From NCBI GenBank assembly GCA_001804815.1, contig MHBI01000099.1, positions 186,001 to 250,000 on the forward strand: a DNA stretch of 64,000 bases. Reading direction: 5' to 3'. The stretch comes from Lentisphaerae bacterium GWF2_50_93 (GTDB lineage: Bacteria; Verrucomicrobiota; Lentisphaeria; Victivallales; GWF2-50-93). The notes beneath the pieces were generated by a model. The model was not told the origin of the DNA and did no database searches. It saw nothing but the letters and a program-made list of their open reading frames with translations. This document shows, one piece after another, positions 1 through 64,000 of this stretch (position 1 is the first letter of the stretch; every line of letters begins with the position of its first letter). A program made the translations under genes and the position numbers.

Positions 1-1
1 G

Positions 2-1285
2 ACAGGCGAGATGCATGAAGGAGGCATATTCTGGGACACTGAGATTTTCAAGCTCCCATTTTTCACCCTGACAGATCCTGCCGCCGCCGCAAGCCTTCTG
101 AGGTTCAGGCATGGCATCCTTCCGGAAGCACGCCGGCATGCAAAGGCGCTCTGGTTCCAAGGCGCCATGTATGCGTGGAAATCGGGTTTGGACGGGGCTG
201 AAGAGACAGAAGTAGGGGTTGGTGCCTACTATGCGATACACATCATCTCCGACATATCCTATGCGATCCGTCAATACTGGGAGGGGACTGGCGACAGTGA
301 TTTCATGCACAAGTACGGGACGGAGATCCTGATCGAGACGGCCCGTTTCTGGAAAAGCAGGGCTCATTACGATCCAATCCGCAGGAACTATAGTATACTT
401 GCAGTCAGAGGTCCGAACGAATACGGAGTGATTGTAAACAACAATCTTTATACGAACATGATGGCCGCGGAAAATCTGAGATACGCGATCGATGCGATAG
501 GACAAATGAAAAAGGAGAATCCAAAGGCCTGGAGCAGTCTTTCCCAAAAAATTAAATTCAATGCAGGCGAAATCACGGAATGGAAAAAGATCATAGGCAG
601 GATTGTGATCTGCCACGATGCAAAAACAGACCTGTACTTGGAAGACGACATGTATCTGCACAGGGTACCCTTCGATATGAAGCGTGGCAAGCCTACTGGG
701 AAACGAGTCATCGACAGCACTCTGCCGTATGAGGCCATGGCCATGTACCAGATAACCAAGCAGTCTGATGTAGTCTGCCTGATGAACCTGCTGCCATGGA
801 AATTCACTGAGAAGCAGCGCCGGATCGCCTATGATTACTACGAACCAAGGACGGCTCACGACAGTTCTTTGAGCTACAGTCCGCATGGTGTCATCACCGC
901 GCGTCTGGGATTGCTCGACGATGCATACCGTTATTTCAAGGAATCCGCGTATCTGGACATAACTGACCTGCAGCTTAACACGATAAGCGGTCTGCATTTC
1001 GCGAATTTCGGGGGCACTTGGCAGATAGCTGTGATGGGTTTTGGAGGAGTGCATCTCGAAAACGGCAGACTAGTCATATCTCCCAATTTGCCGAAGGCTT
1101 GGAAGAAGATGAGTTTCCGTCTGGCCTGCAAGGGAGCACTGCTCCGGATATGCATTTCGAAGAAATCAACCGAAGTGACGCTTGAGAAATCCAATGGCAG
1201 ACCGCTGGAATTACTGGTTGGGAAAGAACTACTTCAGTTCAGGCTGAATGGCGATGTGAAAACTCTAAAAAATAATAGGAAATAG
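2..1285 (+). CDS. Glycoside hydrolase family 65 phosphorylase/hydrolase, C-terminal part
   Basis: The frame is open to the left edge, so the N-terminal domain and true start lie outside the window. What remains is the catalytic (alpha/alpha)6 barrel and C-terminal beta-domain of a GH65 enzyme (maltose, kojibiose or trehalose phosphorylase type). The block GGIFWDTEIFKLPFF is the family's substrate-binding signature. RGPNEYGVIVNNNLYTN carries the Glu that acts as general acid in GH65 (codon near nt 419). HDSSLSYSPHG matches the phosphate-binding segment, and HFANFGGTWQ the end of the barrel. GH65 members cleave alpha-glucosides, usually with phosphate, in the cytoplasm. The next gene starts only 3 nt downstream with its AGGAA ribosome-binding site inside this gene's end, so the two are co-transcribed. 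Family assignment is firm; substrate cannot be read from this fragment. Confidence 0.88.
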   Translation, partial: TGEMHEGGIFWDTEIFKLPFFTLTDPAAAASLLRFRHGILPEARRHAKALWFQGAMYAWKSGLDGAEETEVGVGAYYAIHIISDISYAIRQYWEGTGDSDFMHKYGTEILIETARFWKSRAHYDPIRRNYSILAVRGPNEYGVIVNNNLYTNMMAAENLRYAIDAIGQMKKENPKAWSSLSQKIKFNAGEITEWKKIIGRIVICHDAKTDLYLEDDMYLHRVPFDMKRGKPTGKRVIDSTLPYEAMAMYQITKQSDVVCLMNLLPWKFTEKQRRIAYDYYEPRTAHDSSLSYSPHGVITARLGLLDDAYRYFKESAYLDITDLQLNTISGLHFANFGGTWQIAVMGFGGVHLENGRLVISPNLPKAWKKMSFRLACKGALLRICISKKSTEVTLEKSNGRPLELLVGKELLQFRLNGDVKTLKNNRK

Positions 1286-1288
1286 TAT

Positions 1289-3004
1289 ATGAAAAACTGT
1301 GATTGTGAAGCTAGAAGCCTGATTAACACCAAGATCAGAACAAGGGACAAAGTTGAGCTTGCCTGTGATGTGTACCTGCCGCCGCATGAAGGACGATATC
1401 CGGTCATCCTGTCATTTTCTCCCTATAATAACACAGGTGTGCGCAGTTCAAGCGGGCTGAGTTGGGCCAATCGAGGGTTTGCATTTGTCTCCGCCGACTG
1501 CCGTGGACGCTTCAATTCCGGCGGTAATTTCACACCATGGATCAATGATATTGAGGATGCCTACGATCTGCTTGACTGGATTGCGAGTCAAAAATGGTGC
1601 AACGGAAATATCGGTATGCAAGGCGGCTCGTATGTTGGATTCACCCAGCTTGCGGCCGCAGTCAGCCGGCATCCGGCCCTCAAGGCGGTTACACCATCGG
1701 CAATCCAAAGCGACCTCTATGCGATCTACTATAATGGCGGTGTTTTGGCACTGCCTTTCATGCCTGCGTGGCATATCGGGATGACCCAGCGTGCTGGCGT
1801 GAAAGCTCAGCCGCCGAACTGGGAGGAGATCATCAGGAAGACTCCTCTTTCCAATCTTGATGGATATGCCGCCATCCCGTGTCCGTCATGGAAAAAGATT
1901 GCATCCCATGATACCAAGGATGCGTATTGGAAGAAAAATGGGATTGAGGGCCGTCTCAGGGATGCCAAGGTTGGATTTTTCATCCAGAACAGCTGGTACG
2001 ATCATATTGGCGCAAAGGTCTTTTCCATGTTCAACGAAATCGTAGGAAGTCCTGGATTTTCAAAATCCACTCTCAAGAAATATACCTGTCTGAGGGTTGG
2101 TCCCTGGAACCATGGAGTGAACATGAAGGAAGGGGACTTGGATTACGGCCCTGATGCGATGGTGGCGGAAGAAGTGGAAGTCGATTTTCTCTCCTCAATT
2201 CTCGGCGGGAAAGAACCGAAAACAGCCCGCAACCCTTCGCGTATCCAGATATTTGTGATGGGTGCGAACAAATGGCGGTTCGAAAACGAGTGGCCGCTCA
2301 AGCGTACGCAATGGACACCATTTTATCTCGGCAGTTCAGGGCATGCAAATACCTCCAATGGCGACGGCTGGCTGAGCCGTGATAAAGTCGAAATCAAAAA
2401 ATGTACTCCTGATACTTTCACCTCCGATCCTCGGAATCCAGTTCCCACATGCGGCGGACGCGGGGTTGGAAATTCTGGACAGCGCAATCAGTCCGAGATC
2501 GAAAAACGGAAGGACGTTCTGGTCTACACGCTGCCTCAGCTGACGGAGCCGATGGAAGTCACAGGGCCAGTTTCCGTAAAGCTCTTCGTATCCGCCTCTA
2601 CACCGGATGCGGACTTCGCAGTGAAGCTGGTGGACGTATATCCTGATGGCAGGCCGTTCAATGTCTGTGACGGGATTCTGCGTGCGCGTTTCCGTGGCGG
2701 ACTTGATAAAAAACCGGAATTGATGAAACCAGGCACCGTCTATGAACTTGACTTCGAGTTGGACGTTACTTCTTATCTCTTCAAGAGCGGGCACCGTGTC
2801 CGTATTCAAATAGCAGGCAGCAATTTTCCGCATTTTTCGCGAAATCCGCACACCGGCCGGAAAGCTGGTATCGAAACTAAGATGCGAAAATCGGTCCAGA
2901 AGATCTACCATTCATCAGAATATCCATCGTGCATAATCCTGCCGTTAATCCCAATTCATTCCAATTTATCAGCCAGGGCGGTGCCTATTCCAGTAGCGCC
3001 ATAA
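1289..3004 (+). CDS. CocE/NonD-family alpha/beta hydrolase (X-Pro dipeptidyl-peptidase S15 type)
   Basis: A 571-residue serine hydrolase. The N-terminal alpha/beta-hydrolase domain begins near residue 12 (TKIRTRDKVELACDVYLP, typical of CocE-like proteins). It holds the nucleophile elbow GGSYVGF (Ser about 114), an Asp in NSWYDH (about 236) and the catalytic His in GPWNHG (about 273). The C-terminal jelly-roll (about 330-560) contains the usual LVDVYPDGRPFNVCDG segment. No signal peptide is seen, so it should be cytoplasmic. Family members hydrolyse esters, amides or X-Pro peptides; here the GH65 neighbour suggests a glycan-linked ester or amide, which is inference. The family normally ends at about the ILPLIP motif. 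The last 16 codons run on into the convergent gene and are probably a read-through tail. Confidence 0.85.
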   Translation: MKNCDCEARSLINTKIRTRDKVELACDVYLPPHEGRYPVILSFSPYNNTGVRSSSGLSWANRGFAFVSADCRGRFNSGGNFTPWINDIEDAYDLLDWIASQKWCNGNIGMQGGSYVGFTQLAAAVSRHPALKAVTPSAIQSDLYAIYYNGGVLALPFMPAWHIGMTQRAGVKAQPPNWEEIIRKTPLSNLDGYAAIPCPSWKKIASHDTKDAYWKKNGIEGRLRDAKVGFFIQNSWYDHIGAKVFSMFNEIVGSPGFSKSTLKKYTCLRVGPWNHGVNMKEGDLDYGPDAMVAEEVEVDFLSSILGGKEPKTARNPSRIQIFVMGANKWRFENEWPLKRTQWTPFYLGSSGHANTSNGDGWLSRDKVEIKKCTPDTFTSDPRNPVPTCGGRGVGNSGQRNQSEIEKRKDVLVYTLPQLTEPMEVTGPVSVKLFVSASTPDADFAVKLVDVYPDGRPFNVCDGILRARFRGGLDKKPELMKPGTVYELDFELDVTSYLFKSGHRVRIQIAGSNFPHFSRNPHTGRKAGIETKMRKSVQKIYHSSEYPSCIILPLIPIHSNLSARAVPIPVAP

Positions 3005-3939
3005 CCGTTTCCGCAGTAGAAAAGCCGCAGTTTTCCGTTTTCCTCGATGACATTAGGATATTCGACCATATTGCTTTCCCAGCCAGTCCCTGAGGGGGCA
3101 ATTGAAAGGTTTTCATCAGGCTTACCGCGTTCCCAGGCAAGACCGTCATTGCTGACAGCTTCGCACAGGGAGTACGCCCCGAACCTTGTTCCAATCCCTG
3201 CGTATATGGCGCGCCACTGCCTGGAGGTCTTCCATATTGTAAGCCCGATTGCGGCTGCATTCTCATAATCCGCATCAAGGCGCGGTCTTAGCACTACACG
3301 CTTATCCGACCAGGAAATTCCATCACGGGAATGTGCTACAACCGACTGCTTTGCCTGATCTACAAGCAGATCCTTGCTGGTTGTTCCGGTTGCCAGCGTG
3401 TAATACATCCGGTAGATAACACTGCCATCGGCCTGTGGAATATTTAAAATCGAGCCGCCACCTGCGATTCCCTTATTGTCGGGCCACTCCGGGAAACCGT
3501 CTCCGAGCAGTACAGGGTCCGGGGAATATCTTTTCCAGGCAACAAGGTCGTCGCTCGTTGCAAGCCCTATCCCTGTAAATGATTGCAGCCCTAAAGATTT
3601 CCTGTTGCGTCCAGTATAGTACAGGTGCCATTTTCCGCCTATGCGGTGTACGCATGGAAGCACGCACCACATCTCGTCGAACGCCCCCGGTTCACCTATT
3701 TCAAAGATAGGACCAAGCCTCTTCCATTTGGTGAGATCTGAAACCTGTGCTATCGCAAGGCATATGCGCCGATCACCATTTTTGTCGGCACCGGAATAGA
3801 AAAGATAATATTCATCCCCTTTGCGAATCACACTCGGGTTCATGCAGCATCCTACGTCAAAGGCACCTCCTCCCGGTGGCAATACGGGATTATCCGGATG
3901 TTTGACCCAGTTATGAACTTCGAAATTTGTTACGGGCAT
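2956..3939 (-). CDS. Five-bladed beta-propeller glycosidase/phosphorylase, GH130/GH43-like
   Basis: A 327-residue propeller protein. Repeated blades show HPDNPVLPPGGGAFD, NPSVIRKGDEYYLFYSG, RIGGKWHLYYTGRN and EENGKLRLFYCGNG, the pattern of the GH130/GH43/GH32 superfamily, in which acidic residues at the blade starts do catalysis. GH130 enzymes phosphorolyse beta-mannosides; that specificity is only a possibility here. No signal peptide is present. I chose the second in-frame ATG because AAAGGAG lies directly before it; the upstream ATG has no such site. It is the last gene of a leftward run after the oxidoreductase and the permease. Its last 49 nt overlap the 3' end of the convergent CocE-type gene. 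It could equally be annotated as a hypothetical glycosidase. Confidence 0.75.
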   Translation of the reverse strand: MPVTNFEVHNWVKHPDNPVLPPGGGAFDVGCCMNPSVIRKGDEYYLFYSGADKNGDRRICLAIAQVSDLTKWKRLGPIFEIGEPGAFDEMWCVLPCVHRIGGKWHLYYTGRNRKSLGLQSFTGIGLATSDDLVAWKRYSPDPVLLGDGFPEWPDNKGIAGGGSILNIPQADGSVIYRMYYTLATGTTSKDLLVDQAKQSVVAHSRDGISWSDKRVVLRPRLDADYENAAAIGLTIWKTSRQWRAIYAGIGTRFGAYSLCEAVSNDGLAWERGKPDENLSIAPSGTGWESNMVEYPNVIEENGKLRLFYCGNGYGATGIGTALADKLE

Positions 3940-4008
3940 CTTATTTTCTCCTTTAATGGCGTAATGCATTATTCCTATGCAATTGAAATGTCAATGGCTC
4001 CTGCCGCG

Positions 4009-5961
4009 TCAGCCGTCAACGATGCTTTCAGCCATGAACCCCCGGGCCTTGCCGCTGTTGGTGCACATGGCCAGGACGATTTCGTTCTTTCCTTTCTTCC
4101 AGGTGACAGGAATAGTCATGAGATAGCTGGTGATGGGGTTGGTAGCCTTCGGATTGCATCCGACTTCCTTGCCATGGACAAATACCTTGAACGGGCCGTC
4201 GGCCCCGATGCGGAGGTTTGCGGCGCCAGCATTTTTTGCGGTAAAGAATCCGCGTGCGTAGATCAATCCGTCCTGCTTGACTTTTCCTGTAAATCGCGGA
4301 CGGACATCAATGAAGCAATCGGTATATTGCAATGCGGATAATGCGATATTTCTACCAGGATATTTTACAGCGGAGATCTGGGTCTTGTCCGGCAGCAGGA
4401 CTGAGCCTTTAAAATCCTTGAGTTTTACAATGCCTTCTCCGAACTTCTTCTTTAGCGCGGCCACTTCCTTCTTGAGCGCAGGCAGGAAACCGGCAGACAG
4501 AACTTTATCTTCTTCTCCCAGTTCCAGCATTTGAGACATCACTCGTGCGCCATCCGATTTCGGATACGCATCCACGATCTCCCTTGCATCCTTGTAGGCC
4601 GTCACCAGTTTGTCATAGCCGTCTAGCAGCTTTGTTGCAACGGGCTGGAAATTTTCCGGCTTTGCGATTGCAGACTGCACTTTTTTCCAATCCGCATACG
4701 CGCGATAGATGAGCGAACTTGAAATGAGGTCCTTCATGGTTGTGCTGAAATTGGACGCCTTGTCGGTGAGTTTTGCACCGCCGAAGACTCCGCGCTTGAC
4801 ATCGTAGCGCTTCAACTGCCAATCGTCGGAACGGTAGCGGTCGCGGTCGGCTTTCTTGCGGAAATCCGGCACCTCCATCGGCTTGCCGTCCTCGAGCGAA
4901 CTTCGCAGAGCCTGGATGCCGGGGATGGTTACGTCGGACGCGCCGTAGATGTCGAAAGGCCCTTTTTCGCCGGTGAAGATTTCGCGGGCGAAGTAGTAGA
5001 GGGTCCAGAAATCGCCGCCACCGTGTCCGGTTGTGGCGGCAAGTTCTCCCAAGCCCTCCCATTTCGGATTGATCTGCATTTTGGGTGAGCCTCCAGATGC
5101 GCCGAGGCGGAGATTCACTCCGTCAGATCCGCTCTCATATGCACCGAGCGTCCCCCAGATGCGCTGGTTGTGGGTGTCGTTAGTTGTGGCGCCCATGAGG
5201 TTGCGGACTACGCCGCCATTGCTCATACTGATCAGTGACGGGGTCATTGTTCCCATCCCTTCGCCTTTCCTTCCCAGGTAGCCGGCAATCTGCTGACGTA
5301 CGGGGAAGGTCTCCACCATCGTCGGCCTTGTGCCGGTGATGACCATCACCGGTCCGAGCGAGTGAGTGCAGTAATAGTGGTAATTCAGCCAGCTCCGCCA
5401 GTTATGGACGGTGTGTCCGGGCTTTACTGGAACGCCATCTATATAGGTGTAGCAGAGGCTGCGGCATTCGTGGACATATTCATATTCGGCATACATGAGT
5501 TCGCCGAACAGTCCTTCCTTCCAGCGGTTTGCCAGCCACATGTTCGCGGCGGTAAAAGGATAGTTTTCCGCGAGATTATAGACAAGCTTGCGCTTCTCGA
5601 CCTCTTCCACCAATTTCACGCCCTCGGCCATTGTGAAGAATGCCGTCACTTCCGAAAGCACGTGTTTGCCTGCCTGCATGCATTTGATGGCGTCATCGGC
5701 GTGCGATGGGCAGAACGTCGCGAGCACCACGGCATTGAAGTCCTGCTTCAGGAACTCGTCGGCGTCCGCAGTGGCGAAGGCTCCGGGGTTCTGGCTCAGG
5801 AAATTGGTCCGCATGTGCTCGTTGTAGTCGCATCCTGCGACAACGTCGATGTTGAGGAATTTGCAGGTCCTGTAGAAACTCATTCCACGGCCAAGCCCCC
5901 AGATGCCAAGACGTATGCGCTTGTCGGTGTTGAAAACTTTCACTTCCATTTCCTTCTTCAT
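4009..5961 (-). CDS. Gfo/Idh/MocA-family oxidoreductase with long C-terminal extension
   Basis: 650 residues, far longer than the usual 330-450. The N-terminal Rossmann fold (about 16-130) has the dinucleotide motif GIWGLGRGMSF. The position where the family usually has EKP reads HVLSEVT (residues 100-106), so the canonical Lys is absent. The substrate domain follows (about 135-390). An alpha-helical segment (about 400-530) and a beta-rich terminal domain (about 545-650, ending near TSYLMTIPVTWKKGKNEIVL) resemble a carbohydrate-binding sandwich and explain the extra length. These enzymes oxidise or reduce sugars and cyclitols with NAD(P). AAGGAG sits 7 nt before the start. There is no signal peptide. 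The family is secure; whether it still has redox activity is uncertain because of the altered EKP site. Confidence 0.85.
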   Translation of the reverse strand: MKKEMEVKVFNTDKRIRLGIWGLGRGMSFYRTCKFLNIDVVAGCDYNEHMRTNFLSQNPGAFATADADEFLKQDFNAVVLATFCPSHADDAIKCMQAGKHVLSEVTAFFTMAEGVKLVEEVEKRKLVYNLAENYPFTAANMWLANRWKEGLFGELMYAEYEYVHECRSLCYTYIDGVPVKPGHTVHNWRSWLNYHYYCTHSLGPVMVITGTRPTMVETFPVRQQIAGYLGRKGEGMGTMTPSLISMSNGGVVRNLMGATTNDTHNQRIWGTLGAYESGSDGVNLRLGASGGSPKMQINPKWEGLGELAATTGHGGGDFWTLYYFAREIFTGEKGPFDIYGASDVTIPGIQALRSSLEDGKPMEVPDFRKKADRDRYRSDDWQLKRYDVKRGVFGGAKLTDKASNFSTTMKDLISSSLIYRAYADWKKVQSAIAKPENFQPVATKLLDGYDKLVTAYKDAREIVDAYPKSDGARVMSQMLELGEEDKVLSAGFLPALKKEVAALKKKFGEGIVKLKDFKGSVLLPDKTQISAVKYPGRNIALSALQYTDCFIDVRPRFTGKVKQDGLIYARGFFTAKNAGAANLRIGADGPFKVFVHGKEVGCNPKATNPITSYLMTIPVTWKKGKNEIVLAMCTNSGKARGFMAESIVDG

Positions 5962-6024
5962 GTGCTATCTCCTTTGTTTTGGCGCTGTGACCAAATCTTC
6001 ATATATTCTTCCTGAGTACCATTT

Positions 6025-6954
6025 TTAAACTGAAACCAATATTATTCCGAGAAGGCTCATGAGAATTCCAGCTATTCCGGAAATTCCGAATTCCTCCTTG
6101 AGTTTTAATGCGCTGTATGCGACCACCATCGTTATGCATATGCCTATTGCCAGGGGGTAGACGAGAGACGAGATTTTAGCTGCCGCCATCACGTCAAGCG
6201 ATTTATAAAGGAAGATCTGGCCTCCAAGCACCAGAAAGGCATAGATGAATGAATATAGGTATGTCCCTTTAAACTCAATCCTGCCGCCTTTCAGGAAAAT
6301 ATAGGCTGCCCAGAAAATGAATGTGCCCCCGCAGAGCAGTGGCACCCTCAGAGCTCCTTTGTCTGACCAGTTGTCCCAGTGGGACGGCAGAATGCTGAAA
6401 ATCTGGGAAAGTCCGATCAGGAGGAATGCGGATATCGAAAACAGGATCCACTTCGACCCTTTCCCGTTGATGCCGTCGGATTTCATATCGGCTTTCTTTC
6501 CAGTATTCCTGAGCTCCTTCAGGGAAAGGAATACGAAGCTTGCCAGTATCATGATGACGCCGGCAATTCTCGATATTTCCGCCTTCTCATGCCAGAATAA
6601 GAGCGCGAATATGAAGGGCAGCACCATGGCCGACTGTGCAATCGCCCATGCGAATCCATGATGCCCGCACTGCATCGCCCCGCGCATTTTGAGGAAACCG
6701 ATGTTTGATGTGGCGGCCACGGCCAGCATCACGACGAGAAGTCCGGGAAAACCGGAACCGGCGTCTCCGGACATGATGGCCCTGTAGTCCGGGATTATTG
6801 CCATAGAGAATATCAGGATTAGTCCTGACGACAAAAGCATGAAGGAGTAGAAATCCATCTTTCTTTTGACAACCCGGCTGAAAACTATCCCCACACCGCC
6901 CCATATAAGGCCGGTTGTCAATGTCAAAATAAGACCTTGCATTGCAGTGGACAT
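6025..6954 (-). CDS. RhaT/DMT-superfamily sugar transporter
   Basis: A 309-residue integral membrane protein with about ten hydrophobic spans, the first being GLILTLTTGLIWGGVGIVF. The overall pattern and a central cytoplasmic loop rich in Lys/Arg (NTGKKADMKSDG) fit the drug/metabolite transporter superfamily, branch of L-rhamnose:proton symporters. It probably imports the sugar or sugar acid processed by the neighbouring oxidoreductase and propeller enzyme, with which it forms a leftward operon (63-nt gap to the next gene). I chose the ATG at MSTAMQG because AGGAA precedes it by 6 nt; an upstream ATG 11 codons earlier lacks such a site. Substrate is inferred from context only. Confidence 0.72.
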   Translation of the reverse strand: MSTAMQGLILTLTTGLIWGGVGIVFSRVVKRKMDFYSFMLLSSGLILIFSMAIIPDYRAIMSGDAGSGFPGLLVVMLAVAATSNIGFLKMRGAMQCGHHGFAWAIAQSAMVLPFIFALLFWHEKAEISRIAGVIMILASFVFLSLKELRNTGKKADMKSDGINGKGSKWILFSISAFLLIGLSQIFSILPSHWDNWSDKGALRVPLLCGGTFIFWAAYIFLKGGRIEFKGTYLYSFIYAFLVLGGQIFLYKSLDVMAAAKISSLVYPLAIGICITMVVAYSALKLKEEFGISGIAGILMSLLGIILVSV

Positions 6955-7009
6955 TGCAGTTCCTGTTGAATAGTTATATAAATGCAATAGATTATATCAT
7001 TAAGTAAAT

Positions 7010-7930
7010 GTGTCTGGCAACAACGCAAAAGATAGATATATTATAAAAAACAGAGATAATTTTGATATGTTGAATTTCTCGCTAGCGCATGTCGGAGTTT
7101 ACAGGAAACCGGAAAAATTCAAACAGACAGTCCAGTGCCCATGGATAAGCTTTTATGTGAGCGGCTTGAAATACAGCAGGGACTATCTTCCCGACGGCAG
7201 GCTTCTAAGGGAGTCAGGAACTGATGCCAATCCTTATTTCGCTGTTGGGTTCCCGGGCATGAAGATTGACTTTGAGTTTGGCAAGAACCGAGAGAACTGG
7301 GTGCTGATGCTCAAGGATGTTGCAATAAGATATTCGTCCGACGGGAAATCGGCTGAAATAAAGGAAGGATCCGAATGGCTCAGGCTCCCTTTCTACGTAG
7401 AAATTCCCGGCGAACGGGTTGAAGGGTGGCAGATGGAAATCCGACGTATCCAGGAGGCATGGCTCAATCCGACGCCGTTGAACTCCTTCCGCGCCCGGCT
7501 CGGGATACTGAACATATTGCGGTTCATGATAGACAGGCATCCGGACACGCTTGGGTTCTCGCCGGAGGAAAAGCTCAAGCGCCTGATTGACGAGGATTCC
7601 ACATTTTCCAGATCCGTCCAGGACATGAGCCGTTCCTGCGGGATGTCTCCAGATCACATGAGGGTGCTTTTCCAGAAAAAATTCCATATCGCCCCGCTTG
7701 CCTATCGGAACCAGAAACGAGGCACATATATGATGGAGCTCATAGCGAACAGCTCGCTGTCTGTCAAGGAAATCTCATTCCGCGCAGGATTCAGGCATGT
7801 GTCGCACTTCTGCATGGAACACAGGAAGCTTTATGGAATCACGCCGCTGGAGGGGATAAGGAAATTCCGCAACACCCGAGGCAATGGAGATTCATCCCGG
7901 CAGGGATGTCTGCGTAATATTGCACTGTAA
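7010..7930 (+). CDS. AraC-family transcriptional regulator
   Basis: 306 residues from a GTG start; an in-frame ATG at codon 20 (nt 7067) is an alternative, since neither has a strong ribosome-binding site. The N-terminal half (about 20-160) looks like the cupin-type sensor of AraC proteins, and the C-terminal part (about 195-290) is the paired helix-turn-helix: FSRSVQDMSRSCGMSPDHM for the first and SVKEISFRAGFRHVSHFCM for the second. It is divergent from the RhaT-like operon, so it may control that too. The composite operator of the downstream ankyrin gene overlaps its stop codon, which makes this protein one of two candidate regulators of the five-site regulon described below. Confidence 0.85.
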   Translation: MSGNNAKDRYIIKNRDNFDMLNFSLAHVGVYRKPEKFKQTVQCPWISFYVSGLKYSRDYLPDGRLLRESGTDANPYFAVGFPGMKIDFEFGKNRENWVLMLKDVAIRYSSDGKSAEIKEGSEWLRLPFYVEIPGERVEGWQMEIRRIQEAWLNPTPLNSFRARLGILNILRFMIDRHPDTLGFSPEEKLKRLIDEDSTFSRSVQDMSRSCGMSPDHMRVLFQKKFHIAPLAYRNQKRGTYMMELIANSSLSVKEISFRAGFRHVSHFCMEHRKLYGITPLEGIRKFRNTRGNGDSSRQGCLRNIAL

Positions 7931-7974
7931 TTATTGATTATTGCATAGACATGGCGCTGCTCCTGTTATATTAT
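7914..7974 (+). promoter_or_regulatory. Operator A with -10 box, upstream of the ankyrin gene
   Basis: Half-site TGCACTG begins at 7921 and half-site TGCATAG at 7942, exactly 21 bp apart. Between them is TAATTATTGATTAT. Twenty nt after TGCATAG lies a -10 hexamer TATTAT (7969-7974). The site overlaps the stop codon of the AraC-type gene. Four further copies with the same geometry occur at 14862, 9746, 19241 and 23417. Direct half-sites at 21 bp next to the promoter are what AraC-family activators bind. Confidence 0.75.
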
Positions 7975-8003
7975 AGGACAAGAAAAATATACAGGAGGTT
8001 CAT

Positions 8004-8858
8004 ATGACAAGGATATCGCAGCTTGCCTTTCTCATATTTGTTTTTGTTGGAATTGCACTGCCTTTCAAAGTTTCTGGACAGGAACTTCTTGAGGCGATAA
8101 AAGCCGATGATGTCCAGAAAGTCTCCGACCTCCTGAAAAAAGATCCGAAACTTGCAAACGCAAAAATGGATTGCATGGGCGCTCCTATCCTCTACTCGCT
8201 CCTTAATAAACGTTTTAAGGCTGCGGTCGTAATAATTGAAGCCGGCGCCGACCCCAAGGTCAAGGATGACCGCGGGGAAAATGCTTTCCACTATATCGCA
8301 AAAGCCGGAATATTGACATCTGCGGAGGTTGAACAGATACTCGGACTGGTTAAAACCCTCAAAGGGAAAGGCGTTCCTATAAACGAATATTCGAAATTCG
8401 GCGAAACCCCTCTGCATACTCTTGTCCTGACCCAGGTTCCGGATAAGAACATTCCGAACAGCAGGCTGGTGCTGGAGGCAATGATTGAAGCTGGCGCCGA
8501 CTCCAGGCTGGAAATGACCAATGAACCGAGGAATCCGCTTATTTTAAAGACGATAAATGCCATGAAGATGGGCGGCGCGTCAATGTCATCTCCATTCGAA
8601 CTGTTAAAAGTCCTTGTCGGGAAGGGATACGATGTCAACGCCACCAATGCTGATAAAAGGACTGGGCTCATAATGCTGCTCATGGCGACCACGGTAAAGG
8701 AAGAAAAGAAGATTGAGGTGGTCAAATTCCTGCTGGAATACAATGCCGACGTCAAGGCGAAAAGCAAGAAGGATGAGACAGCGTTGAAGCTCGTCGACAA
8801 GAAAAGCCCCCTGTATGAACTGTTGAGGAATCCGCCGAAACAGGATAAGAAGAAGTGA
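8004..8858 (+). CDS. Exported ankyrin-repeat protein
   Basis: 284 residues with a cleavable signal peptide (hydrophobic stretch LAFLIFVFVGIALPF, cleavage probably after VSG, about residue 25). The mature part is built of ankyrin repeats: ELLEAIKADDVQKVSDLLKK, AAVVIIEAGADPKVKDDRG, FGETPLHTLVL, EAMIEAGADSRLEMTN and VVKFLLEYNADVKAKSKKD are recognisable units. Ankyrin repeats mediate protein binding; a periplasmic or surface scaffold role is likely, and no enzyme domain is seen. ACAGGAGG precedes the ATG by 6 nt. It has its own promoter under operator A and converges with the PocR-type regulator gene (19-nt gap). Why a member of a sugar regulon should be an exported ankyrin protein is unexplained. 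Confidence 0.82.
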   Translation: MTRISQLAFLIFVFVGIALPFKVSGQELLEAIKADDVQKVSDLLKKDPKLANAKMDCMGAPILYSLLNKRFKAAVVIIEAGADPKVKDDRGENAFHYIAKAGILTSAEVEQILGLVKTLKGKGVPINEYSKFGETPLHTLVLTQVPDKNIPNSRLVLEAMIEAGADSRLEMTNEPRNPLILKTINAMKMGGASMSSPFELLKVLVGKGYDVNATNADKRTGLIMLLMATTVKEEKKIEVVKFLLEYNADVKAKSKKDETALKLVDKKSPLYELLRNPPKQDKKK

Positions 8859-8877
8859 TATGATTCACTGTGGGGGG

Positions 8878-9735
8878 TTATGCGGAGAAGTTCTTCTTCC
8901 TGTATTCAACCGCCGTCATGCCTTTCAGCTTCTTGAAGACCCTGAAAAAATACGCAGGCGTGCTGAATCCTGAAAGTGAGGATATCTGGCTGGCGCTGAA
9001 AAATGTTTTTACCAGGAGCGCTGACGCATAGTCGATCTTCTTCCTGTTGAGCATGTCAGGCAGACTCTGCTTGAATTCCTCCCGCAATATCTGGGTCACC
9101 CTGGATTCGCTCAGGCATAGATGTTCCGCAAGCTTGCCAAGTGAAAAATTACCCTTGAATGAGTTGTTCAGGTATTTTTCTATCAGCTCCTTCTTTGATA
9201 CGCCCTGTTTCGTCACCCTGTATTCCTGATTGGCGATGCTCTCCATTTTGAATGTCAGCAGCTGTGATATTTTCATAAGGCGGTCTGAGTCTTCCAGCAA
9301 AAGTTCCGGCAGTGGGTTTATTTTCTGGGCCTTGCTGGCGCCGTTGCAGAATGTTTCACTGACGACCGTGCCTTTTGGAAATGATTTGTCTTTTCCGCTC
9401 CTGCCGAACGGGCCAATATAGAGAATCCCCGCCAGGTGTCCTTTCGCCTTCAATGGGATTACAAGCTCCAGTGCGCGTCCGTGGCAGTACTTGAAAAAGG
9501 GCAGGTATCCCTTCGAAGCGAGAGTCTGCTGCATCAGGACGTCGTCGAAATAGCGGCACTTGTTGGTTTGCTTCGCCTTTTCCTTTATGTAGGAGCAATA
9601 CGGATTGTTATGCAGATATTGGATCATGTTGACTACCGGATCCAGATCAGCAGTGTAGGCGTGCAGGGTGATCTGGCATTTGAAGGTCTTTTCGAACGCC
9701 TTGAGTATTTCCTTGAATTCTTCCAGTTTGTCCAT
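8878..9735 (-). CDS. AraC-family regulator with PocR sensory domain
   Basis: 285 residues. The N-terminal region (about 5-165) is a PocR-type ligand-binding domain: the CQITLHAY and NNPYCSYIKE segments, the conserved Cys in NKCRYFDD, and KYCHGRALELVIPLK followed by GILYIGPF. PocR domains sense small metabolites such as diols or sugar-derived compounds. Residues about 185-283 form the AraC helix-turn-helix pair (FSLGKLAEHLCLSESRVTQI; SASQISSLSGFSTPAYFFRV). It is transcribed away from the ABC importer, and operator E lies in the gap between the two divergent genes. Together with the AraC gene 1 kb upstream it is the most likely reader of the repeated operator. Function confident, ligand unknown. 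Confidence 0.88.
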   Translation of the reverse strand: MDKLEEFKEILKAFEKTFKCQITLHAYTADLDPVVNMIQYLHNNPYCSYIKEKAKQTNKCRYFDDVLMQQTLASKGYLPFFKYCHGRALELVIPLKAKGHLAGILYIGPFGRSGKDKSFPKGTVVSETFCNGASKAQKINPLPELLLEDSDRLMKISQLLTFKMESIANQEYRVTKQGVSKKELIEKYLNNSFKGNFSLGKLAEHLCLSESRVTQILREEFKQSLPDMLNRKKIDYASALLVKTFFSASQISSLSGFSTPAYFFRVFKKLKGMTAVEYRKKNFSA

Positions 9736-9741
9736 GGTTGC

Positions 9742-9802
9742 TTAATATTGCATCTTAACTATTGAATATTGCACAGATTGGAAAAGTAATATAGCATATT
9801 GG
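9742..9802 (+). promoter_or_regulatory. Operator E, between the PocR-type regulator and the ABC importer
   Basis: Half-sites TGCATCT (9749) and TGCACAG (9770) are 21 bp apart with core TAACTATTGAATAT. The orientation matches the other copies and points towards the importer gene at 9986. Twenty nt downstream is TATTGG (9797-9802), a poor -10, so promoter use at this copy is less certain. The site is about 15 bp from the start of the divergent regulator gene and could also serve autoregulation. The remaining 180 nt to the importer start are AT-rich, with nothing else I can name. Confidence 0.65.
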
Positions 9803-9985
9803 GAAAGCAATAGTAAAAAATTAATAATTTATTGGAAATGAATCTTGTTTTTTTATAAAAAGGGTTAATCTAATAGCTTTGAATTTATTGGAGCGGTAAT
9901 TGGTCTGGCTCCCGGAAAAATAGTCCGCCACCGGGAATTTATGATTAAATGAAAAGCCGATGCTTGTACGTTATGGAATGCCAAA

Positions 9986-12571
9986 ATGATCAAATTTAAA
10001 GTTTTACTTTTATTGACGCTCCTTGCCCCGGTTGCCGCAGCCGCCGAAGAAACTGCTGGCAAGGCCGGCTCCATAGAACTCAAGGCCTGGGGTGTTCCTG
10101 AAGGCAACTATGGTGGCGTTGCCGGGGAGACAGGTGTAAAAGTCGCAAATGAGTTCCGGAAGCTCCATCCGAATGTAGATCTTCTCCCTGCAACCGGACT
10201 GACCCTTCCCGGGAACCGGGCGATGGACTCGGTACCGCTGATGCAGATAGCCGGTGACATCTCTCCGTCGGTGATATATGTTAACTTCCGGCAGTCGAGC
10301 ACCTACATAAGCCAGAAATTCCTGTATCCCCTTGACAAGTACCTTGAGAAGGCGTCCGGGACGGATGTGAAGGACGGGCATTTGATGAGCACCGGGCAGT
10401 ATTTGAAGGAGCTGCGGAGGGGGCCGTTGTATGCGGACGAGTTCGAGGAGCGTCTTCCTCCGCAATGCTGGGAAGTCATCCGCAGGGAATGCCCATATGG
10501 CGAAAGTTGTCCATATGTTAAGGAATGGAAGGCGACACCTGCCGCGAAGCATTCGCATGTCTGGTGCCTCCCGCAGAACCAGGCGGTGATGTCGCTCTTC
10601 TACCGAAGGGATCTGTTCGCCGAGGCAGGCCTGCCGGACCGCGTGCCCGGGGATATGGATGAATTCCTGGAATGGGCCCGGAAGATCCACAATCCCAAGG
10701 AGAATGTCTACGGGGTTAACATCCCCCTGGGCGAGACGGCGTGGTCGACACTGAGTTTTTTCTATTCATGCGGAGCACGCGCCGTCGAGCTGGACGCACA
10801 GGGGAACTGGTGCTGCGTCTTCAATTCACCGCAGGCGGTGGAGGCTTATTATTATGTGGCGAGGCTGTTCCTGGAGCCGTTCGAGAACAAGTTCGGGAAA
10901 TTCAAGGGAGTTGTGAATCTCGGCGAGATGAATGCCGCAATACGGTACGCCATGTATTTCACCTATATCGACCAGAAATCCTTCCAGCAGATAGATCCCA
11001 ATGTCATCAATTTCGGTCCGGTTCCGAAAGGGCCTACGGGCATGCGCGGCAGCGAATTCAACGCCCAGATGACCGGCATCTACGCGGGGTTCGACAAGAA
11101 CATAGTAATCCGGGATCTGTCCTGGGACTGGATGATGTTCTACGGAGGAAACGAGGCGAAGCTGATACAGGCTAAAATTTATGTTGAGAACGGTCTCGGG
11201 CGCTTTGTGCAGCCGAAACTTCTGGAGAAGGCCGGCTATCCGGAATTCATCAATAAGATACCGGCAGGCTGGATTGAGGCCTCCAAGGAGTCAGTGGAGA
11301 ACGGCATTCCGGAACCCTACGGGCGCAACTGCCAGCTGATATACCGCTACATGAGCCAGGCCATCGACCAGATCCGGACCGACAGCGAAGTCAACCGCTG
11401 CATCGAGGCGAAGGACGAGGCTGGAGCCAAGAAGAGAATAAGGGAAATCCTGGATGTCCGTGTCGGTATTGCAAACCAGAAGATGCTGGACATACTGCCT
11501 AAAGACGTGCTGAAGTTCAGGACGCGTGTCGCCGCGGCCGCGGCAATCTTCATCTTCACTGTTTTCGTATTGCTTCTGCTCAAGGTGGTGAAGACTTTTT
11601 CCGAGAACATGGTGCGCAGCGATGCTGACCGTGCGCGTGGGGACTGGCAGTTTGGCCGTAACAAGATCCCTTACCTGATCCTCCTTCCGGCTGTCCTCAG
11701 CATTGCGGTCTGGAGCTACTGGCCGCTCATGCGCGGCACGCTCATGGCCTTCCAGGACTACAATGTCCGCGGGTTCAGCACATGGACCGGATTTGAAAAT
11801 TTCGGTACAGTGCTCTTCAACTATGAATTCTGGTATGCGCTTTTCATATCCCTGAAATACACGGTGCTGTTCATGACCCTGGGCTTCATAGCGCCTATCA
11901 TCCTTGCCGTGCTGCTGGCCGAAGTCCCGAGGGGGAAGATCCTGTTCCGTACAATATATTATCTGCCGGCGATGCTTGCCGGCGTGGTGGTGATTTTCCT
12001 GTGGAAGGGATTCTATGGACAGCACGGGATGATCAACCAGGTGCTGAATTTCGGAGTGGTCGCCATCAATTACGTCTTCAGTACAAATCTGAGTGAATTC
12101 GCAGTCGAGTGGCTCAATTCACCGAGCTTCGCGCTTTTTTTCTGCCTGCTGCCCACCATCTGGGCAGGAATGGGACCCGGGTGCCTCATATATCTTGCGG
12201 CCCTGAAAGGCATTCCTGACGACCTTTACGAAGCGGCGGACATAGATGGCGCCAACTCGGCGCAGAAGGCCTGGTACATTGCCATCCCATCCATCAAGGC
12301 CCTGATCTCGATCAACTTCATCGGCGCGGCGATCGGCTGCATGCACAGCGGCAGCGCCTATGTCATGGCAATGACCGGTGGTGGACCATACACGCCCCAC
12401 GGTGAGACCGAAGTCATCGGACTGCACATTTTCTGGGAGGCGTTCGGTTTCCTCCGTTTTGGCGTCGCCACTGCAATGGCCTGGGTTCTGGGAGTCATGC
12501 TGATCGGATTCACGGTGCACCAGCTGCAGAAACTCAGCAAGATGGAATTCAAGGCCGCCGGAGGTAAGTAA
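9986..12571 (+). CDS. ABC importer: sugar-binding protein fused to MalF-type permease
   Basis: 861 residues uniting two proteins that are normally separate. Residues 1-19 are a signal peptide (LLLLTLLAPVAAAAE). Residues about 25-500 are an extracellular solute-binding protein of the sugar family (type 1): SIELKAWGVPEGN at the start, QAVMSLFYRRDLFAEAGLP and DEFLEWARKI in the middle. A membrane span follows (about 512-536), then the permease core (spans at about 561, 618, 655, 714, 774 and 827) with the ATPase-docking EAA loop DDLYEAADIDGANSAQKAWY (about 743-762). The binding domain is therefore tethered outside the membrane. The partner permease is the next gene. No ATPase gene is present in the window, so a shared MsmK-like ATPase elsewhere is probably used. 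Promoter: operator E. Confidence 0.87.
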   Translation: MIKFKVLLLLTLLAPVAAAAEETAGKAGSIELKAWGVPEGNYGGVAGETGVKVANEFRKLHPNVDLLPATGLTLPGNRAMDSVPLMQIAGDISPSVIYVNFRQSSTYISQKFLYPLDKYLEKASGTDVKDGHLMSTGQYLKELRRGPLYADEFEERLPPQCWEVIRRECPYGESCPYVKEWKATPAAKHSHVWCLPQNQAVMSLFYRRDLFAEAGLPDRVPGDMDEFLEWARKIHNPKENVYGVNIPLGETAWSTLSFFYSCGARAVELDAQGNWCCVFNSPQAVEAYYYVARLFLEPFENKFGKFKGVVNLGEMNAAIRYAMYFTYIDQKSFQQIDPNVINFGPVPKGPTGMRGSEFNAQMTGIYAGFDKNIVIRDLSWDWMMFYGGNEAKLIQAKIYVENGLGRFVQPKLLEKAGYPEFINKIPAGWIEASKESVENGIPEPYGRNCQLIYRYMSQAIDQIRTDSEVNRCIEAKDEAGAKKRIREILDVRVGIANQKMLDILPKDVLKFRTRVAAAAAIFIFTVFVLLLLKVVKTFSENMVRSDADRARGDWQFGRNKIPYLILLPAVLSIAVWSYWPLMRGTLMAFQDYNVRGFSTWTGFENFGTVLFNYEFWYALFISLKYTVLFMTLGFIAPIILAVLLAEVPRGKILFRTIYYLPAMLAGVVVIFLWKGFYGQHGMINQVLNFGVVAINYVFSTNLSEFAVEWLNSPSFALFFCLLPTIWAGMGPGCLIYLAALKGIPDDLYEAADIDGANSAQKAWYIAIPSIKALISINFIGAAIGCMHSGSAYVMAMTGGGPYTPHGETEVIGLHIFWEAFGFLRFGVATAMAWVLGVMLIGFTVHQLQKLSKMEFKAAGGK

Positions 12572-12612
12572 GAGGAAGTTCGGGAGCTGGGAAAAGTAGA
12601 AAGTAAAAAATA

Positions 12613-12689
12613 GTTTTAAGTCGCAAGTTTTAAGCAAGGGAAATTCTTGACTTAAAACCTAAAACTTGACACTTGAATCTTAAAACTTG
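12613..12689. repeat. Two interlocked inverted repeats between the permease genes
   Basis: GTTTTAAGTC (12613-12622) pairs perfectly with GACTTAAAAC (12649-12658). CAAGTTTTAAG (12624-12634) pairs perfectly with CTTAAAACTTG (12679-12689). The two stems cannot both form fully as simple hairpins because they interlock, so alternative structures or a pseudoknot are possible. The segment fills the 129-nt gap between two co-transcribed permease genes. Its role could be processing or differential expression, or it could simply be a mobile palindrome. Confidence 0.55.
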
Positions 12690-12700
12690 GAAAAGTTTAT

Positions 12701-14710
12701 ATGCCAATCATCAGTGAAATCGGAAAGAGAAGCGCTAGCGTCCGTATCCTCTATGCCTTGATATATCTGGTTCTGCTCATCGGATCGGTGACGATGATAT
12801 ATCCGCTGATGCTGATGCTGTCCGGTTCGGTCAAGAGCGATGCGGACTCCTGGTCGATCAAGCCTTATCCCGAGTTCTGGCTCGACGATCTCATTCTTTT
12901 CCAGAAATACACGGAATCCAAGTACAACGTGCAGAGCCAGGATGCGCAGCAGACCTGGTGCCGGCCTGTCATGAGCTGGCGGACGATTGAAAAACCGGAC
13001 GTGGTCCCTCCTGAACTGATCAGCGCCTACCGCAGCTGGCGCAGCGGTATCCCGGTAGACCAGAGGGTTGTAGGAAACTTGGCTGGAAGGGGGGTGCTGC
13101 CCAAGAATCTCCGTTCCTTCCGGAACTATATGTCCAACAAGTACCATGATGATCTGAATGCATACAACATGGCTGCAAACCAGCTCTGCTCGTCCTGGAG
13201 CAATGTCCGTCCTTCGATGGAGATAATTGGACGCTACCGCAACCGCAACCTCCCTGAGGATTTCAGACAGGTGCTGATCCAATGGCGCGCCACGATTCCC
13301 GCCGATGGCCTTATTGTAAGCGGGGCCCGTGGGTATTATGTCATGACCTACCTTTATGGGATCTACACGAGCCGCATCGAAGCCTACAACCAGGCTCATG
13401 GTACAAGTTATAAGAGCTACGGCGAGATCCCGCTGCCCTCCCGTGTCCCGGCTGAATCCGGAATTGCACGCAGGGACTGGACGGATTTTGTCCGCAACGA
13501 GATCCGGCTCAACTTCATTACGCTTGACAGCTCGCTGGAGGCGGCATTCCGGAAGTTCGTCAGAAGGCAGTACAGTTCCATTGAAGTATTCAACAAGGAG
13601 CATTCCACTTCCTTGTCAGGTTTTGATGCAATTCCATTTCCTTCCAGGATAGATGATGCGCCGTACCTCCGCCAGGACTTTGAAGGTTTCATCAAGTCCG
13701 AGGCCGACTGCCCGATAGAGGCCATCGGCATCTGCAGCGCCGACGAGCTGTTCCTTGAATTCCTGGCAGAGAAGAATGGCAGGATCCCGGAAGGATATCC
13801 CGGTCTCGGCGCAGTCGCCGCCGCCACCGACTGGGAGGACTGCATGGCGAACAAGAGCGCAGTGCGCTGGGAGTTCACCAAGCGCAACTATGTGCAGGTG
13901 CTGGACTACCTGACAATGCACGGCAACGGGCTGCTGAACACGTTCATATACTGTGCGCTGGCCATCCTCACCTCCCTGGTGGTCAATCCCCTGGCTGCAT
14001 ACGCCCTGAGCCGGTTCAGGCTTCCCGGAACATATAAGATTCTCCTCTTCTGCATGGCGACAATGGCTTTCCCCGGAGAGGTCACGATGATTCCGGGATT
14101 CCTCCTGCTCAAGCGCTTCCCTCTATGGCCGATCATCACCGGCGTCGTGGTCACGATAATCATTTTCCTGGTCCTCGAGAAATGCCTGCCGAAATGGAAG
14201 GAGAATCTGAGGGCCCTGCTTTCCCTGTCGGCAGGTCTTTTTGCGGGCGCGGTACTGGTCCCTTACCTTTCTCCGGAGAACGGCACCATAAGTCTCCTCA
14301 ACACTTTCGCAGCCCTGGTCCTTCCCGGAGTGGCGAACGGATATTTCATCTTCCTTCTGAAGGGGTTCTTCGACAGCATGCCCAAGGAGCTCTACGAAGC
14401 CGCCGACATTGACGGCGCCAGCGAGTGGACGAAGTTCTGGATGCTGACGATGAATCTCTCCAAACCTATTCTTGCAGTCATCGCCCTCGGCGCATTCACC
14501 CAGGCGTACTCGGCGTTCATGATGGCCCTCATCATAATCCCTGATCAGAAGATGTGGACCATCATGGTATGGATCTTCCAGTTGCAGGGACAGTCGCACC
14601 AGTCAGTGGTCTACGCCTCCCTTGTCATAGCCGCCATCCCCACGTTCATCATATTCGTCCTCTGCCAGAATGTGATAATGAAGGGGATTGTCGTGCCTAC
14701 GGAGAAATGA
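12701..14710 (+). CDS. ABC importer MalG-type permease with ~360-residue extracytoplasmic insertion
   Basis: 669 residues, more than twice the usual 280. The first span is at about 15-43 (ALIYLVLLIGSVTMIYPLML). A soluble stretch of about 360 residues follows, which by topology faces the periplasm. The remaining spans (from about 407) end with the EAA loop KELYEAADIDGASEWTKFW (about 563-582) and the MalG-like tail. The insertion holds two clear internal repeats: IEAYNQAHGTSYKSYGEIPL followed by PSRVP, and IEVFNKEHSTSLSGFDAIPF followed by PSRI; a weaker third copy lies near LNAYNMAANQ. The motif resembles the LNKAYGT..S..EI segment of GH42 beta-galactosidases (my recollection, not searched). 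It forms the importer with the preceding fusion protein. The ribosome-binding site before the ATG is weak (GGAAAAG). Confidence 0.85.
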   Translation: MPIISEIGKRSASVRILYALIYLVLLIGSVTMIYPLMLMLSGSVKSDADSWSIKPYPEFWLDDLILFQKYTESKYNVQSQDAQQTWCRPVMSWRTIEKPDVVPPELISAYRSWRSGIPVDQRVVGNLAGRGVLPKNLRSFRNYMSNKYHDDLNAYNMAANQLCSSWSNVRPSMEIIGRYRNRNLPEDFRQVLIQWRATIPADGLIVSGARGYYVMTYLYGIYTSRIEAYNQAHGTSYKSYGEIPLPSRVPAESGIARRDWTDFVRNEIRLNFITLDSSLEAAFRKFVRRQYSSIEVFNKEHSTSLSGFDAIPFPSRIDDAPYLRQDFEGFIKSEADCPIEAIGICSADELFLEFLAEKNGRIPEGYPGLGAVAAATDWEDCMANKSAVRWEFTKRNYVQVLDYLTMHGNGLLNTFIYCALAILTSLVVNPLAAYALSRFRLPGTYKILLFCMATMAFPGEVTMIPGFLLLKRFPLWPIITGVVVTIIIFLVLEKCLPKWKENLRALLSLSAGLFAGAVLVPYLSPENGTISLLNTFAALVLPGVANGYFIFLLKGFFDSMPKELYEAADIDGASEWTKFWMLTMNLSKPILAVIALGAFTQAYSAFMMALIIIPDQKMWTIMVWIFQLQGQSHQSVVYASLVIAAIPTFIIFVLCQNVIMKGIVVPTEK

Positions 14711-14739
14711 ATACGTTTCATCTTTCAATTCGATTCCAA

Positions 14740-14765
14740 TCATCCATGGGGCGGCAGTGAAATAA
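14740..14765. repeat. Intergenic repeat, copy 1 (TCATCCATGGGRCGGCA type)
   Basis: The string TCATCCATGGGGCGGCAG followed by TGAAATAA recurs with few changes at 18110. Related ends occur near 27278 and 32440, always in intergenic DNA and near the edge of larger inverted-repeat elements in the last two. It looks like the terminal part of a short interspersed element. Confidence 0.5.
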
Positions 14766-14772
14766 CCTAGTG

Positions 14773-14799
14773 TTCGCCGTCTCGGCGAAGGTTGTTTTC
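14773..14799 (+). terminator. Probable Rho-independent terminator of the importer operon
   Basis: A perfect 7-bp stem TTCGCCG / CGGCGAA closes a TCT loop (14773-14789) and is followed by GTTGTTTT. It lies 62 nt after the second permease gene and before the next operator-driven operon. Confidence 0.6.
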
Positions 14800-14857
14800 C
14801 TGTCCGATATGAAGCTCCAGATATATCGAATGTCATTGGAAAAGATTGAATTTCTGC

Positions 14858-14918
14858 GTAATGTTACATCGTAATTATTGAAAAATGCATAGAATATCAG
14901 ATCGTGATGCCGTATAAT
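14858..14918 (+). promoter_or_regulatory. Operator B with consensus -10 box, upstream of the LamG/pilin operon
   Basis: Half-sites TACATCG (14865) and TGCATAG (14886) are 21 bp apart with core TAATTATTGAAAAA. Twenty nt after TGCATAG is a perfect -10, TATAAT (14913-14918). No good -35 lies 17 bp before it; that place is taken by the downstream half-site region, as expected for an activator-dependent promoter. Confidence 0.78.
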
Positions 14919-14959
14919 CCACTCATGCTTTAATCATGTGATATTATAGGAAAACTATC

Positions 14960-15754
14960 ATGAAGAAGATAATAAGTATAATTCTCGCGGTGGGTATTGC
15001 TGGTTTTTGCGCAGTGCCGGTCTCAGCCCAGGCTCCAAAGAAATCAGAAGTCAAAAATGGAAAAATCGAGTATCCCGCCTCAGGGGTCATGAAGTATAAT
15101 GAAGGTACATTTGAAATCTGGTTCAAGCCTCTCTTCGACATGTCCGAGAAGAAGCCTGGAACCCTTCCGGAAATACATTGCTTTCTTCTCTTCATAGGAG
15201 ACAGCCTGGGTGACGAGGGACTGAAAGTGCGCTGTGAAAGCTTTGACAAGGGCGGGCTTTTGAAGATTTCCAGCATGTATTTGAAAAGCTACATGGCATT
15301 AGTGCAGGAAAAGTTGAAATGGAAACCGGATGAATGGCATTATTTCGCCATGAGCTGGAAATACATGGATGACCAGAAGAATATGCATTTCGTATGCTAC
15401 ATCGACGGCAAGGAATATCTGAAGATGGATAATCCTGTCAAGGCCGAACTTCCTTCAACTGATAATTATGTGATAAGGCTTGGCAATCCCAAGTACAATG
15501 CCAGGGTGCTGTTCGACGCCATAAGGTTTTCCTCCGGGGTTAGAACGCCTGAAGAGATAGCCGCAAGTTTCAATGGTGGCCCTAAAGTTGATGGCTCCAC
15601 AACGCTTGTCGACAGTTTCGATAAGCTGCAGATCATCGACAAGGCGAGGGCAGGCACCACTACGGAAGAGCGCATTCCCGGGACTGTCATAGGATATTAC
15701 GAGAAACTTCCTGGCAGATACGGAAATGCGATAAAGCTGGCTCCCGGAAATTAA
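14960..15754 (+). CDS. Exported LamG/concanavalin-fold protein
   Basis: 264 residues. The signal peptide is [20 protein letters not shown] with cleavage before Gln25. The mature part is a single jelly-roll of the LamG type: [40 protein letters not shown] and [20 protein letters not shown] are the usual strands and loops. The C-terminus ([19 protein letters not shown]) recurs in the LamG protein at 50825. Such domains bind glycans or proteins. It is the first gene under operator B, and the pseudopilin gene starts 16 nt after it; the same LamG plus pilin pairing is repeated at 50-52 kb. A role as a carbohydrate-capturing surface protein assembled with the pseudopilin is inference. Confidence 0.78.
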
Positions 15755-15770
15755 GGGAAAGGAATTGACT

Positions 15771-16520
15771 ATGGAAAATACGGTAAAAACGCCATCTGCG
15801 AGAATGATTGCTAATCCTTTCACGCTTATCGAACTGCTCGTCGTCATTGCGATCATCGCAATTCTTGCGGCGATGCTCCTGCCGGCGTTGAAGAAGGCCA
15901 AGGATACTGCAAACAGCATCCTGTGCACGTCAAATCAGCGTCAGCTGATGCAGACCATATCCTTCTATGAAACGGATCATAACGGGGCCATGCTGGCCTG
16001 CCATTATTATAATTATGAACCTATAATGGGCACTTATTATACGACATCTACCGCGGCCAGCGGCTTGACAAGCATGCTGAACTGGACCGGCTATCTGGGA
16101 TTTGATCCATATAAGGACGCAAACAACTTTGGCGTATGGAAGATGGCGGCAGGCATATTGAGTTGTCCATCGTACAACCATGCTGATTCCGGTTGTTCTC
16201 CAGGGGTTGATATCTTTTCTAATTTCGGACTCTCCGGAGTATATATCTTTGGCAACAGCAGTAATCCGGCAGATCCTGTCCAGCCATATATGACACAGAT
16301 CAAAAGACCTTCGCAAAAAGTCAGGACCGCGGACATAAAAGCCGGCAACAATAGGAATGGGCAGCATTGCTACTACTACAATGCCCTGATGCCGCGGCAT
16401 ACTCGCGGACTCAACGCAAGTTTCATTGATGGCCACTGCGAGTCCATCAAACATGCGGAAATCTCGCATTCAGGAGATTATACCATACTCGATGACAGGT
16501 TCAGGGATTTCAAGAATTGA
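15771..16520 (+). CDS. Type II secretion/type IV pilin-like protein (H-X9-DG family)
   Basis: 249 residues. A short basic leader is followed by the class III signal and first helix [20 protein letters not shown], then a periplasmic globular domain with conserved Cys residues (ILCTSNQ, ILSCPSY) and the closing motif [11 protein letters not shown]. This is the Lentisphaerota/Planctomycetota pseudopilin type. The residue before the Phe is Pro (ANPF), not the Gly that prepilin peptidase normally needs. I chose the ATG with AAGGAA 6 nt upstream; a TTG two codons earlier is unlikely. It follows the LamG gene by 16 nt. A frame-shifted pilin tail lies just downstream, so this gene's original 3' end may have been altered. 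Confidence 0.87.
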
Positions 16521-16524
16521 AGGA

Positions 16525-16575
16525 ATGAAAATGACAGATGCGGATAAAAGGCGAATGTTCAATATCAACCTGTGA
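16525..16575 (+). pseudogene. Orphan pseudopilin C-terminal tail
   Basis: A 16-codon stretch reads MKMTDADKRRMFNINL and stop, in the +1 frame relative to the pilin gene that ends 4 nt earlier. The pilin at 19356 ends in [12 protein letters not shown], and the surrounding nucleotides are also alike (GAATGTTCAAYATCAAYYTG). It is therefore a leftover 3' end of a related pilin gene, not an independent peptide. Confidence 0.6.
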
Positions 16576-16607
16576 CTGAAAAATAATCATCCGAACACGG
16601 GGTGAAG

Positions 16608-18098
16608 ATGTACAGCAGAAGCAGTGTCAGCAAAACATACCGTGGCATAAGTCCAACGGACAAGGATGGGCGGAACGGCCTGAGGAACCCCGAACGGGGC
16701 CTTCGCTTCGAGATTCGCGTCGGTGAATTGCCAGGGAAGAACATTGATGAGTTCGCCTGCAGCAAGTGGCCATTCCCCGAGTACAAACAGGATGGTGTCA
16801 CAATCACTCAGGCCTACTGCTACCTCACCGGCTATTGCGAAGCCGGGATTGCCGATGATAAGCTCGCAGCGCTGCAGAAGAGTTTTGACCGTGCCAGGAA
16901 CTGCGGCGTCAAGTTCTTGCTCCGCTTCGCTTATGAATCCAATAGAAGCTCGCCGGGGCCGACCTCTGATCGTGTTCTTTCGCACATCGATCAGCTCCGC
17001 GAAATAATCCATAAAAATATTGACGTGATATATGTAATGCAGTGCGGATTCGTAGGACTATGGGGCGAATGGCACACCTCTGTCCACGGCCTGGAGTCCG
17101 ATTCCGGAAAGTCATCCGCGATACTCCGCAGTGCCCTCGAGATGCTGCCATCCGGACGCTTCACGCAGATGCGCCGCGCCAAATACAAGAAAAATAACCT
17201 TGAAGCCCTCAAGGCATTCGAGGAAATCAGCTCTTCAACCGCCTTCGGCGACAAGCCTGCAGCCAGGATTGGTTTCTTCAACGACGGCACTCTGGCAAAC
17301 AGCTGTGACGGCGGAACCTGGCCCGACGCCCCTTTCTCCACGCACGGCAATCCCGAGTTCGACTATGTATGCCGGGAGGCTCCCTACATGCCCGTTGACG
17401 GTGAGCTCTTCTGGACCGGACACGGAGAAAGATTCATCGCAGGACTTACCGCCGCGGAACGCTTCTGCCTCCATCACTACACCACCTTCAGCTATGTCCA
17501 CGGTTTCCATAAGCTGGACAAGGACAATGTCGAATGGGTAATTGATGACTGGCAGAAGCAGGAACTCCCAGAGAAAGTTCTCAAGGACAGGAGGCTTCCG
17601 GTATCCGACTCCTATTTCGATGCGGCGCCGCGCACGTCCTTCGAATATATCCGCGACCACCTCGGATACAGGATTGAAGTACAGTCCGCCGAATGGCCTC
17701 GAACTGCATGGCCTGACGACGAAATCAAATTCTCGCTGTCTCTGATCAACCGAGGCTTTTCAACATTCATCAACGTGCGCAGGCCTTTTTTTACGCTCAT
17801 CGGCACATCCGGTCAGATTATCGAGATTCCCACGGAAGCAGATTGCCGTTCATGGCAGCCGTACAAGCCGGGAGATCCGGAGCGAAAACCGCCCACTCAC
17901 AAAGTCAGCGCATCGATAAAGCTGCCGCAAGGCATAAGTCCCGGCGAATGGCAAGTCGGGTTCTGGCTGCCGGACGCCGCCCCGTCACTGCGTCTGGAGC
18001 CTGAATACGCAGTGCGCTGTGCAAACGGCGATATCCCCTGGCTGGAAATTGCCGGGTATGGATGCAACGTACTCGGAAACATATGCGTAGGGAGTTGA
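16608..18098 (+). CDS. DUF4832/DUF4874-type TIM-barrel protein, putative glycosidase
   Basis: 496 residues, no signal peptide. It opens with NGLRNPERGLRFEIRVGELP, the hallmark of the DUF4874 barrel, and continues with QAYCYLTGYCE, GVKFLLRFAYES and the conserved VMQCGFVGLWGEWHTS (about 145-160), whose Glu is a candidate catalytic acid. The DUF4832 part follows (about 180-350; LFWTGHGERFIAGLTAAERF, LHHYTTFSYVHGFH). A C-terminal beta-sandwich (about 365-490) holds GEWQVGFWLPDAA. The family is widespread near polysaccharide genes and thought to be a glycoside hydrolase relative; the reaction is not established. The start could also be the GTG two codons earlier. It lies in the LamG/pilin operon driven by operator B. 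Confidence 0.75.
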   Translation: MYSRSSVSKTYRGISPTDKDGRNGLRNPERGLRFEIRVGELPGKNIDEFACSKWPFPEYKQDGVTITQAYCYLTGYCEAGIADDKLAALQKSFDRARNCGVKFLLRFAYESNRSSPGPTSDRVLSHIDQLREIIHKNIDVIYVMQCGFVGLWGEWHTSVHGLESDSGKSSAILRSALEMLPSGRFTQMRRAKYKKNNLEALKAFEEISSSTAFGDKPAARIGFFNDGTLANSCDGGTWPDAPFSTHGNPEFDYVCREAPYMPVDGELFWTGHGERFIAGLTAAERFCLHHYTTFSYVHGFHKLDKDNVEWVIDDWQKQELPEKVLKDRRLPVSDSYFDAAPRTSFEYIRDHLGYRIEVQSAEWPRTAWPDDEIKFSLSLINRGFSTFINVRRPFFTLIGTSGQIIEIPTEADCRSWQPYKPGDPERKPPTHKVSASIKLPQGISPGEWQVGFWLPDAAPSLRLEPEYAVRCANGDIPWLEIAGYGCNVLGNICVGS

Positions 18099-18109
18099 TT
18101 ACAGAGTCA

Positions 18110-18136
18110 TCATCCATGGGACGGCACTGAAAATAA
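18110..18136. repeat. Intergenic repeat, copy 2 (TCATCCATGGGRCGGCA type)
   Basis: TCATCCATGGGACGGCACTG followed by AAAATAA matches copy 1 at 14740 in all but three positions. It sits just before the oxidoreductase gene's ribosome-binding site (AAAGGAT). Confidence 0.5.
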
Positions 18137-18148
18137 TAAGGATAAAGG

Positions 18149-19192
18149 ATGTCTATGAAAACTAGGAAGATAAGAATTGGCATAGTCGGATGCGGTGGAA
18201 TGGCGAAAGCGCATGTAGGCCGTTTTGAAAGCATTTTTGAACGTGTTGAAATCACGGCCGTGGCTGATCTCGATGTCCAGCGGGCGAAGGCCGTTGCGGA
18301 TTTGCTGCCAGGCCAGGTCATGGCAGTGGCAGACTATCGGGAGATCGCCAATCAAGTCGATGCGGTACTCCTGGCCCTGCCGCACCACCTGCATCATCCG
18401 GCGGGCATGTATTTCATAAGCTGCGGCAAGCACGTGCTGATGGAGAAACCTCTTGCAAATTCAGAACGGGAATGCCTTGATCTGATTGAAGCTGCCAAAA
18501 AACAAAGCGTCGTACTCATGGTCGCCTACTGCATGCGTTTCAATCCGCTGGTAATAAAATTCAAGGAACTGCTTGACAGTAGGAAATACGGCGAGTTTTT
18601 CCAGTTGTCCATCTGGACCGAGCAGCATACCGAGCGCGAGCCGTCAAACTGGATGTGCCGTGCCGACCAGGTTGGAGGCGGCCAGCTGTTCAGCCATGGG
18701 TGCCATTACATCGACCTGATGTTGTGGATGATGGGCAGGCCCATATACGGCTGCCATATCGGAACCAGGCTTGGAACCCCTTGGATGGAGAGGGAGGGCA
18801 CCAGCAACGTGTCAATTGCGTTCGAGGGTGGCAGGCTGGGATACCACTTTGGAACCTGGGGCGCGCGCGGTTCGAGGCTGAAGTATTCATTCCACGCACA
18901 TTGCGAAAAAGGGATGCTTGAAGCCGACATCAGCGGGGGCAAGCTGTATTTCCATGGTGACGCCGGCGCGCATGATCCTGACAATCTCGATCCGAAGCAA
19001 CGGGAAACCCTGCTGATGGAAGTTAAGAATGGCAAATCCACGGAGGAGGAGATGAAGCATTTCATCGACTGCATTGAAACCGGGGAGACTCCATTGACCG
19101 ATCCTGTATCCAGCCTGGAGGGACTGAAGCTGATCTGGAGGCTTTACGAGGCCGAAGACCGCCGTGCCATGGCAGCCCTGGACGGAATTTGA
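18149..19192 (+). CDS. Gfo/Idh/MocA-family oxidoreductase
   Basis: 347 residues of normal family length. The Rossmann domain (about 7-125) carries GIVGCGGMA (about 11-19) and the intact catalytic EKP (residues 99-101, GKHVLMEKP). The substrate domain includes GGGQLFSHGCHYIDLMLWMM, whose His/Asp are the usual active-site pair. These enzymes oxidise sugars, cyclitols or glycosides with NAD(P), often opening unusual linkages. No signal peptide, so cytoplasmic. It closes the operon LamG - pilin - DUF4832 - oxidoreductase. An inverted repeat GTCAAGG / CCTTGAC (19209-19233) lies downstream, without a T-run. Confidence 0.88.
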   Translation: MSMKTRKIRIGIVGCGGMAKAHVGRFESIFERVEITAVADLDVQRAKAVADLLPGQVMAVADYREIANQVDAVLLALPHHLHHPAGMYFISCGKHVLMEKPLANSERECLDLIEAAKKQSVVLMVAYCMRFNPLVIKFKELLDSRKYGEFFQLSIWTEQHTEREPSNWMCRADQVGGGQLFSHGCHYIDLMLWMMGRPIYGCHIGTRLGTPWMEREGTSNVSIAFEGGRLGYHFGTWGARGSRLKYSFHAHCEKGMLEADISGGKLYFHGDAGAHDPDNLDPKQRETLLMEVKNGKSTEEEMKHFIDCIETGETPLTDPVSSLEGLKLIWRLYEAEDRRAMAALDGI

Positions 19193-19236
19193 GCGGTGGC
19201 TCGTAATGGTCAAGGCACAGGTGTCTCCTTGACTGC

Positions 19237-19297
19237 TCAATATTGCACAGTAATTATTGAATAATGCATAGATTAATCGAGGCCGTCAAGGTATGAT
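19237..19297 (+). promoter_or_regulatory. Operator C with -10 box, upstream of the pilin/beta-helix operon
   Basis: Half-sites TGCACAG (19244) and TGCATAG (19265) are 21 bp apart and almost identical, with core TAATTATTGAATAA. Twenty nt downstream is TATGAT (19292-19297). This is the best-matched direct repeat of the five copies and could serve as the reference sequence. Confidence 0.78.
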
Positions 19298-19355
19298 CAA
19301 TTGAACGGGTGAAATACGCCGGCAAGGATTGTTTTTCATAAAATAGAGGTGTGAA

Positions 19356-20159
19356 ATGTGCAGTTCTTCCTTTTTCGGAATTCGCACTAGGAAAACTCCT
19401 GCGATATTCACATTGATTGAACTGCTCGTGGTGATTGCGATCATCGCAATTCTTGCGGCGATGCTTCTGCCGGCGTTGAGAAATGCAAAGGAAGCCGCCA
19501 ATAAAATAGTCTGCCTCAACAATCAGAAACAGCTTTCGGTCTATTCAGCTTTCTACGCCCAGACTTTCAACATTTATGTTCCGCATTATCATACGGTCGG
19601 TCCCGGGATATACCATAGGTATTGGTATGCCATGCTTGCAGAGGCGTCTGAATCAGGAATTGAATCGATGGACGGGCATTACGCACCTACCAGGGGGCTG
19701 CCGTCAAGCGATCAGCGTCGGGACCTTATTGCCACTTCCTTCCTGTGCCCCAAGGTAGCTGTCGGCAGGATATCATTCTTCTACCAGTATAATAACTACG
19801 CCGTTACGACAGCTCCCGTGAACATGAGCAACGCGACTGACCGCGGAACATATGTTCGCGACGTCAAGAGTCCGTCCCGGCGTCTGTTTCTGTTTGACAA
19901 TGGCGCTTATGGATTATCCGGGGGAGGTGCGTCCATACCGGGTTCTGGAATCGTTCCGGCTCGAATTGTCGCAGAGACGAATTTCTCGACATGGACTACA
20001 GCCCTGCAGCTTGATTTCCTGAAAGGACGGCATTCAAATGCAGTGAACGGACTTTTTTTCGATGGACATGCCGAAAGCATGCGGTCAGAAGATGTTTCCA
20101 ATCACCGTTATAATATGAACTCGTCAGACAAAAGCCGAATGTTCAACATCAATTTGTGA
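19356..20159 (+). CDS. Type II secretion/type IV pilin-like protein
   Basis: 267 residues. After a short leader comes [20 protein letters not shown], a first helix identical to that of the pilin at 15771. Conserved features follow: [20 protein letters not shown], and [12 protein letters not shown] near the C-terminus. The residue before the mature Phe is Ile (TPAIF), so the prepilin cleavage site lacks the standard Gly. GAGGTG lies 4 nt before the ATG. It is the first gene after operator C and is followed by the Big2/beta-helix gene (45-nt gap). Such pseudopilins are present in very large numbers in Lentisphaerota; a role in presenting or exporting glycan-active proteins is a hypothesis. Confidence 0.87.
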
Positions 20160-20204
20160 CTGTAGGAAAAGATCAAATAATACAATTGACTGGAGGTTGT
20201 TACC

Positions 20205-23200
20205 GTGTTGAAAAGTATGATGTACATGTTGATTGCCCTCGTTTCCTGCGCTTCTTTTGCCGCAGATAAGCCCGTTGATGCCTTGCCGGCCAGGCCGGCG
20301 AAGGAATCTGCGGCGCCTGCCATAGTCCTGGATAAAACGCAATTGAAATTAAAGGTTGGCGAGACATTCCAGCTGACTGCAACGGTCAGGAATTCAAAAA
20401 GTGATGTCTCATGGTCATCATTCAACCCAGGATTTGCCACCGTGACCCCGAAAGGTCTTGTTACTGCAGTACATGAAGGCAGCCTGAAGATATCAGCCTT
20501 CCTGGTGGCGGACGGAAAAGTGGTTTCCGAATGCAGCGTTGATGTTGTAAAAGAACAAGTCGTGGCGACTCCGGCAAATGCGGCAAGGGAAATAAAGGAA
20601 GTGCTGATAGCAAATCAAATAAAGGAAATGACTGTAGGCGAAGATCTGGGCATAGTGGCGACCTGCCTGCCATATAATGTCTATTCCGACAATCCCTACA
20701 CGCTGGAAACAAGCGATTCAAAAATATTGCAGGTGAGTTCCTCAAACATCGCAACTGCAGTCGGCGAGGGCAAGGTCACATTGACTGCGAAGACTCCGAA
20801 TGGCTGCGCCGACAGCATTACGTTCGAAGTTAAGCGCGCCCTCCCTGATGCGGTGCTGAAACCTGAGGAAATATATAATGTTGAATTAGGCAGATTCAAT
20901 ATTGTCCTGGGGGAAACGGGCAGGGAGCAGTCGATAGAAAACTCCCTTGGAATCAACAATGTGCTCCTATACGCAAAGAGACATGGCTATAAGAAAGTCC
21001 TGTTCCCGAAAGGATTGTACCTGCTGGATCCGAAGGATTCCATTTCAATGAGAAGCAATTTGATTGTTGATTTGAATGGGGCGACGTGGCAGATAAGGCC
21101 GAATGAGTATGCCAGGTATATTTTAGTGTGCTTCCAGGAACTGGACTGGCCCAGCCTGTTTAAAGGTTATGATATTGCAACGGAAGCCGTATCCCAGCCA
21201 TCCCTGTCCGCAGAACCGGTTGATAGGTTTATTGTGAACGAAGGCGAAACATCCATCCTGTCAAAACCTATTTCAATAGGACCATTGCCTCCCAAAGAGC
21301 AACTGGATCAGGCAATAAATTCCCTCGAGCGCGGTGCATTATGCCTGGTCTCAAGCCCGATAGGCATAAATAGAAAAATTATAAAATCTGATATCCCGGG
21401 TGCTCTGGGAATTACATTTAAGCTGAATTATTACAAGGGGCCTGATTTGGTCGCCACAAAGGATTTTGGAAAAATGTGGATAAGGAGCCAGGATGCGAAG
21501 CTATGGAATGATTCAAGGCAGATCCACCAGTTGCGTCCTGAAAATGATTATGACAATATAAAACTTGAACTTGTGTTTTCCTTGAAGAACTGCACCGCTG
21601 ATATCTACGTCGGCGACCCGGCCGTATGCAGGAAAGCAGCTTCGGTGCTGGAAAACAGCAGCCTGCGGAATGGCACAATACTGGGTGAACGCGATTTCAA
21701 GGAACAGTTTTATCCCAAGTGGCAGAAGGACGCCAATACCGAGGGAGCGTTGGCGATATCATTTGCAGAAGGCAGGAATAATGGCATAGAGGGGATGACT
21801 GTTAGAAAAGGGATAGGTTTCAATATGGCTTCAAGGCTGGGGCAGCACTCATACGGAATAGTAGGCGTCGGGGCTGTACCCCTGAAGCATACAGGTTTAG
21901 AATTCGGGAATCTTGACCAAGATGGAAGTCCCATCGAATCCACCACGGTTCAGCGGACGAAGGAATTCATAGATATCTCTGCAATAAAGGAGACTTATGA
22001 ATTAGGATGTCCGCTGGGGTACATGGGATACAATGTGCTTAGGGCGCGGATATATGACATATATTTCTATGATTCAGATAAAGTCTTATTGGATAAAAAA
22101 CGCGGTGCATTGACTTCCAGAAAATACAGCAAGCCTCAAAATTCCAAATACGTGAAGGTCGTATTGCATTGGGATACTGCCATAACTTCAGGAGCCGCGG
22201 ATTTCCGTGACTCAATCGGTTTCTTCACGGACTATAGGCCTCCGACTAAAAACTATATTAGGAACTGCATTATAGAAGATAATTTTTCAACTGGCATGGC
22301 CGCCTGCGGAGGAATCAACTGGCTGATTGAAGGAAACACCTTCAGACGGAACGGAGGACGCATGCCCGGCTGCGACATCGACTGGGAGGATGGCTGGGAA
22401 TACTCGCAGGATGATATTGTCAGGAACAACTCATTTGAATCACGCAACGGACTGATTGTCTGCGCCGGTTTGAACCACGTGTTCAAGAACAATGTCATGA
22501 AAGGCAATACGACCGTATATGCACGAAGCCAATACATGAAATATGCCGGGAACACATTCGGAGAGGAGGGGAAGACGGTAAATTCAGGGTTTGGCACCCA
22601 GACGGATACGTATATCTGCGACAATACTTTCAATGGCGGATCGGCCGCTTTGTCCAGGACACATGAAAAGGAAGCGAAATACACGGGCATATGGAAGAAC
22701 AACATATTCAAGGACACAAGCCTGAAAACTGCAGATTCAAAGATTGGTTCAATTACAAACAATACCTTTACTGCTTCCGAGGGCAAGAATGTTAAAGTCA
22801 GCGGCGGTGCGCTTGAATGCAAGTTTGAAGGCGGGTTTGTCCTTGGCGGCGGAGATTACGAGAAATGTGAATTCAGCAATGGGACAATCCTGACAGATGC
22901 CAAGGAGACGGATAGAATGCTGGTTCTTAAGGAATGCAAGATGAAAAATATTAAATTCAATGCCCCTCATTGCAACCTGACAGTTACAGGCTGCGATTGG
23001 GAAAATTCCACCGGACAGTTATTGGAACTGGCAAACAGCAATGGCATTCCAGACGTAATAAAAATAGAGAACAACAGAATTGTCATCGGTTCCAGCGAAT
23101 CCCTGATTTACGCTTGGAACATAGGAGCCTGGAATGGTAAGAAATTATACATCACCAATAATAAAATAACGGTTCCTGCAAACTATAATGGGTTCTACCT

Positions 23201-23345
23201 TGATGCAAAGTGGCGTGCCAAGGCAACGGAAACCCCTACCGATATATACATCAAGGGCAATATCACGAACCAGCCCATTCAGCCGGCCCCGGGCAATCAT
23301 CTGAGCGGATGCGCGTTGCTGTTTCATCTGGATGAGCCCAGGTAA
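20205..23345 (+). CDS. Exported Big2-domain and right-handed beta-helix protein
   Basis: 1046 residues from a GTG start with GGAGG 8 nt upstream. The signal peptide is YMLIALVSCASFA (cleavage about residue 20). Residues about 42-108 form a bacterial Ig-like Big2 domain (LKVGETFQLTATV, VTAVHEGSLKISAF); a second, more diverged one is at about 125-205 (KTPNGCADSITFEVK). Residues about 225-1030 are rich in N-ending turns (NCIIEDNFSTGM, NTFRRNGGRMPG, NNSFESRNGLIV, NNVMKGNTTVYA), the pattern of a parallel beta-helix as in pectate lyases and other polysaccharide lyases. This suggests a secreted enzyme acting on a polyanionic or branched glycan. Catalytic residues cannot be assigned by eye. Confidence 0.8.
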   Translation: MLKSMMYMLIALVSCASFAADKPVDALPARPAKESAAPAIVLDKTQLKLKVGETFQLTATVRNSKSDVSWSSFNPGFATVTPKGLVTAVHEGSLKISAFLVADGKVVSECSVDVVKEQVVATPANAAREIKEVLIANQIKEMTVGEDLGIVATCLPYNVYSDNPYTLETSDSKILQVSSSNIATAVGEGKVTLTAKTPNGCADSITFEVKRALPDAVLKPEEIYNVELGRFNIVLGETGREQSIENSLGINNVLLYAKRHGYKKVLFPKGLYLLDPKDSISMRSNLIVDLNGATWQIRPNEYARYILVCFQELDWPSLFKGYDIATEAVSQPSLSAEPVDRFIVNEGETSILSKPISIGPLPPKEQLDQAINSLERGALCLVSSPIGINRKIIKSDIPGALGITFKLNYYKGPDLVATKDFGKMWIRSQDAKLWNDSRQIHQLRPENDYDNIKLELVFSLKNCTADIYVGDPAVCRKAASVLENSSLRNGTILGERDFKEQFYPKWQKDANTEGALAISFAEGRNNGIEGMTVRKGIGFNMASRLGQHSYGIVGVGAVPLKHTGLEFGNLDQDGSPIESTTVQRTKEFIDISAIKETYELGCPLGYMGYNVLRARIYDIYFYDSDKVLLDKKRGALTSRKYSKPQNSKYVKVVLHWDTAITSGAADFRDSIGFFTDYRPPTKNYIRNCIIEDNFSTGMAACGGINWLIEGNTFRRNGGRMPGCDIDWEDGWEYSQDDIVRNNSFESRNGLIVCAGLNHVFKNNVMKGNTTVYARSQYMKYAGNTFGEEGKTVNSGFGTQTDTYICDNTFNGGSAALSRTHEKEAKYTGIWKNNIFKDTSLKTADSKIGSITNNTFTASEGKNVKVSGGALECKFEGGFVLGGGDYEKCEFSNGTILTDAKETDRMLVLKECKMKNIKFNAPHCNLTVTGCDWENSTGQLLELANSNGIPDVIKIENNRIVIGSSESLIYAWNIGAWNGKKLYITNNKITVPANYNGFYLDAKWRAKATETPTDIYIKGNITNQPIQPAPGNHLSGCALLFHLDEPR

Positions 23346-23412
23346 ACCATCATGCCGTCGTCGGCAGTTATTCCTAAAGCTTGCTGCCAGGCGCTTAAAA
23401 CTTCAAGATGGC

Positions 23413-23473
23413 GCAATGTTACATAATAATTATTGAATAATGCATAGATTAATGGCGGCTCGCGCCATATTTT
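23413..23473 (+). promoter_or_regulatory. Operator D with -10 box, upstream of the FAD-oxidoreductase operon
   Basis: Half-sites TACATAA (23420) and TGCATAG (23441) are 21 bp apart with core TAATTATTGAATAA, identical to that of operator C. Twenty nt downstream is TATTTT (23468-23473), a weaker -10 than at B. Confidence 0.72.
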
Positions 23474-23562
23474 TCTATGAAGCAGATTTCAACGGGATTG
23501 AGCTATCCTGTACTTTTTTTAAAATCACTATAACTGAATCCGATTCCTGAAAGGAAAATATA

Positions 23563-26500
23563 ATGATCACAAGACGGGCAGATAGTTCAAGCATGGCGAT
23601 TTCCATTGCCTTTCTAATTTTTATTTCATCATTGTCGGCCAAGGAGAATGTCTTTATGGAAAAAGATCGCGAGATACCAGTAATACATGATGTTGATGTT
23701 GTAGTTGTAGGCGGCTCAAGCAGTGCTGTGGCTGCCGCGCGCCAGGCGGCCAGAAGCGGGGCGAAGGTATTCCTGCTCGCGCCACGGCCCTATCTTGGCG
23801 AGGACATTGCAGGAACGCTGCGTCTGTGGCCTGACGGGAATGCACAGCCCATGGCTGAACTCGCGAAATTGATATTCGGGGTTAAAAATCCTGTCCTGCC
23901 ATTCACATACAAGGCCAGTATTGCACCAGAAATGGAGAACCCTGATCCGGATAACAGAAAGCTAAACGACGGAATCTGGAATGACCGGGACCGGCACGGA
24001 GTTCAATACAAGGCGTCGGAGGTCGAGATCATCGTTGATCTTGGCAGGGAGATCTCATTGCAGAAGGCTCGGCTGTATTCATATGAGTATTCAAGGCTGC
24101 CGGGTTCTTCAGTAAATTCCGCCATTGTCAGCACCAGTTCCGACGGGCAAACTTGGAACGAAGCGGGGAAAACAACTTCGCATCCTAAGTTCAATCCACC
24201 AGTGAAATCGGATTATCCCGGCACTTTCGTTCATGAATTCCCCTTGAACGGAAAAGCGCGCTACATCAAGTTCCTTTCAAAGCCAAATGCTGCGGTTTTG
24301 AGGCAGTGGCTTGGTGAGATAGTGATCGAAAGCGCAGATGTTCCGGCATCAATACCGAAAGGGTCGGTTGCTGTGACCACCCCTCTTAATGTCAAAAAGA
24401 CTTTTGATGAAGCCTTGCTTGAGGCGGGTGTTCCGTTTCTTACCGGCACATACGGCACTGAAGTGCTTACAGATGAGAAAGGAAATGTTGCCGGAGTTGT
24501 TGTCTCCAACCGCAGCGGTCGCCAGGCAGTCCGGGCAAAAGTGGTTATAGACGCCACCGACCGGGCCTCCATGGCTCGGCATGCCGGCGCAAAGTTCCGT
24601 CCGTTTCCTGCCGGCACCTACAGTTTTTCACAGACCGTGGTTTCAGGAGAAGCTCCAAAGGCACCCGGCATGGAAGTGAGCGAGTTCCCGAATGCCTATG
24701 ACACAAAACTCACCGGGATGAAAGCCCCGGAGGGGATGCCGGATGATATCAAAGGAAGGCTGTTCGAGTGCAGGGCAGCGCTTCCGATGAAAAATGATTC
24801 CCCGAGTTCATTCGCTGAGGCAGAACAGAGGATCCGTGATATGACATTTACCGCCCAGCAGCTTGACACAGCTGAAAAGACATTTTTCGTGCCGCCGGAT
24901 TCGTTGATTGGCGCTGCATCAATGGTTGGCGCTTGGAAGGATGTCTCAGCGCTTGACCTGAATGTATGCCGCCCTGCAGGAATGCCATATTGTTACATTT
25001 TAAGTGCGATGGCTGATGTGTCAAGAGAAGCAGCGGCTTCGCTGATCAAGCCTTGCAACTTGATGGAGCTGGCCGAGCGTGTCGGTGTTGCGGCAGCTGA
25101 AGAAGCCAGGAAAAGACCTGAACTTGTGAATGTAAGACTCCGCAAAACTGGACCAGAAAGCAATGTTGCAGCAGGGGAAGTCCGTGAAATTCTGGAAGGA
25201 CTGATGCCTAATTCAGCTACGGCAGCAGGTAAAGTCAAGGCGGAGCTTCGCGGTCTTCCGGTGATTGCCGAATGCGATGTGCTGGTTGTCGGAGGCGGAA
25301 CTTCCGGGGCACCGGCAGCCATATCCGCGGCGCGGCAGGGCATGAAAACCATCCTTGTGGAATATCAGTACAATCTTGGAGGCGTCTCCACCGTGGGCAT
25401 ACTTGGCAGCTATTACTATGGAAACCCATGTGGATTCACCGAGGAGATAGATGAGGGCGTCAGGAAGACAGGCGCAGTCCTTGTTCAAAGCAAGGCCGAG
25501 TGGTATCGCCGCCAGTGCCGGATTTCCAAGGTTGAAATATGGTTTGGCACAATGGCATGTGGCGCGGTTGTCGACGGACAGGGAATAGTTGGAGCCGTGG
25601 TCGTGGCGCCAGATGGAACCCGAGGCGTGATCAGGGCAAAGACTGTCATAGATTCCACCGGCAATGCGGATATAGCCGCAGCGGCAGGTGCTGAAACTGA
25701 ATTCATCAATCCTGAAGAACTCTCATTGCAGGGCGCAACGATGAACTGGCGCAATCTCGGATCGAGCGTGATCAACGTGGATATAGGCTTTGTCGATGAC
25801 GAGGACGCTGCCGACATGTGCTTTTTCGCGTTGCGCGGAAGAAAGGCTTTCTCGTTCAACACCTATTGGGACCAGTCCCAGCTTGTCAACAGCCGCGAGC
25901 GCCGCCACTTAATTGGCGAATACGTGGTGCAGCCAATGGATTTCATGAACGGCAGGACATTCCATGACACCATCGTCCAATGCTACACCACGCATGACAC
26001 GCATGGACAGACAAACCATGACATGCTTTTCCTGAGCATGATATCAGGTTCTGAAAGCCATATCTGGGCAAACCTCCCTTACCGGTCGCTGCTGCCTAAG
26101 AAACTTGACGGACTCATGGTGACCGGCCTTGGAATAAGCGCCCACCGTGACGCGATACCTGTACTGCGGATGCAGCGTGATGTTCAGAACCAGGGTTATG
26201 CCGCAGGTTATGCCGCCGCAATGGGGATAAAGGACAATGTGCCTCCCAGGAATATCGACATTAAGAAGCTACAGAAACATCTGGTGGAAGTCAAGATATT
26301 GAAGCCGGAGGTTCTTGCATACGTTGACAATTATCCTCTTGCCGACGATAAGCTTAAGGAAGCGATCAGGGTAATACCAACTTACGGCGGATACAACATG
26401 CTCTGGAGGCTGTTCACAGATCCGAAGCGTTCGATTCCTCTGCTGGTTGACGCCTACGGCGGGACAAATGATTCAGATGCCGTATCCAAGACCAGGTATG

Positions 26501-27066
26501 CGGCAGTCCTGGCGATGATGGGAGACAAGACGGGAACTGAAACACTGGTAAAGACCCTTGAAGCATCGCCTTGGGATACGGGATGGAACTGGAAGGGGAT
26601 GGGGGCATTCGGACGCAAGACAAGCTATATCGATGGATATATCATCTCATTGGGCAGGATAAGGGCCAAGGAGGCTCTGCCGGCCATTCTGAAAAAGGCG
26701 GCATTGCTGGAGGCGAAGGATGGATATTCACATTTCAGGGCAGTGGCCCTGGCCTGTGAATCAATAGGCGATAAATCAGCTGCGCCGGTTCTGGCAGCTC
26801 TTCTTGGCAAACCGGGAATAGGCGGATATGCCCTGAGCAAGGATGGGAAATTCCCGGAATATAATGGATTCAGCTGTCCTGCCGGAGACAAGGAAAGGAA
26901 TCTTTCGTTAAGGGAGATCTGCCTCGCCCGCGCTCTGTACAATCTTGGCGACCATGAAGGCAAAGGGGAGGCGGTCCTGGTCAAATATACAAAGGATCCG
27001 CGCGGCGCCTATGCGAAACACGCACTGATGGTAATGCAGAAGAAACAGGAAGAAGGGCATAAATGA
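23563..27066 (+). CDS. Exported double FAD-dependent oxidoreductase with discoidin insert and HEAT repeats
   Basis: 1167 residues. An N-terminal hydrophobic stretch (ISIAFLIFISSLSA) looks like a signal peptide. The first FAD module starts with DVDVVVVGGSSSAVAAARQA (about 41-60). A discoidin (F5/8 type C-like) domain is inserted at about 132-258 (GVQYKASEVEIIVDLGREIS, RYIKFLSK), after which the flavin fold resumes (VVIDATDRASMARHAGAKF). A second complete FAD module begins near 570 with CDVLVVGGGTSGAPAAISAA and includes VIDSTGNADIAAAAGAE. Residues about 930-1160 form HEAT-like helical repeats (RYAAVLAMMGD, FRAVALACESIGD). Both modules resemble the FAD_oxidored family found in polysaccharide clusters. 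The first GxGxxG is degenerate (GGSSSA). Promoter: operator D. Substrate unknown. Confidence 0.82.
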   Translation: MITRRADSSSMAISIAFLIFISSLSAKENVFMEKDREIPVIHDVDVVVVGGSSSAVAAARQAARSGAKVFLLAPRPYLGEDIAGTLRLWPDGNAQPMAELAKLIFGVKNPVLPFTYKASIAPEMENPDPDNRKLNDGIWNDRDRHGVQYKASEVEIIVDLGREISLQKARLYSYEYSRLPGSSVNSAIVSTSSDGQTWNEAGKTTSHPKFNPPVKSDYPGTFVHEFPLNGKARYIKFLSKPNAAVLRQWLGEIVIESADVPASIPKGSVAVTTPLNVKKTFDEALLEAGVPFLTGTYGTEVLTDEKGNVAGVVVSNRSGRQAVRAKVVIDATDRASMARHAGAKFRPFPAGTYSFSQTVVSGEAPKAPGMEVSEFPNAYDTKLTGMKAPEGMPDDIKGRLFECRAALPMKNDSPSSFAEAEQRIRDMTFTAQQLDTAEKTFFVPPDSLIGAASMVGAWKDVSALDLNVCRPAGMPYCYILSAMADVSREAAASLIKPCNLMELAERVGVAAAEEARKRPELVNVRLRKTGPESNVAAGEVREILEGLMPNSATAAGKVKAELRGLPVIAECDVLVVGGGTSGAPAAISAARQGMKTILVEYQYNLGGVSTVGILGSYYYGNPCGFTEEIDEGVRKTGAVLVQSKAEWYRRQCRISKVEIWFGTMACGAVVDGQGIVGAVVVAPDGTRGVIRAKTVIDSTGNADIAAAAGAETEFINPEELSLQGATMNWRNLGSSVINVDIGFVDDEDAADMCFFALRGRKAFSFNTYWDQSQLVNSRERRHLIGEYVVQPMDFMNGRTFHDTIVQCYTTHDTHGQTNHDMLFLSMISGSESHIWANLPYRSLLPKKLDGLMVTGLGISAHRDAIPVLRMQRDVQNQGYAAGYAAAMGIKDNVPPRNIDIKKLQKHLVEVKILKPEVLAYVDNYPLADDKLKEAIRVIPTYGGYNMLWRLFTDPKRSIPLLVDAYGGTNDSDAVSKTRYAAVLAMMGDKTGTETLVKTLEASPWDTGWNWKGMGAFGRKTSYIDGYIISLGRIRAKEALPAILKKAALLEAKDGYSHFRAVALACESIGDKSAAPVLAALLGKPGIGGYALSKDGKFPEYNGFSCPAGDKERNLSLREICLARALYNLGDHEGKGEAVLVKYTKDPRGAYAKHALMVMQKKQEEGHK

Positions 27067-27299
27067 CGGATGAATGGATTGTTGGATTAATGGATGACTG
27101 GGTTTGAACTTGAGGAAACACCTAAAATGCCCTATTGCATGCAAATATTAGAAAAGCTAAAGAAATGGTCATGGCAAGCATGCCCCTCCACGCCCGAAAC
27201 GGGCGTAAAAATGGAGGGACGCGCTCGCCGCGTCCGGAGTTTTGCAATTACCTTATCCAACAATCCATCCACCCAGTCATCCATGGAGCGACAGCGCCT
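27067..27299. repeat. Mosaic of palindromic repeat elements
   Basis: No gene. The left part reads GGATTGTTGGATTAATGGAT and the right part holds the inverse-like CCAACAATCCATCCACCCAG, ending in TCATCCATGG as in the short copies at 14740 and 18110. Inside is a compact double hairpin: CCCTCCA (27184) with TGGAGGG (27212), enclosing CGCCCG-AAA-CGGGCG, followed by ACGCG-CTCGC-CGCGT. A related element fills 32237-32466. This is a REP/MITE-like insertion between genes of one operon; a reading frame extended leftwards through it from the next gene is not real coding sequence. Confidence 0.6.
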
Positions 27300-28094
27300 A
27301 TGAAACTTGCAATGATGAGCTACATCATGGGTGTACACGGGTTTGGCCTGGACGATATCATACGTACCGCAGCCAAATGCAAGCTGGACGGAATGGACTG
27401 GGACGCGAGATTCGGAACTGATCCTGCCGAAGTAAAAGACAAGTGTGCGGATGCCGGCCTGCCGATTGTGTGCTACATATTTTTCCTGAAAAAATTCCTC
27501 GCAGGTGATCCTGGCTGGATGGATGAGGCGAAGAAGGAAATCGAATACGCCGCCAGACTCGGTACTCCTGTAGTGATGATCCCGACAATGACAAACGACA
27601 GGATATCCCGTGCTGAATTCCGCCATCGGTGGATCGAGGCGCTTTCTGGAATAGTCAATCTTGCCGACAAGGCCGGGATAACTCTAACCGTGGAAAATTT
27701 CCCCGGCGAACACAGTGCATTCGTGACAGCCGATGATTTCTTCGAAGCGAGGAAGCAAATTCCCCAGCTGCGTCTGACTTTCGACAACGGTAATGCTTCA
27801 AGCGGGGAGAATCCGGTCGAGTCTTTCAGGAGATGCCGCGATTATGTCGTGCATGCCCATTTCAAGGACTGGCATATCCGTGCCGAGCCGACACCGGGAT
27901 ACAAGAGAATGCTCAATGGCAGATACTACAACTATGCGCTTATCGGGGAGGGCGACATTGATACCGTAGGATGTTGGAAGGCGATGAAGGAATCCGGATA
28001 CCGCGGATACATAAATATTGAAAGCGACAGCTATGACCGGGACTTTGAAAAAGCTTTCTCGCGAGTCGCCAATCTCCTCCGTGGCATCAGGTAG
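27300..28094 (+). CDS. Xylose-isomerase-like TIM-barrel sugar isomerase/epimerase
   Basis: 264 residues from the ATG at MKLAMMSYIMG; upstream in-frame Met codons lie inside a palindromic repeat and are discarded. The AP-endonuclease-2/xylose-isomerase-like barrel is clear: GLDDIIRTAAKCKLDGMDW, TPVVMIPTMTNDR, then the metal-binding set Glu in TLTVENFPGEHS, Asp in LTFDNGN, His in VVHAHFKDWH and Glu in YINIESDSYD. Members isomerise or epimerise sugars and cyclitols with a divalent metal in the cytoplasm, often with Gfo/Idh/MocA partners such as the one at 18149. GGAG lies 11 nt upstream, somewhat far. It sits between the FAD protein and the giant glycosidase-like gene. Confidence 0.83.
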   Translation: MKLAMMSYIMGVHGFGLDDIIRTAAKCKLDGMDWDARFGTDPAEVKDKCADAGLPIVCYIFFLKKFLAGDPGWMDEAKKEIEYAARLGTPVVMIPTMTNDRISRAEFRHRWIEALSGIVNLADKAGITLTVENFPGEHSAFVTADDFFEARKQIPQLRLTFDNGNASSGENPVESFRRCRDYVVHAHFKDWHIRAEPTPGYKRMLNGRYYNYALIGEGDIDTVGCWKAMKESGYRGYINIESDSYDRDFEKAFSRVANLLRGIR

Positions 28095-28132
28095 TTTAAG
28101 CTAAATAAGTATAACAAACAAGGAGTCTGATA

Positions 28133-31100
28133 ATGCGGAATATGTATATGGCAGCTATTCTATTTGCCTTGATGGTCCAACCGGTAGCCTTGCTGCCTGG
28201 TGCGGAATCGGGAATCTGGTTCCAGGAAAACTTCCGGAATTACAGCTACGAGGCTCCGGCCTGCTCCGACAATCTTGGAATTAAGATTGGAAATGACCCT
28301 GTCTGGACACAGACTGCCGAAGCCAATTGCCGGATGAAGGAGGCGGGCTTCATCTTCAAGGAGTTTGCTCCTTATGCAAAAACTGGTACAGACCCTAAAA
28401 ACTACGACGTGCTGTTCAAATTCCGCCTTCAGTCAGAGAAGGACGCAAAGTTCCAAGTACATCTCCGCAATGATGTCAAAGGCAGGAATGGTGATATCGT
28501 CATTGAAATTTCCTCGACCGAAGTCATAATCTCAAGTGAAGGTATCGATCCTGCCGTCAGTGCGAAAGTGAAGATTCCAACCGAGATCGCAAGGAACGCC
28601 TGGCATGTCTGTGCGGTGACTGTCAAAGATGGAAGCCTTGCCGTCTTCATAGATGAACAAAGGGGCTTGAAGCAGGTCGCGACCGCAAAGATTCCGGTAT
28701 TGCCCGGCAAGGGAATAAATTTCTACGGCTTCAAGGATACGCCGTTCAGCATATCCGATATTGTCGTCCGGGAGCCGTCTGCTCTTCCTGACAACAGGAT
28801 AACGAACCTGATGCCTGCAGCCAGGAAGATTGATGCTGCATCCTTCAAGCCGGGCATATCCCAGAACGTCCAGGCGAATGATGTTTTTGGCGCAACGGTC
28901 CGAACCGGACTTGATAAGGATGCCGTCAAGATGAACATCAACTGGGGCGACGGCAAAAAAAATGAGCTGTCTTTCGGCGTTGCAGGTATTCCCAGCGTCC
29001 GCAAAGTCATGAAGGATGGCAAGTCTGTAATGGAGAAATACGAGCTGTCAGATGCCGTCATACAGATCAAGGGAATAGGTGAACATCCGCTGAATTACCA
29101 TGTCCGCCCCATGCTCCGCCGGTATAAGGCGAGTTATGAGGGAAGTGAAGGCGTCCTTACAGACACATGCCGCGACATAATCCGTGACTGGGACCTTCTG
29201 CCGAAGGCATCTGAGCATCCCCTCAAGGTTGAGTGCCGCAGGACGGACAAGGGGATAGATATTTATCTTGATAGTTGTTATGCAGGCAGCCTGGAAGGAT
29301 CGGCGATCAAAGACCTGGCCTTTTCACTTTCCCCATCCGCCTCGATAGGTCCTGCATTTTCCTTGAAGACAAATTATGAATCTTTGAAATATCTGCCTCT
29401 CGACATTGCGGCGCTTGGCATGGCGAAGGCGTTCTCAGAAGCAAAGCCGTCGGTGGAACCTGGGCTTTCAGAAGTCAAGGGCATCCCGATCTTCGTGGCT
29501 TCCGGAGCAGGCAGCGCCGACATCGGGCTCGCCCGTGAAGGGCAGGGGAACTGGGGGCTTGAGGTCGATGAATACCTTGCCCGTTCACCTTTCGACGGCC
29601 TGCTCACGGAAATACATTTCACAGTTCCAGGCAAAGCCATGTATTCCAAGGCGTGGGTGCTCTGCGCCGTCGACCCTGATCCCGCGAAGGTGCCGGCACT
29701 CACTGCGAGAATCGCACATTATGTTGAAAATGGATGTGGCGCGAATCAGCTGGCAGACACTGTCCTGACCCTTCCCCGTAACGGTGAAAAACCAGCCGAT
29801 GGAATCGTGCAGGTTGGAACTGTGAACATAAAAGGCAAGGACGCCAAAAATATCGAAGTTCCCCTTTATCTGGTAGAGATTCCCCTCAGGAGCGGGGAAA
29901 TAATTGATCTGCTCATGGGCAAGCCACGTATGAATTTTGAGTTTTTCGGGAAGCCATGGGAGAACTTCGAGCAGCTCGACAACTCCTGCAAGCCCGATCC
30001 GAAATCCACCAGCGCCGTACAGATATTCGGTGTCACCCTGGAGAAATTACCGGTAGGGATGCAGGTCGTCCAGTCGCAGCCTGCCAACATTTTCCACAAT
30101 GACGAGAAGCCGGAAACTGGGGTTGTCCTCAAGTCCTTTGCGGCTGCAGGCGGTAAGCTCGTGTGGGATATACTCGATGTTGAAGGCAGGAAGGCGGGTG
30201 GAGGATCCGTCGGCTACAAATTCTCCAGGGCCGGCGAGGAACAGAAGGTTTCCATCCCGCTGAAAATGCCCGAACTCGGCTGGTATGAGCTGCGTATTTC
30301 GATGCAGGACGATACCGGCAGGACAATGTTTGTCCATCCTGCGAGTTTCGCACTTCTTGGCGTGGATGGAAGAAAGGCCGGATATGAATCACCCTACGGG
30401 ACTTGGTGGTTTGATGGGACGCACAACACTCCGAAGGAAATAGATTTTGCAGGGCCCATAATGTTCAAGGCCGGCATCCGCAAGGCCGCCTGGACTGGCC
30501 AGTCCGAAAAAGCCATGGAGAAATGGTCCATAACCAAGGACCAGATAAACATGCCTTTCAAGTTTGATGATCTCAAGAAGCCTGAAAACGCAGTCCAAAA
30601 GGGGGAGCTGGCCATCAGGAAGGAGCTTGAAAAATATCCGCATGCCCGCGAAGTCGTCATCTTCCATGAGAGCGGTCCAGGCAACGACATTCCGGTCGAA
30701 CTTATCGGGCTCAAGCCGGAAATGACAGAAGCCCAGACGGCCAATCAGAAGCGGTATGCGGACCTGCTGAATTTCGCTGGAGCTTTCTTCAGGGAGAAGT
30801 TTCCGCAGCTCAAGACAGTTGTCGGAAACAACAGCTGTTCGCAGTCGACTATCGCGGCAATACTCCGCAACGGGGGGAAACCGGAATATATTGATTATAT
30901 CGGCATTGAGGCGCCGTCCCAGGTTTTTATTCCAGAGAAGCTGCAGGAATGGGCGATACAGGGCCACCACATGGCCAAGGACACTGCAAAGATCCTGTCG
31001 GGAAAAGATATACCCGCCACAGGCTGCTATGAGTTCACCTATCGGTCAGAACGCGATACCGGCGAACAGCAGCAGGCCGAATGGTATGCCAGGGACATCC

Positions 31101-32236
31101 TTATAAGCCTCTCAAACAACTTTACACGCATAGGTACCGGCATCCTCTTTGACACCAGCAACGCCTATTATAATGGACTCTGGGGCGCCAGCGGAATACT
31201 AAGACGCTCACCTTATGGATACCCAAAGAAGGCATATGTCGCCTATGCGGTACTGACGAATGTTTTTGACCAGGTAAAGTTCCGCCGCCAGATACCGACC
31301 GGTTCTACGACCGCATATGCAGTCGAGTTCGACCGCGCAGACAGGAAATTCGCCTCGGCTCTATGGGCATCCCGTGGCGATGCCGAGTTCTCCATGGAAT
31401 TTGCAGTGGACACTCCTGTGAGGATTGTTGACATGTATGGTCGCAGCAGCGAGCAGAAAACCAGTGGAGGAAAACTCATTGTCAAGGCTGGGACTTCTCC
31501 AGCCTACTTGGTAGCTGACAAGGAAATCAAAGGGATAACTTTAGGGAAACGTTCCTTCCCGAAGGATGAGAAACGTGCGAAGTCCGCAACGGTTGCGGCG
31601 GTGCTCGATAAGGTTGATTCCGTCTCTCTTGACAAGAATAACAGCCTTGATACACCAAAAGTAGCCCCGCTTCAGACACCAATCCGCCAGCTTGGTGAAT
31701 TCGAGCTGCGTCAGGCAAAGGATGAACAGAAGGGTGACTGCATCGAGCTCGAACTTAAGACGGACAAGAATAAGGACCTCAGCAAGTATATAACTGAATA
31801 CACAAGCATTCGTCTGAAGACTCCGGCATCAATAAACGGGAATCCTGTGGCCTTAGGCGTCTGGGTCAAGGGTAATTCCAACTGGGGGCGTGTGATGTTC
31901 GAGATCGAGGATGCTGACGGGGAAACATGGAGATCCATAGGAACTGGAGGCTGGGGTTGCGATGTTCTTGACTGGCCTGGCAATATTTCAGTGAATTTTG
32001 ACGGCTGGTGCTTTGTCGCGCTGCCGTTCAGGGATACAAAGCTCTTCAACGATCACAGTCCCGGACCTGTGCTGGAACAGTGGGTTTCCGGCGGCGGCAA
32101 CAAGAAGATTGATCTTCCGATCAAGGTGAAGGCCCTGATAGTTGAAATGAACCGCAGGCCTCTTGATCTCATTGATTTCAAGGAAGCCAGCCCGTCCATA
32201 CGAATCAAGGACATCAGTGGAATAGAGGAGAAGTAA
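28133..32236 (+). CDS. Very large exported putative glycoside hydrolase (clan GH-A-like core)
   Basis: 1367 residues, signal peptide MAAILFALMVQPVALLPGA. Residues about 25-220 look like a LamG/concanavalin domain (EIARNAWHVCAVTVKDG, NFYGFKDTPFSISDIVV). A long beta-rich middle follows. Residues about 740-1060 resemble a TIM barrel: VVIFHESGPGNDIP places a Glu near 844, and GCYEFTYRSERDTGEQQQ one near 965, spaced like the acid/base and nucleophile of GH-A enzymes. A final beta-sandwich (about 1170-1360; NPVALGVWVKGNSNWGRVMF) resembles a carbohydrate-binding module. AAGGAG precedes the ATG. I cannot place it in a numbered GH family; enzyme function is inference from the two Glu and from its neighbours. 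Confidence 0.68.
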   Translation: MRNMYMAAILFALMVQPVALLPGAESGIWFQENFRNYSYEAPACSDNLGIKIGNDPVWTQTAEANCRMKEAGFIFKEFAPYAKTGTDPKNYDVLFKFRLQSEKDAKFQVHLRNDVKGRNGDIVIEISSTEVIISSEGIDPAVSAKVKIPTEIARNAWHVCAVTVKDGSLAVFIDEQRGLKQVATAKIPVLPGKGINFYGFKDTPFSISDIVVREPSALPDNRITNLMPAARKIDAASFKPGISQNVQANDVFGATVRTGLDKDAVKMNINWGDGKKNELSFGVAGIPSVRKVMKDGKSVMEKYELSDAVIQIKGIGEHPLNYHVRPMLRRYKASYEGSEGVLTDTCRDIIRDWDLLPKASEHPLKVECRRTDKGIDIYLDSCYAGSLEGSAIKDLAFSLSPSASIGPAFSLKTNYESLKYLPLDIAALGMAKAFSEAKPSVEPGLSEVKGIPIFVASGAGSADIGLAREGQGNWGLEVDEYLARSPFDGLLTEIHFTVPGKAMYSKAWVLCAVDPDPAKVPALTARIAHYVENGCGANQLADTVLTLPRNGEKPADGIVQVGTVNIKGKDAKNIEVPLYLVEIPLRSGEIIDLLMGKPRMNFEFFGKPWENFEQLDNSCKPDPKSTSAVQIFGVTLEKLPVGMQVVQSQPANIFHNDEKPETGVVLKSFAAAGGKLVWDILDVEGRKAGGGSVGYKFSRAGEEQKVSIPLKMPELGWYELRISMQDDTGRTMFVHPASFALLGVDGRKAGYESPYGTWWFDGTHNTPKEIDFAGPIMFKAGIRKAAWTGQSEKAMEKWSITKDQINMPFKFDDLKKPENAVQKGELAIRKELEKYPHAREVVIFHESGPGNDIPVELIGLKPEMTEAQTANQKRYADLLNFAGAFFREKFPQLKTVVGNNSCSQSTIAAILRNGGKPEYIDYIGIEAPSQVFIPEKLQEWAIQGHHMAKDTAKILSGKDIPATGCYEFTYRSERDTGEQQQAEWYARDILISLSNNFTRIGTGILFDTSNAYYNGLWGASGILRRSPYGYPKKAYVAYAVLTNVFDQVKFRRQIPTGSTTAYAVEFDRADRKFASALWASRGDAEFSMEFAVDTPVRIVDMYGRSSEQKTSGGKLIVKAGTSPAYLVADKEIKGITLGKRSFPKDEKRAKSATVAAVLDKVDSVSLDKNNSLDTPKVAPLQTPIRQLGEFELRQAKDEQKGDCIELELKTDKNKDLSKYITEYTSIRLKTPASINGNPVALGVWVKGNSNWGRVMFEIEDADGETWRSIGTGGWGCDVLDWPGNISVNFDGWCFVALPFRDTKLFNDHSPGPVLEQWVSGGGNKKIDLPIKVKALIVEMNRRPLDLIDFKEASPSIRIKDISGIEEK

Positions 32237-32466
32237 TTCACAGTCATCCCACAGGATGACGGATTAATGGATTATTGGATTTCTGGATTATTGGGTTTGA
32301 GTTCAAAAATAACATAAATGCTGGATTTTAAGAAAATTTTCAAAATAGGCATTTTGGATTTTTCCCATATGATGAATTATGCATAAATCTTTGATTTCCA
32401 ACAATCCATTAATCCAACAATCCATTAATCCAGCAATCCAATAATCCATGGGATGGTATTGGAAAT
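32237..32466. repeat. Inverted-repeat element built of ATTAATGGATT units
   Basis: The left side is made of GGATTAATGGATTATTGGAT-type units and the right side of their complements (CAATCCATTAATCCAACAAT, repeated). The centre is AT-rich. The whole can fold into a long imperfect hairpin between the convergent glycosidase and esterase genes, so it may also act as a bidirectional terminator. The right end, CCATGGGATGGTATTGGAAA, matches the ends of the elements at 14740, 18110 and 27278. Confidence 0.6.
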
Positions 32467-32469
32467 AAT

Positions 32470-34482
32470 TCATGTTTTTTGTTTGAACAGTTTTGCCAAT
32501 GAGCCTGTCTGGACGGCAACATGGTTCTTGGCTCCAATCCGTCTGGCTATTTTGACCAGTTCCTTTTCGAGGGCGGCAATCTCTTTGCTGGAATATATCT
32601 TGCCGCCTGTGCGCGTAGGATTGAGGAGACGGACTTCGGCTTTTGCCAATACCGCCATCATCGAAACATCGCCCCAGTGCAGGATTTTCGGGACATGTAC
32701 TGCCATCGACTGGCCGAAATAGCATTGCTCCGGCACATACGATCCGATCGTCTCATTTGTCGTGACGGTGTCGAAGAGATCCGACAGTACTGCTGCGCTC
32801 AGCGCTGCAATTCCGGCATCCTTGTATGCGAGCAGATCAAGATGTTTAATACCGCACTCGGCTTTGACATGTTTTGCGATGGTAATAAGATCCCGGGTCC
32901 ATTCTCCAATCATTGTACGTCCCACCCATAATATGCTGCGGGAGGCATTGTGATAATAGGGCAGGGCAAGGAAACGTTCCTCGTCACGGTCCCAGAGCAT
33001 CGTGCCAGTGTTACTCAGGTCTGCGAAAATTACGGAGTTCCCTTCTCCGAGAAGATCCATCATCCATTTTTCACGTGGGATGGATTTCATGCCTTCATGA
33101 TTTACGACCAGCAATGCGCTGGAAGACTTGGTTCCAGCTCTGCTGTAGATTTCCAACGGCAGCAGGACTCCGGCATCAACTTCGATCTGGACACATTTGA
33201 CATCGATCTTGCCTTCTTTCATCTGACGAATTGAGCAGGACTTTGCAGATATATTTGCCTTGGGTACGCGCAGCAACTTTTCAAGTTCGGACACTTTTCC
33301 GGAAACTGAGACGGGCGCTTTATCCTGGCTGTGCCTTGTGACAAGTGCTGATGCAGCCGGCTGTGAAAATTCATATATCGATTTAACTTCCTTCGGGCGC
33401 TTATTGTCCGGGAAGACCAGCAGTTGTTCGTAGGGCAGGGTTGGCGTCTCGGTTATCTCGCACGCACGTCCTTCCCCCTCGTTCTTCAGCCAGCGGCGGA
33501 ACCAGCCGAGGGCGTGTCTCTGCATTTCCGGCCAGTATCCGTGCGGAAGATTTATCGCCTGATACCCAATCCGATCGCCGGCGCCGTAGAGGTTGAAAAC
33601 TTCCCTGGCGGCAGTATATGACCTGAGCATCTCGTTTACGGAAAAGGGACGTGTGTCCTGAGTCGAGTTCAGCATTAAAACCGCATTCGGGGCAATCAGT
33701 CCGAGAACTCCCCACTCCTCTGTAAACGTTAGGCCGTTCGGCAGAAGTTCGCAGACGCAGTTGCAGTCGGTGACATAGGATTCGAAGGTGCCGACAGAAA
33801 CAACTGGAACTGACGCCTTGACCCTCTCATCCATGGCCGACACCCACATTGTCTGGTTGCCTCCGCCGGAAGCACCGGTAACGCCGATTCTATCGCTGTC
33901 GGCGACATCAAGCGACTGCAGCAGATCTATCCCCCTCATGTTGTCATTAAGCTGCATTCCCAGGAGTGTTTCTCCGATGTTCATCAGGGATAGGCCGATG
34001 TTCGCTCCATGATATTCAAACTTTCCTGGACATGTGCCTCTCTCTCCTGAGCCGAAAGCATCGACCGCGAGTGCGACGAATCCATTGTCCGCAAACAGAA
34101 GACAACGCGACTGGACGACAGGAGATACTTTGCCTCCCCTGGTATGCCCGTGCGGCACGAGAATTCCTGGAAACGGCCCTTTCCCTTTTGGCAGGTAGAG
34201 GTTCGCTGTCACACGGAAACCCGGACGGCTCTGGTAGCTGATCTTCTTAATTGTGCAGGTCTGCAGTTCGATTTTACCGTATTCCTTCACATCAAGAGGA
34301 CAAGGTTCAGGAATGGTCCCCATGTTTTCACGGATCTGCCGGATTAAAGAACTGCGCTTGGTCTTCCATGCTTCCAAAGATAAAGGCACCTGATGCCCGG
34401 CGTGATGTGTTTTTGCAGTCGAGAGCAAATTGTGACGGGCGAGATGGCTTGTGTTTTCCGTCCAGAACTGTTTTTTTATCAT
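32470..34482 (-). CDS. Tandem alpha/beta-hydrolase, acetylxylan-esterase-like
   Basis: 670 residues, no signal peptide. The first hydrolase domain (about 70-340) is complete: oxyanion segment ILVPHGHTRGG, nucleophile elbow GASGGGNQ (Ser205), Asp276 in NSTQDTRPF and His314 in NLPHGYW. This matches large carbohydrate-esterase-like hydrolases found beside glycosidases. The second half (about 400-660) repeats the fold (ALLVVNHEGMKSIP, NSVIFADLSNTGTM), but where a GxSxG elbow should be it has AYKDAGIAAL, so it is probably not catalytic. Translation is coupled to the upstream alpha-galactosidase gene (3-nt gap). It likely removes acyl groups from imported oligosaccharides; exact ester unknown. Confidence 0.78.
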   Translation of the reverse strand: MIKKQFWTENTSHLARHNLLSTAKTHHAGHQVPLSLEAWKTKRSSLIRQIRENMGTIPEPCPLDVKEYGKIELQTCTIKKISYQSRPGFRVTANLYLPKGKGPFPGILVPHGHTRGGKVSPVVQSRCLLFADNGFVALAVDAFGSGERGTCPGKFEYHGANIGLSLMNIGETLLGMQLNDNMRGIDLLQSLDVADSDRIGVTGASGGGNQTMWVSAMDERVKASVPVVSVGTFESYVTDCNCVCELLPNGLTFTEEWGVLGLIAPNAVLMLNSTQDTRPFSVNEMLRSYTAAREVFNLYGAGDRIGYQAINLPHGYWPEMQRHALGWFRRWLKNEGEGRACEITETPTLPYEQLLVFPDNKRPKEVKSIYEFSQPAASALVTRHSQDKAPVSVSGKVSELEKLLRVPKANISAKSCSIRQMKEGKIDVKCVQIEVDAGVLLPLEIYSRAGTKSSSALLVVNHEGMKSIPREKWMMDLLGEGNSVIFADLSNTGTMLWDRDEERFLALPYYHNASRSILWVGRTMIGEWTRDLITIAKHVKAECGIKHLDLLAYKDAGIAALSAAVLSDLFDTVTTNETIGSYVPEQCYFGQSMAVHVPKILHWGDVSMMAVLAKAEVRLLNPTRTGGKIYSSKEIAALEKELVKIARRIGAKNHVAVQTGSLAKLFKQKT

Positions 34483-34485
34483 TGG

Positions 34486-36414
34486 TTAAGACATCCTTCC
34501 GAGATAGCTGGCGTGTGGTTTCAATTTCTTAACGATAATGCCGTTCCTGATTTTTGTCGATCCATCTGCCCAGAAATCAGTCAGGCTGGAACACTCGATG
34601 CCATGAGCTTTAAGGTCGAGGGACATGGTCTTTTCCTTGTCGCTCCAGTTGGTCAGCATTATCCTGTGGCCTCCTGAAGCCTTTTGGATCCATATGGATG
34701 GATGCTCAGACTGGAACAGGTCCAGAGGAATCCCCGCCTCGCCACGTTCCGCGGAGACGGTCCTGCGCAGCAGGTCCAGTCCAGCCTTATTAAGTCGGGG
34801 GAGGTTGTCGGAAAGATTAATGCAGCCTCCGCTTATGATCACCAGCCCCAGCAAAGTCTTCGCCTCTTCAATGGTTGCTGAAGCAAAGGCATTGTCGGTT
34901 CCAATGGCATCTTTCTCCGACTTGTCCGGAGTCACAAACACAAGACATGGTTTCAAGTCGTTAAGTGCAGGATCCTTGGAAGTCTGCGGGCCGCGGCATA
35001 ATGCAAAATCCGGGTCATTGTCCCACAGTCGGCCCTGGGACCAGAACCTTGCCGCAATAGATGATGAATTCTCCTTGATGCAGCGCCAGTCGGCATGCAC
35101 ATCGCCGGAACTGCGGACGCTGTCGACCAGCTGGTCTCCCGCTTCGAAGTTATAGTTGCATCCGAGTATCCGGGCCTTGCCTTTTGTCGCCGTCCGTATT
35201 GGTTCGACTATCTTTCCGATAATCTCCCCTCTTGGTACAGATGGATCGGAGAAATTCCTCGCCTTCAGAGTCTGGCCAAGGAAATCAAGCTTGAAGAACT
35301 TATAGCCCATCTTAACATATCTTGAAAAAAGGTTGTAGAGCCATTCTCTGGAATCTTTACGCGTCGGATCCAGTATGAAACCGTATCTCCGCATGCATTC
35401 GAACGCCAGACATGGCTTTCCAGACACACCTTTTGCCATCATCTCAGTTTTAACCTGGGCCATCCGGCTATGCGGTTCAATGGCGGTCGGAGCGATCCAT
35501 AGACCCGGTTCAAAACCCATCTCGGTCAATTTATGCGCCAGATATTCCATGCCGTTCGGGAATAATGGATTCGCATCCCACTCTCCATAGCAGTATTGCC
35601 AGCCATCGTCTATCGTTATACGCTTGATATGCTTGCTTAGCACGGGATCGTTTTTTATGAAAGCTGCATTTTTCAAGACTTCTTCCTCGGAGATTGTCCA
35701 ACGGTAGTAGTCCCAGCTGTTCCATCCAGGTTCCTGGAGGATTATCTCCTTGCCCTGCGTGCGTTCGCCTTCTCCGTAGGCTGTCATCAGGTCATGCCCA
35801 TTTGCCGAGGCAAAGATGCTGACATGTTCGGATGCTATTTTCTTTTTTACACATGGATTGATGATGCTTGAGACCGTTAGTCCTGAGATTTTCCTGCCGT
35901 TGATTTTGCCAGTGACGCAGGACAGGTTTTTCTGGCGCAGTGGATGAGTGAATTGAAGATGCGCGCCTCCAGAGGTTACCATGGTCTGGAATGTGCTCCT
36001 GAAATCACTGTTAACAGGGGTTTTGATCATTCTGCACCCACCCATGGTGCGCCCGTGTTCCAGCACGTGATCAGCCTGCATGGCGGGAACCATCAGCGGT
36101 ATCAGGTTGACGCAGCAAAGTTTCTTCGAGAGTTCCAGCTCGATATGAATTTTAATTCCCGCAACGTTGTTTTTGTTCAAGGCAGGAGAAAATATCAACT
36201 TCGCCTTGCCCAGGGCTGTTTTCATTCCGATGATCAATTTATTCGGCGCGTCCTGGATTACTTTCCAGTCCGATGTCTTATAAGAAGTTTTGGATTCCTC
36301 CATGAGGGCCGTGCAGTTGTTCAGGCTGAATTTGCCCAGCTTCAGATTGTAGCTGGCGTCTCCAGCATTTACTGACAGTTCGACATCCTGCCATTGTTTG
36401 CTTATGACTGACAT
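34486..36414 (-). CDS. GH36-type alpha-galactosidase-like glycosidase
   Basis: 642 residues. The N-terminal beta-sandwich is about 1-230. The barrel begins with EPGWNSWDYYRWT and contains KRITIDDGWQYCYGEWDANP, FEPGLWIAPTAIEP, the nucleophile Asp in GYKFFKLDFLG (about residue 370) and the acid/base Asp in VRSSGDVHADW. This order is that of GH36/GH27 retaining alpha-galactosidases. A C-terminal beta-domain ends with IMLTNWSDKEKTMSLDL. No signal peptide, so it would act on imported oligosaccharides. I chose the ATG at MSVISKQ because GGGGAA stands 5 nt upstream and overlaps an earlier ATG. It is first of a two-gene unit with the esterase, downstream of a palindromic repeat. Related specificities such as alpha-N-acetylgalactosaminidase cannot be excluded. 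Confidence 0.84.
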   Translation of the reverse strand: MSVISKQWQDVELSVNAGDASYNLKLGKFSLNNCTALMEESKTSYKTSDWKVIQDAPNKLIIGMKTALGKAKLIFSPALNKNNVAGIKIHIELELSKKLCCVNLIPLMVPAMQADHVLEHGRTMGGCRMIKTPVNSDFRSTFQTMVTSGGAHLQFTHPLRQKNLSCVTGKINGRKISGLTVSSIINPCVKKKIASEHVSIFASANGHDLMTAYGEGERTQGKEIILQEPGWNSWDYYRWTISEEEVLKNAAFIKNDPVLSKHIKRITIDDGWQYCYGEWDANPLFPNGMEYLAHKLTEMGFEPGLWIAPTAIEPHSRMAQVKTEMMAKGVSGKPCLAFECMRRYGFILDPTRKDSREWLYNLFSRYVKMGYKFFKLDFLGQTLKARNFSDPSVPRGEIIGKIVEPIRTATKGKARILGCNYNFEAGDQLVDSVRSSGDVHADWRCIKENSSSIAARFWSQGRLWDNDPDFALCRGPQTSKDPALNDLKPCLVFVTPDKSEKDAIGTDNAFASATIEEAKTLLGLVIISGGCINLSDNLPRLNKAGLDLLRRTVSAERGEAGIPLDLFQSEHPSIWIQKASGGHRIMLTNWSDKEKTMSLDLKAHGIECSSLTDFWADGSTKIRNGIIVKKLKPHASYLGRMS

Positions 36415-36513
36415 TTTATTCCCCATAATCTTGTTTTAGGATCAAATTAATTTCCTGTCTTCTGCGAATTGCGAAATTCGCACGTTGTCACGCTCGTAAA
36501 TCAAATCCGCTAA

Positions 36514-36788
36514 ACCTGTCCCGGACAGGTATGCCTGAGCTACTATATGCATTATTGCATTGAAATAACATATCTATAAACTTGCGTCCCAGAGGGACGT
36601 AATGGAAATAGGCAGGGGCTTCAGCCCCTGTTTATTTCCGTCGTTGCATCCGCGTGCCGTTGGTACGCGATATCAATATCTCGATTTTACGGTTTTCACG
36701 GCGTACCTACGGAACGCCTAATTACATATAATCCATTCAACAGGGGCTGAAGCCCCTGCCTATTCTCATCCTGTCCCAGCCGGGACAG
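36514..36788. repeat. Nested palindromic element (REP/MITE-like) with perfect 26-bp inverted repeats
   Basis: The 420-nt gap between two genes of the - strand cluster holds no gene. It contains, in order: palindrome ACCTGTCC-C-GGACAGGT (36514); CGTCCC-AGA-GGGACG (36585); a 26-bp arm (36607-36632) whose exact inverse lies at 36739-36764; an inner pair GGTACGC (36662) / GCGTACC (36701); and CTGTCCC-AGCC-GGGACAG (36771). Each 26-bp arm itself contains AGGGGCT-TC-AGCCCCT and can form its own hairpin. The symmetry suggests a mobile, non-coding element or a REP-type sequence. Confidence 0.72.
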
Positions 36789-36850
36789 ACAAAACGCACC
36801 AACTTCAGATATTTCCAAAATGCGCATAGTAGATAGGCTGAAATGCACGG

Positions 36851-38062
36851 TTACTTTTCGCCTTTTATGAGGGATTTTCCTAGGAGCTCGAATGCGGCGA
36901 CAATGGAAATCGGGGCATTTGTCCAGCCGGAGTATATGCTGTTTGCGCCTCCTTCAAAACGGTCGCCGCCTCCCCAGCTTTTAGTTTTGAGATCGTACAT
37001 TCCGCGCCAGCATCCACGAAGGTGTTTTTCCGGAGACCTGTCCTGGATCTTCAAAAGAAGCCCCGTTGCCTTATCAAATGATGCCCTGTATTTTCCGTCC
37101 TGCGACAATGCACACAGCGTATGCAGTCCAAGAAGCACCCAGTTCTGGGTATAGATGGTATCCACCAGATGTTCGCCTACCGGGGCTTCCTTGCCCCATT
37201 CGCTTGGGATGTTGCCGGTGCGCATGTCCTGTTTGGATAGAAGTCTGTCAGCGGATTCCATCGCTGTGGCTTCTATCACTCTGTTTTTGAGAAATGCAGC
37301 GGCTATTGATTGTCCGATTACGATGTAGGCATGTTCGCTCGTGGTGAAGCTGTCCTTGTTCGCATCAAGATAGTCATTGTACTTAAGGATGGCCTTCGAG
37401 TATTTATCTTCTCCAGTCTCCCTGAATGCAAAGGCAAATGCCATGCAGGCGAGGGAGCCCCAGTGCGGGCTTTTCAAATCGCCCAGCCATACGTATCTGC
37501 CGTCCTTGACCTCTATTTCCGGGAACTGGCATGAGAACGCCTCTTCCATTGCACTTGCCACCTGCAGGGAAGTATTCACCATGTCGAATTTCACGCCCAG
37601 GTCAGGTGCGAGTTTCGCAATTATCATGGGGATCACGCAGTTCCATGCGTTGTCATCGAAATATATCTCAGTAAGCCAGCGCGCGTTTGACCAGCGCCAT
37701 ACGCCCTTGGGATGCGGTTCACTGGCCGTGTTCCTCATTCCGCTCCGGCAGTAGAGGTAAGTGAGAATGTTTTCAGCCGTGTCATAGTATTTTCTTTCTC
37801 CTAAGGCTTCTGAAGCCAGCAAGTACATGAGCGCTGTTTCAAAGCAGCAGTCCGGCCTGCGATGTTCGCTGATGCTGTAATCGCCATGCCTGGTGTACGC
37901 CGGAAATGCCTCATATGTCTTTTCCAATGCCTCATTGCCCTCTGTCAACAGCACCCGTTCTCCGACGCCCCACGAACCGTCCGGCGGATCCATAACTCCT
38001 GACTTTTCGAACCATTTGATGTTCAGCCTGAGGCTTTTCTCCAGCTTTAACTTATCCAGCAT
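36851..38062 (-). CDS. (alpha/alpha)6-barrel protein, putative carbohydrate-active enzyme
   Basis: 403 residues. Helix pairs recur at about 50-residue spacing (CCFETALMYLLASEALGERK, WNCVIPMIIAKLAPDL, HWGSLACMAFAFAFRETGED, AYIVIGQSIAAAFLKNR, QNWVLLGLHTLCALSQDGK), the build of (alpha/alpha)6 barrels such as GH88/GH105 unsaturated uronyl hydrolases, GH127-like enzymes and AGE epimerases. I cannot fix the family. No signal peptide is seen. GGAG lies 8 nt before the ATG, and the AGE-type gene ends 17 nt upstream, so the two are co-transcribed and may act on the same sugar. Confidence 0.7.
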   Translation of the reverse strand: MLDKLKLEKSLRLNIKWFEKSGVMDPPDGSWGVGERVLLTEGNEALEKTYEAFPAYTRHGDYSISEHRRPDCCFETALMYLLASEALGERKYYDTAENILTYLYCRSGMRNTASEPHPKGVWRWSNARWLTEIYFDDNAWNCVIPMIIAKLAPDLGVKFDMVNTSLQVASAMEEAFSCQFPEIEVKDGRYVWLGDLKSPHWGSLACMAFAFAFRETGEDKYSKAILKYNDYLDANKDSFTTSEHAYIVIGQSIAAAFLKNRVIEATAMESADRLLSKQDMRTGNIPSEWGKEAPVGEHLVDTIYTQNWVLLGLHTLCALSQDGKYRASFDKATGLLLKIQDRSPEKHLRGCWRGMYDLKTKSWGGGDRFEGGANSIYSGWTNAPISIVAAFELLGKSLIKGEK

Positions 38063-38079
38063 TTCAATTTCTCCTGTTT

Positions 38080-39258
38080 TTACGAATTATGATTCTGAAT
38101 CATGTCGAGCTGCCCGATGCCTTCCAGCAGGAAGCGCGGCAGATGGAAGAAGCTTTTCCACTTGCCACCTTTGAGGCGGTGCGTGACATTTCCCTGGCGG
38201 TCAAGATATCCGTACCACTCGCCATATTTCTTGTCGGGATAATGCTTCCATGTCCATGCATCAGTCTTTTCAAACCATTCCTTAAATACGTCTTTGCCGG
38301 TGATGCGGTATGCGTAGAGAAGCGCTACCAGTGCTTCGTTGTGAACCCACCACAGCTTCATATTGGCCTGCAGTTCAATATGCGGCTTGTCCAGGACATC
38401 CATAAAGTAATACATTCCGCCATTCTTTTTGTCCCAACCGAATTCCATCAGTCCTGCAATCGCGTCGCAGGCGGGCTTCAACAGATCCTTGCGCCCGTTC
38501 AGTTCGGCGTACTTCAATATGAACCACATGGATTCCAGTCCATGTCCCGGGTTGATATGTCTCCCATCGGAGGAATTCAGATCAAAGGTTCCGTCTTCGT
38601 TCACGTTTTCGAATATGACTTTGAATTTCGGATTCCAGAACTTCTCCATCACGAAATCGACGGCGGAGGCGGTCTCCCTGTCGTAGGCGTCGGTGCCCAG
38701 GCAGTCCTTCATCACCAGTCCCAGGTTGGCCAGGATCATGTATTGACCGAGATTATGGCGGCGTGTGCTTCCCGCGAGGCTCTTTTCCCATTGGAGCTTT
38801 GGGTTGCCCATGCGGCCTATATAGTTTTTCATGGCTTTTTCAGCTTCTGTCCTGTAGCGGTTTTCACCTGTCGCCTTGAACAGGGCGGCGGAACCCATCG
38901 CGGCGAAACAGTCCGAGAATATGCTGTACGGGGCGACTGACGGTGTCCCGTCACGATTCAAGGCAAAGTAGTAATAGCCATCCTTGCTTTTGCCGTTTTT
39001 CACAAGGAAATCAAAACCTCTGCGTGCGATATCGAGCCATTTCTTCTTACCGTATTGGCTCATGGAAAGAGTAGCGAACATATAAACGATCCGCCACTGC
39101 ATCCACATGTATTTTTTGTCGTCATAGACTGAGCCGTCACGGTCAAGCGAGGTGAAATAACCTCCAAATTTCCTGTCCTGACAGTTCTTCTCCCAGAAGG
39201 GAATGGTTCTTTCGAGCAGCTCACTTTCGTATTTCCGCCGGTAATTACTAACATTCAT
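38080..39258 (-). CDS. AGE-family epimerase (N-acylglucosamine or cellobiose 2-epimerase type)
   Basis: 392 residues, the usual family length. The barrel signature GGYFTSLDRDG near residues 32-42, MWMQWRIVYMFATL, and the three conserved catalytic-site His residues are present: His239 in NPGHGLESMW, His306 in WWVHNEAL and His372 in FHLPR. Members interconvert the C2 epimers of free sugars (GlcNAc/ManNAc, cellobiose/glucosylmannose, mannose/glucose) in the cytoplasm without metals. A close tie to sialic acid chemistry is possible given the aldolase and sialidase genes 10 kb away, but this is only context. GGAG lies 9 nt before the ATG. Confidence 0.87.
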   Translation of the reverse strand: MNVSNYRRKYESELLERTIPFWEKNCQDRKFGGYFTSLDRDGSVYDDKKYMWMQWRIVYMFATLSMSQYGKKKWLDIARRGFDFLVKNGKSKDGYYYFALNRDGTPSVAPYSIFSDCFAAMGSAALFKATGENRYRTEAEKAMKNYIGRMGNPKLQWEKSLAGSTRRHNLGQYMILANLGLVMKDCLGTDAYDRETASAVDFVMEKFWNPKFKVIFENVNEDGTFDLNSSDGRHINPGHGLESMWFILKYAELNGRKDLLKPACDAIAGLMEFGWDKKNGGMYYFMDVLDKPHIELQANMKLWWVHNEALVALLYAYRITGKDVFKEWFEKTDAWTWKHYPDKKYGEWYGYLDRQGNVTHRLKGGKWKSFFHLPRFLLEGIGQLDMIQNHNS

Positions 39259-39323
39259 GAGAATATCTCCAGTTTGTAAATTATGTCAACATTAAAATTA
39301 GGCTATTCTCGCCGGGACTTGTC

Positions 39324-39383
39324 GGAACGCCACCAACGTGGTGGCATCTATTTATTCGATGCCGGCAGGGGTGCCGGCGTTCC
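39324..39383. repeat. Cruciform palindromic repeat
   Basis: An outer stem GGAACGCC (39324-39331) / GGCGTTCC (39376-39383) encloses CACC-AACGT-GGTG and GCCGGC-AGGGGT-GCCGGC arms plus GGCATC (39343) / GATGCC (39358). The segment can fold as a three- or four-armed junction. It fills the gap between two genes of the - strand cluster and resembles REP-type sequences, but shares no obvious sequence with the element at 36514. Confidence 0.62.
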
Positions 39384-39406
39384 TTAAAACACCATTCCCT
39401 GTAAGA

Positions 39407-41836
39407 TCATTTTATAACAACATCAAATTCCAATTTTGACCAGTCCAGATCTATCTCGTTGTTGAATTCTAGACGATAGGTCTTTTCCGTCAATTCCTTC
39501 TGGTCTGACAGTTCAACGCAAATCCATGAATAGAATTCGAATTTACCGCGGCGTGTGCGGAATGCCAGTTTTTTCCTTCCTTTCATTCCGGGGATCCTGT
39601 GGACGGCTATCCATGGGGTGACAACTCCGGGCCAGAGGTAATGCTCCGGATCAGGCGCGTCCTTTACAAGTCCTTCGGATGACAGGAAGCCCAGCAGTCT
39701 CTCTTTCCTGCCGGAGAGATCGACCAGCTCAATTGTGTTCTCATATAAATCCCACCAGATGGAGTCTTCATATGTATTCACGAAATTAGGCACCCATGCC
39801 CTGATGTATGCTTCCTTCCATGCGGGAGGATTTCTTCGTCTTGATATCTCGTCCTGGATGGATTTTCTTAGAGCAGCTCCCTCTTTTCCCTCTCCGGGGT
39901 ATGGAGCTGAGAAATCTTCGAGCCTGCCTTTCCATTTTCCTGGTTCTGAAGTGAACAGCCAGGCGGAAAGTCCGTGACCGATTGTTTCAGCACTCAACAG
40001 TTTGCTTCTTTTTTCAGGATTATAAAAATCCGGTTTGGGAATTGCTTCCGGCCCAAGGCGAATGCAGTAATCATTGTTTTCAGCGCCCAATTTGGAGAAG
40101 TCCGGAGCAAGTGAAATATTGTTTTTGTCGCTGGAGAAGTTGCTGGCGATGAGCAGCATCTCACCCTTCCTGTTCACGAACGCACAGGTGCCGGTGTTCC
40201 TGCTCTTGAGCCTGAATACTTCTGCAGGAGTGTTCTGGTCGCTGAATGCTGACACCTTGCCCTGTCCGTCGAATAGCCGCCATAGCCGCCACAGCGGACG
40301 TACAAAATTAACGGCCTGCGGTACCTGTGGATGATTCAGGGAGCTTGTCGGGAACTGGCATCCGAGATGGAGGAACGGCGACTGGGCGGTCGATGCCAGG
40401 AATGGCAGCATGGCGCGTGTGCGGTAGGTCGGGAATGCCGCTGTCCAGAGCGAGGAGGGGCAGATTGAGAGGCCGCTGAAGTACGAGTGTATGCTGCGGT
40501 TTTCAAGCAGTCTTCCTTTTTCCTGTTCACCACCCAGATAAAGGTCGCAGCTTGTCTGTCCGGCCGCGGAAAGGAATGAACCCGTGTGCGAGATGAAAAT
40601 TCCGTCAGGCCCGACAAATTCGCGGACCCTGCGCATTTTAAGGTCGTACAGACGCATCTTGAGCCGGCCTCCTGGCGCATTTTCATCTTCGTTTGTGATG
40701 AAGCTCCAGGCACCGCCGTAATCCATGTAGACGCCGTCGAAATTATATTTGAGATATGGACGCAGGCTTTCTCCTGAATCCTCCAGTATCTGATCCTCGT
40801 TTCCGCGGACGTAGAGTGCAAGCCGGAGCCCATGCTTCTTGCACGACTTGGAGACGCGTTTCATTTCCTTGTGATTATATGGGAACTCACCCTGCTTTAC
40901 ATCAAGACGCCATCCCTCGTGGACTATGAGGAGGTTTGCACCTTCGGCAGCTATGGCTCTGATCTGCCAGTCCGTAGGATAATGTTTCAGCATGTCAATA
41001 TAATGGTATATGCGGAGGGGCATTCTCGGGCGTTCCTTCGGGAACTGGCGTATTGTCCATCCCCAGGTGTTCCGCCACTGGCAGGCCCGTCCTTCGGTGA
41101 AGGTTTCCTTCTTCTGGAAGTTCCATCTGACAGCAGCCTTGTACTTGTCCCATTTGATTTCTGTTTCGGTGTTGCGAGGATCGCAGCCAAGGGAATTCCA
41201 GCATTCGACGAAGAATTCAATATGCTTGTCGCGCCGGTTGCCTTTCCCGAAATCAAATGCGAAAAAAGGGAGGATCCTGTTTTTCCAGATTCGTGAATCC
41301 CCCTTCGGGATCAGGCGTTCGAAACAAGCGCCCAGCGTCTGGATATCGGCTGCGACAACGCTCTTTCCTGGAAGCTGCCAGAAGGCCCATTCGCATTCGT
41401 GATCCTGTTCAAGTTCAACACCGAGTTCAAGATTGAAATCTGCGAGCTTCGCAGGTTCAAGTGTTTCAGTGTGGAAGAACGTCTTTACAAACGCAACGCC
41501 ATCATGGTAGAATTCATATTGGAGCGCGCAACGATAGTTCTTTAGGATTTCGCCGGACTCATATTTCCAGCCTATGCCATGGATATTTACGATCGCCTTT
41601 CCCTTGGCTGGGTCGTTTGTTATCTCGGCATTCATCCTGCCATTGATGAACGGAAATATTTTTTTGCCGCCGAGCGAGGCGGACATGGCCGGAGTTTTAG
41701 AGCGGTGGACCGGTTCTTCGTCGGAAAATCCTATGAAGGATGGAAAGCCGCCTAGATTCGCAGATAGTACAACCTTGAAACTGCAGGTGCTTATTGAAAT
41801 GCCGCCTGATTCCTTCTGTATGTTAATCCTGTCCAT
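39407..41836 (-). CDS. TIM-barrel glycoside-hydrolase-like protein (DUF6259-like)
   Basis: 809 residues, no signal peptide. An N-terminal beta-sandwich (about 1-260) is followed by a barrel (about 275-520) with GANLLIVHEGWRLD, HGLRLALYVRGNED, the candidate nucleophile Asp in YNFDGVYMDYGGAW and PDGIFISHTGSF. A C-terminal beta-domain follows (about 540-800). The layout is that of clan GH-D relatives (GH36/GH31-like) and of uncharacterised DUF6259 proteins common in this phylum; I cannot decide which. GAGGAGG precedes the ATG, and a good sigma-70 promoter lies about 90 bp upstream. It heads the - strand cluster epimerase - barrel protein - alpha-galactosidase - esterase. Confidence 0.7.
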   Translation of the reverse strand: MDRINIQKESGGISISTCSFKVVLSANLGGFPSFIGFSDEEPVHRSKTPAMSASLGGKKIFPFINGRMNAEITNDPAKGKAIVNIHGIGWKYESGEILKNYRCALQYEFYHDGVAFVKTFFHTETLEPAKLADFNLELGVELEQDHECEWAFWQLPGKSVVAADIQTLGACFERLIPKGDSRIWKNRILPFFAFDFGKGNRRDKHIEFFVECWNSLGCDPRNTETEIKWDKYKAAVRWNFQKKETFTEGRACQWRNTWGWTIRQFPKERPRMPLRIYHYIDMLKHYPTDWQIRAIAAEGANLLIVHEGWRLDVKQGEFPYNHKEMKRVSKSCKKHGLRLALYVRGNEDQILEDSGESLRPYLKYNFDGVYMDYGGAWSFITNEDENAPGGRLKMRLYDLKMRRVREFVGPDGIFISHTGSFLSAAGQTSCDLYLGGEQEKGRLLENRSIHSYFSGLSICPSSLWTAAFPTYRTRAMLPFLASTAQSPFLHLGCQFPTSSLNHPQVPQAVNFVRPLWRLWRLFDGQGKVSAFSDQNTPAEVFRLKSRNTGTCAFVNRKGEMLLIASNFSSDKNNISLAPDFSKLGAENNDYCIRLGPEAIPKPDFYNPEKRSKLLSAETIGHGLSAWLFTSEPGKWKGRLEDFSAPYPGEGKEGAALRKSIQDEISRRRNPPAWKEAYIRAWVPNFVNTYEDSIWWDLYENTIELVDLSGRKERLLGFLSSEGLVKDAPDPEHYLWPGVVTPWIAVHRIPGMKGRKKLAFRTRRGKFEFYSWICVELSDQKELTEKTYRLEFNNEIDLDWSKLEFDVVIK

Positions 41837-41923
41837 GCCTGCCTCCTCAAGTGTGTTTATTCGCTAGATCCATCTATGGGAATCATGGAAATCCAGCTTG
41901 ATTAAATATGTCATGTCATTATA

Positions 41924-41951
41924 ATAATAATATGAATTTAGATTTTGTCAA
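41924..41951 (-). promoter_or_regulatory. Sigma-70-type promoter of the - strand glycosidase cluster
   Basis: On the - strand a perfect -35 TTGACA (41946-41951) is followed after 16 bp by TATTAT (41924-41929); TATAAT occurs slightly further on. This lies about 90 bp upstream of the glycosidase start, in the 347-nt gap between divergent genes. No copy of the 21-bp operator is found here. Confidence 0.55.
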
Positions 41952-42002
41952 ATATTAGCCCGTGCGAAGACAGGTCCGGATGGATAAAATAAAGTTTCAA
42001 GT

Positions 42003-42172
42003 ACAGTAAGAATTTACAATTATTCAGTGTTTTTTAACAATAAACTCCTATTGTAACCTGTGCATTGATAATATAGGATGGATGCAGGTTCTTTTAACCA
42101 TGCCGTGATTTTGAAGATGCTGATATATAAGTTACAAAGTGAGGATTTATGATAAAGGCGCTTAGTCTTGCA
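42003..42172 (+). repeat. Duplicated promoter/gene-start segment, copy 1 (upstream of DUF4838 gene)
   Basis: The segment starts ACAGTAAGAATTTACAATT and ends in a ribosome-binding site, ATG and codons of MIKALSLA. A diverged copy lies at 44536-44695 on the same strand. Best-conserved stretches are TTTTAACAAT, ATGCAGGTTC (TGCAGGTTC in the other copy), GGGGATTTATGATAAA (GAGGATTTATGATAAA here) and GTTAGTCTTGC (CTTAGTCTTGC here). Confidence 0.65.
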
Positions 42173-42187
42173 CAGGAGGGTAAATGA
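42149..42187 (+). CDS. Twelve-codon leader frame, remnant of a Gfo/Idh/MocA-type gene start
   Basis: GAGG precedes an ATG that opens MIKALSLAQEGK; its TGA overlaps the ATG of the DUF4838 gene as ATGA. It could be translated and couple initiation of the next gene. The copy at 44672 continues MIKAVSLALIGAG, the typical first strand and glycine motif of a Gfo/Idh/MocA protein, so this leader is best read as the stub of such a gene whose body was replaced by the DUF4838 gene. Confidence 0.5.
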   Translation: MIKALSLAQEGK

Positions 42188-44517
42188 TGAAAACTAAATT
42201 ATTTATATTTGCGGCTGTTTTCCTGTTGTCTGCGTTCTTCAGCTTGCTTGAAGCCTCCCAGATATCCGTGAGGGCCCAGCCAAAGTCTGAAATAATCGTT
42301 GCCGCAGACGCGATGGAAACCGAGAAGTATGCCGCAGGCGAACTTCAGTTCTGGCTTTGCCGTGTGACCGGCGCTCTCATTCCAGTCCTTGACAAGCCTA
42401 CTGAAAAGGACAATACGAAAATATTCATAGGCGCCTCATTCGCTCCCGAGCCGGGGGCTGATATGAAGACGCTCGGGGACACTGATGGTTTTGCCGTACG
42501 AAACAGCGATAAGGGCAAGAAGATATTTATTTTTGGCGCAATTCCCAAAGGCACGCTGAATGGAGTTTATGCGTTTCTTGAAAACAATACGGATATAATA
42601 TGGCCACGCCCCGACTGGGAACTTGGAGCCGTATACGCACCCGCTCCGGATCTTTCAGCAAAGAATATCGACACGCTGGAGAAGCCAAGGTCGACGCTTC
42701 GCGGATGGGGTTTCACTGTAACTTCAGTGCTGTATGACCAGCAGTGGCAGTCGCGCAACCGCGCAAACTATCTCGGATATATAAGCGATGGCGCCGTGCG
42801 CATGGGGGCGAAATACCTTCCGGCAGGAGGAGGACACGGCCTTAAACTTTTCATGGATCCGAAACAATATTTTGAATCCCATCCAGAGTACTTCCCGTTG
42901 CAGAAGGGCAAACGCGTCCCAGGCGGACAGCTTTGCTTTACCGCCTATGAGATGATACCCACTTATATCGAAAACCTGCGGAAGGCGCTTGACTCCAGAC
43001 CCGACAGCAATGGTGTAAACGTATCCATTACCGACGGCTGGGGGCTGTGCGACTGCCCCAGGTGCCTGGCGACAATAAAATTGCCGGACGGAAAGGAACT
43101 CATCTCCAGCGACCCTGCATTCCGCTCCACGCAGCACTTCATCTTCCTGAACAAGATAGCTGTGGAAATCGCAAAGACCCATCCCAGGGTGGACATATTG
43201 ACCTATGCCTATATTTTTGCAGTCATCCCCCCGCCGATAAAACTCGAACCGAACATTCGCGTGATGTACTGTCCATTCGTCAAAGATGACAAGTTTCCTA
43301 TTTTTGACGAGAAACGCAACAGGCAATGGCGTGAATATACTTTAGGCTGGGGCAAAGCTTCGCCCAAGACCTTCCTGCGTGAATATTACGGATGCGCCTC
43401 AGAATTCCCGCGTCCGATTGAAGACGTTGTGCAGAAAGACCTGCAGTTCTGCCTTGAAAACGGGATTCATGAATTCAATTCAGAATTGCCTGTGGATCGG
43501 CGGGGACATGTGTCAAAGCCTGATGATACATGGGATGTCTCCGCGATGACCATGTGGATAATCACCCGTCTCTGGTGGGATCCATCCCAGGACCTTGACA
43601 AGCTTCGCGGACATTATCTGTCCCGCACATACAGGGAGGCCGGACCGGCGATGACCAAGTACTATAAGCTCATACATGATTCATGGTATGCCAGCACGTT
43701 TCCGTCGGTGTACAGCGATGATCGCTATTCCATGGCCAAGACCTATATACTGGAAGCAGGCATTGAGAACGCATGCCGCGAAGCTCTGCAGGAGGCTGGA
43801 AAAGCTGTCAAACACCCCATTTCGCGTGAACTGGTATTGCGTCAAATAAAGCAGTTTGAAAGCTGGATGGAACGCGCTAAAAACGATAAGACCGTACGCT
43901 TGAAGGTACCTCTTTCATCTGCGAATATTTCAAATGATGCTGAGTCTCCCGAATGGGAAAAGGGAGCGAAGACGGAAGATTTCGTGGTCTGCAACGCTCC
44001 TGATCAGAAGCCGTTGATACGTACATATTCGATTATCCTGCATGACCGTAGCAATCTTTATGTAAAGACGGTCTGCTACGCACCTGACATGGAGACACTG
44101 AAGGGCAGCGAAAAGAAACAGGACGGGTCTGAAACATTCCCCCGAGGGGATCATCTTGAACTTTTTCTCGCGAATCCGGTGACTGGGATTTATTATCACT
44201 TCGCGTATGACTGCGGGAACGAAGCCGTTTTTGACGCCAAAGGATATGATAGTAAATGGACAGGTAATTGGAGCCGTTCCATCAAGCGCTATCCCGACAG
44301 ATGGGAATCCATAGCAACCATTCCCCTGGAAGACATCGGTTGCAATATCACCGAAAACAACAAGTTGCGGTTCCTGCCATACCGTTCAAAGTATTCCTCT
44401 GATGGAACAAAAGACAAAAACGGCAAGGAAGTGAAGAAGCGTGAGCAATCAAGCTGGGGAGGAGGCTTCGTTCATCAGCCGACAGGCTTCGGCGAAATTA
44501 CCCTTGATCAGAATTAA
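42184..44517 (+). CDS. Exported DUF4838 protein with CBM9-like C-terminal domain
   Basis: 777 residues. The signal peptide (FIFAAVFLLSAFFSLLEA) is cleaved near residue 24. Residues about 28-150 resemble the N-terminal alpha/beta domain of GH67/GH20-like enzymes (EKYAAGELQFWLCRVTGALI, GTLNGVYAFLEN). The DUF4838 barrel (about 170-540) includes SITDGWGLCDCPRCLA with a CxCxxC metal-type cluster (about 288-293). Residues about 575-777 look like a family 9 carbohydrate-binding/DOMON-like domain (SRSIKRYPDRWESIATIPLE). DUF4838 proteins are thought to be glycosidase relatives; activity is unproven. GGAGGG stands 5 nt before the ATG. Downstream lies a decayed region. Confidence 0.82.
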   Translation: MMKTKLFIFAAVFLLSAFFSLLEASQISVRAQPKSEIIVAADAMETEKYAAGELQFWLCRVTGALIPVLDKPTEKDNTKIFIGASFAPEPGADMKTLGDTDGFAVRNSDKGKKIFIFGAIPKGTLNGVYAFLENNTDIIWPRPDWELGAVYAPAPDLSAKNIDTLEKPRSTLRGWGFTVTSVLYDQQWQSRNRANYLGYISDGAVRMGAKYLPAGGGHGLKLFMDPKQYFESHPEYFPLQKGKRVPGGQLCFTAYEMIPTYIENLRKALDSRPDSNGVNVSITDGWGLCDCPRCLATIKLPDGKELISSDPAFRSTQHFIFLNKIAVEIAKTHPRVDILTYAYIFAVIPPPIKLEPNIRVMYCPFVKDDKFPIFDEKRNRQWREYTLGWGKASPKTFLREYYGCASEFPRPIEDVVQKDLQFCLENGIHEFNSELPVDRRGHVSKPDDTWDVSAMTMWIITRLWWDPSQDLDKLRGHYLSRTYREAGPAMTKYYKLIHDSWYASTFPSVYSDDRYSMAKTYILEAGIENACREALQEAGKAVKHPISRELVLRQIKQFESWMERAKNDKTVRLKVPLSSANISNDAESPEWEKGAKTEDFVVCNAPDQKPLIRTYSIILHDRSNLYVKTVCYAPDMETLKGSEKKQDGSETFPRGDHLELFLANPVTGIYYHFAYDCGNEAVFDAKGYDSKWTGNWSRSIKRYPDRWESIATIPLEDIGCNITENNKLRFLPYRSKYSSDGTKDKNGKEVKKREQSSWGGGFVHQPTGFGEITLDQN

Positions 44518-44535
44518 GCTGAAGGAAATTTCCGA

Positions 44536-44695
44536 ACAGTAAGATTATACAATTCTTTCGGAGCTTTTAACAATGAAGCCATATTGCAGGCGAAGTTTTT
44601 CCGGTGTAGTATGACTGCAGGTTCGATAAGCATTTCGGAATTAAATATTATAAACTACAAGGCGGGGATTTATGATAAAAGCTGTTAGTCTTGCG
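44536..44695 (+). repeat. Duplicated promoter/gene-start segment, copy 2
   Basis: Diverged copy of 42003-42172. It retains the ribosome-binding site (GGCGGGG), the ATG and the first codons of the ancestral gene. With the next two entries it accounts for most of the 392 nt between the DUF4838 gene and the AraC-type gene. Confidence 0.62.
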
Positions 44696-44711
44696 TTGAT
44701 TGGGGCCGGGC
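44672..44711 (+). pseudogene. 5' fragment of a Gfo/Idh/MocA-type oxidoreductase gene
   Basis: The ATG after GGCGGGGATTT opens MIKAVSLALIGAG, matching the first strand and GxGxxG motif of Gfo/Idh/MocA proteins. Similarity stops at codon 13; the frame then runs 33 unrelated codons to a TAG at 44812. The break point coincides exactly with the edge of an inverted fragment of a nagA-like gene. Confidence 0.55.
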
Positions 44712-44858
44712 TGCCTCATATACCTCGCCTCCAAGCTGCCTGTATTTTCCGGGAGGAAGACCGGCGGCTGGCGCGGCATCACTTACAACAATGCATTTAT
44801 CCACACCCATAGTCCTTATTATTGTCTTTATCACCGAAGGTGGAAGATGATGGCCGCC
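44712..44858 (-). pseudogene. Internal fragment of an N-acetylglucosamine-6-phosphate deacetylase gene
   Basis: The - strand encodes GGHHLPPSVIKTIIRTMG followed by VDKCIVVSDAAPAAGLPPGK and YRQLGGEVYEA, about 49 residues. This is the conserved region of NagA-type amidohydrolases containing the metal-site Asp (VSDA) and the AGLPPGxY loop. The rest of the roughly 380-residue protein is missing on both sides, so it cannot be functional. No intact nagA is present in the window. Confidence 0.72.
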
Positions 44859-44909
44859 ACTCTTGCAATTTGTGTGAAGCCTGTTCCAAGACAACCATTT
44901 TCCTGCAGA

Positions 44910-45725
44910 TTAACCCAGCCGTTTGTTCATTATACGTGTCGGGGGAAACCCGAAATGTTTTTTAAACTCCCTGGAAAACTCATGGATTCTGGGATAACCC
45001 AGATATTCTGAAATCTGAGTTATGTTGAGAGTTGAAAAGTGTAAAAGACCATTGGCTTCGGCCATTTTTATGCTTCGGATTCTCCGCATAGGGGATTCTC
45101 CTGTTGATTTCCTGCAGATCCTTATCAGCGTCGCCCGGCTTCTGTGGGACATTTCGCATAATTCATTTAATTGCACCCTGAACTTCTTTTCAGTCCTTAT
45201 TTTCTGCTCGACGCTATTCCAGATATCAGCCACCTTGTCCTTTTGTTTATCACTGTCAGGGACAGACGTATATTTCTGAATATCCATCAATATGGCAAGG
45301 AGGGAGCTGTAAATGCCCATGGTCTTGACGTATTCATCCTGGCAGATGGAATATCCGTAGAGTTTTTCAAAGGCTGAGACTGTACTCCTTACAGCTTTAA
45401 ACACGCGGGATTCAAGAGGCAAAGGCCTGATGAATTCAGATTTGAATGCAACCGAATAGAACACTACTGTTTCCTTGCTCTCAAGCCATTCGACATCCTC
45501 CGTTGCGTAATAATATATGACGCTCCCGGGTTTTATCTCGTATATCCTGTTGTTGTTTTTCAAAAGGTATGAACCTGAAACAACCAGATGGAGGAGATGA
45601 TCAGGCGTTGACCTGACTTTAATGCCTTTGCGCGGAGTCCGCTCGAATTTCCAGACCCCTGAGACATATTCAATAGGATGTTTTATGTTTAGCATATCCA
45701 TTGTCATAGTCATTAAATGCGACAT
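44910..45725 (-). CDS. AraC-family transcriptional regulator
   Basis: 271 residues. The N-terminal cupin-like sensor (about 15-140) has HLLHLVVSGSYLLKNNNRIY and IKPGSVIYYYATEDVEWLES, the usual AraC arm and jelly-roll. The DNA-binding pair is at about 170-268 (VQLNELCEMSHRSRATLIRI; NITQISEYLGYPRIHEFSRE). The first ten residues hold several Met codons (1, 5, 8, 10 region) and no ribosome-binding site stands out, so the start is uncertain. It is divergent from the uroporphyrinogen-decarboxylase-like gene (gap about 150 nt), which is its most likely target. Ligand unknown. Confidence 0.85.
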   Translation of the reverse strand: MSHLMTMTMDMLNIKHPIEYVSGVWKFERTPRKGIKVRSTPDHLLHLVVSGSYLLKNNNRIYEIKPGSVIYYYATEDVEWLESKETVVFYSVAFKSEFIRPLPLESRVFKAVRSTVSAFEKLYGYSICQDEYVKTMGIYSSLLAILMDIQKYTSVPDSDKQKDKVADIWNSVEQKIRTEKKFRVQLNELCEMSHRSRATLIRICRKSTGESPMRRIRSIKMAEANGLLHFSTLNITQISEYLGYPRIHEFSREFKKHFGFPPTRIMNKRLG

Positions 45726-45873
45726 TATAAAACTGCTATAGATACAAAAGATTAGATGTAATCAATTAAAAATGATACTATTTGCGAAACATAATATAAA
45801 TAATTACTAAATACAAATGGCATTCCATGATATATGATATCCTAAACTTTAAAAAAACAGAGGAGGATTGGGT

Positions 45874-47016
45874 ATGACAAGAAAAGAACGGCTTATGGCT
45901 TCGATCAGGGGAGAGGAAGTAGACCGTCCTCCAGTTTGTTTCTACGAGATAGACGGATACGACCAGAATCCTCTCGACAATGATCCTTTTAACATATATT
46001 CAGATCCTTCCTGGAAACCTGTTATCGGGCTGGCCAGGGAAAGATCCGACAGGATTGCGAGAAGATCCATGCGGAGCGTACCCTTCAGGCAGGAAGCAGG
46101 AAAGGTGAAAATGCCTGCTGACATAAGACGCTATATGGAAGACGGCAGTTTGTATGAGGAGCATACTGTAAATGCAGGCGGAAGGATTCTGACTTTGAAA
46201 ACGAGACGCGATCCTGATGTCAACACTGTATGGACTATCGAGCATCTGCTGAAAAGCGTTGAAGACTTGGAGGCGTGGATTGAGATTCCGGATGAAAGCA
46301 TCGACCTTTCAAGTCCAGACATATCAGGGTTCATAAATGCGGAAAGAGATTTGGGCGATACGGGTATTGTGATGATCGACTCGTCGGATCCTCTCTGCCA
46401 TGTGGCAAGCCTTTTTGGCATGGAAGATTATACGATCATTGCCATGACTGAGAATTCACTTTTCCATAGGGCGCTGGAGAAATGCGCCAAATCAATATAC
46501 GCAAGGACGGAAGCGGTCGCAAAGGCGCTCCCAGGCAGGTTGTGGCGTATCTGCGGTCCTGAGTATGCGACTCCTCCTTATCTTCCGCCTGCGCTGTTCA
46601 AGGAGTATGTTGTCAAATATGTGAAGCCGATGGTTGACATTATCCATAGGCATGGTGGTTACGCCCGGATACATTGTCATGGCAATATCAGGCAAGTGCT
46701 TGATCATATCGTTGAAACTGGATGTGTCGCGATTGATCCTATAGAGCCTCCGCCCCAGGGTGATGTTGAACTGGGATATGTCAGGAAGAACTACGGCATG
46801 TATTTTACATTGTTTGGCAATCTTGAAGCAAGTGATCTTGAAAACCTGGCCCCCGTAGAATTTGAAAGGAAAATCGTAAAGGCTCTGGACGAAGGTACCT
46901 CTGGCGCCGGAAGAGGATTTGTTCTTATGCCGTCGGCATGCCCCTACGGCCGCGTAATTTCACCCAATGTAATAAAGAACTACCAGAAAATGATTGAACT
47001 GGCGGAAAAATATTAA
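45874..47016 (+). CDS. Uroporphyrinogen-decarboxylase-family protein
   Basis: 380 residues. TRKERLMASIRGEEVDRPPV is the standard N-terminus of the URO-D superfamily. GYARIHCHGNIRQVLD (His-x-His near 267-269), GCVAIDPIEPPPQGDVEL, FTLFGNLEASDL and GRGFVLMPSACPYGRVI follow, as in the methylcobalamin:CoM methyltransferase-like branch, in which His/Cys bind zinc. A role in methyl transfer, for instance demethylation of O-methylated sugars, is more likely here than haem synthesis, because the N-terminal arginines of true HemE are not evident and the gene stands alone among glycan genes. GAGGAGG lies 8 nt before the ATG; a TTG two codons earlier is not favoured. It converges with the next AraC-type gene. 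Confidence 0.8.
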   Translation: MTRKERLMASIRGEEVDRPPVCFYEIDGYDQNPLDNDPFNIYSDPSWKPVIGLARERSDRIARRSMRSVPFRQEAGKVKMPADIRRYMEDGSLYEEHTVNAGGRILTLKTRRDPDVNTVWTIEHLLKSVEDLEAWIEIPDESIDLSSPDISGFINAERDLGDTGIVMIDSSDPLCHVASLFGMEDYTIIAMTENSLFHRALEKCAKSIYARTEAVAKALPGRLWRICGPEYATPPYLPPALFKEYVVKYVKPMVDIIHRHGGYARIHCHGNIRQVLDHIVETGCVAIDPIEPPPQGDVELGYVRKNYGMYFTLFGNLEASDLENLAPVEFERKIVKALDEGTSGAGRGFVLMPSACPYGRVISPNVIKNYQKMIELAEKY

Positions 47017-47032
47017 GCGTATTCAACGTACC

Positions 47033-47896
47033 CTACAAATTGCGATATTTTCCCGGCGATACGCCGAAATGCTTGTGAAAGGCGGAAATAAAATAAGTGC
47101 TGCTCAAATACCCGCAGGAATCCGTAATCTCGTCAATTGAGAGGTTTGTCTGCTTGATCAGAAGGGCTGCGTGCTCAAGCCTTAAACGTCTAAGCATTGA
47201 ATTGAAGCTTTCCTGCCCCTGTTCATTGAAAAGACGGGATATGTAGGAAGGATTGATTTTGAAAACACTCGCGACATGGGCGCGGTTGATGGGCGAAGAG
47301 AAATTATCCTGGACGTACTGCTTGATCTGGATGCAGGTCTTCTGGGCTTTGCCCGTAAACGTGAAAGTATCTTTCTCAAGGGTCCTGAGGGTGATTTTAA
47401 GCAGTGCCGAAATCAGATCCTCCGCCCCGTCTTCAATGCCGCTGTCAGCCATCAGCGTCAGCGTCCTCAGGATTGAAGTTCCCGCTATTTCCAGGGGGAT
47501 TGAAGTATGGTAGCTTATTTTCGCGCTGTGCGAATCGAAATACGTGCTGAGCCTGTTGTAGTTGATATATGTCAGACGGACATAGTCCGGGTGATATACG
47601 ATGGAGGACATTTCATGCAGGCTGTCCCAAAGCGGATTCTTCCAGTGCATCGGAGGACAGAAATGGATTTCGCCGGGTGATAGGAACTGGTCCTTGATTT
47701 CGCCTGCGCCTGCAAAGTTCATATGCTTTCTGCCGCTCAGGGGAATATCCAGGGACGCGCTTGTCATCAATGTGGTTTTTCCATCAGGCCTCGGTTCCTT
47801 CTGGGAAAAATAAACCTTCCTGACGCCCACATCCTTGATGATGTGTTTCAGGAGAGCCATGAACGAATCTTTTGAGAGATGCTTTACCTTCAGCAT
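47033..47896 (-). CDS. AraC-family transcriptional regulator
   Basis: 287 residues. The N-terminal half (about 20-170) is a beta-rich sensor with LSPGEIHFCPPMHWKNPLWD. The C-terminal domain has both helix-turn-helix motifs (NRAHVASVFKINPSYISRLF; SIDEITDSCGYLSSTYFISA) and the closing FHKHFGVSPGKYR signature. GAAGGA lies 7 nt before the ATG. It is divergent from the sialidase-like operon and is the obvious candidate to control it; the shared upstream segment at 47953 and 51756 would then contain its binding site. Ligand unknown. Confidence 0.87.
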   Translation of the reverse strand: MLKVKHLSKDSFMALLKHIIKDVGVRKVYFSQKEPRPDGKTTLMTSASLDIPLSGRKHMNFAGAGEIKDQFLSPGEIHFCPPMHWKNPLWDSLHEMSSIVYHPDYVRLTYINYNRLSTYFDSHSAKISYHTSIPLEIAGTSILRTLTLMADSGIEDGAEDLISALLKITLRTLEKDTFTFTGKAQKTCIQIKQYVQDNFSSPINRAHVASVFKINPSYISRLFNEQGQESFNSMLRRLRLEHAALLIKQTNLSIDEITDSCGYLSSTYFISAFHKHFGVSPGKYRNL

Positions 47897-47952
47897 GGAT
47901 AAATCCTTCCCTGCGGCAACGCGCGCGTATGATGCTTTCCTTTAAAATAGGC

Positions 47953-48113
47953 TGAAAAGGTAACAAATCAATAGGTAATTGAACATTCTTAATATATCCA
48001 TTTGTCGGAGTCATGTATATAATTACAATATGGTTTAGAGGGAATATGACGGAACATGTGGGCAGAAAGGAGAGGTTCGGACATGCAAAAGGAATTAATC
48101 TTCGAGTCATCTG
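47953..48113 (+). repeat. Sialidase promoter segment, original copy of a promoter/start-codon duplication
   Basis: From GAAAAGGTAACAAATCAATA through the first ten codons of the sialidase-like gene, this segment is nearly identical to 51756-51912. It contains a 15-bp-spaced pair AGGTAACAAAT / AGGTAATTGAA, a -10 TATAAT (48018-48023) and the ribosome-binding site AAGGAGAGG. No good -35 is visible, which suits activator control by the divergent AraC-type gene. Confidence 0.8.
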
Positions 48114-49072
48114 ATAAGTTCGCAGGCTGTCATGCCGCTACCTTGGCCTATGCCTGCGACGGCAATATCGTAGCCGCGTGGTTTGCGGGGAGCCACGAGG
48201 GACATGATGATGTGGGTATCTGGTCCAGCATAAGGATTGGGTCGAAGTGGGAAACTCCCCGTCAAATCGCCAAGGTATGCAGCCAGCCACATTGGAATCC
48301 TGTTCTTTTCAATCCGGGAAACGGATTCATATACCTGTATTTCAAAGTTAGCAAGACAATACCGTCGTGGGTGACGTGGGTTGCATCTTCCGCCGATTGC
48401 GGACGAACCTGGTCGGCGCCTTCCGAGCTTGTCGCAGGCGACCGGAGCGGAGGAAGGGGGCCTGTGAAGAACAAGCCGATCATATTGTCGAATGGCTTCT
48501 GGCTTGCTCCGGCATCTGTAGAAACCAAGGATGAATGGAAAGTCTTCTGCGACCGCAGCTCTGATCAGGGAAAGAACTGGGAGAAAAGCAATTTTGTAGG
48601 ATTTGAGGACAGCGGCATGGAGGGTAAGGGAGTGATTCAGCCGACGTTATGGGAGTCAAGTCCAGGCAGCGTCCATATGCTGATGAGAAGTACTTGCGGG
48701 AAAATCTGCCGGAGCGATTCCAGTGATTACGGAAAAACCTGGACCCAGGCCAGGGCGACAAGCCTGCAAAACAACAATAGCGGGATAGATCTGACAAGGC
48801 TTGATAATGGAACTTTGGCGCTGCTCTGCAATCCAGTTGGCAATATTGGCAGGCGGACACCTCTGACGCTTTCAGTTTCAAATGACAACGGAAACAAATG
48901 GCTCAGCCTGTACAATATTGAGGATGATGACGTGGATGTCGGCCACCTGATCCGGCAGGATGGCGGGGAATTTTCTTATCCATCGGTCATTTCCCGGGGG
49001 AATGTTATTTACGCAGTTTATACCAGGCATAGGAAGCAGATAGGCTTTATAAAGGATGAAATAAAATTATGA
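48083..49072 (+). CDS. Sialidase-like beta-propeller protein (BNR/Asp-box)
   Basis: 329 residues without signal peptide. It starts at MQKELIFESS, where AAGGAG is well placed; a longer frame adds nine unlikely residues. Propeller blades carry Asp-box motifs SSADCGRTWSAP, SSDQGKNWEK, SSDYGKTWTQ and SNDNGNKW. The HAATLAYACDGNIVAAWFAG start and the GVIQPTLWES block are typical of the GH33-like sialidase family (also of rhamnosidase and isomerase relatives such as BNR_2 proteins). The usual sialidase Arg triad cannot be checked by eye, so the activity may be on another acidic sugar. Its TGA overlaps the ATG of the aldolase gene by 4 nt, so they are translationally coupled. Confidence 0.78.
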   Translation: MQKELIFESSDKFAGCHAATLAYACDGNIVAAWFAGSHEGHDDVGIWSSIRIGSKWETPRQIAKVCSQPHWNPVLFNPGNGFIYLYFKVSKTIPSWVTWVASSADCGRTWSAPSELVAGDRSGGRGPVKNKPIILSNGFWLAPASVETKDEWKVFCDRSSDQGKNWEKSNFVGFEDSGMEGKGVIQPTLWESSPGSVHMLMRSTCGKICRSDSSDYGKTWTQARATSLQNNNSGIDLTRLDNGTLALLCNPVGNIGRRTPLTLSVSNDNGNKWLSLYNIEDDDVDVGHLIRQDGGEFSYPSVISRGNVIYAVYTRHRKQIGFIKDEIKL

Positions 49073-49995
49073 AGAAGAATGTAAAATGTATCCGGGGCAT
49101 CATTCCTCCCATGGTCACACCCCTTATTTCGGGAAAGGAGATTGACCGCATTGGTACTGTGAAACTGATCGACCATATGATGGCGGGAGGAGTGCATGGG
49201 ATATTCGTTCTTGGGACGACAGGAGAGGGGCCAAGCATTGATCTGGACATGAAGAAGGAGTTGATCGAGCTGGTATGTGAAAAGGTTTCCGGCGCAATTC
49301 CCGTCCTGGTAGGAATAACCGACACTTCTTTCAATGAATCTATCAGTATAGCGGAATTCAGCCATGAGAAGGGGGCGGATGCGGTCGTGGTGGCCCCTCC
49401 TTACTACTTCCCCTCCGGACAGGCGGAACTTGTCGAATACATTTCTCACCTGGTCAAGGAGCTCCCCCTGCCTTTGTTTGTCTACAACATGCCCGTCATG
49501 ACGAAGACCAACATTGAACCCCAGACAGTCCTCAAGCTGTCTGAAATAGAAGGGATATGCGGTCTGAAGGACAGTTCCTGCAACATGATCTATTATCATC
49601 AGATCCTGGAAATGATGAGGGATCGTCCTGATTTCACCGTACTGATAGGGCCTGAGGAGATGCTGGCGGAATCTGTGATTTTCGGGGGGCATGGGGGAAT
49701 ACCGGGAGGGGCGAACATATTTCCGCGGCTTTATGTGGAAATCTATGAGGCCGCACTGCGCAGGGATATCACCGCCATGCTTGAACTCCAGAGGAGGATA
49801 TTTGTCCTGAGGCGGATTTATTCATGCGGGCAGTATGCTTCAAGCCTGATAAAAGGGGTGAAATGCGCGCTGAACTGCATGGGCATATGCAGTGATTTCA
49901 TGGCTGAACCATTCCATTCATTCGGAACTGAACAGAGGAATAAGATAATTAAGATTCTCAGGGAACTGGGATTGCTTCCGGATGCAAAATCATAA
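49069..49995 (+). CDS. NanA/DapA-family aldolase (N-acetylneuraminate lyase-like)
   Basis: 308 residues, a class I aldolase barrel. It shows IIPPMVTPL at the start, the pyruvate-binding GTTGEGPS (about 49-56; the family motif is G-T/S-T-G-E), Tyr139 in VYNMP, and the Schiff-base Lys167 in GLKDSS. The family includes dihydrodipicolinate synthase, N-acetylneuraminate lyase and keto-deoxy sugar acid aldolases. Coupling with a sialidase-like gene (4-nt ATGA overlap) makes cleavage of a nonulosonic acid or 2-keto-3-deoxy sugar acid into pyruvate and an aldose likely. A biosynthetic DapA role is unlikely in this context. Cytoplasmic. Confidence 0.85.
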
Positions 49996-50005
49996 TGGAG
50001 GATTT

Positions 50006-50761
50006 ATGAGAACAACCAGGGATGGTGTAGCCCGTAGGGCAAAGCGCTCAACAGCGTTTACGCTGATTGAGCTCCTGGTCGTGATTGCGATCATAGCAAT
50101 CCTGGTGGCAATGCTACTGCCGGCACTGAAAATGGCGAAGGACAAGGCGAAGCAGGTCGTGTGCAATTCAAATCTCAGGCAGTGTGGCATTGCTGTCAGC
50201 ATATATGTCGGCGATCATGGTGGATGGATCAATCTTGACGATTCCTGGCCTACGCTTCTCAGCAGCGAGGGGTATCTCCCCGGACTTCCCGGCTACGGCG
50301 ATCCATACGTCTCAGTATGTCCGAGCTGGAAATGCTTTGGATCTGCCATCAGGTATGACTATGGATTCCAGCGCGCCGCAGCTGGATATGGATTTACTGA
50401 CAGCATGTCCTATTCCCAGAACATCTACAGTGGAAACGGCGTTCCATCGGATCCATCCGGCGGACTTCCCAGTCAGGACTGGTCAGAGTGCGCGGCAAGC
50501 CCAAGCACATGGATCAAACTCGGAGACAGCCTTGATGAACCCCTGACATACAACAGCCAGTGGGGCAACATGTGCCAGGCCAATGCATACCTGCATGTAA
50601 GGCACTTCAGGACCGCAGGATGCTGGTTCGCGGATTCCCACGTGGAAAATATAACAAAGGCTGACTTTACGGCGAATTATGACTGGAAGAATAAAATCAC
50701 AACCACAAAGGCGTTTGCAGCGAGGACGGGCGTCTACGGCGGAGTTTGGTCCCAGTGGTGA
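50006..50761 (+). CDS. Type II secretion/type IV pilin-like protein
   Basis: 251 residues. A basic leader ([14 protein letters not shown]) is followed by [20 protein letters not shown]. The residue before Phe is Ala, again not Gly. The globular part has [29 protein letters not shown] and [12 protein letters not shown], in which SWK and ADSH match the closing motif of H-X9-DG pilins. The whole sequence is closely similar to the pilin at 51882, so they are tandem duplicates separated by the LamG gene. GGAGG precedes the ATG; only 10 nt separate it from the aldolase gene, so it belongs to the sialidase operon. Confidence 0.87.
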
Positions 50762-50824
50762 GGGCCGGAAAGAGAGCAACTTGAAAACAAGCATCTTCAG
50801 GCAAATAAAAAGGAGGCGTGTCAT

Positions 50825-51751
50825 ATGAAAACGAGGATAGGGATCACGGCCGGCAAGTTTCTGCCCCTTTGTATTTTAATAGCCGCTTTTCTCTGTCTGT
50901 CGGGATCCGCGGGGGCCGAGGAAAGGAATAAGAAGGATGATGGCAGGAAAAAGGAACAAGTCAAACTCTACGGACAAGCCATCTTTCCTGCGGAAGGCAA
51001 GATCAAAATGGAGGAGGGAACCATTGAAGCCTGGGTCTCCCTCGACTATTCGGCAGGTGATATGGTGCTTCAGGATAAGTCCGGCGTGATTCCCATGACA
51101 TTCTTTGATCTATGCGAGAATACAGGCCTTGACAAGGATAAGAATAAAAAGGGGGCCTCTGATGATTATGCGGGTGACTCCGCTGCGATGAGGATTGCTA
51201 CATCCCAAGGCAACAAGCTGATAAGTACCCTGGCATTCAGTTGCAATCTTTTCAGAAAGGAAATAGGGAAGGATATAATTTCCAGGGGAACCGGAGGCAG
51301 GCTTGATGAATACGACTGGAAGGAGAGCGGATGGTATTTCATCTCAATCTCCTGGAAAAAGACGGAAAACGGATATGACGTCGTCTGGCATGTCAACGGG
51401 AAAAAAAAGGAGACGGTGTTCGGCAGGGAGGAAACCGTCATGTTCCCGAAGACGATGAAGGCTCATCTGATAATCATTGGAAGCGTAAATTCAGCCAGGG
51501 GATCCGTAGAAGCTTTGAGGATTTCGGAAAAAGCCAGGACAGAAGAGGAGATTGAAGCCAGCATGAAAAATGGACTATCCAAGGATAAATCGACACTTTT
51601 CCTTTTCGATGCCTCTCTTCTGACGGCCATGAAAAAGATACGGCAGGCGGATTTTAAAAAGGATACGAAGGTGCCAGACAAGGGATTGTTCGTAGGGCCG
51701 TATAAGACGATCAACGGGAAGTACGGCAAGGCCGTCCAGTTTTATGAATAA
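50825..51751 (+). CDS. Exported LamG/concanavalin-fold protein
   Basis: 308 residues. The signal peptide is LPLCILIAAFLCLSGSAGA (cleavage about residue 36), followed by a highly charged linker (ERNKKDDGRKKEQ). The LamG strands are EEGTIEAWVSLDYSAGDM, SGWYFISISWKK, YDVVWHVNGKKKETV and GSVEALRISEKARTEEEIEA. The C-terminal KYGKAVQFYE equals the KYGNAIKL-type ending of the homologue at 14960. AAGGAGG precedes the ATG. Its place between two pilin genes repeats the LamG/pilin pairing at 15 kb, which supports a joint function, perhaps a pilin-anchored glycan-binding complex (inference). Confidence 0.77.
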   Translation: MKTRIGITAGKFLPLCILIAAFLCLSGSAGAEERNKKDDGRKKEQVKLYGQAIFPAEGKIKMEEGTIEAWVSLDYSAGDMVLQDKSGVIPMTFFDLCENTGLDKDKNKKGASDDYAGDSAAMRIATSQGNKLISTLAFSCNLFRKEIGKDIISRGTGGRLDEYDWKESGWYFISISWKKTENGYDVVWHVNGKKKETVFGREETVMFPKTMKAHLIIIGSVNSARGSVEALRISEKARTEEEIEASMKNGLSKDKSTLFLFDASLLTAMKKIRQADFKKDTKVPDKGLFVGPYKTINGKYGKAVQFYE

Positions 51752-51755
51752 ACCA

Positions 51756-51912
51756 GAAAAGGTAACAAATCAATAGGTAATTGAACATTCTTAATATATC
51801 CTTTTATCGACGTCAAGCGTATAATTACAGCATGGTTTAGAAGAAATATGAACACCGTAAACAGAAGGTAGAGGTTCTGACATGCAAAAAGGATTAATCT
51901 TTGAATCATCTG
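51756..51912 (+). repeat. Captured sialidase promoter and first codons, second copy
   Basis: Near-identical to 47953-48113, with -10 TATAAT at 51820-51825, ribosome-binding site AGAAGGTAGAGG and the codons for [10 protein letters not shown]. Identity stops abruptly after this point, where the pilin sequence begins. It gives the downstream pilin gene its own promoter and new N-terminus. Confidence 0.82.
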
Positions 51913-52742
51913 TATGCAGCCGGCCACGCCGGAATCCGTTAAATGCCTTTACCCTTATCGAACTGATACTCGCTGTGCCAGCCGAAGCTGACGGACAGCT
52001 CTGTCCGGAGCGTAGGCAAGTTCGAAAAGCGTTTACGCTTATCGAACTGTTGGTGGTTATTGCGATCATCGCAATCCTGGCGGCAATGCTGCTGCCGGCA
52101 CTGAAAATGGCGAAGGAGCGGGCAAAGCAGGCCGTCTGTGTTTCAAATCTCAAGCAGTCCGGCATTGCTGTAAATATGTATACTGGCGATTATAACGGCT
52201 GGGTCACCCTTAATGACAGTTGGGCCAAGGTGTTCTCCGATGAAGGATATCTGCCGAAGTTTCCCAAATATGGGGATGCCTACGCCACAATATGCCCGAG
52301 CTGGAAATGTTATGGGGCTGCGACCAGATATGATTATGGATACCAGCACGCTGGAGGAATAGTCGGATATGGATTTACAGACAGCATAGCCTATTATCAG
52401 AACATCTACAATGGATTCGGTGTCCCTTTGGATCCAGGTCTACTTCCCAGCCAGAACTGGTCTGAATGTGCGGCAAGCCCAAGCACATGGATCAAACTCG
52501 GAGACAGCCTTGATGAACTCCTGACATACAACACACAGACTGGGAACATGTGTCAGTCAGGCGCATACCTGCATGCAAGGCACTTTAAAACTGCAAGTTG
52601 CTGGTTTGCGGATTCCCACGTCGAAAATATAACAAGAGATGACTTTATGGCAAATTATAACTGGAAGAGTAAAATCACAACCACAAAGGCGTCTGCAGCG
52701 AGGACGGGCGTCTATTTAGGAGTATTCGTATCGTCCCAGTGA
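51882..52742 (+). CDS. Pilin-like protein with captured start and two prepilin motifs
   Basis: 286 residues. The first ten residues ([10 protein letters not shown]) are those of the sialidase-like protein at 48083. Then [18 protein letters not shown] gives one incomplete prepilin motif, and [20 protein letters not shown], 34 residues further on, a complete one with the full hydrophobic helix. The rest matches the pilin at 50006 ([35 protein letters not shown]). Processing at the second motif would give a normal mature pilin, but the leader would then be about 51 residues long. Whether it is processed is open. No Gly precedes either Phe. Confidence 0.8.
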
Positions 52743-52924
52743 TGAAGACAGAAGAATGGCATTTATATAAATGAGCAGCAGTGTCCCAACGTTGGAACAA
52801 GGATTTAATGTAACATGTTGAAAAATAATGTGATAAGCGAGGATTGCAGTTTTTCCGATTTAAAAACAGCGGACAATTTAAATTCTTGCTTTTCTGTTAT
52901 ACAATTAGCAGTTGAAGGTGATAT

Positions 52925-53776
52925 ATGAGCAAGTCCAATATGGAAGTGAATTTGTACGAGAATATTCTCCTTGGAGCTTTCACTCCTATGCACGAAGAGG
53001 GGATGGATGGCAACATGGCGTCAGGGGCTGGGCATCATCCCGACGGGAACGGGAATCTTCCACCTGAAAAGGCTGCAGAGATGCAGAAATTGTACTTCAA
53101 TATCATGGCACATGAACTGAACAATTTTCTGCACTGTATCCAAAGCGGCATTGACATGGCAAAGATGGAATTACAGGCGGACAACAACGGGGAAGCGGAT
53201 ACTTTGCTTGATGATTGCGCAAGAGCATCATATAACTCGACGTGCCTTCTTGAAAATTATTCAATGTTCCTCAAGGGGGGCTCGGTCCATTTAAAAAACA
53301 ATAAGATTGATGTAGTGGAAATTGCACGGGCATCCGCAAAAATGCTGTTGAGGGATCATAGGATCAACTTTTACTTGGAGACGGATAACATTGCCAAATA
53401 TGTTTCAGGGGATGAAACACAGCTCTGCCAGCTTTTCCATAATCTCCTGAAGAACGCGAAAGAGGCGATGACAGGCAACGGAATCACGATAAAAATTGAC
53501 ATGTCGAGGGCAAGCATTGGAATGAACAATCCGGATAAACTCATGCCCGGGGAATATTTAAGGATTAAAATATCAGACAACGGCGTAGGCATAGATAAGA
53601 ACAATATTGAACACCTTTTTGATCCGTATTTCACATTAAAGAAAACAGGTACGGGACTGGGGCTGTGCGTGTGCCTTTGGATAGCCAGGAGCCACAAAGG
53701 CTCTATAGGAGTCGATTCAGAGTCCGGCAAGGGAACTGTTTTTACGGTATTGCTGCCTCAGTCTAAATTTGATTAA
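52925..53776 (+). CDS. Soluble orphan histidine kinase
   Basis: 283 residues, no membrane segment and no recognisable sensor domain; the first 50 residues are a low-complexity Gly/His/Asn-rich stretch. The phosphoacceptor box is MAHELNNFLHCI (His63), unusual in having N after EL (NtrB/HWE-like forms have HEIRNPL or HELNN). The ATP domain has the N box LFHNLLKNAKEAM (about 170-182), G1 SDNGVGI (217-223), F box LFDPYFTLKK and G2 TGTGLGL (241-247). No response regulator gene is adjacent. AAGGTG lies about 6 nt upstream of the ATG. It stands alone, with about 180 nt of AT-rich DNA on either side in which I see no clear promoter. Confidence 0.85.
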   Translation: MSKSNMEVNLYENILLGAFTPMHEEGMDGNMASGAGHHPDGNGNLPPEKAAEMQKLYFNIMAHELNNFLHCIQSGIDMAKMELQADNNGEADTLLDDCARASYNSTCLLENYSMFLKGGSVHLKNNKIDVVEIARASAKMLLRDHRINFYLETDNIAKYVSGDETQLCQLFHNLLKNAKEAMTGNGITIKIDMSRASIGMNNPDKLMPGEYLRIKISDNGVGIDKNNIEHLFDPYFTLKKTGTGLGLCVCLWIARSHKGSIGVDSESGKGTVFTVLLPQSKFD

Positions 53777-53958
53777 AATGCATCCCATGCAAAGTGAAGA
53801 AGATCGCGGTGCTTGTATTATGGATGAAAAACAATGGTTTTGAATCTAAATGCATCAATAAAACGAGGGTGTCAGTTGTAAGCAGTTGCTATTGTATAGT
53901 TAATATTGGGACACTAATGATAAATGAGCTCAAATCAAATAATAATATAAGGTGAATT

Positions 53959-56562
53959 ATGGCGACTCATTCATTTCTTCCAAGGATTTCCGTCGCATTC
54001 GTTGCGCTTTTGTTTTGCATCACATCTTCAATGGCGGCCGTTACCGGTTATGCCCCTGAGGGCTATAAGCTCGCTTCAAGCGGCAAGCCGGTCCAGATCG
54101 CCGAGGGTGGGAAGGCTATGCTGCCGATTGTTATTTCGCCCGACGCCTCCAAGGATCTGCGCGCGAGCGCTGAAGAGCTTGCTGGCTTCCTCAAGAGAAT
54201 GACAGGAGCCGCGTTCACCATCAAGGAAAGCAAGGTTCCAGAGGGCATCACTCTGGGGACGCTATCCCAGTTTCCTGATGACAAACTGAAAAAGGATCTG
54301 GAGATCCGCGATGGCTACGACGGAGTCGAGGCATTCGTGATCCGTTCCGGGGAGAACCGGGTACTTCTTCTGGCGAACACCGACCTCGGAGCTTCGCACG
54401 CCGCCTACCGTTTCCTGGAACTGCTGGGATGCCGCTGGTTTTTCATGGGGAAGACATGGGAGGTTGTTCCGCAGATCCAGTCGCTCAGTTTTGACTTGAA
54501 CGAGAGCAGCCGTCCACGGATATGGAGCCGTATTTTCGGGTTCACCCGCTTGAATCTGAAAGTTGATGAGGTGGGGGATCCGGACCGTGCGGTCATTTTC
54601 CAGGATTGGAAAAAAGCGAATCGCATGGCGAAATCATTTGAAGCCAGCCTCAGCCACGCATGGCACGCGATCCCGAATTCGTTCAAGATGGATGGCTACC
54701 CATTCAAGAAGGAGTTTGAGGCCCATCCCGAGTATTTCGCACTCCTGGACGGCAAGCGGACACCGCCGCAATTCTGCGTGACGAATCCGGGTCTTCAAAA
54801 AGTGATCACCGAATACGCCAATTTTTATTTTAAGAAGAATCCGGAGGCTGATGCCGTGTCCCTAGATACAGCGGACCAGGCTGGCTGGTGCACCTGCCCG
54901 GAATGCACGAAGCTGGGGCATCATAGCGTCCAGCCGTTCTTCCTGACGAATTTGGTTGGGAAAGAACTCCAGAAAACCCATCCTGGGAAGTTTGTCGGCC
55001 TGCTGGCCTACAGCTGGCATTGCGATCCTCCGAGCTTCGCCATGGAACCCAATGTGTTCGTGCAGTTGACGAATGGTTTCAACGCCTCAAAATATACATT
55101 CGACGAACTGTTCAAGGCCTGGGGTGAAAAATGCCAGCATATGGGGATTTACGAATATTACTCCTACTGGGAGATGGACAAGTGTATGCTTCCCGGCAAC
55201 GGTCCCCACAACAAAATCGATGAGCTTGGTACACGCATGAAGAAATATGCCGACAACAAGGTGGTTTACCTTTCTGCCGAATCTGCAAGCAGCTGGGGAG
55301 CGCACGGACTTGGATACTATATCGCCAACAGGATGTTGTGGGATCCGGATGCGGACATCAAGGCCCTGAAAAGAGATTTCTATGACAAGGCCTTCGGTCC
55401 CGCCGCACCGGCCATGGAACGCTATTATGAGAGGCTGAATCTTTCCAATAGGCCTTTCCGTGGACAGTCGTTGCTCCGGCAATGCCTGGGTGATTTGGAG
55501 GAGGCCGTTGTGCTTGCCAAGTCCCGTCCCGATGTCCTGGCCAGGCTGGATGATCTGAGGGCCAACATGGTCTATAATTATCTTGGCCAGAAAGTTGAAA
55601 GTGCCGAAAATGAGGCGGAGCAGAAGAGGAGTGCCCTGGAATGGTTTACCTGGTCATATAGGATGCGGAACAACCACATGGTGGACTGGCTGACGTTTCG
55701 CGCCACCGTGGGGAATGATGAATACGACCGTTCCCTGGCCTGCAAGTTCAAGGAACCGTCCTGGAATTATAGGAAGACCAGCGAAAACCCCTGGAAGAAT
55801 GATGTGCCGGTGACCTCGCAGGAACTGACCGAGCGGCTTCAAAAAATAAAGGCGGAATGGGGTGAAGTACCTTCTTTCAGCGAACAAAAGTACTCTGACA
55901 AATACGTGTTGGTGCGGTTTGATGGTTCGCAGAAAAGAGAGGGGAAGCGGGCGTTCCTGGGCAGTGCCGTTCAACTGCTTGTCAGTCAGAAGGGCGAACC
56001 CTTGAGTTTCAAGCTGACCTCAACTCCATCGCCTAGCATAGAACGGCAGGATGCCAAGTATTCGCTTGCGACGCTCGACGGCAAGGAGATTATAAAAGGT
56101 GAACTGCCAGAAGGGGAGAACCCCATGAATCTGAAAGTTCCAGGCCCGGGGATTTATCTTTTCACCTGCAAACGTGGCGGGTCGGGATGGTGGATTGAAT
56201 TGCCCGACGAATTAAATAGTGCCATTATCATCAAGAGGGAACTCGAATCCCGGCCTCAATATATGAAATCCTATTTTTATGTGCCTAAGAAGACATCCCG
56301 GATTGTCATGTATTCCCAGGATGGGAGCGTCTCTGTGAGCGATCCGGCCAATAAGGTGGCATATAAAGGTAAATCCAAAGGGGAATTCACACTTATCCCG
56401 GTGAAGGACGGGATGGATGGAAAAGTGTGGAGCATTACTGGGAAATTCAGGAACCTGTGTTTTCTGAATATTCCTACCGTGCTTTCAGCTTCACCCAGTT
56501 ATGCTTTTGTCCCCAAGGAGCTGGTGGAGAAGGATGCCTTGGAAGAGGTTTTGTTGAAATGA
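53959..56562 (+). CDS. Exported DUF4838 protein
   Basis: 867 residues. The signal peptide is ISVAFVALLFCITSSMAA (about 1-27). An N-terminal GH67/GH20-like alpha/beta domain (about 50-165) has SAEELAGFLKRMTGAAFTIK and ASHAAYRFLELLGCRWFF. The DUF4838 barrel (about 185-560) contains TADQAGWCTCPECTKLGHH, with the same CxCxxC cluster as the protein at 42184. Residues about 650-867 are beta-rich and may bind glycans. AAGGTG stands 6 nt before the ATG. It starts a run of six genes with gaps of 20-80 nt (DUF4838, DUF4838, esterase, SGNH esterase, sialate O-acetylesterase, then a 147-nt gap to a Tat protein), which together suggest breakdown of a heavily acylated glycan. Confidence 0.8.
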   Translation: MATHSFLPRISVAFVALLFCITSSMAAVTGYAPEGYKLASSGKPVQIAEGGKAMLPIVISPDASKDLRASAEELAGFLKRMTGAAFTIKESKVPEGITLGTLSQFPDDKLKKDLEIRDGYDGVEAFVIRSGENRVLLLANTDLGASHAAYRFLELLGCRWFFMGKTWEVVPQIQSLSFDLNESSRPRIWSRIFGFTRLNLKVDEVGDPDRAVIFQDWKKANRMAKSFEASLSHAWHAIPNSFKMDGYPFKKEFEAHPEYFALLDGKRTPPQFCVTNPGLQKVITEYANFYFKKNPEADAVSLDTADQAGWCTCPECTKLGHHSVQPFFLTNLVGKELQKTHPGKFVGLLAYSWHCDPPSFAMEPNVFVQLTNGFNASKYTFDELFKAWGEKCQHMGIYEYYSYWEMDKCMLPGNGPHNKIDELGTRMKKYADNKVVYLSAESASSWGAHGLGYYIANRMLWDPDADIKALKRDFYDKAFGPAAPAMERYYERLNLSNRPFRGQSLLRQCLGDLEEAVVLAKSRPDVLARLDDLRANMVYNYLGQKVESAENEAEQKRSALEWFTWSYRMRNNHMVDWLTFRATVGNDEYDRSLACKFKEPSWNYRKTSENPWKNDVPVTSQELTERLQKIKAEWGEVPSFSEQKYSDKYVLVRFDGSQKREGKRAFLGSAVQLLVSQKGEPLSFKLTSTPSPSIERQDAKYSLATLDGKEIIKGELPEGENPMNLKVPGPGIYLFTCKRGGSGWWIELPDELNSAIIIKRELESRPQYMKSYFYVPKKTSRIVMYSQDGSVSVSDPANKVAYKGKSKGEFTLIPVKDGMDGKVWSITGKFRNLCFLNIPTVLSASPSYAFVPKELVEKDALEEVLLK

Positions 56563-56587
56563 ATCCCTGTAACTCAATAGGAGAGGC

Positions 56588-59047
56588 ATGAGTATCTCAG
56601 TGCATAGGTTGTCTGGAGTAGTGGCTGTAGGAATAGGGCTGATTCTGATAATTGGCACAGCCAGTTCGGCAGAGGTGCCTGTAGTGGAGAAATCAAAACC
56701 GGTCGCGAAGATATATGTTCATCCTGATGAGCTCAAGCCTGTTGAGAGGATGAAGTACTACAAGATGAATAAGATGCCAAGCGAGCTTTCCATTGCACTT
56801 AGGGATTTGAATTACCATCTTGAGAAGATGTCCGGTGCAAAGTTGGACATAGTTGAAGAATCCGATCCCCAGAAAATCCCCAGTCCGGCGATTGTGGTTG
56901 GCAAGCTGGCCGAACAGCTTGGAGCCGTGTGCGCGCCCAGCGAATGGAAGGAAGGATATCGCATACTTACGAGGGATGGGCGTGTGTTAATCAGCGGGGA
57001 ACGTCTGGTTGCCAGTTCCTACGGGGTCTATGGATTCCTGCAGATGATGGGATGCGATTGGGTGATGCCGGGACCGCTGGGGGAAGTAATCCCGAAGCGG
57101 GATACGGTCGGCATCCCGGAAACAGATTTGGCGGTCAAACCTGATTTCGGTCTGCGCTGGATGTGGATTGGCGGCGGACCCAAATATCTTGCCAAGGAAC
57201 CCCGCGCCGAATACGATCAGTGGCTTATACGGCAGCGGATGGGTGTCTGTGAGGAATACAGTGAACGCATTAACGAAGCTCACATGTGGAATAAGCTGGT
57301 GGACAAGTACAAGGCGGAATTCCAGAAGGATCCTGAAATGCTTGCACTCGTTCGCATGGCGGATGGTTCCTACAAGCGGCAGGGTCCGCAGATCGAGACG
57401 AGCAATCCTAAGACGGTTGATCTTGTAGCGCGGTATATCCGCGAACAGTTTGTGGAGAACAATTGGCCGAAGGACAAGAAGATCACGCTTTCCGTGGGGC
57501 CCGCAGACGGGTTGGATTTCTCAGAATCTCCTGAATCCAGAGGGTTGGCTCCTGAAAAGTTCAATCCTGTATCCGGAACCCGCGATGCGACCGATCTGGT
57601 GGTTGATCTTGCCAACAAAGTAATTGAGAAGATCGGTAATGAATATCCCAATCTGACGCTCGGTTTTTACGTGTATTCCGCACATGACGATTTTCCCCAG
57701 AAGGTCATTCCTAACCCGCGCATCCGGCCAATCCTGGCTCCAATCACTTATTCCCGCTTGCATTCCACCAATGATCCGCACTCCAAGACCCGGACCTATT
57801 ACAGGAATGTTGCCGACAAGTGGGCGGAATGGGCAAAACCGAATGGCGTACCATTGATGGTGTATGAGTACAACTGGAACCTGGCTGAGAACATGCTGCC
57901 CTTCACCCGGATCAAGACAATTGCCGAGGATCTGAAGTTCTACAAGGAAAGGAATTTTCACAGCATAACTGTTGAGTCCATCAATGCCTGGGCTACTCTC
58001 GCCCCTCATAACTACATCTTCGCCAGAATGACCTGGGACACATCGCTTGACTGGCGGAAACTGCTGTCCGAGTTCTGTCGCAAAGCGTATGGCGCAGGAG
58101 CGGAAGACATCGAGAAATATTATCTGCGACTGGTAGATGTCCAGGGCAAGGCCGGACTCGAAGCCGGATCATATTACTCCGCAGCTCTTATCTTTAACGA
58201 CGCTTACGTAAAAGCCGCTCGGACTGATATTGACACAGCTTTGAAAAATCCTGATTTGAGCACAGAACAGCGCAAGAGGATTGAGGCAGTCAGCCTGGGG
58301 TTCCACAGTCTTGAACTGTATCTTGCCTGGAACAGGGCGTCGAATGAATTTGATTTCGCAAAGGCGATGAAAATAGGGGAGGAGATGCGTGCATATTACA
58401 AGACAACGCTTGAGGCAAATCCACTCTTCATTGCCAGGCAGCCAAAAGTTTATATCGATCGGTTTCTGCTGAAGGCAACGGAAGATTCACTGAAGTTCTC
58501 AACTCCTCCATATAAGATTGTCTACAAGCTTCCAGACCAGTTGCAGACAACGTTTGATCCCACGGGTCAAGGGGAATACCTGAATCTTTACGGTACAGAG
58601 ATCAATGATTCAGGATGGGTGAGAACAAAGACCTGGTCAAGCACCTGGGATGCTCAGGGGCTGGGTTTGCTGAGGACAGGCTCCGTATGGTATCGGATTA
58701 ATTTCGATGTTCCGGCCGACCTGCGCGGACAGGGCATTGGCCTGCTGCTAGGAGCTTTTGATGATGAGGCGAAGGTATGGGGTAACGGTAAATATGCCGG
58801 GACTTCCGGCATTAAATTTGCCCAGCCCGCAGCGATTGATCTCACAGATGCGATCGTCTACGGAGGGAACAATCAGTTGACAATTGAAATTCGCCGCAAT
58901 TCACTCGCTAATGAACTCCTGACAGGAGGGATTTTCCGTCCTTCGTTCGTCTTTTGCGGACCTCGCATCGTCCAGTCGGAAAGGCCGGCTGAAGCCGTCC
59001 GGGTGCTACCTGGGGGCGAACAGGAGAAAGTGGCTCCAATAAAGTAG
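56588..59047 (+). CDS. Exported DUF4838 protein lacking the CxCxxC cluster
   Basis: 819 residues, signal peptide VVAVGIGLILIIGTASSA. The N-terminal domain (about 55-165; ALRDLNYHLEKMSGAKLDIV, SSYGVYGFLQMMGCDWVMPG) and barrel (about 180-560) follow the family plan. At the position of the CxCxxC cluster of the two other DUF4838 proteins it reads SVGPADGLDFSESPESRGLA, without Cys. Residues about 655-790 form a jelly-roll of the GH2 sugar-binding type (WYRINFDVPADLRGQGIGLL, DEAKVWGNGKYAGTSG). GGAGAGG precedes the ATG; 25 nt separate it from the previous gene. It probably differs from its neighbour in substrate or metal use (inference). Confidence 0.8.
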   Translation: MSISVHRLSGVVAVGIGLILIIGTASSAEVPVVEKSKPVAKIYVHPDELKPVERMKYYKMNKMPSELSIALRDLNYHLEKMSGAKLDIVEESDPQKIPSPAIVVGKLAEQLGAVCAPSEWKEGYRILTRDGRVLISGERLVASSYGVYGFLQMMGCDWVMPGPLGEVIPKRDTVGIPETDLAVKPDFGLRWMWIGGGPKYLAKEPRAEYDQWLIRQRMGVCEEYSERINEAHMWNKLVDKYKAEFQKDPEMLALVRMADGSYKRQGPQIETSNPKTVDLVARYIREQFVENNWPKDKKITLSVGPADGLDFSESPESRGLAPEKFNPVSGTRDATDLVVDLANKVIEKIGNEYPNLTLGFYVYSAHDDFPQKVIPNPRIRPILAPITYSRLHSTNDPHSKTRTYYRNVADKWAEWAKPNGVPLMVYEYNWNLAENMLPFTRIKTIAEDLKFYKERNFHSITVESINAWATLAPHNYIFARMTWDTSLDWRKLLSEFCRKAYGAGAEDIEKYYLRLVDVQGKAGLEAGSYYSAALIFNDAYVKAARTDIDTALKNPDLSTEQRKRIEAVSLGFHSLELYLAWNRASNEFDFAKAMKIGEEMRAYYKTTLEANPLFIARQPKVYIDRFLLKATEDSLKFSTPPYKIVYKLPDQLQTTFDPTGQGEYLNLYGTEINDSGWVRTKTWSSTWDAQGLGLLRTGSVWYRINFDVPADLRGQGIGLLLGAFDDEAKVWGNGKYAGTSGIKFAQPAAIDLTDAIVYGGNNQLTIEIRRNSLANELLTGGIFRPSFVFCGPRIVQSERPAEAVRVLPGGEQEKVAPIK

Positions 59048-59126
59048 ATTTAGGCAATTTTGAAATCAGCTCAGATGGATTAAAACACGCGCAAGTAAAC
59101 TTATTTTAAATTTTAAAGGAGCAACA

Positions 59127-60905
59127 ATGCAAACAGCATTGAATGGGATTTTGGTAACGACGTTGGTGGCGGTGGGAACTTTTTTTGCTGCTGACACTGC
59201 AAGAGCAGAGGAAGAGCTTTTTGACTTGGAATCGATCATGAAAGATCCGGTTGATGCGAAGATTCTTACGACGGAGATCAAAGATGGAGTGGTATTTCAA
59301 AATATCGAATACACTACCCGGGTCGTCGATGGTTCTCCTGAGCGCATACAGGGCATATTGGCTTTTCCAGAAGGGGCGAAGTCGCTACCCGGAGTATACT
59401 GGAGCATGGGGGGGATGGCCAAGGCAAATCCGGAGTTCCCGGGACGCATCGCCAGCAGGGGATATGTATGCCTTGCGGTCACGCTTCCGCACAATATAAG
59501 GAATTCATTCCGTACGCCTTTTGATGCCAAGAATCCTAAATCCGCCAACATGACCCTCCTGGCCCGCGATCAATTGCGTGGCATCACAATGCTGTCCCAG
59601 CGACCAGAAGTCGATCCGAACCGCATAGCCGTGGCAGGCGCTTCCTACGGAGGCGTATTCGCAACCCTGATTGCCGGTGTTGATCCCAGAGTCAAGGCCG
59701 GATTCTGTTTCTTCGGTGCCGGGAACCATGAGCTAGGCACCAGCCTTCCGCAATTCCTGAAGATGGAAAAGCTGGAGGATCTCGCGGTCTGGAACAGTAC
59801 ATTTGACCCCGCGTTCAGGCTTAAACAGAAGAACATCCCTTTCATGTGGGGCGTTGCGTTCAACGATCACTGGTTCCTTTTTCCCGCTGTCGCGAAGACG
59901 TTCATGGAGACCGCTGGAACGGATAAGCGAGCCATAATCATGCCGTATTGGCAGCACGGATTCCCCCCTGAGGTTGACAATGCATTGATCAGTTTCCTTG
60001 ACACTACGCCTGTTGCCGCGAAATCCCGCCCGGCCTACAATGCGCCCGGACAGATCCAGCTCCGGCAGGAAAATGGCAAGGTGGTGGCCTCGTTCTCCTG
60101 GACCGGCGACAATCCCGTGGTCAAGGCGGAACTCATCGTCAGCTATGGCGAATACACGCCGTGGCTGGGCTGGCCGCAACGAGCCTCTTTCGTGTTTCCC
60201 GCAGAAATAGCCGGTAAACAGGCCTCCGCGAAATTGCCGATACCGTCACGCCAGATACCGCTGATTGCATGGGGAACCATTGCCGACAAAGATCAGATCA
60301 TGGTTTCCACCCCTCCGATGGTTCTTTCTTCAAAGGAGCTTTTGGACTTTCCGGTAGATGCTAATCTTGAATTAAACTGCTTTATAGACGGAGACCTTGG
60401 AGAAAGCGGACAATACTTTTATAAGCTGAGCGGAGAACCCTTTGCCGGACAGCCGGACAAGGAGGTCAAGCAAGCCGGCGAACAGTCCGTCCGGGTTGAC
60501 GCATATGTGCCCGAACCGAAGAAAACCAAGAACTTTTCCATAAAACTGTTCCATAATGTCCCAGGCTTGGCGCATCAGCTCAGTGTTTTCCTCAAGGCGG
60601 AGCGCCTAACACAAATTTCCGTCACTCTGACACCTGTCCGTCCGAAGTCATGGGGATCGGCATTGGTAAAGCAGCTCATTGCCAAGGATCCGCGTCTGGC
60701 GCCGCTGATTCCGCGATGGTCGGATAATCCAGAACCAATTTCAGTAACGGCATCAGTTGGTACTGAGTGGCAGGAGGTGAAGCTTGATGTTCCGGAACCG
60801 ACTGCACCGGTTGATGGATATAAGCTCGACATCAAGGAGACGGCTGAAGGCAAGACGGTCTACTGGATTGATACGTTGCGGATGAAGCCTGTCTGGCCAA
60901 AATAA
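59127..60905 (+). CDS. Exported alpha/beta-hydrolase, acetylxylan-esterase-like
   Basis: 592 residues, signal peptide ILVTTLVAVGTFFAADTARA. The catalytic domain (about 50-295) has GVYWSMGGMAKANPEFPGRI for the oxyanion region, the nucleophile in GASYGG (Ser173), an Asp in FNDHW (about 247) and His276 in YWQHGF. This is the arrangement of the dienelactone-hydrolase/acetylxylan-esterase superfamily. A long C-terminal beta-region (about 300-590) may hold two carbohydrate-binding sandwiches (VKAELIVSYGEYTPWLGWPQ; KLDIKETAEGKTVYWIDTLR). AAAGGAG precedes the ATG. With the SGNH and sialate O-acetylesterase genes it forms an esterase trio, pointing to a densely acylated substrate. Confidence 0.8.
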   Translation: MQTALNGILVTTLVAVGTFFAADTARAEEELFDLESIMKDPVDAKILTTEIKDGVVFQNIEYTTRVVDGSPERIQGILAFPEGAKSLPGVYWSMGGMAKANPEFPGRIASRGYVCLAVTLPHNIRNSFRTPFDAKNPKSANMTLLARDQLRGITMLSQRPEVDPNRIAVAGASYGGVFATLIAGVDPRVKAGFCFFGAGNHELGTSLPQFLKMEKLEDLAVWNSTFDPAFRLKQKNIPFMWGVAFNDHWFLFPAVAKTFMETAGTDKRAIIMPYWQHGFPPEVDNALISFLDTTPVAAKSRPAYNAPGQIQLRQENGKVVASFSWTGDNPVVKAELIVSYGEYTPWLGWPQRASFVFPAEIAGKQASAKLPIPSRQIPLIAWGTIADKDQIMVSTPPMVLSSKELLDFPVDANLELNCFIDGDLGESGQYFYKLSGEPFAGQPDKEVKQAGEQSVRVDAYVPEPKKTKNFSIKLFHNVPGLAHQLSVFLKAERLTQISVTLTPVRPKSWGSALVKQLIAKDPRLAPLIPRWSDNPEPISVTASVGTEWQEVKLDVPEPTAPVDGYKLDIKETAEGKTVYWIDTLRMKPVWPK

Positions 60906-60925
60906 TTTATAAGGGATAATGCAAT

Positions 60926-61657
60926 ATGCCACAGAAAATATTTTTGTCGATTTCGTCTGCAATCGCCATCATGATCGGTGTTTCTTGTCCGTGGGACATT
61001 TCTGCACAGGGGGAAGTGGATGTCCCCGCAGACCAGTCCTTAGTTGATCCTGTTCCACGGACGACCCCAAAATACGAGGAGAATCTGAAGCTCTTCACCG
61101 AGAAGTTCAGACAGATGAATCCCTCCGTCCTTTTCATAGGGGACTCAATCACGCAGCAGTGGCAGAGGGCGGAGCGGGGGCTGCCGGTATGGGAGAAATA
61201 TTTCAAGGATATAAAGCCTGGTAATTTCGGCATTGGTGGAGATCGTACACAGAACGTGATCTGGCGGATTGAAAAGGCGAAATGGGACGGGGTAAATCCG
61301 AATACCATTGTCCTAATGATCGGCACGAACAACGGAGACAAGGGAGAAGCCCTTTTCGAGGCGCAGAAGATAATCGTCAAGATGCTGAACGAACGCTTTC
61401 CGAAAGCGAAGATAATTTTCATTCCAGTACTTCCGCGGTGTGACAGGGGAAGCAATTTCAAGACCCTCGTTTTCAGCGCAAACAAGTTTGCACCACGCCT
61501 AGTCAGTGAATGCAAGAACGTGACCATACTGGACATGACTGACAAATTCATAGACGGGCAGAAGGTGCTGAAAAAGGAATTGTTCGTCGACGGACTACAC
61601 CTCTCCACGGCAGGTTTTGAGGTATGGGCGCAGTCCCTCCTTCCGCTCTTAAAATGA
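60926..61657 (+). CDS. Exported SGNH/GDSL hydrolase (platelet-activating-factor acetylhydrolase-like)
   Basis: 243 residues with an N-terminal hydrophobic signal (IFLSISSAIAIMIGVS). All SGNH blocks are present: I FIGDSITQQW (Ser74), II NFGIGGDRTQN, III LMIGTNNGD (Asn), V DGLHLS (Asp222, His225). The best match is the acetylhydrolase-like branch common in polysaccharide loci, which removes acetyl groups from sugars. It starts 20 nt after the previous esterase gene, with AAGGGA in the spacer. Substrate is inferred from neighbours. Confidence 0.85.
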   Translation: MPQKIFLSISSAIAIMIGVSCPWDISAQGEVDVPADQSLVDPVPRTTPKYEENLKLFTEKFRQMNPSVLFIGDSITQQWQRAERGLPVWEKYFKDIKPGNFGIGGDRTQNVIWRIEKAKWDGVNPNTIVLMIGTNNGDKGEALFEAQKIIVKMLNERFPKAKIIFIPVLPRCDRGSNFKTLVFSANKFAPRLVSECKNVTILDMTDKFIDGQKVLKKELFVDGLHLSTAGFEVWAQSLLPLLK

Positions 61658-61696
61658 GGATCACCTGATTTTTATCACAATAAGACGAGGTGTGAA

Positions 61697-63748
61697 ATGA
61701 TGAAGGTTCTGCCTGTATTTATGCTTATTCTGACATCCTCCGTTTCCTGGGCGGACGTAAAATTGCCCAGCATTATCTCCGACCATATGGTGCTGTCGAA
61801 AAGTAATGCGACAGCCATATGGGGATGGGCGGATCCCGACGAAACAGTCGTTGTATCCCTGTCAGGATTGTTAGCCAGCGCCAAGGCAGGAAAAGACGGA
61901 AAATGGATGGTGAATCTGAATCTGAAGGAATTAGGCGCAGGGCCGTTCGAGCTCATGGTGAAAGGGAGGAATGAACTGAAGATCCAGGATGTCATGGTGG
62001 GCGAAGTCTGGCTGGCATCCGGACAATCCAATATGCTTCTGGCTCTGCAGAACACCCTTGACGCAGATAAGGAGCTTTCTCAGTCTGCTAATTCCATGCA
62101 GCGTCATTTCGAAGTCAAATTGAAGCATGCCTCCGAACCTGCCGAGGATTGCGAAGGAAGCTGGAAGCTTGCAGGTCCGTCTACGGCCAGGTATTTTTCC
62201 GCAGTTGCCTACTACTTCGGAAAGAACCTGCAGAAGGAATTGAAGGTTCCTGTTGGAATCATGATGGCCAGCTGCGGAGGGACGCATGTGGAATCCTGGA
62301 CGAGTGCAGACGCCTTGTCCACTGATCCCGAACTTAAGGTGGGAATGGATAAGATTCTGCAGGAGTCGAAGGATTATCCCAGGAAAAAGGAAGAGTTTGT
62401 GAGCTCTTTTGGAGCCTGGCTCAAGGAGAATGGACGTGAAGACAGGCCGACGGAGGATGTGTCTGCTTTTGCAGGCGAGACAGATTCCCTGGACGACTGG
62501 AAGCCTGTCAAGATACCCGGCGTAATAAAAGCGGACGGGATTCCGGATCAGGGGGCCATATGGTTCAGGCAGGATATTGATCTGCCAGCCGATCTCGGGA
62601 AGAAAAAGCTTGAACTTGAACTGGGGGTGTTGGACGGCTTTGAAACTGTTTATTGGAACGGCAAGGAAGTAGCGAAGATGACCTATAAGGAATATTCAGG
62701 AACTCCATGCTATCGGCGATACGAGCTGCCGGAAAATCTTTTCAGAGCCGGGAAAAACACCCTGGCAATCAGAATCTTTTCACCCGCATCCCGTTTCAAG
62801 TTCATACATAAGGTAAAGGCGGGTTCACAACTCTTCGGGGACAAATGGACGGCAAAGACAGAATTTGCCCTGCCACCACTTACCCCTAAAATTTACGCCA
62901 AGGCTCCTGAGCTGCGCCGGGCGGAGGGAGCAGTAGGCAGTCCTTCCGCAGTGCCGGCCTCCCTCTTCAACGGGATGATCCATCCACTGGTAAATTTTCC
63001 GATCCGGGGAGTCATATGGTATCAGGGGGAAGGCAACGCAACCCGGGCCTGCCAGTACCGGAAGGCCTTTCCTCTGATGATCAAAGACTGGAGAACCAGA
63101 TGGAAGCAGGAGACTCTTCCTTTTTATTATTGTCAGCTGGCCAACAACAAGGGCAAGAATTTCCAGCCGGAAGAGAGCCGGTGGGCGGAGTTGCGAGAGG
63201 CGCAGGCAATGGCGCTGCAGCTGCCTAATACCGGAATGGCTGTGCTGATAGATCTCGGAGAATCCGACAACATCCATCCTGGAAACAAGCGCGACGTGGG
63301 CGAGCGGCTTGCCAAGATTGCCCTGGCTCAAACCTACGGAAAGGACATCGTATATTCCGGTCCAGTTTATCGTTCGATGAAGGTCGAAGGGGACAAGATC
63401 CGCATTGAATTCACACATGCGGAAAAAGGCCTCGTGGCTAAAAAACTCCCGGAGGTATATCAAGTCAATACGGTGAAGGCTGAAACAGCTCCTCTTGTTC
63501 CCAACAGTCCCGGAAGTGAACTTGAAGGATTTGCCATTTGCGGTGAGGACAAACAATGGGTCTGGGCCGACGCCAAAATTGAAGGGCAGTCTGTCCTGGT
63601 CTGGTCCGCCAAGGTTCCCAGTCCTGTGGCCGTCCGATATGCCTGGGCGGAAAATCCCACTTGCAATCTCTACAACAAAGCGGATCTTCCTGCAACGCCG
63701 TTCCGCACCGATCAGTTCCCTGAATTATCTCGTAACTCTAAATATTGA
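61697..63748 (+). CDS. Exported sialate O-acetylesterase-family protein (SASA domain)
   Basis: 683 residues, signal peptide VLPVFMLILTSSVSWA. An N-terminal beta-domain (SIISDHMVLSKSNATAIWGW, the family's typical first motif) precedes the SGNH-type catalytic domain. That contains EVWLASGQSNM (Ser111), SCGGTHVESW, IWYQGEGNA and DNIHPGNKRDVG (Asp about 524, His about 527). A GH2-like jelly-roll is inserted at about 260-370 (WFRQDIDLPADLGKKKLELE), as in many bacterial members. It removes O-acetyl groups from sialic acids or other sugars in the periplasm or outside. GAGGTG precedes the first of two adjacent ATG codons. It closes the esterase run. Confidence 0.88.
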   Translation: MMKVLPVFMLILTSSVSWADVKLPSIISDHMVLSKSNATAIWGWADPDETVVVSLSGLLASAKAGKDGKWMVNLNLKELGAGPFELMVKGRNELKIQDVMVGEVWLASGQSNMLLALQNTLDADKELSQSANSMQRHFEVKLKHASEPAEDCEGSWKLAGPSTARYFSAVAYYFGKNLQKELKVPVGIMMASCGGTHVESWTSADALSTDPELKVGMDKILQESKDYPRKKEEFVSSFGAWLKENGREDRPTEDVSAFAGETDSLDDWKPVKIPGVIKADGIPDQGAIWFRQDIDLPADLGKKKLELELGVLDGFETVYWNGKEVAKMTYKEYSGTPCYRRYELPENLFRAGKNTLAIRIFSPASRFKFIHKVKAGSQLFGDKWTAKTEFALPPLTPKIYAKAPELRRAEGAVGSPSAVPASLFNGMIHPLVNFPIRGVIWYQGEGNATRACQYRKAFPLMIKDWRTRWKQETLPFYYCQLANNKGKNFQPEESRWAELREAQAMALQLPNTGMAVLIDLGESDNIHPGNKRDVGERLAKIALAQTYGKDIVYSGPVYRSMKVEGDKIRIEFTHAEKGLVAKKLPEVYQVNTVKAETAPLVPNSPGSELEGFAICGEDKQWVWADAKIEGQSVLVWSAKVPSPVAVRYAWAENPTCNLYNKADLPATPFRTDQFPELSRNSKY

Positions 63749-63895
63749 GAGGTTCCCTTCATTAATGAAAGGTAACAGGCAAATAGCTTATGTAACAGTT
63801 TCAGCATTGTAAAGATGACGTCTTTTTATTACAGTAGATAGATACAAGAAAGTTGTGGCATGGCAGGAAAAGGATGCCTTGAAGGAGCTGTATCC

Positions 63896-64000
63896 ATGAA
63901 ATCAATCAACAGACGTGATTTTATTCTTTTATCCGCTGGGACCGCGGGATGGGGGTGTCCTGTCAACCAACCTCGCAGGCGCTGAACCAACTATAACTGA
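63896..64000 (+). CDS. Start of a Tat-exported protein with probable frameshift (cut by window edge)
   Basis: AAGGAG stands 8 nt before an ATG opening MKSINRRDFILLSAGTAGWG, a clear twin-arginine signal (RRDF). The frame then hits TGA after 29 codons. If one G is removed from the GGGGG run at 63951-63955, it continues as GVLSTNLAGAEPTIT, a normal signal-peptide end, and stays open to the window edge. So either this gene is frameshifted or the base call is wrong. Such leaders are typical of Gfo/Idh/MocA oxidoreductases, sulfatases and sugar isomerases in this phylum; the mature protein is not visible. Confidence 0.6.

Follow-up and report, generated by a model that had tools for sequence, protein, structure and literature searches.

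The CUT1 importer MalFGK2-MalE of E. coli is built on a MalF/MalG pair with the EAA motif and the MalG fold, and a periplasmic loop contacts its binding protein (PMC3150292). MalE, a free periplasmic protein, contacts both MalG P1 and MalF P2 (Daus et al. 2007, quoted in the same article); the large loop of the system is MalF P2, and MalG P1 is short. A binding domain covalently joined to the transmembrane domain is found in GlnPQ and OpuA (PMC8025302, PMC11065425), which belong to other families and take up amino acids and glycine betaine, respectively. The window analysed here, the whole stretch of 64,000 nucleotides from Lentisphaerae bacterium GWF2_50_93, encodes an importer with the same permease pair, motif and fold as the E. 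coli system and, putatively, with a comparable contact between periplasmic loop and binding protein.

The permease, its partner gene and their surroundings

The C-terminal half of the permease P0001 matches the NCBIfam models MalG (5.9e-17) and UgpE (1.7e-16), in both cases below the NCBIfam equivalog cutoffs, and P0001 matches Pfam BPD_transp_1 (PF00528) above cutoff, while the best PDB fold matches of the full AF2 model (pLDDT 84.1, pTM 0.77) are MalG chains (4ki0_G, E 4.9e-6). The EAA coupling motif is intact, its E-A-DGA columns being invariant in the family alignment, and the protein possesses the six TM helices of a MalG core plus two further ones. Alignment with four ordinary MalG-type proteins encoded in this genome is confined to the parts before residue ~50 and after residue ~392, so that ~340 extra residues lie between TM1 and TM2. 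By homology with MalG, this insertion corresponds to the P1 loop, which is periplasmic in that family, and since the positions of TM1 and TM2 leave the EAA helices on the cytoplasmic side (Table 1), the predicted topology does not place the loop in the cytoplasm. The initial annotation had described a periplasmic insertion of ~360 residues between the first two membrane spans, paired with a permease-fused binding protein, and in all these respects its reading agrees with the present one. It did not mention a second insertion, an extra transmembrane hairpin whose helices (residues 475-495 and 501-523 in the AF2 model) are separated by a K/R-rich turn and located before TM4; this hairpin occurs in only part of the loop family and is absent, by alignment, from L004, L006 and L036-L039 and from the ordinary MalGs of the genome. 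One of the four ordinary-looking MalGs, C118 (L010:1483-2592), has its P1 loop interrupted as well, by a separate and smaller insertion, and a 681-aa open frame of the same genome (G000:C40:30388-32088) holds two permease domains, as a fused permease pair. A minus-strand ORF of 307 aa (12680-13603) was treated as a shadow ORF of this gene.

Directly upstream lies the gene of P0002, in which a signal-peptide-like start precedes a solute-binding domain (PF01547, 2.6e-19) that is joined through a TM helix to a MalF/UgpA-type core. The genome encodes one OB_MalK-type ATPase, away from the importer, versus 27 permease-domain matches, and because this gene is single, an ATPase common to several importers is likely. 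By its core, its EAA motif, the adjacent MalF fusion and a MalK encoded elsewhere, the system is classed from sequence as a type I/CUT1-like ABC importer, with sugar transport as the predicted function; we infer both the substrate class and the pairing with a MalK-type ATPase. The divergent AraC-type gene (Table 1) is likely to encode a local regulator. Beside the importer are also found two pseudopilin-like proteins with an N-terminal methylation motif (window 15765-16520 and 19356-20159, the second assigned from sequence only) and, in the same gene cluster, a DUF4874-DUF4832 protein (window 16602-18098).

Table 1. Importer genes and associated features, with positions in the window
Feature	Positions	Strand	Basis
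MalG-type permease (P0001, 669 aa) bearing the periplasmic repeat loop	12701..14710	+	ORF call, Pfam/NCBIfam, predicted fold
TM1, residues 12-42; cytoplasmic N-terminus by MalG homology	12734..12826	+	AF2 helix, hydropathy, alignment to ordinary MalGs
Predicted periplasmic insertion in P1 loop, residues 46-400	12836..13900	+	Missing from same-genome ordinary MalGs, found in relatives
Repeat unit 1, residues 67-113	12899..13039	+	Profile searches
Repeat unit 2, residues 140-188	13118..13264	+	Profile searches
Repeat unit 3, residues 214-263 (start 214 or 217), holds YNQAHGTSYKSYGEIPLPSR	13340..13489	+	Profile searches
Repeat unit 4, residues 283-330, holds FNKEHSTSLSGFDAIPFPSR	13547..13690	+	Profile searches
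Degenerate repeat unit 5, residues ~347-400	13739..13900	+	Family alignment; model helix 347-359
TM2, residues 409-438, C-terminal letters AAYALSRF	13925..14014	+	Alignment, AF2, comparison with ordinary MalGs
Extra transmembrane hairpin (second insertion) in TM3-TM4 periplasmic loop, residues ~473-525	14117..14275	+	Alignment, AF2
EAA coupling helices, residues 562-586, ELYEAADIDGAS, ATPase-contacting	14384..14458	+	Sequence, alignment
MalF-type permease (P0002, 861 aa), solute-binding domain fused at its N-terminus	9986..12571	+	Pfam, NCBIfam
P0002 periplasmic solute-binding domain, residues ~21-511, PF01547	10046..11518	+	Pfam, hydropathy
P0002 TM helix that tethers the binding domain to the MalF core, residues 512-536	11519..11593	+	Hydropathy
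Divergent AraC-type regulator with PocR sensory domain	8878..9735	-	

Repeat units and the glycosidase element

Iterative profile searches reveal four tandem units in the P1 insertion, followed by a fifth that is degenerate in P0001 and intact in the relatives L004, L006, L037 and L038. Strict testing employed profiles trained on one unit position of the family, with 1000 shuffled loops as control: the unit-4 profile scored 46.3 bits on unit 3 of P0001 (shuffle maximum 5.9), and the unit-3 profile 25.5 bits on unit 4 (shuffle maximum 6.1) and 11.8 on unit 2, while unit 1 was marginal in this test (11.3 versus 10.0) and clear with the family model. The repeats therefore exceed chance, as the initial annotation had assumed, and its count of two, possibly three, was too low. 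Modelled alone, the P1 loop is predicted to be helical with confidence (pLDDT 89.8, pTM 0.87).

Homologous permeases with the insertion exist, and among the 90 distinct ones examined loop length ranges from ~300 to ~595 residues and the number of detected units from ~3 to 8, the length varying in steps of whole units: loops of ~303-312 residues have three detected units, those of 362-390 usually four or five, those of 525 six, and one of 595 eight. Successive detected units lie 65-79 residues apart in 234 of 278 spacings, and most of the other spacings are about double, so that in these one unit was missed by detection. When repeats were sought in P0002 and 16 partner proteins, none were found, except for one 2-bit stretch in the L029 partner.

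The likeness of these repeats to the LNxAWGT segment of GH42 beta-galactosidases, pointed out in the initial annotation as one to an LNKAYGT-type segment, is specific and holds at the level of a fragment. Pfam GH42 matches P0001 at 21.9 bits against a cutoff of 21, over profile positions 135-210 of 376, and the same stretch is matched several times in tandem within the loop; among 24 individual units, 11 yield GH42 matches at E <= 1 (best 0.0011). Against all PDB sequences, the unit profile retrieves exclusively glycosidase-type enzymes to E 0.19 (best 2.7e-5, 9ta3), including GH42 beta-galactosidases, beta-amylases, beta-1,2-glucosyltransferases, beta-agarases and one GH167 enzyme. This link depends on the profile, since phmmer searches of the PDB with the single sequence of units 3-4 returned nothing beyond weak matches. 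In the fold search the loop-alone model had no global PDB match (best E 0.6), and 38-39 of its residues superpose at 1.2-1.3 A on a glycosidase-type beta-1,2-glucosyltransferase (7vkx/7x87). Profile searches find the repeat in tandem in permeases and in single copy in glycosidase-type enzymes, where by sequence it begins ~20 residues past the acid/base Glu; the six non-permease matches examined in the window's genome each hold one copy, four of them scoring above the GH42 cutoff, one just below it and one lacking any Pfam match. A TIM barrel with acid/base and nucleophile Glu was not found in the P1 loop, whose model is almost all-helical and without a barrel match, nor does P0001 have a Pfam CBM match. 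The units may either derive from a GH42-type element or converge on it, over a shared stretch of ~40 residues.

Distribution, co-divergence and the proposed role of the loop

Close relatives of the permease occur in Lentisphaerae, other Verrucomicrobiota, Kiritimatiellae and Planctomycetota (Phycisphaerales). At E <= 1e-5 the loop profile matches 75 of the 241 sampled genomes of the phylum and 55 of 132 genera, the true genome count being somewhat below 75 because the lowest-scoring matches fall in longer proteins (~900-1650 aa), probably glycosidases; the loop arrangement is widespread in Verrucomicrobiota and is also present in Planctomycetota. The window's own genome holds four loop-bearing permeases alongside ordinary MalGs. 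Of the 71 systems with a visible upstream MalF, 51 encode this protein and the binding domain in one ORF; most of the others run off the end of the locus DNA, and L123, L126 and L133 are unclassed. Three loci (L092, L093 and L113) have loops of ~300 residues with three detected units and no MalF gene in the flank examined, the upstream gene of the first two encoding an unrelated ~705-aa protein. In L039 (Phycisphaerae), a MalG of 445 aa as read (L039:8-1342, an ORF at the locus edge) has no detectable units and adjoins a 1495-aa binding-domain/MalF protein (L039:1496-5980) in reversed gene order. L025 (DAOVKO010000009.1) comes from a MAG labelled ‘Actinomycetes bacterium’ and resembles the Planctomycetota members; it is possibly a mislabelled bin.

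In 37 complete systems, with the membrane cores controlled for, the divergence of the loop follows that of the binding domain (partial rank r 0.48, 0 of 2000 permutations), the corresponding values being 0.28 with the loop's own membrane core and 0.12 with the MalF core, while the two membrane cores track each other at 0.51. Mean p-distances are 0.75 for the loop and 0.64 for the binding domain, versus 0.36-0.48 for the cores. That the loop tracks the binding domain fits a contact between the two, by docking or via a shared ligand.

We propose that the P1 loop docks the MalF-fused binding domain through a putative interface, a reading that we place midway between doubt and belief. The enlarged MalG P1 would form a rigid array of about five helical units of ~70 residues in the periplasm, resembling, by descent or convergence, the helix-turn element located past the acid/base Glu (strand beta4) of GH42-type glycosidases. 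Such an array would most likely serve the binding domain, tethered to MalF by its TM helix, as a docking platform or clamp, an enlarged successor to the contact that MalE receives from MalG-P1 (and MalF-P2) in the E. coli system, and would hold the loaded binding domain above the translocation pore, with ATP hydrolysis presumably supplied by a MalK-type ATPase serving several importers. Docking is suggested by the location of the loop in P1, by analogy the region that contacts MalE in E. coli, by the frequent fusion of the binding domain, with which the loop co-diverges most, and by the confident helical model and the whole-unit length changes. Against it, a ligand contacted by both parts, or rapid evolution of both, could equally give rise to the co-divergence; a variation from three to eight units is not obviously needed to dock one binding domain, and for a domain that is already tethered an extra dock is not strictly required. 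A wider proposal, offered tentatively and with more reserve than the docking itself, is that an element flanking a glycosidase active site underwent tandem duplication in MalG P1 to give a length-adjustable periplasmic arm, defining a distinct CUT1 class of Verrucomicrobiota and Planctomycetota, in which the arm would clamp the tethered binding domain or hand chains to it, with a reach set by unit number.

The co-divergence could likewise reflect a common ligand if, as the initial annotation suggested, the loop itself contacted oligosaccharides and guided long chains from the periplasm to the binding domain and pore, its units being carbohydrate-binding relatives of the GH42 element. The only convincing PDB relatives of the unit are indeed glycan-acting enzymes, including the glucosyltransferase on which it superposes locally, but we regard this role, though a serious rival to docking, as unlikely in view of the rapid divergence of the loop and of the fate of the residues concerned. 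In BiBga42A, Trp-200 and Phe-221 lie at helix tips and project into the active site of the adjoining subunit, which W200 serves (PMC10688820), and W200 is the second Trp of AWGTAFW (position checked on the sequence). In the permease units, the LNxAWGTxFW element keeps its scaffold (N, GT, aromatic) and has mostly lost both Trp residues, the first being retained in 15% and the W200-equivalent position being essentially never Trp in 401 units. The specific GH42 sugar contact is therefore not inherited, and the carbohydrate-contacting module at which the likeness hinted in the initial annotation does not follow from it. No catalytic or other barrel part of GH42 is matched. Other sugar contacts by the units are possible. 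A single aromatic pair of the unit is well kept, at model positions 46 and 49 (DWxxF).

The step-wise change in unit number, from ~3 to 8, is also what a spacer would display, and the reach of W200 and F221 into an adjacent subunit indicates that the GH42 element can work between proteins (PMC10688820). The loop might then be an envelope scaffold whose binding target is peptidoglycan, the outer membrane or an enzyme of the periplasm such as a glycosidase, placing the importer beside a glycan-releasing complex at a distance set by unit number. A few loci are flanked by sugar-isomerase-like, Gfo/Idh/MocA and GH20 genes; however, no conserved enzyme neighbour was found beside the permeases, their flanking genes being mixed, with at most 4 of 70 sharing a family, and the tracking of the binding domain argues for a partner within the importer, which makes a scaffold of this kind, likewise a serious rival, slightly less likely still. 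Finally, the idea that the insertion is the remnant of a glycosidase domain, devoid of any present role in the permease, is hardly credible despite the GH42 match above the gathering score, being contradicted by the tandem repetition of a single GH42 stretch lacking barrel and catalytic motif, by the maintenance of the loop in many genera and by its confidently predicted compact fold.

Comparison with known importers and enzymes

A literature search conducted mostly outside subscription journals found neither a MalG repeat loop nor fused CUT1 binding proteins in these phyla. The importer kind itself (type I/CUT1) is known; the combination of a repeat arm in MalG-P1 with a binding domain fused to MalF was not found described in the literature covered. 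The series of ~3 to 8 units offers natural material for testing how a periplasmic loop controls docking and substrate size. Recognition of the arm should also aid the annotation of glycan uptake in phyla whose importers are poorly characterised, and calls for caution, as GH42 matches on such permeases do not denote enzymes.

With the GH42, GH14, GH50 and GH167 enzymes the permeases share a helix-turn-helix element of ~38-60 residues, located in the former past the acid/base Glu; GH42-type enzymes carry one copy within a TIM barrel, whereas the permeases have ~3-8 tandem copies and neither barrel, catalytic Glu nor sugar-contacting Trp. The permeases of GlnPQ and OpuA are not known to have an enlarged repeat loop. 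In contrast to the E. coli importer, the window's importer has its binding domain fused to MalF, and its large loop is a repeat-built MalG P1: where model importers have a small MalG-P1, this class has swapped in a modular arm that looks like part of a glycosidase, and its binding protein is joined to the partner permease.
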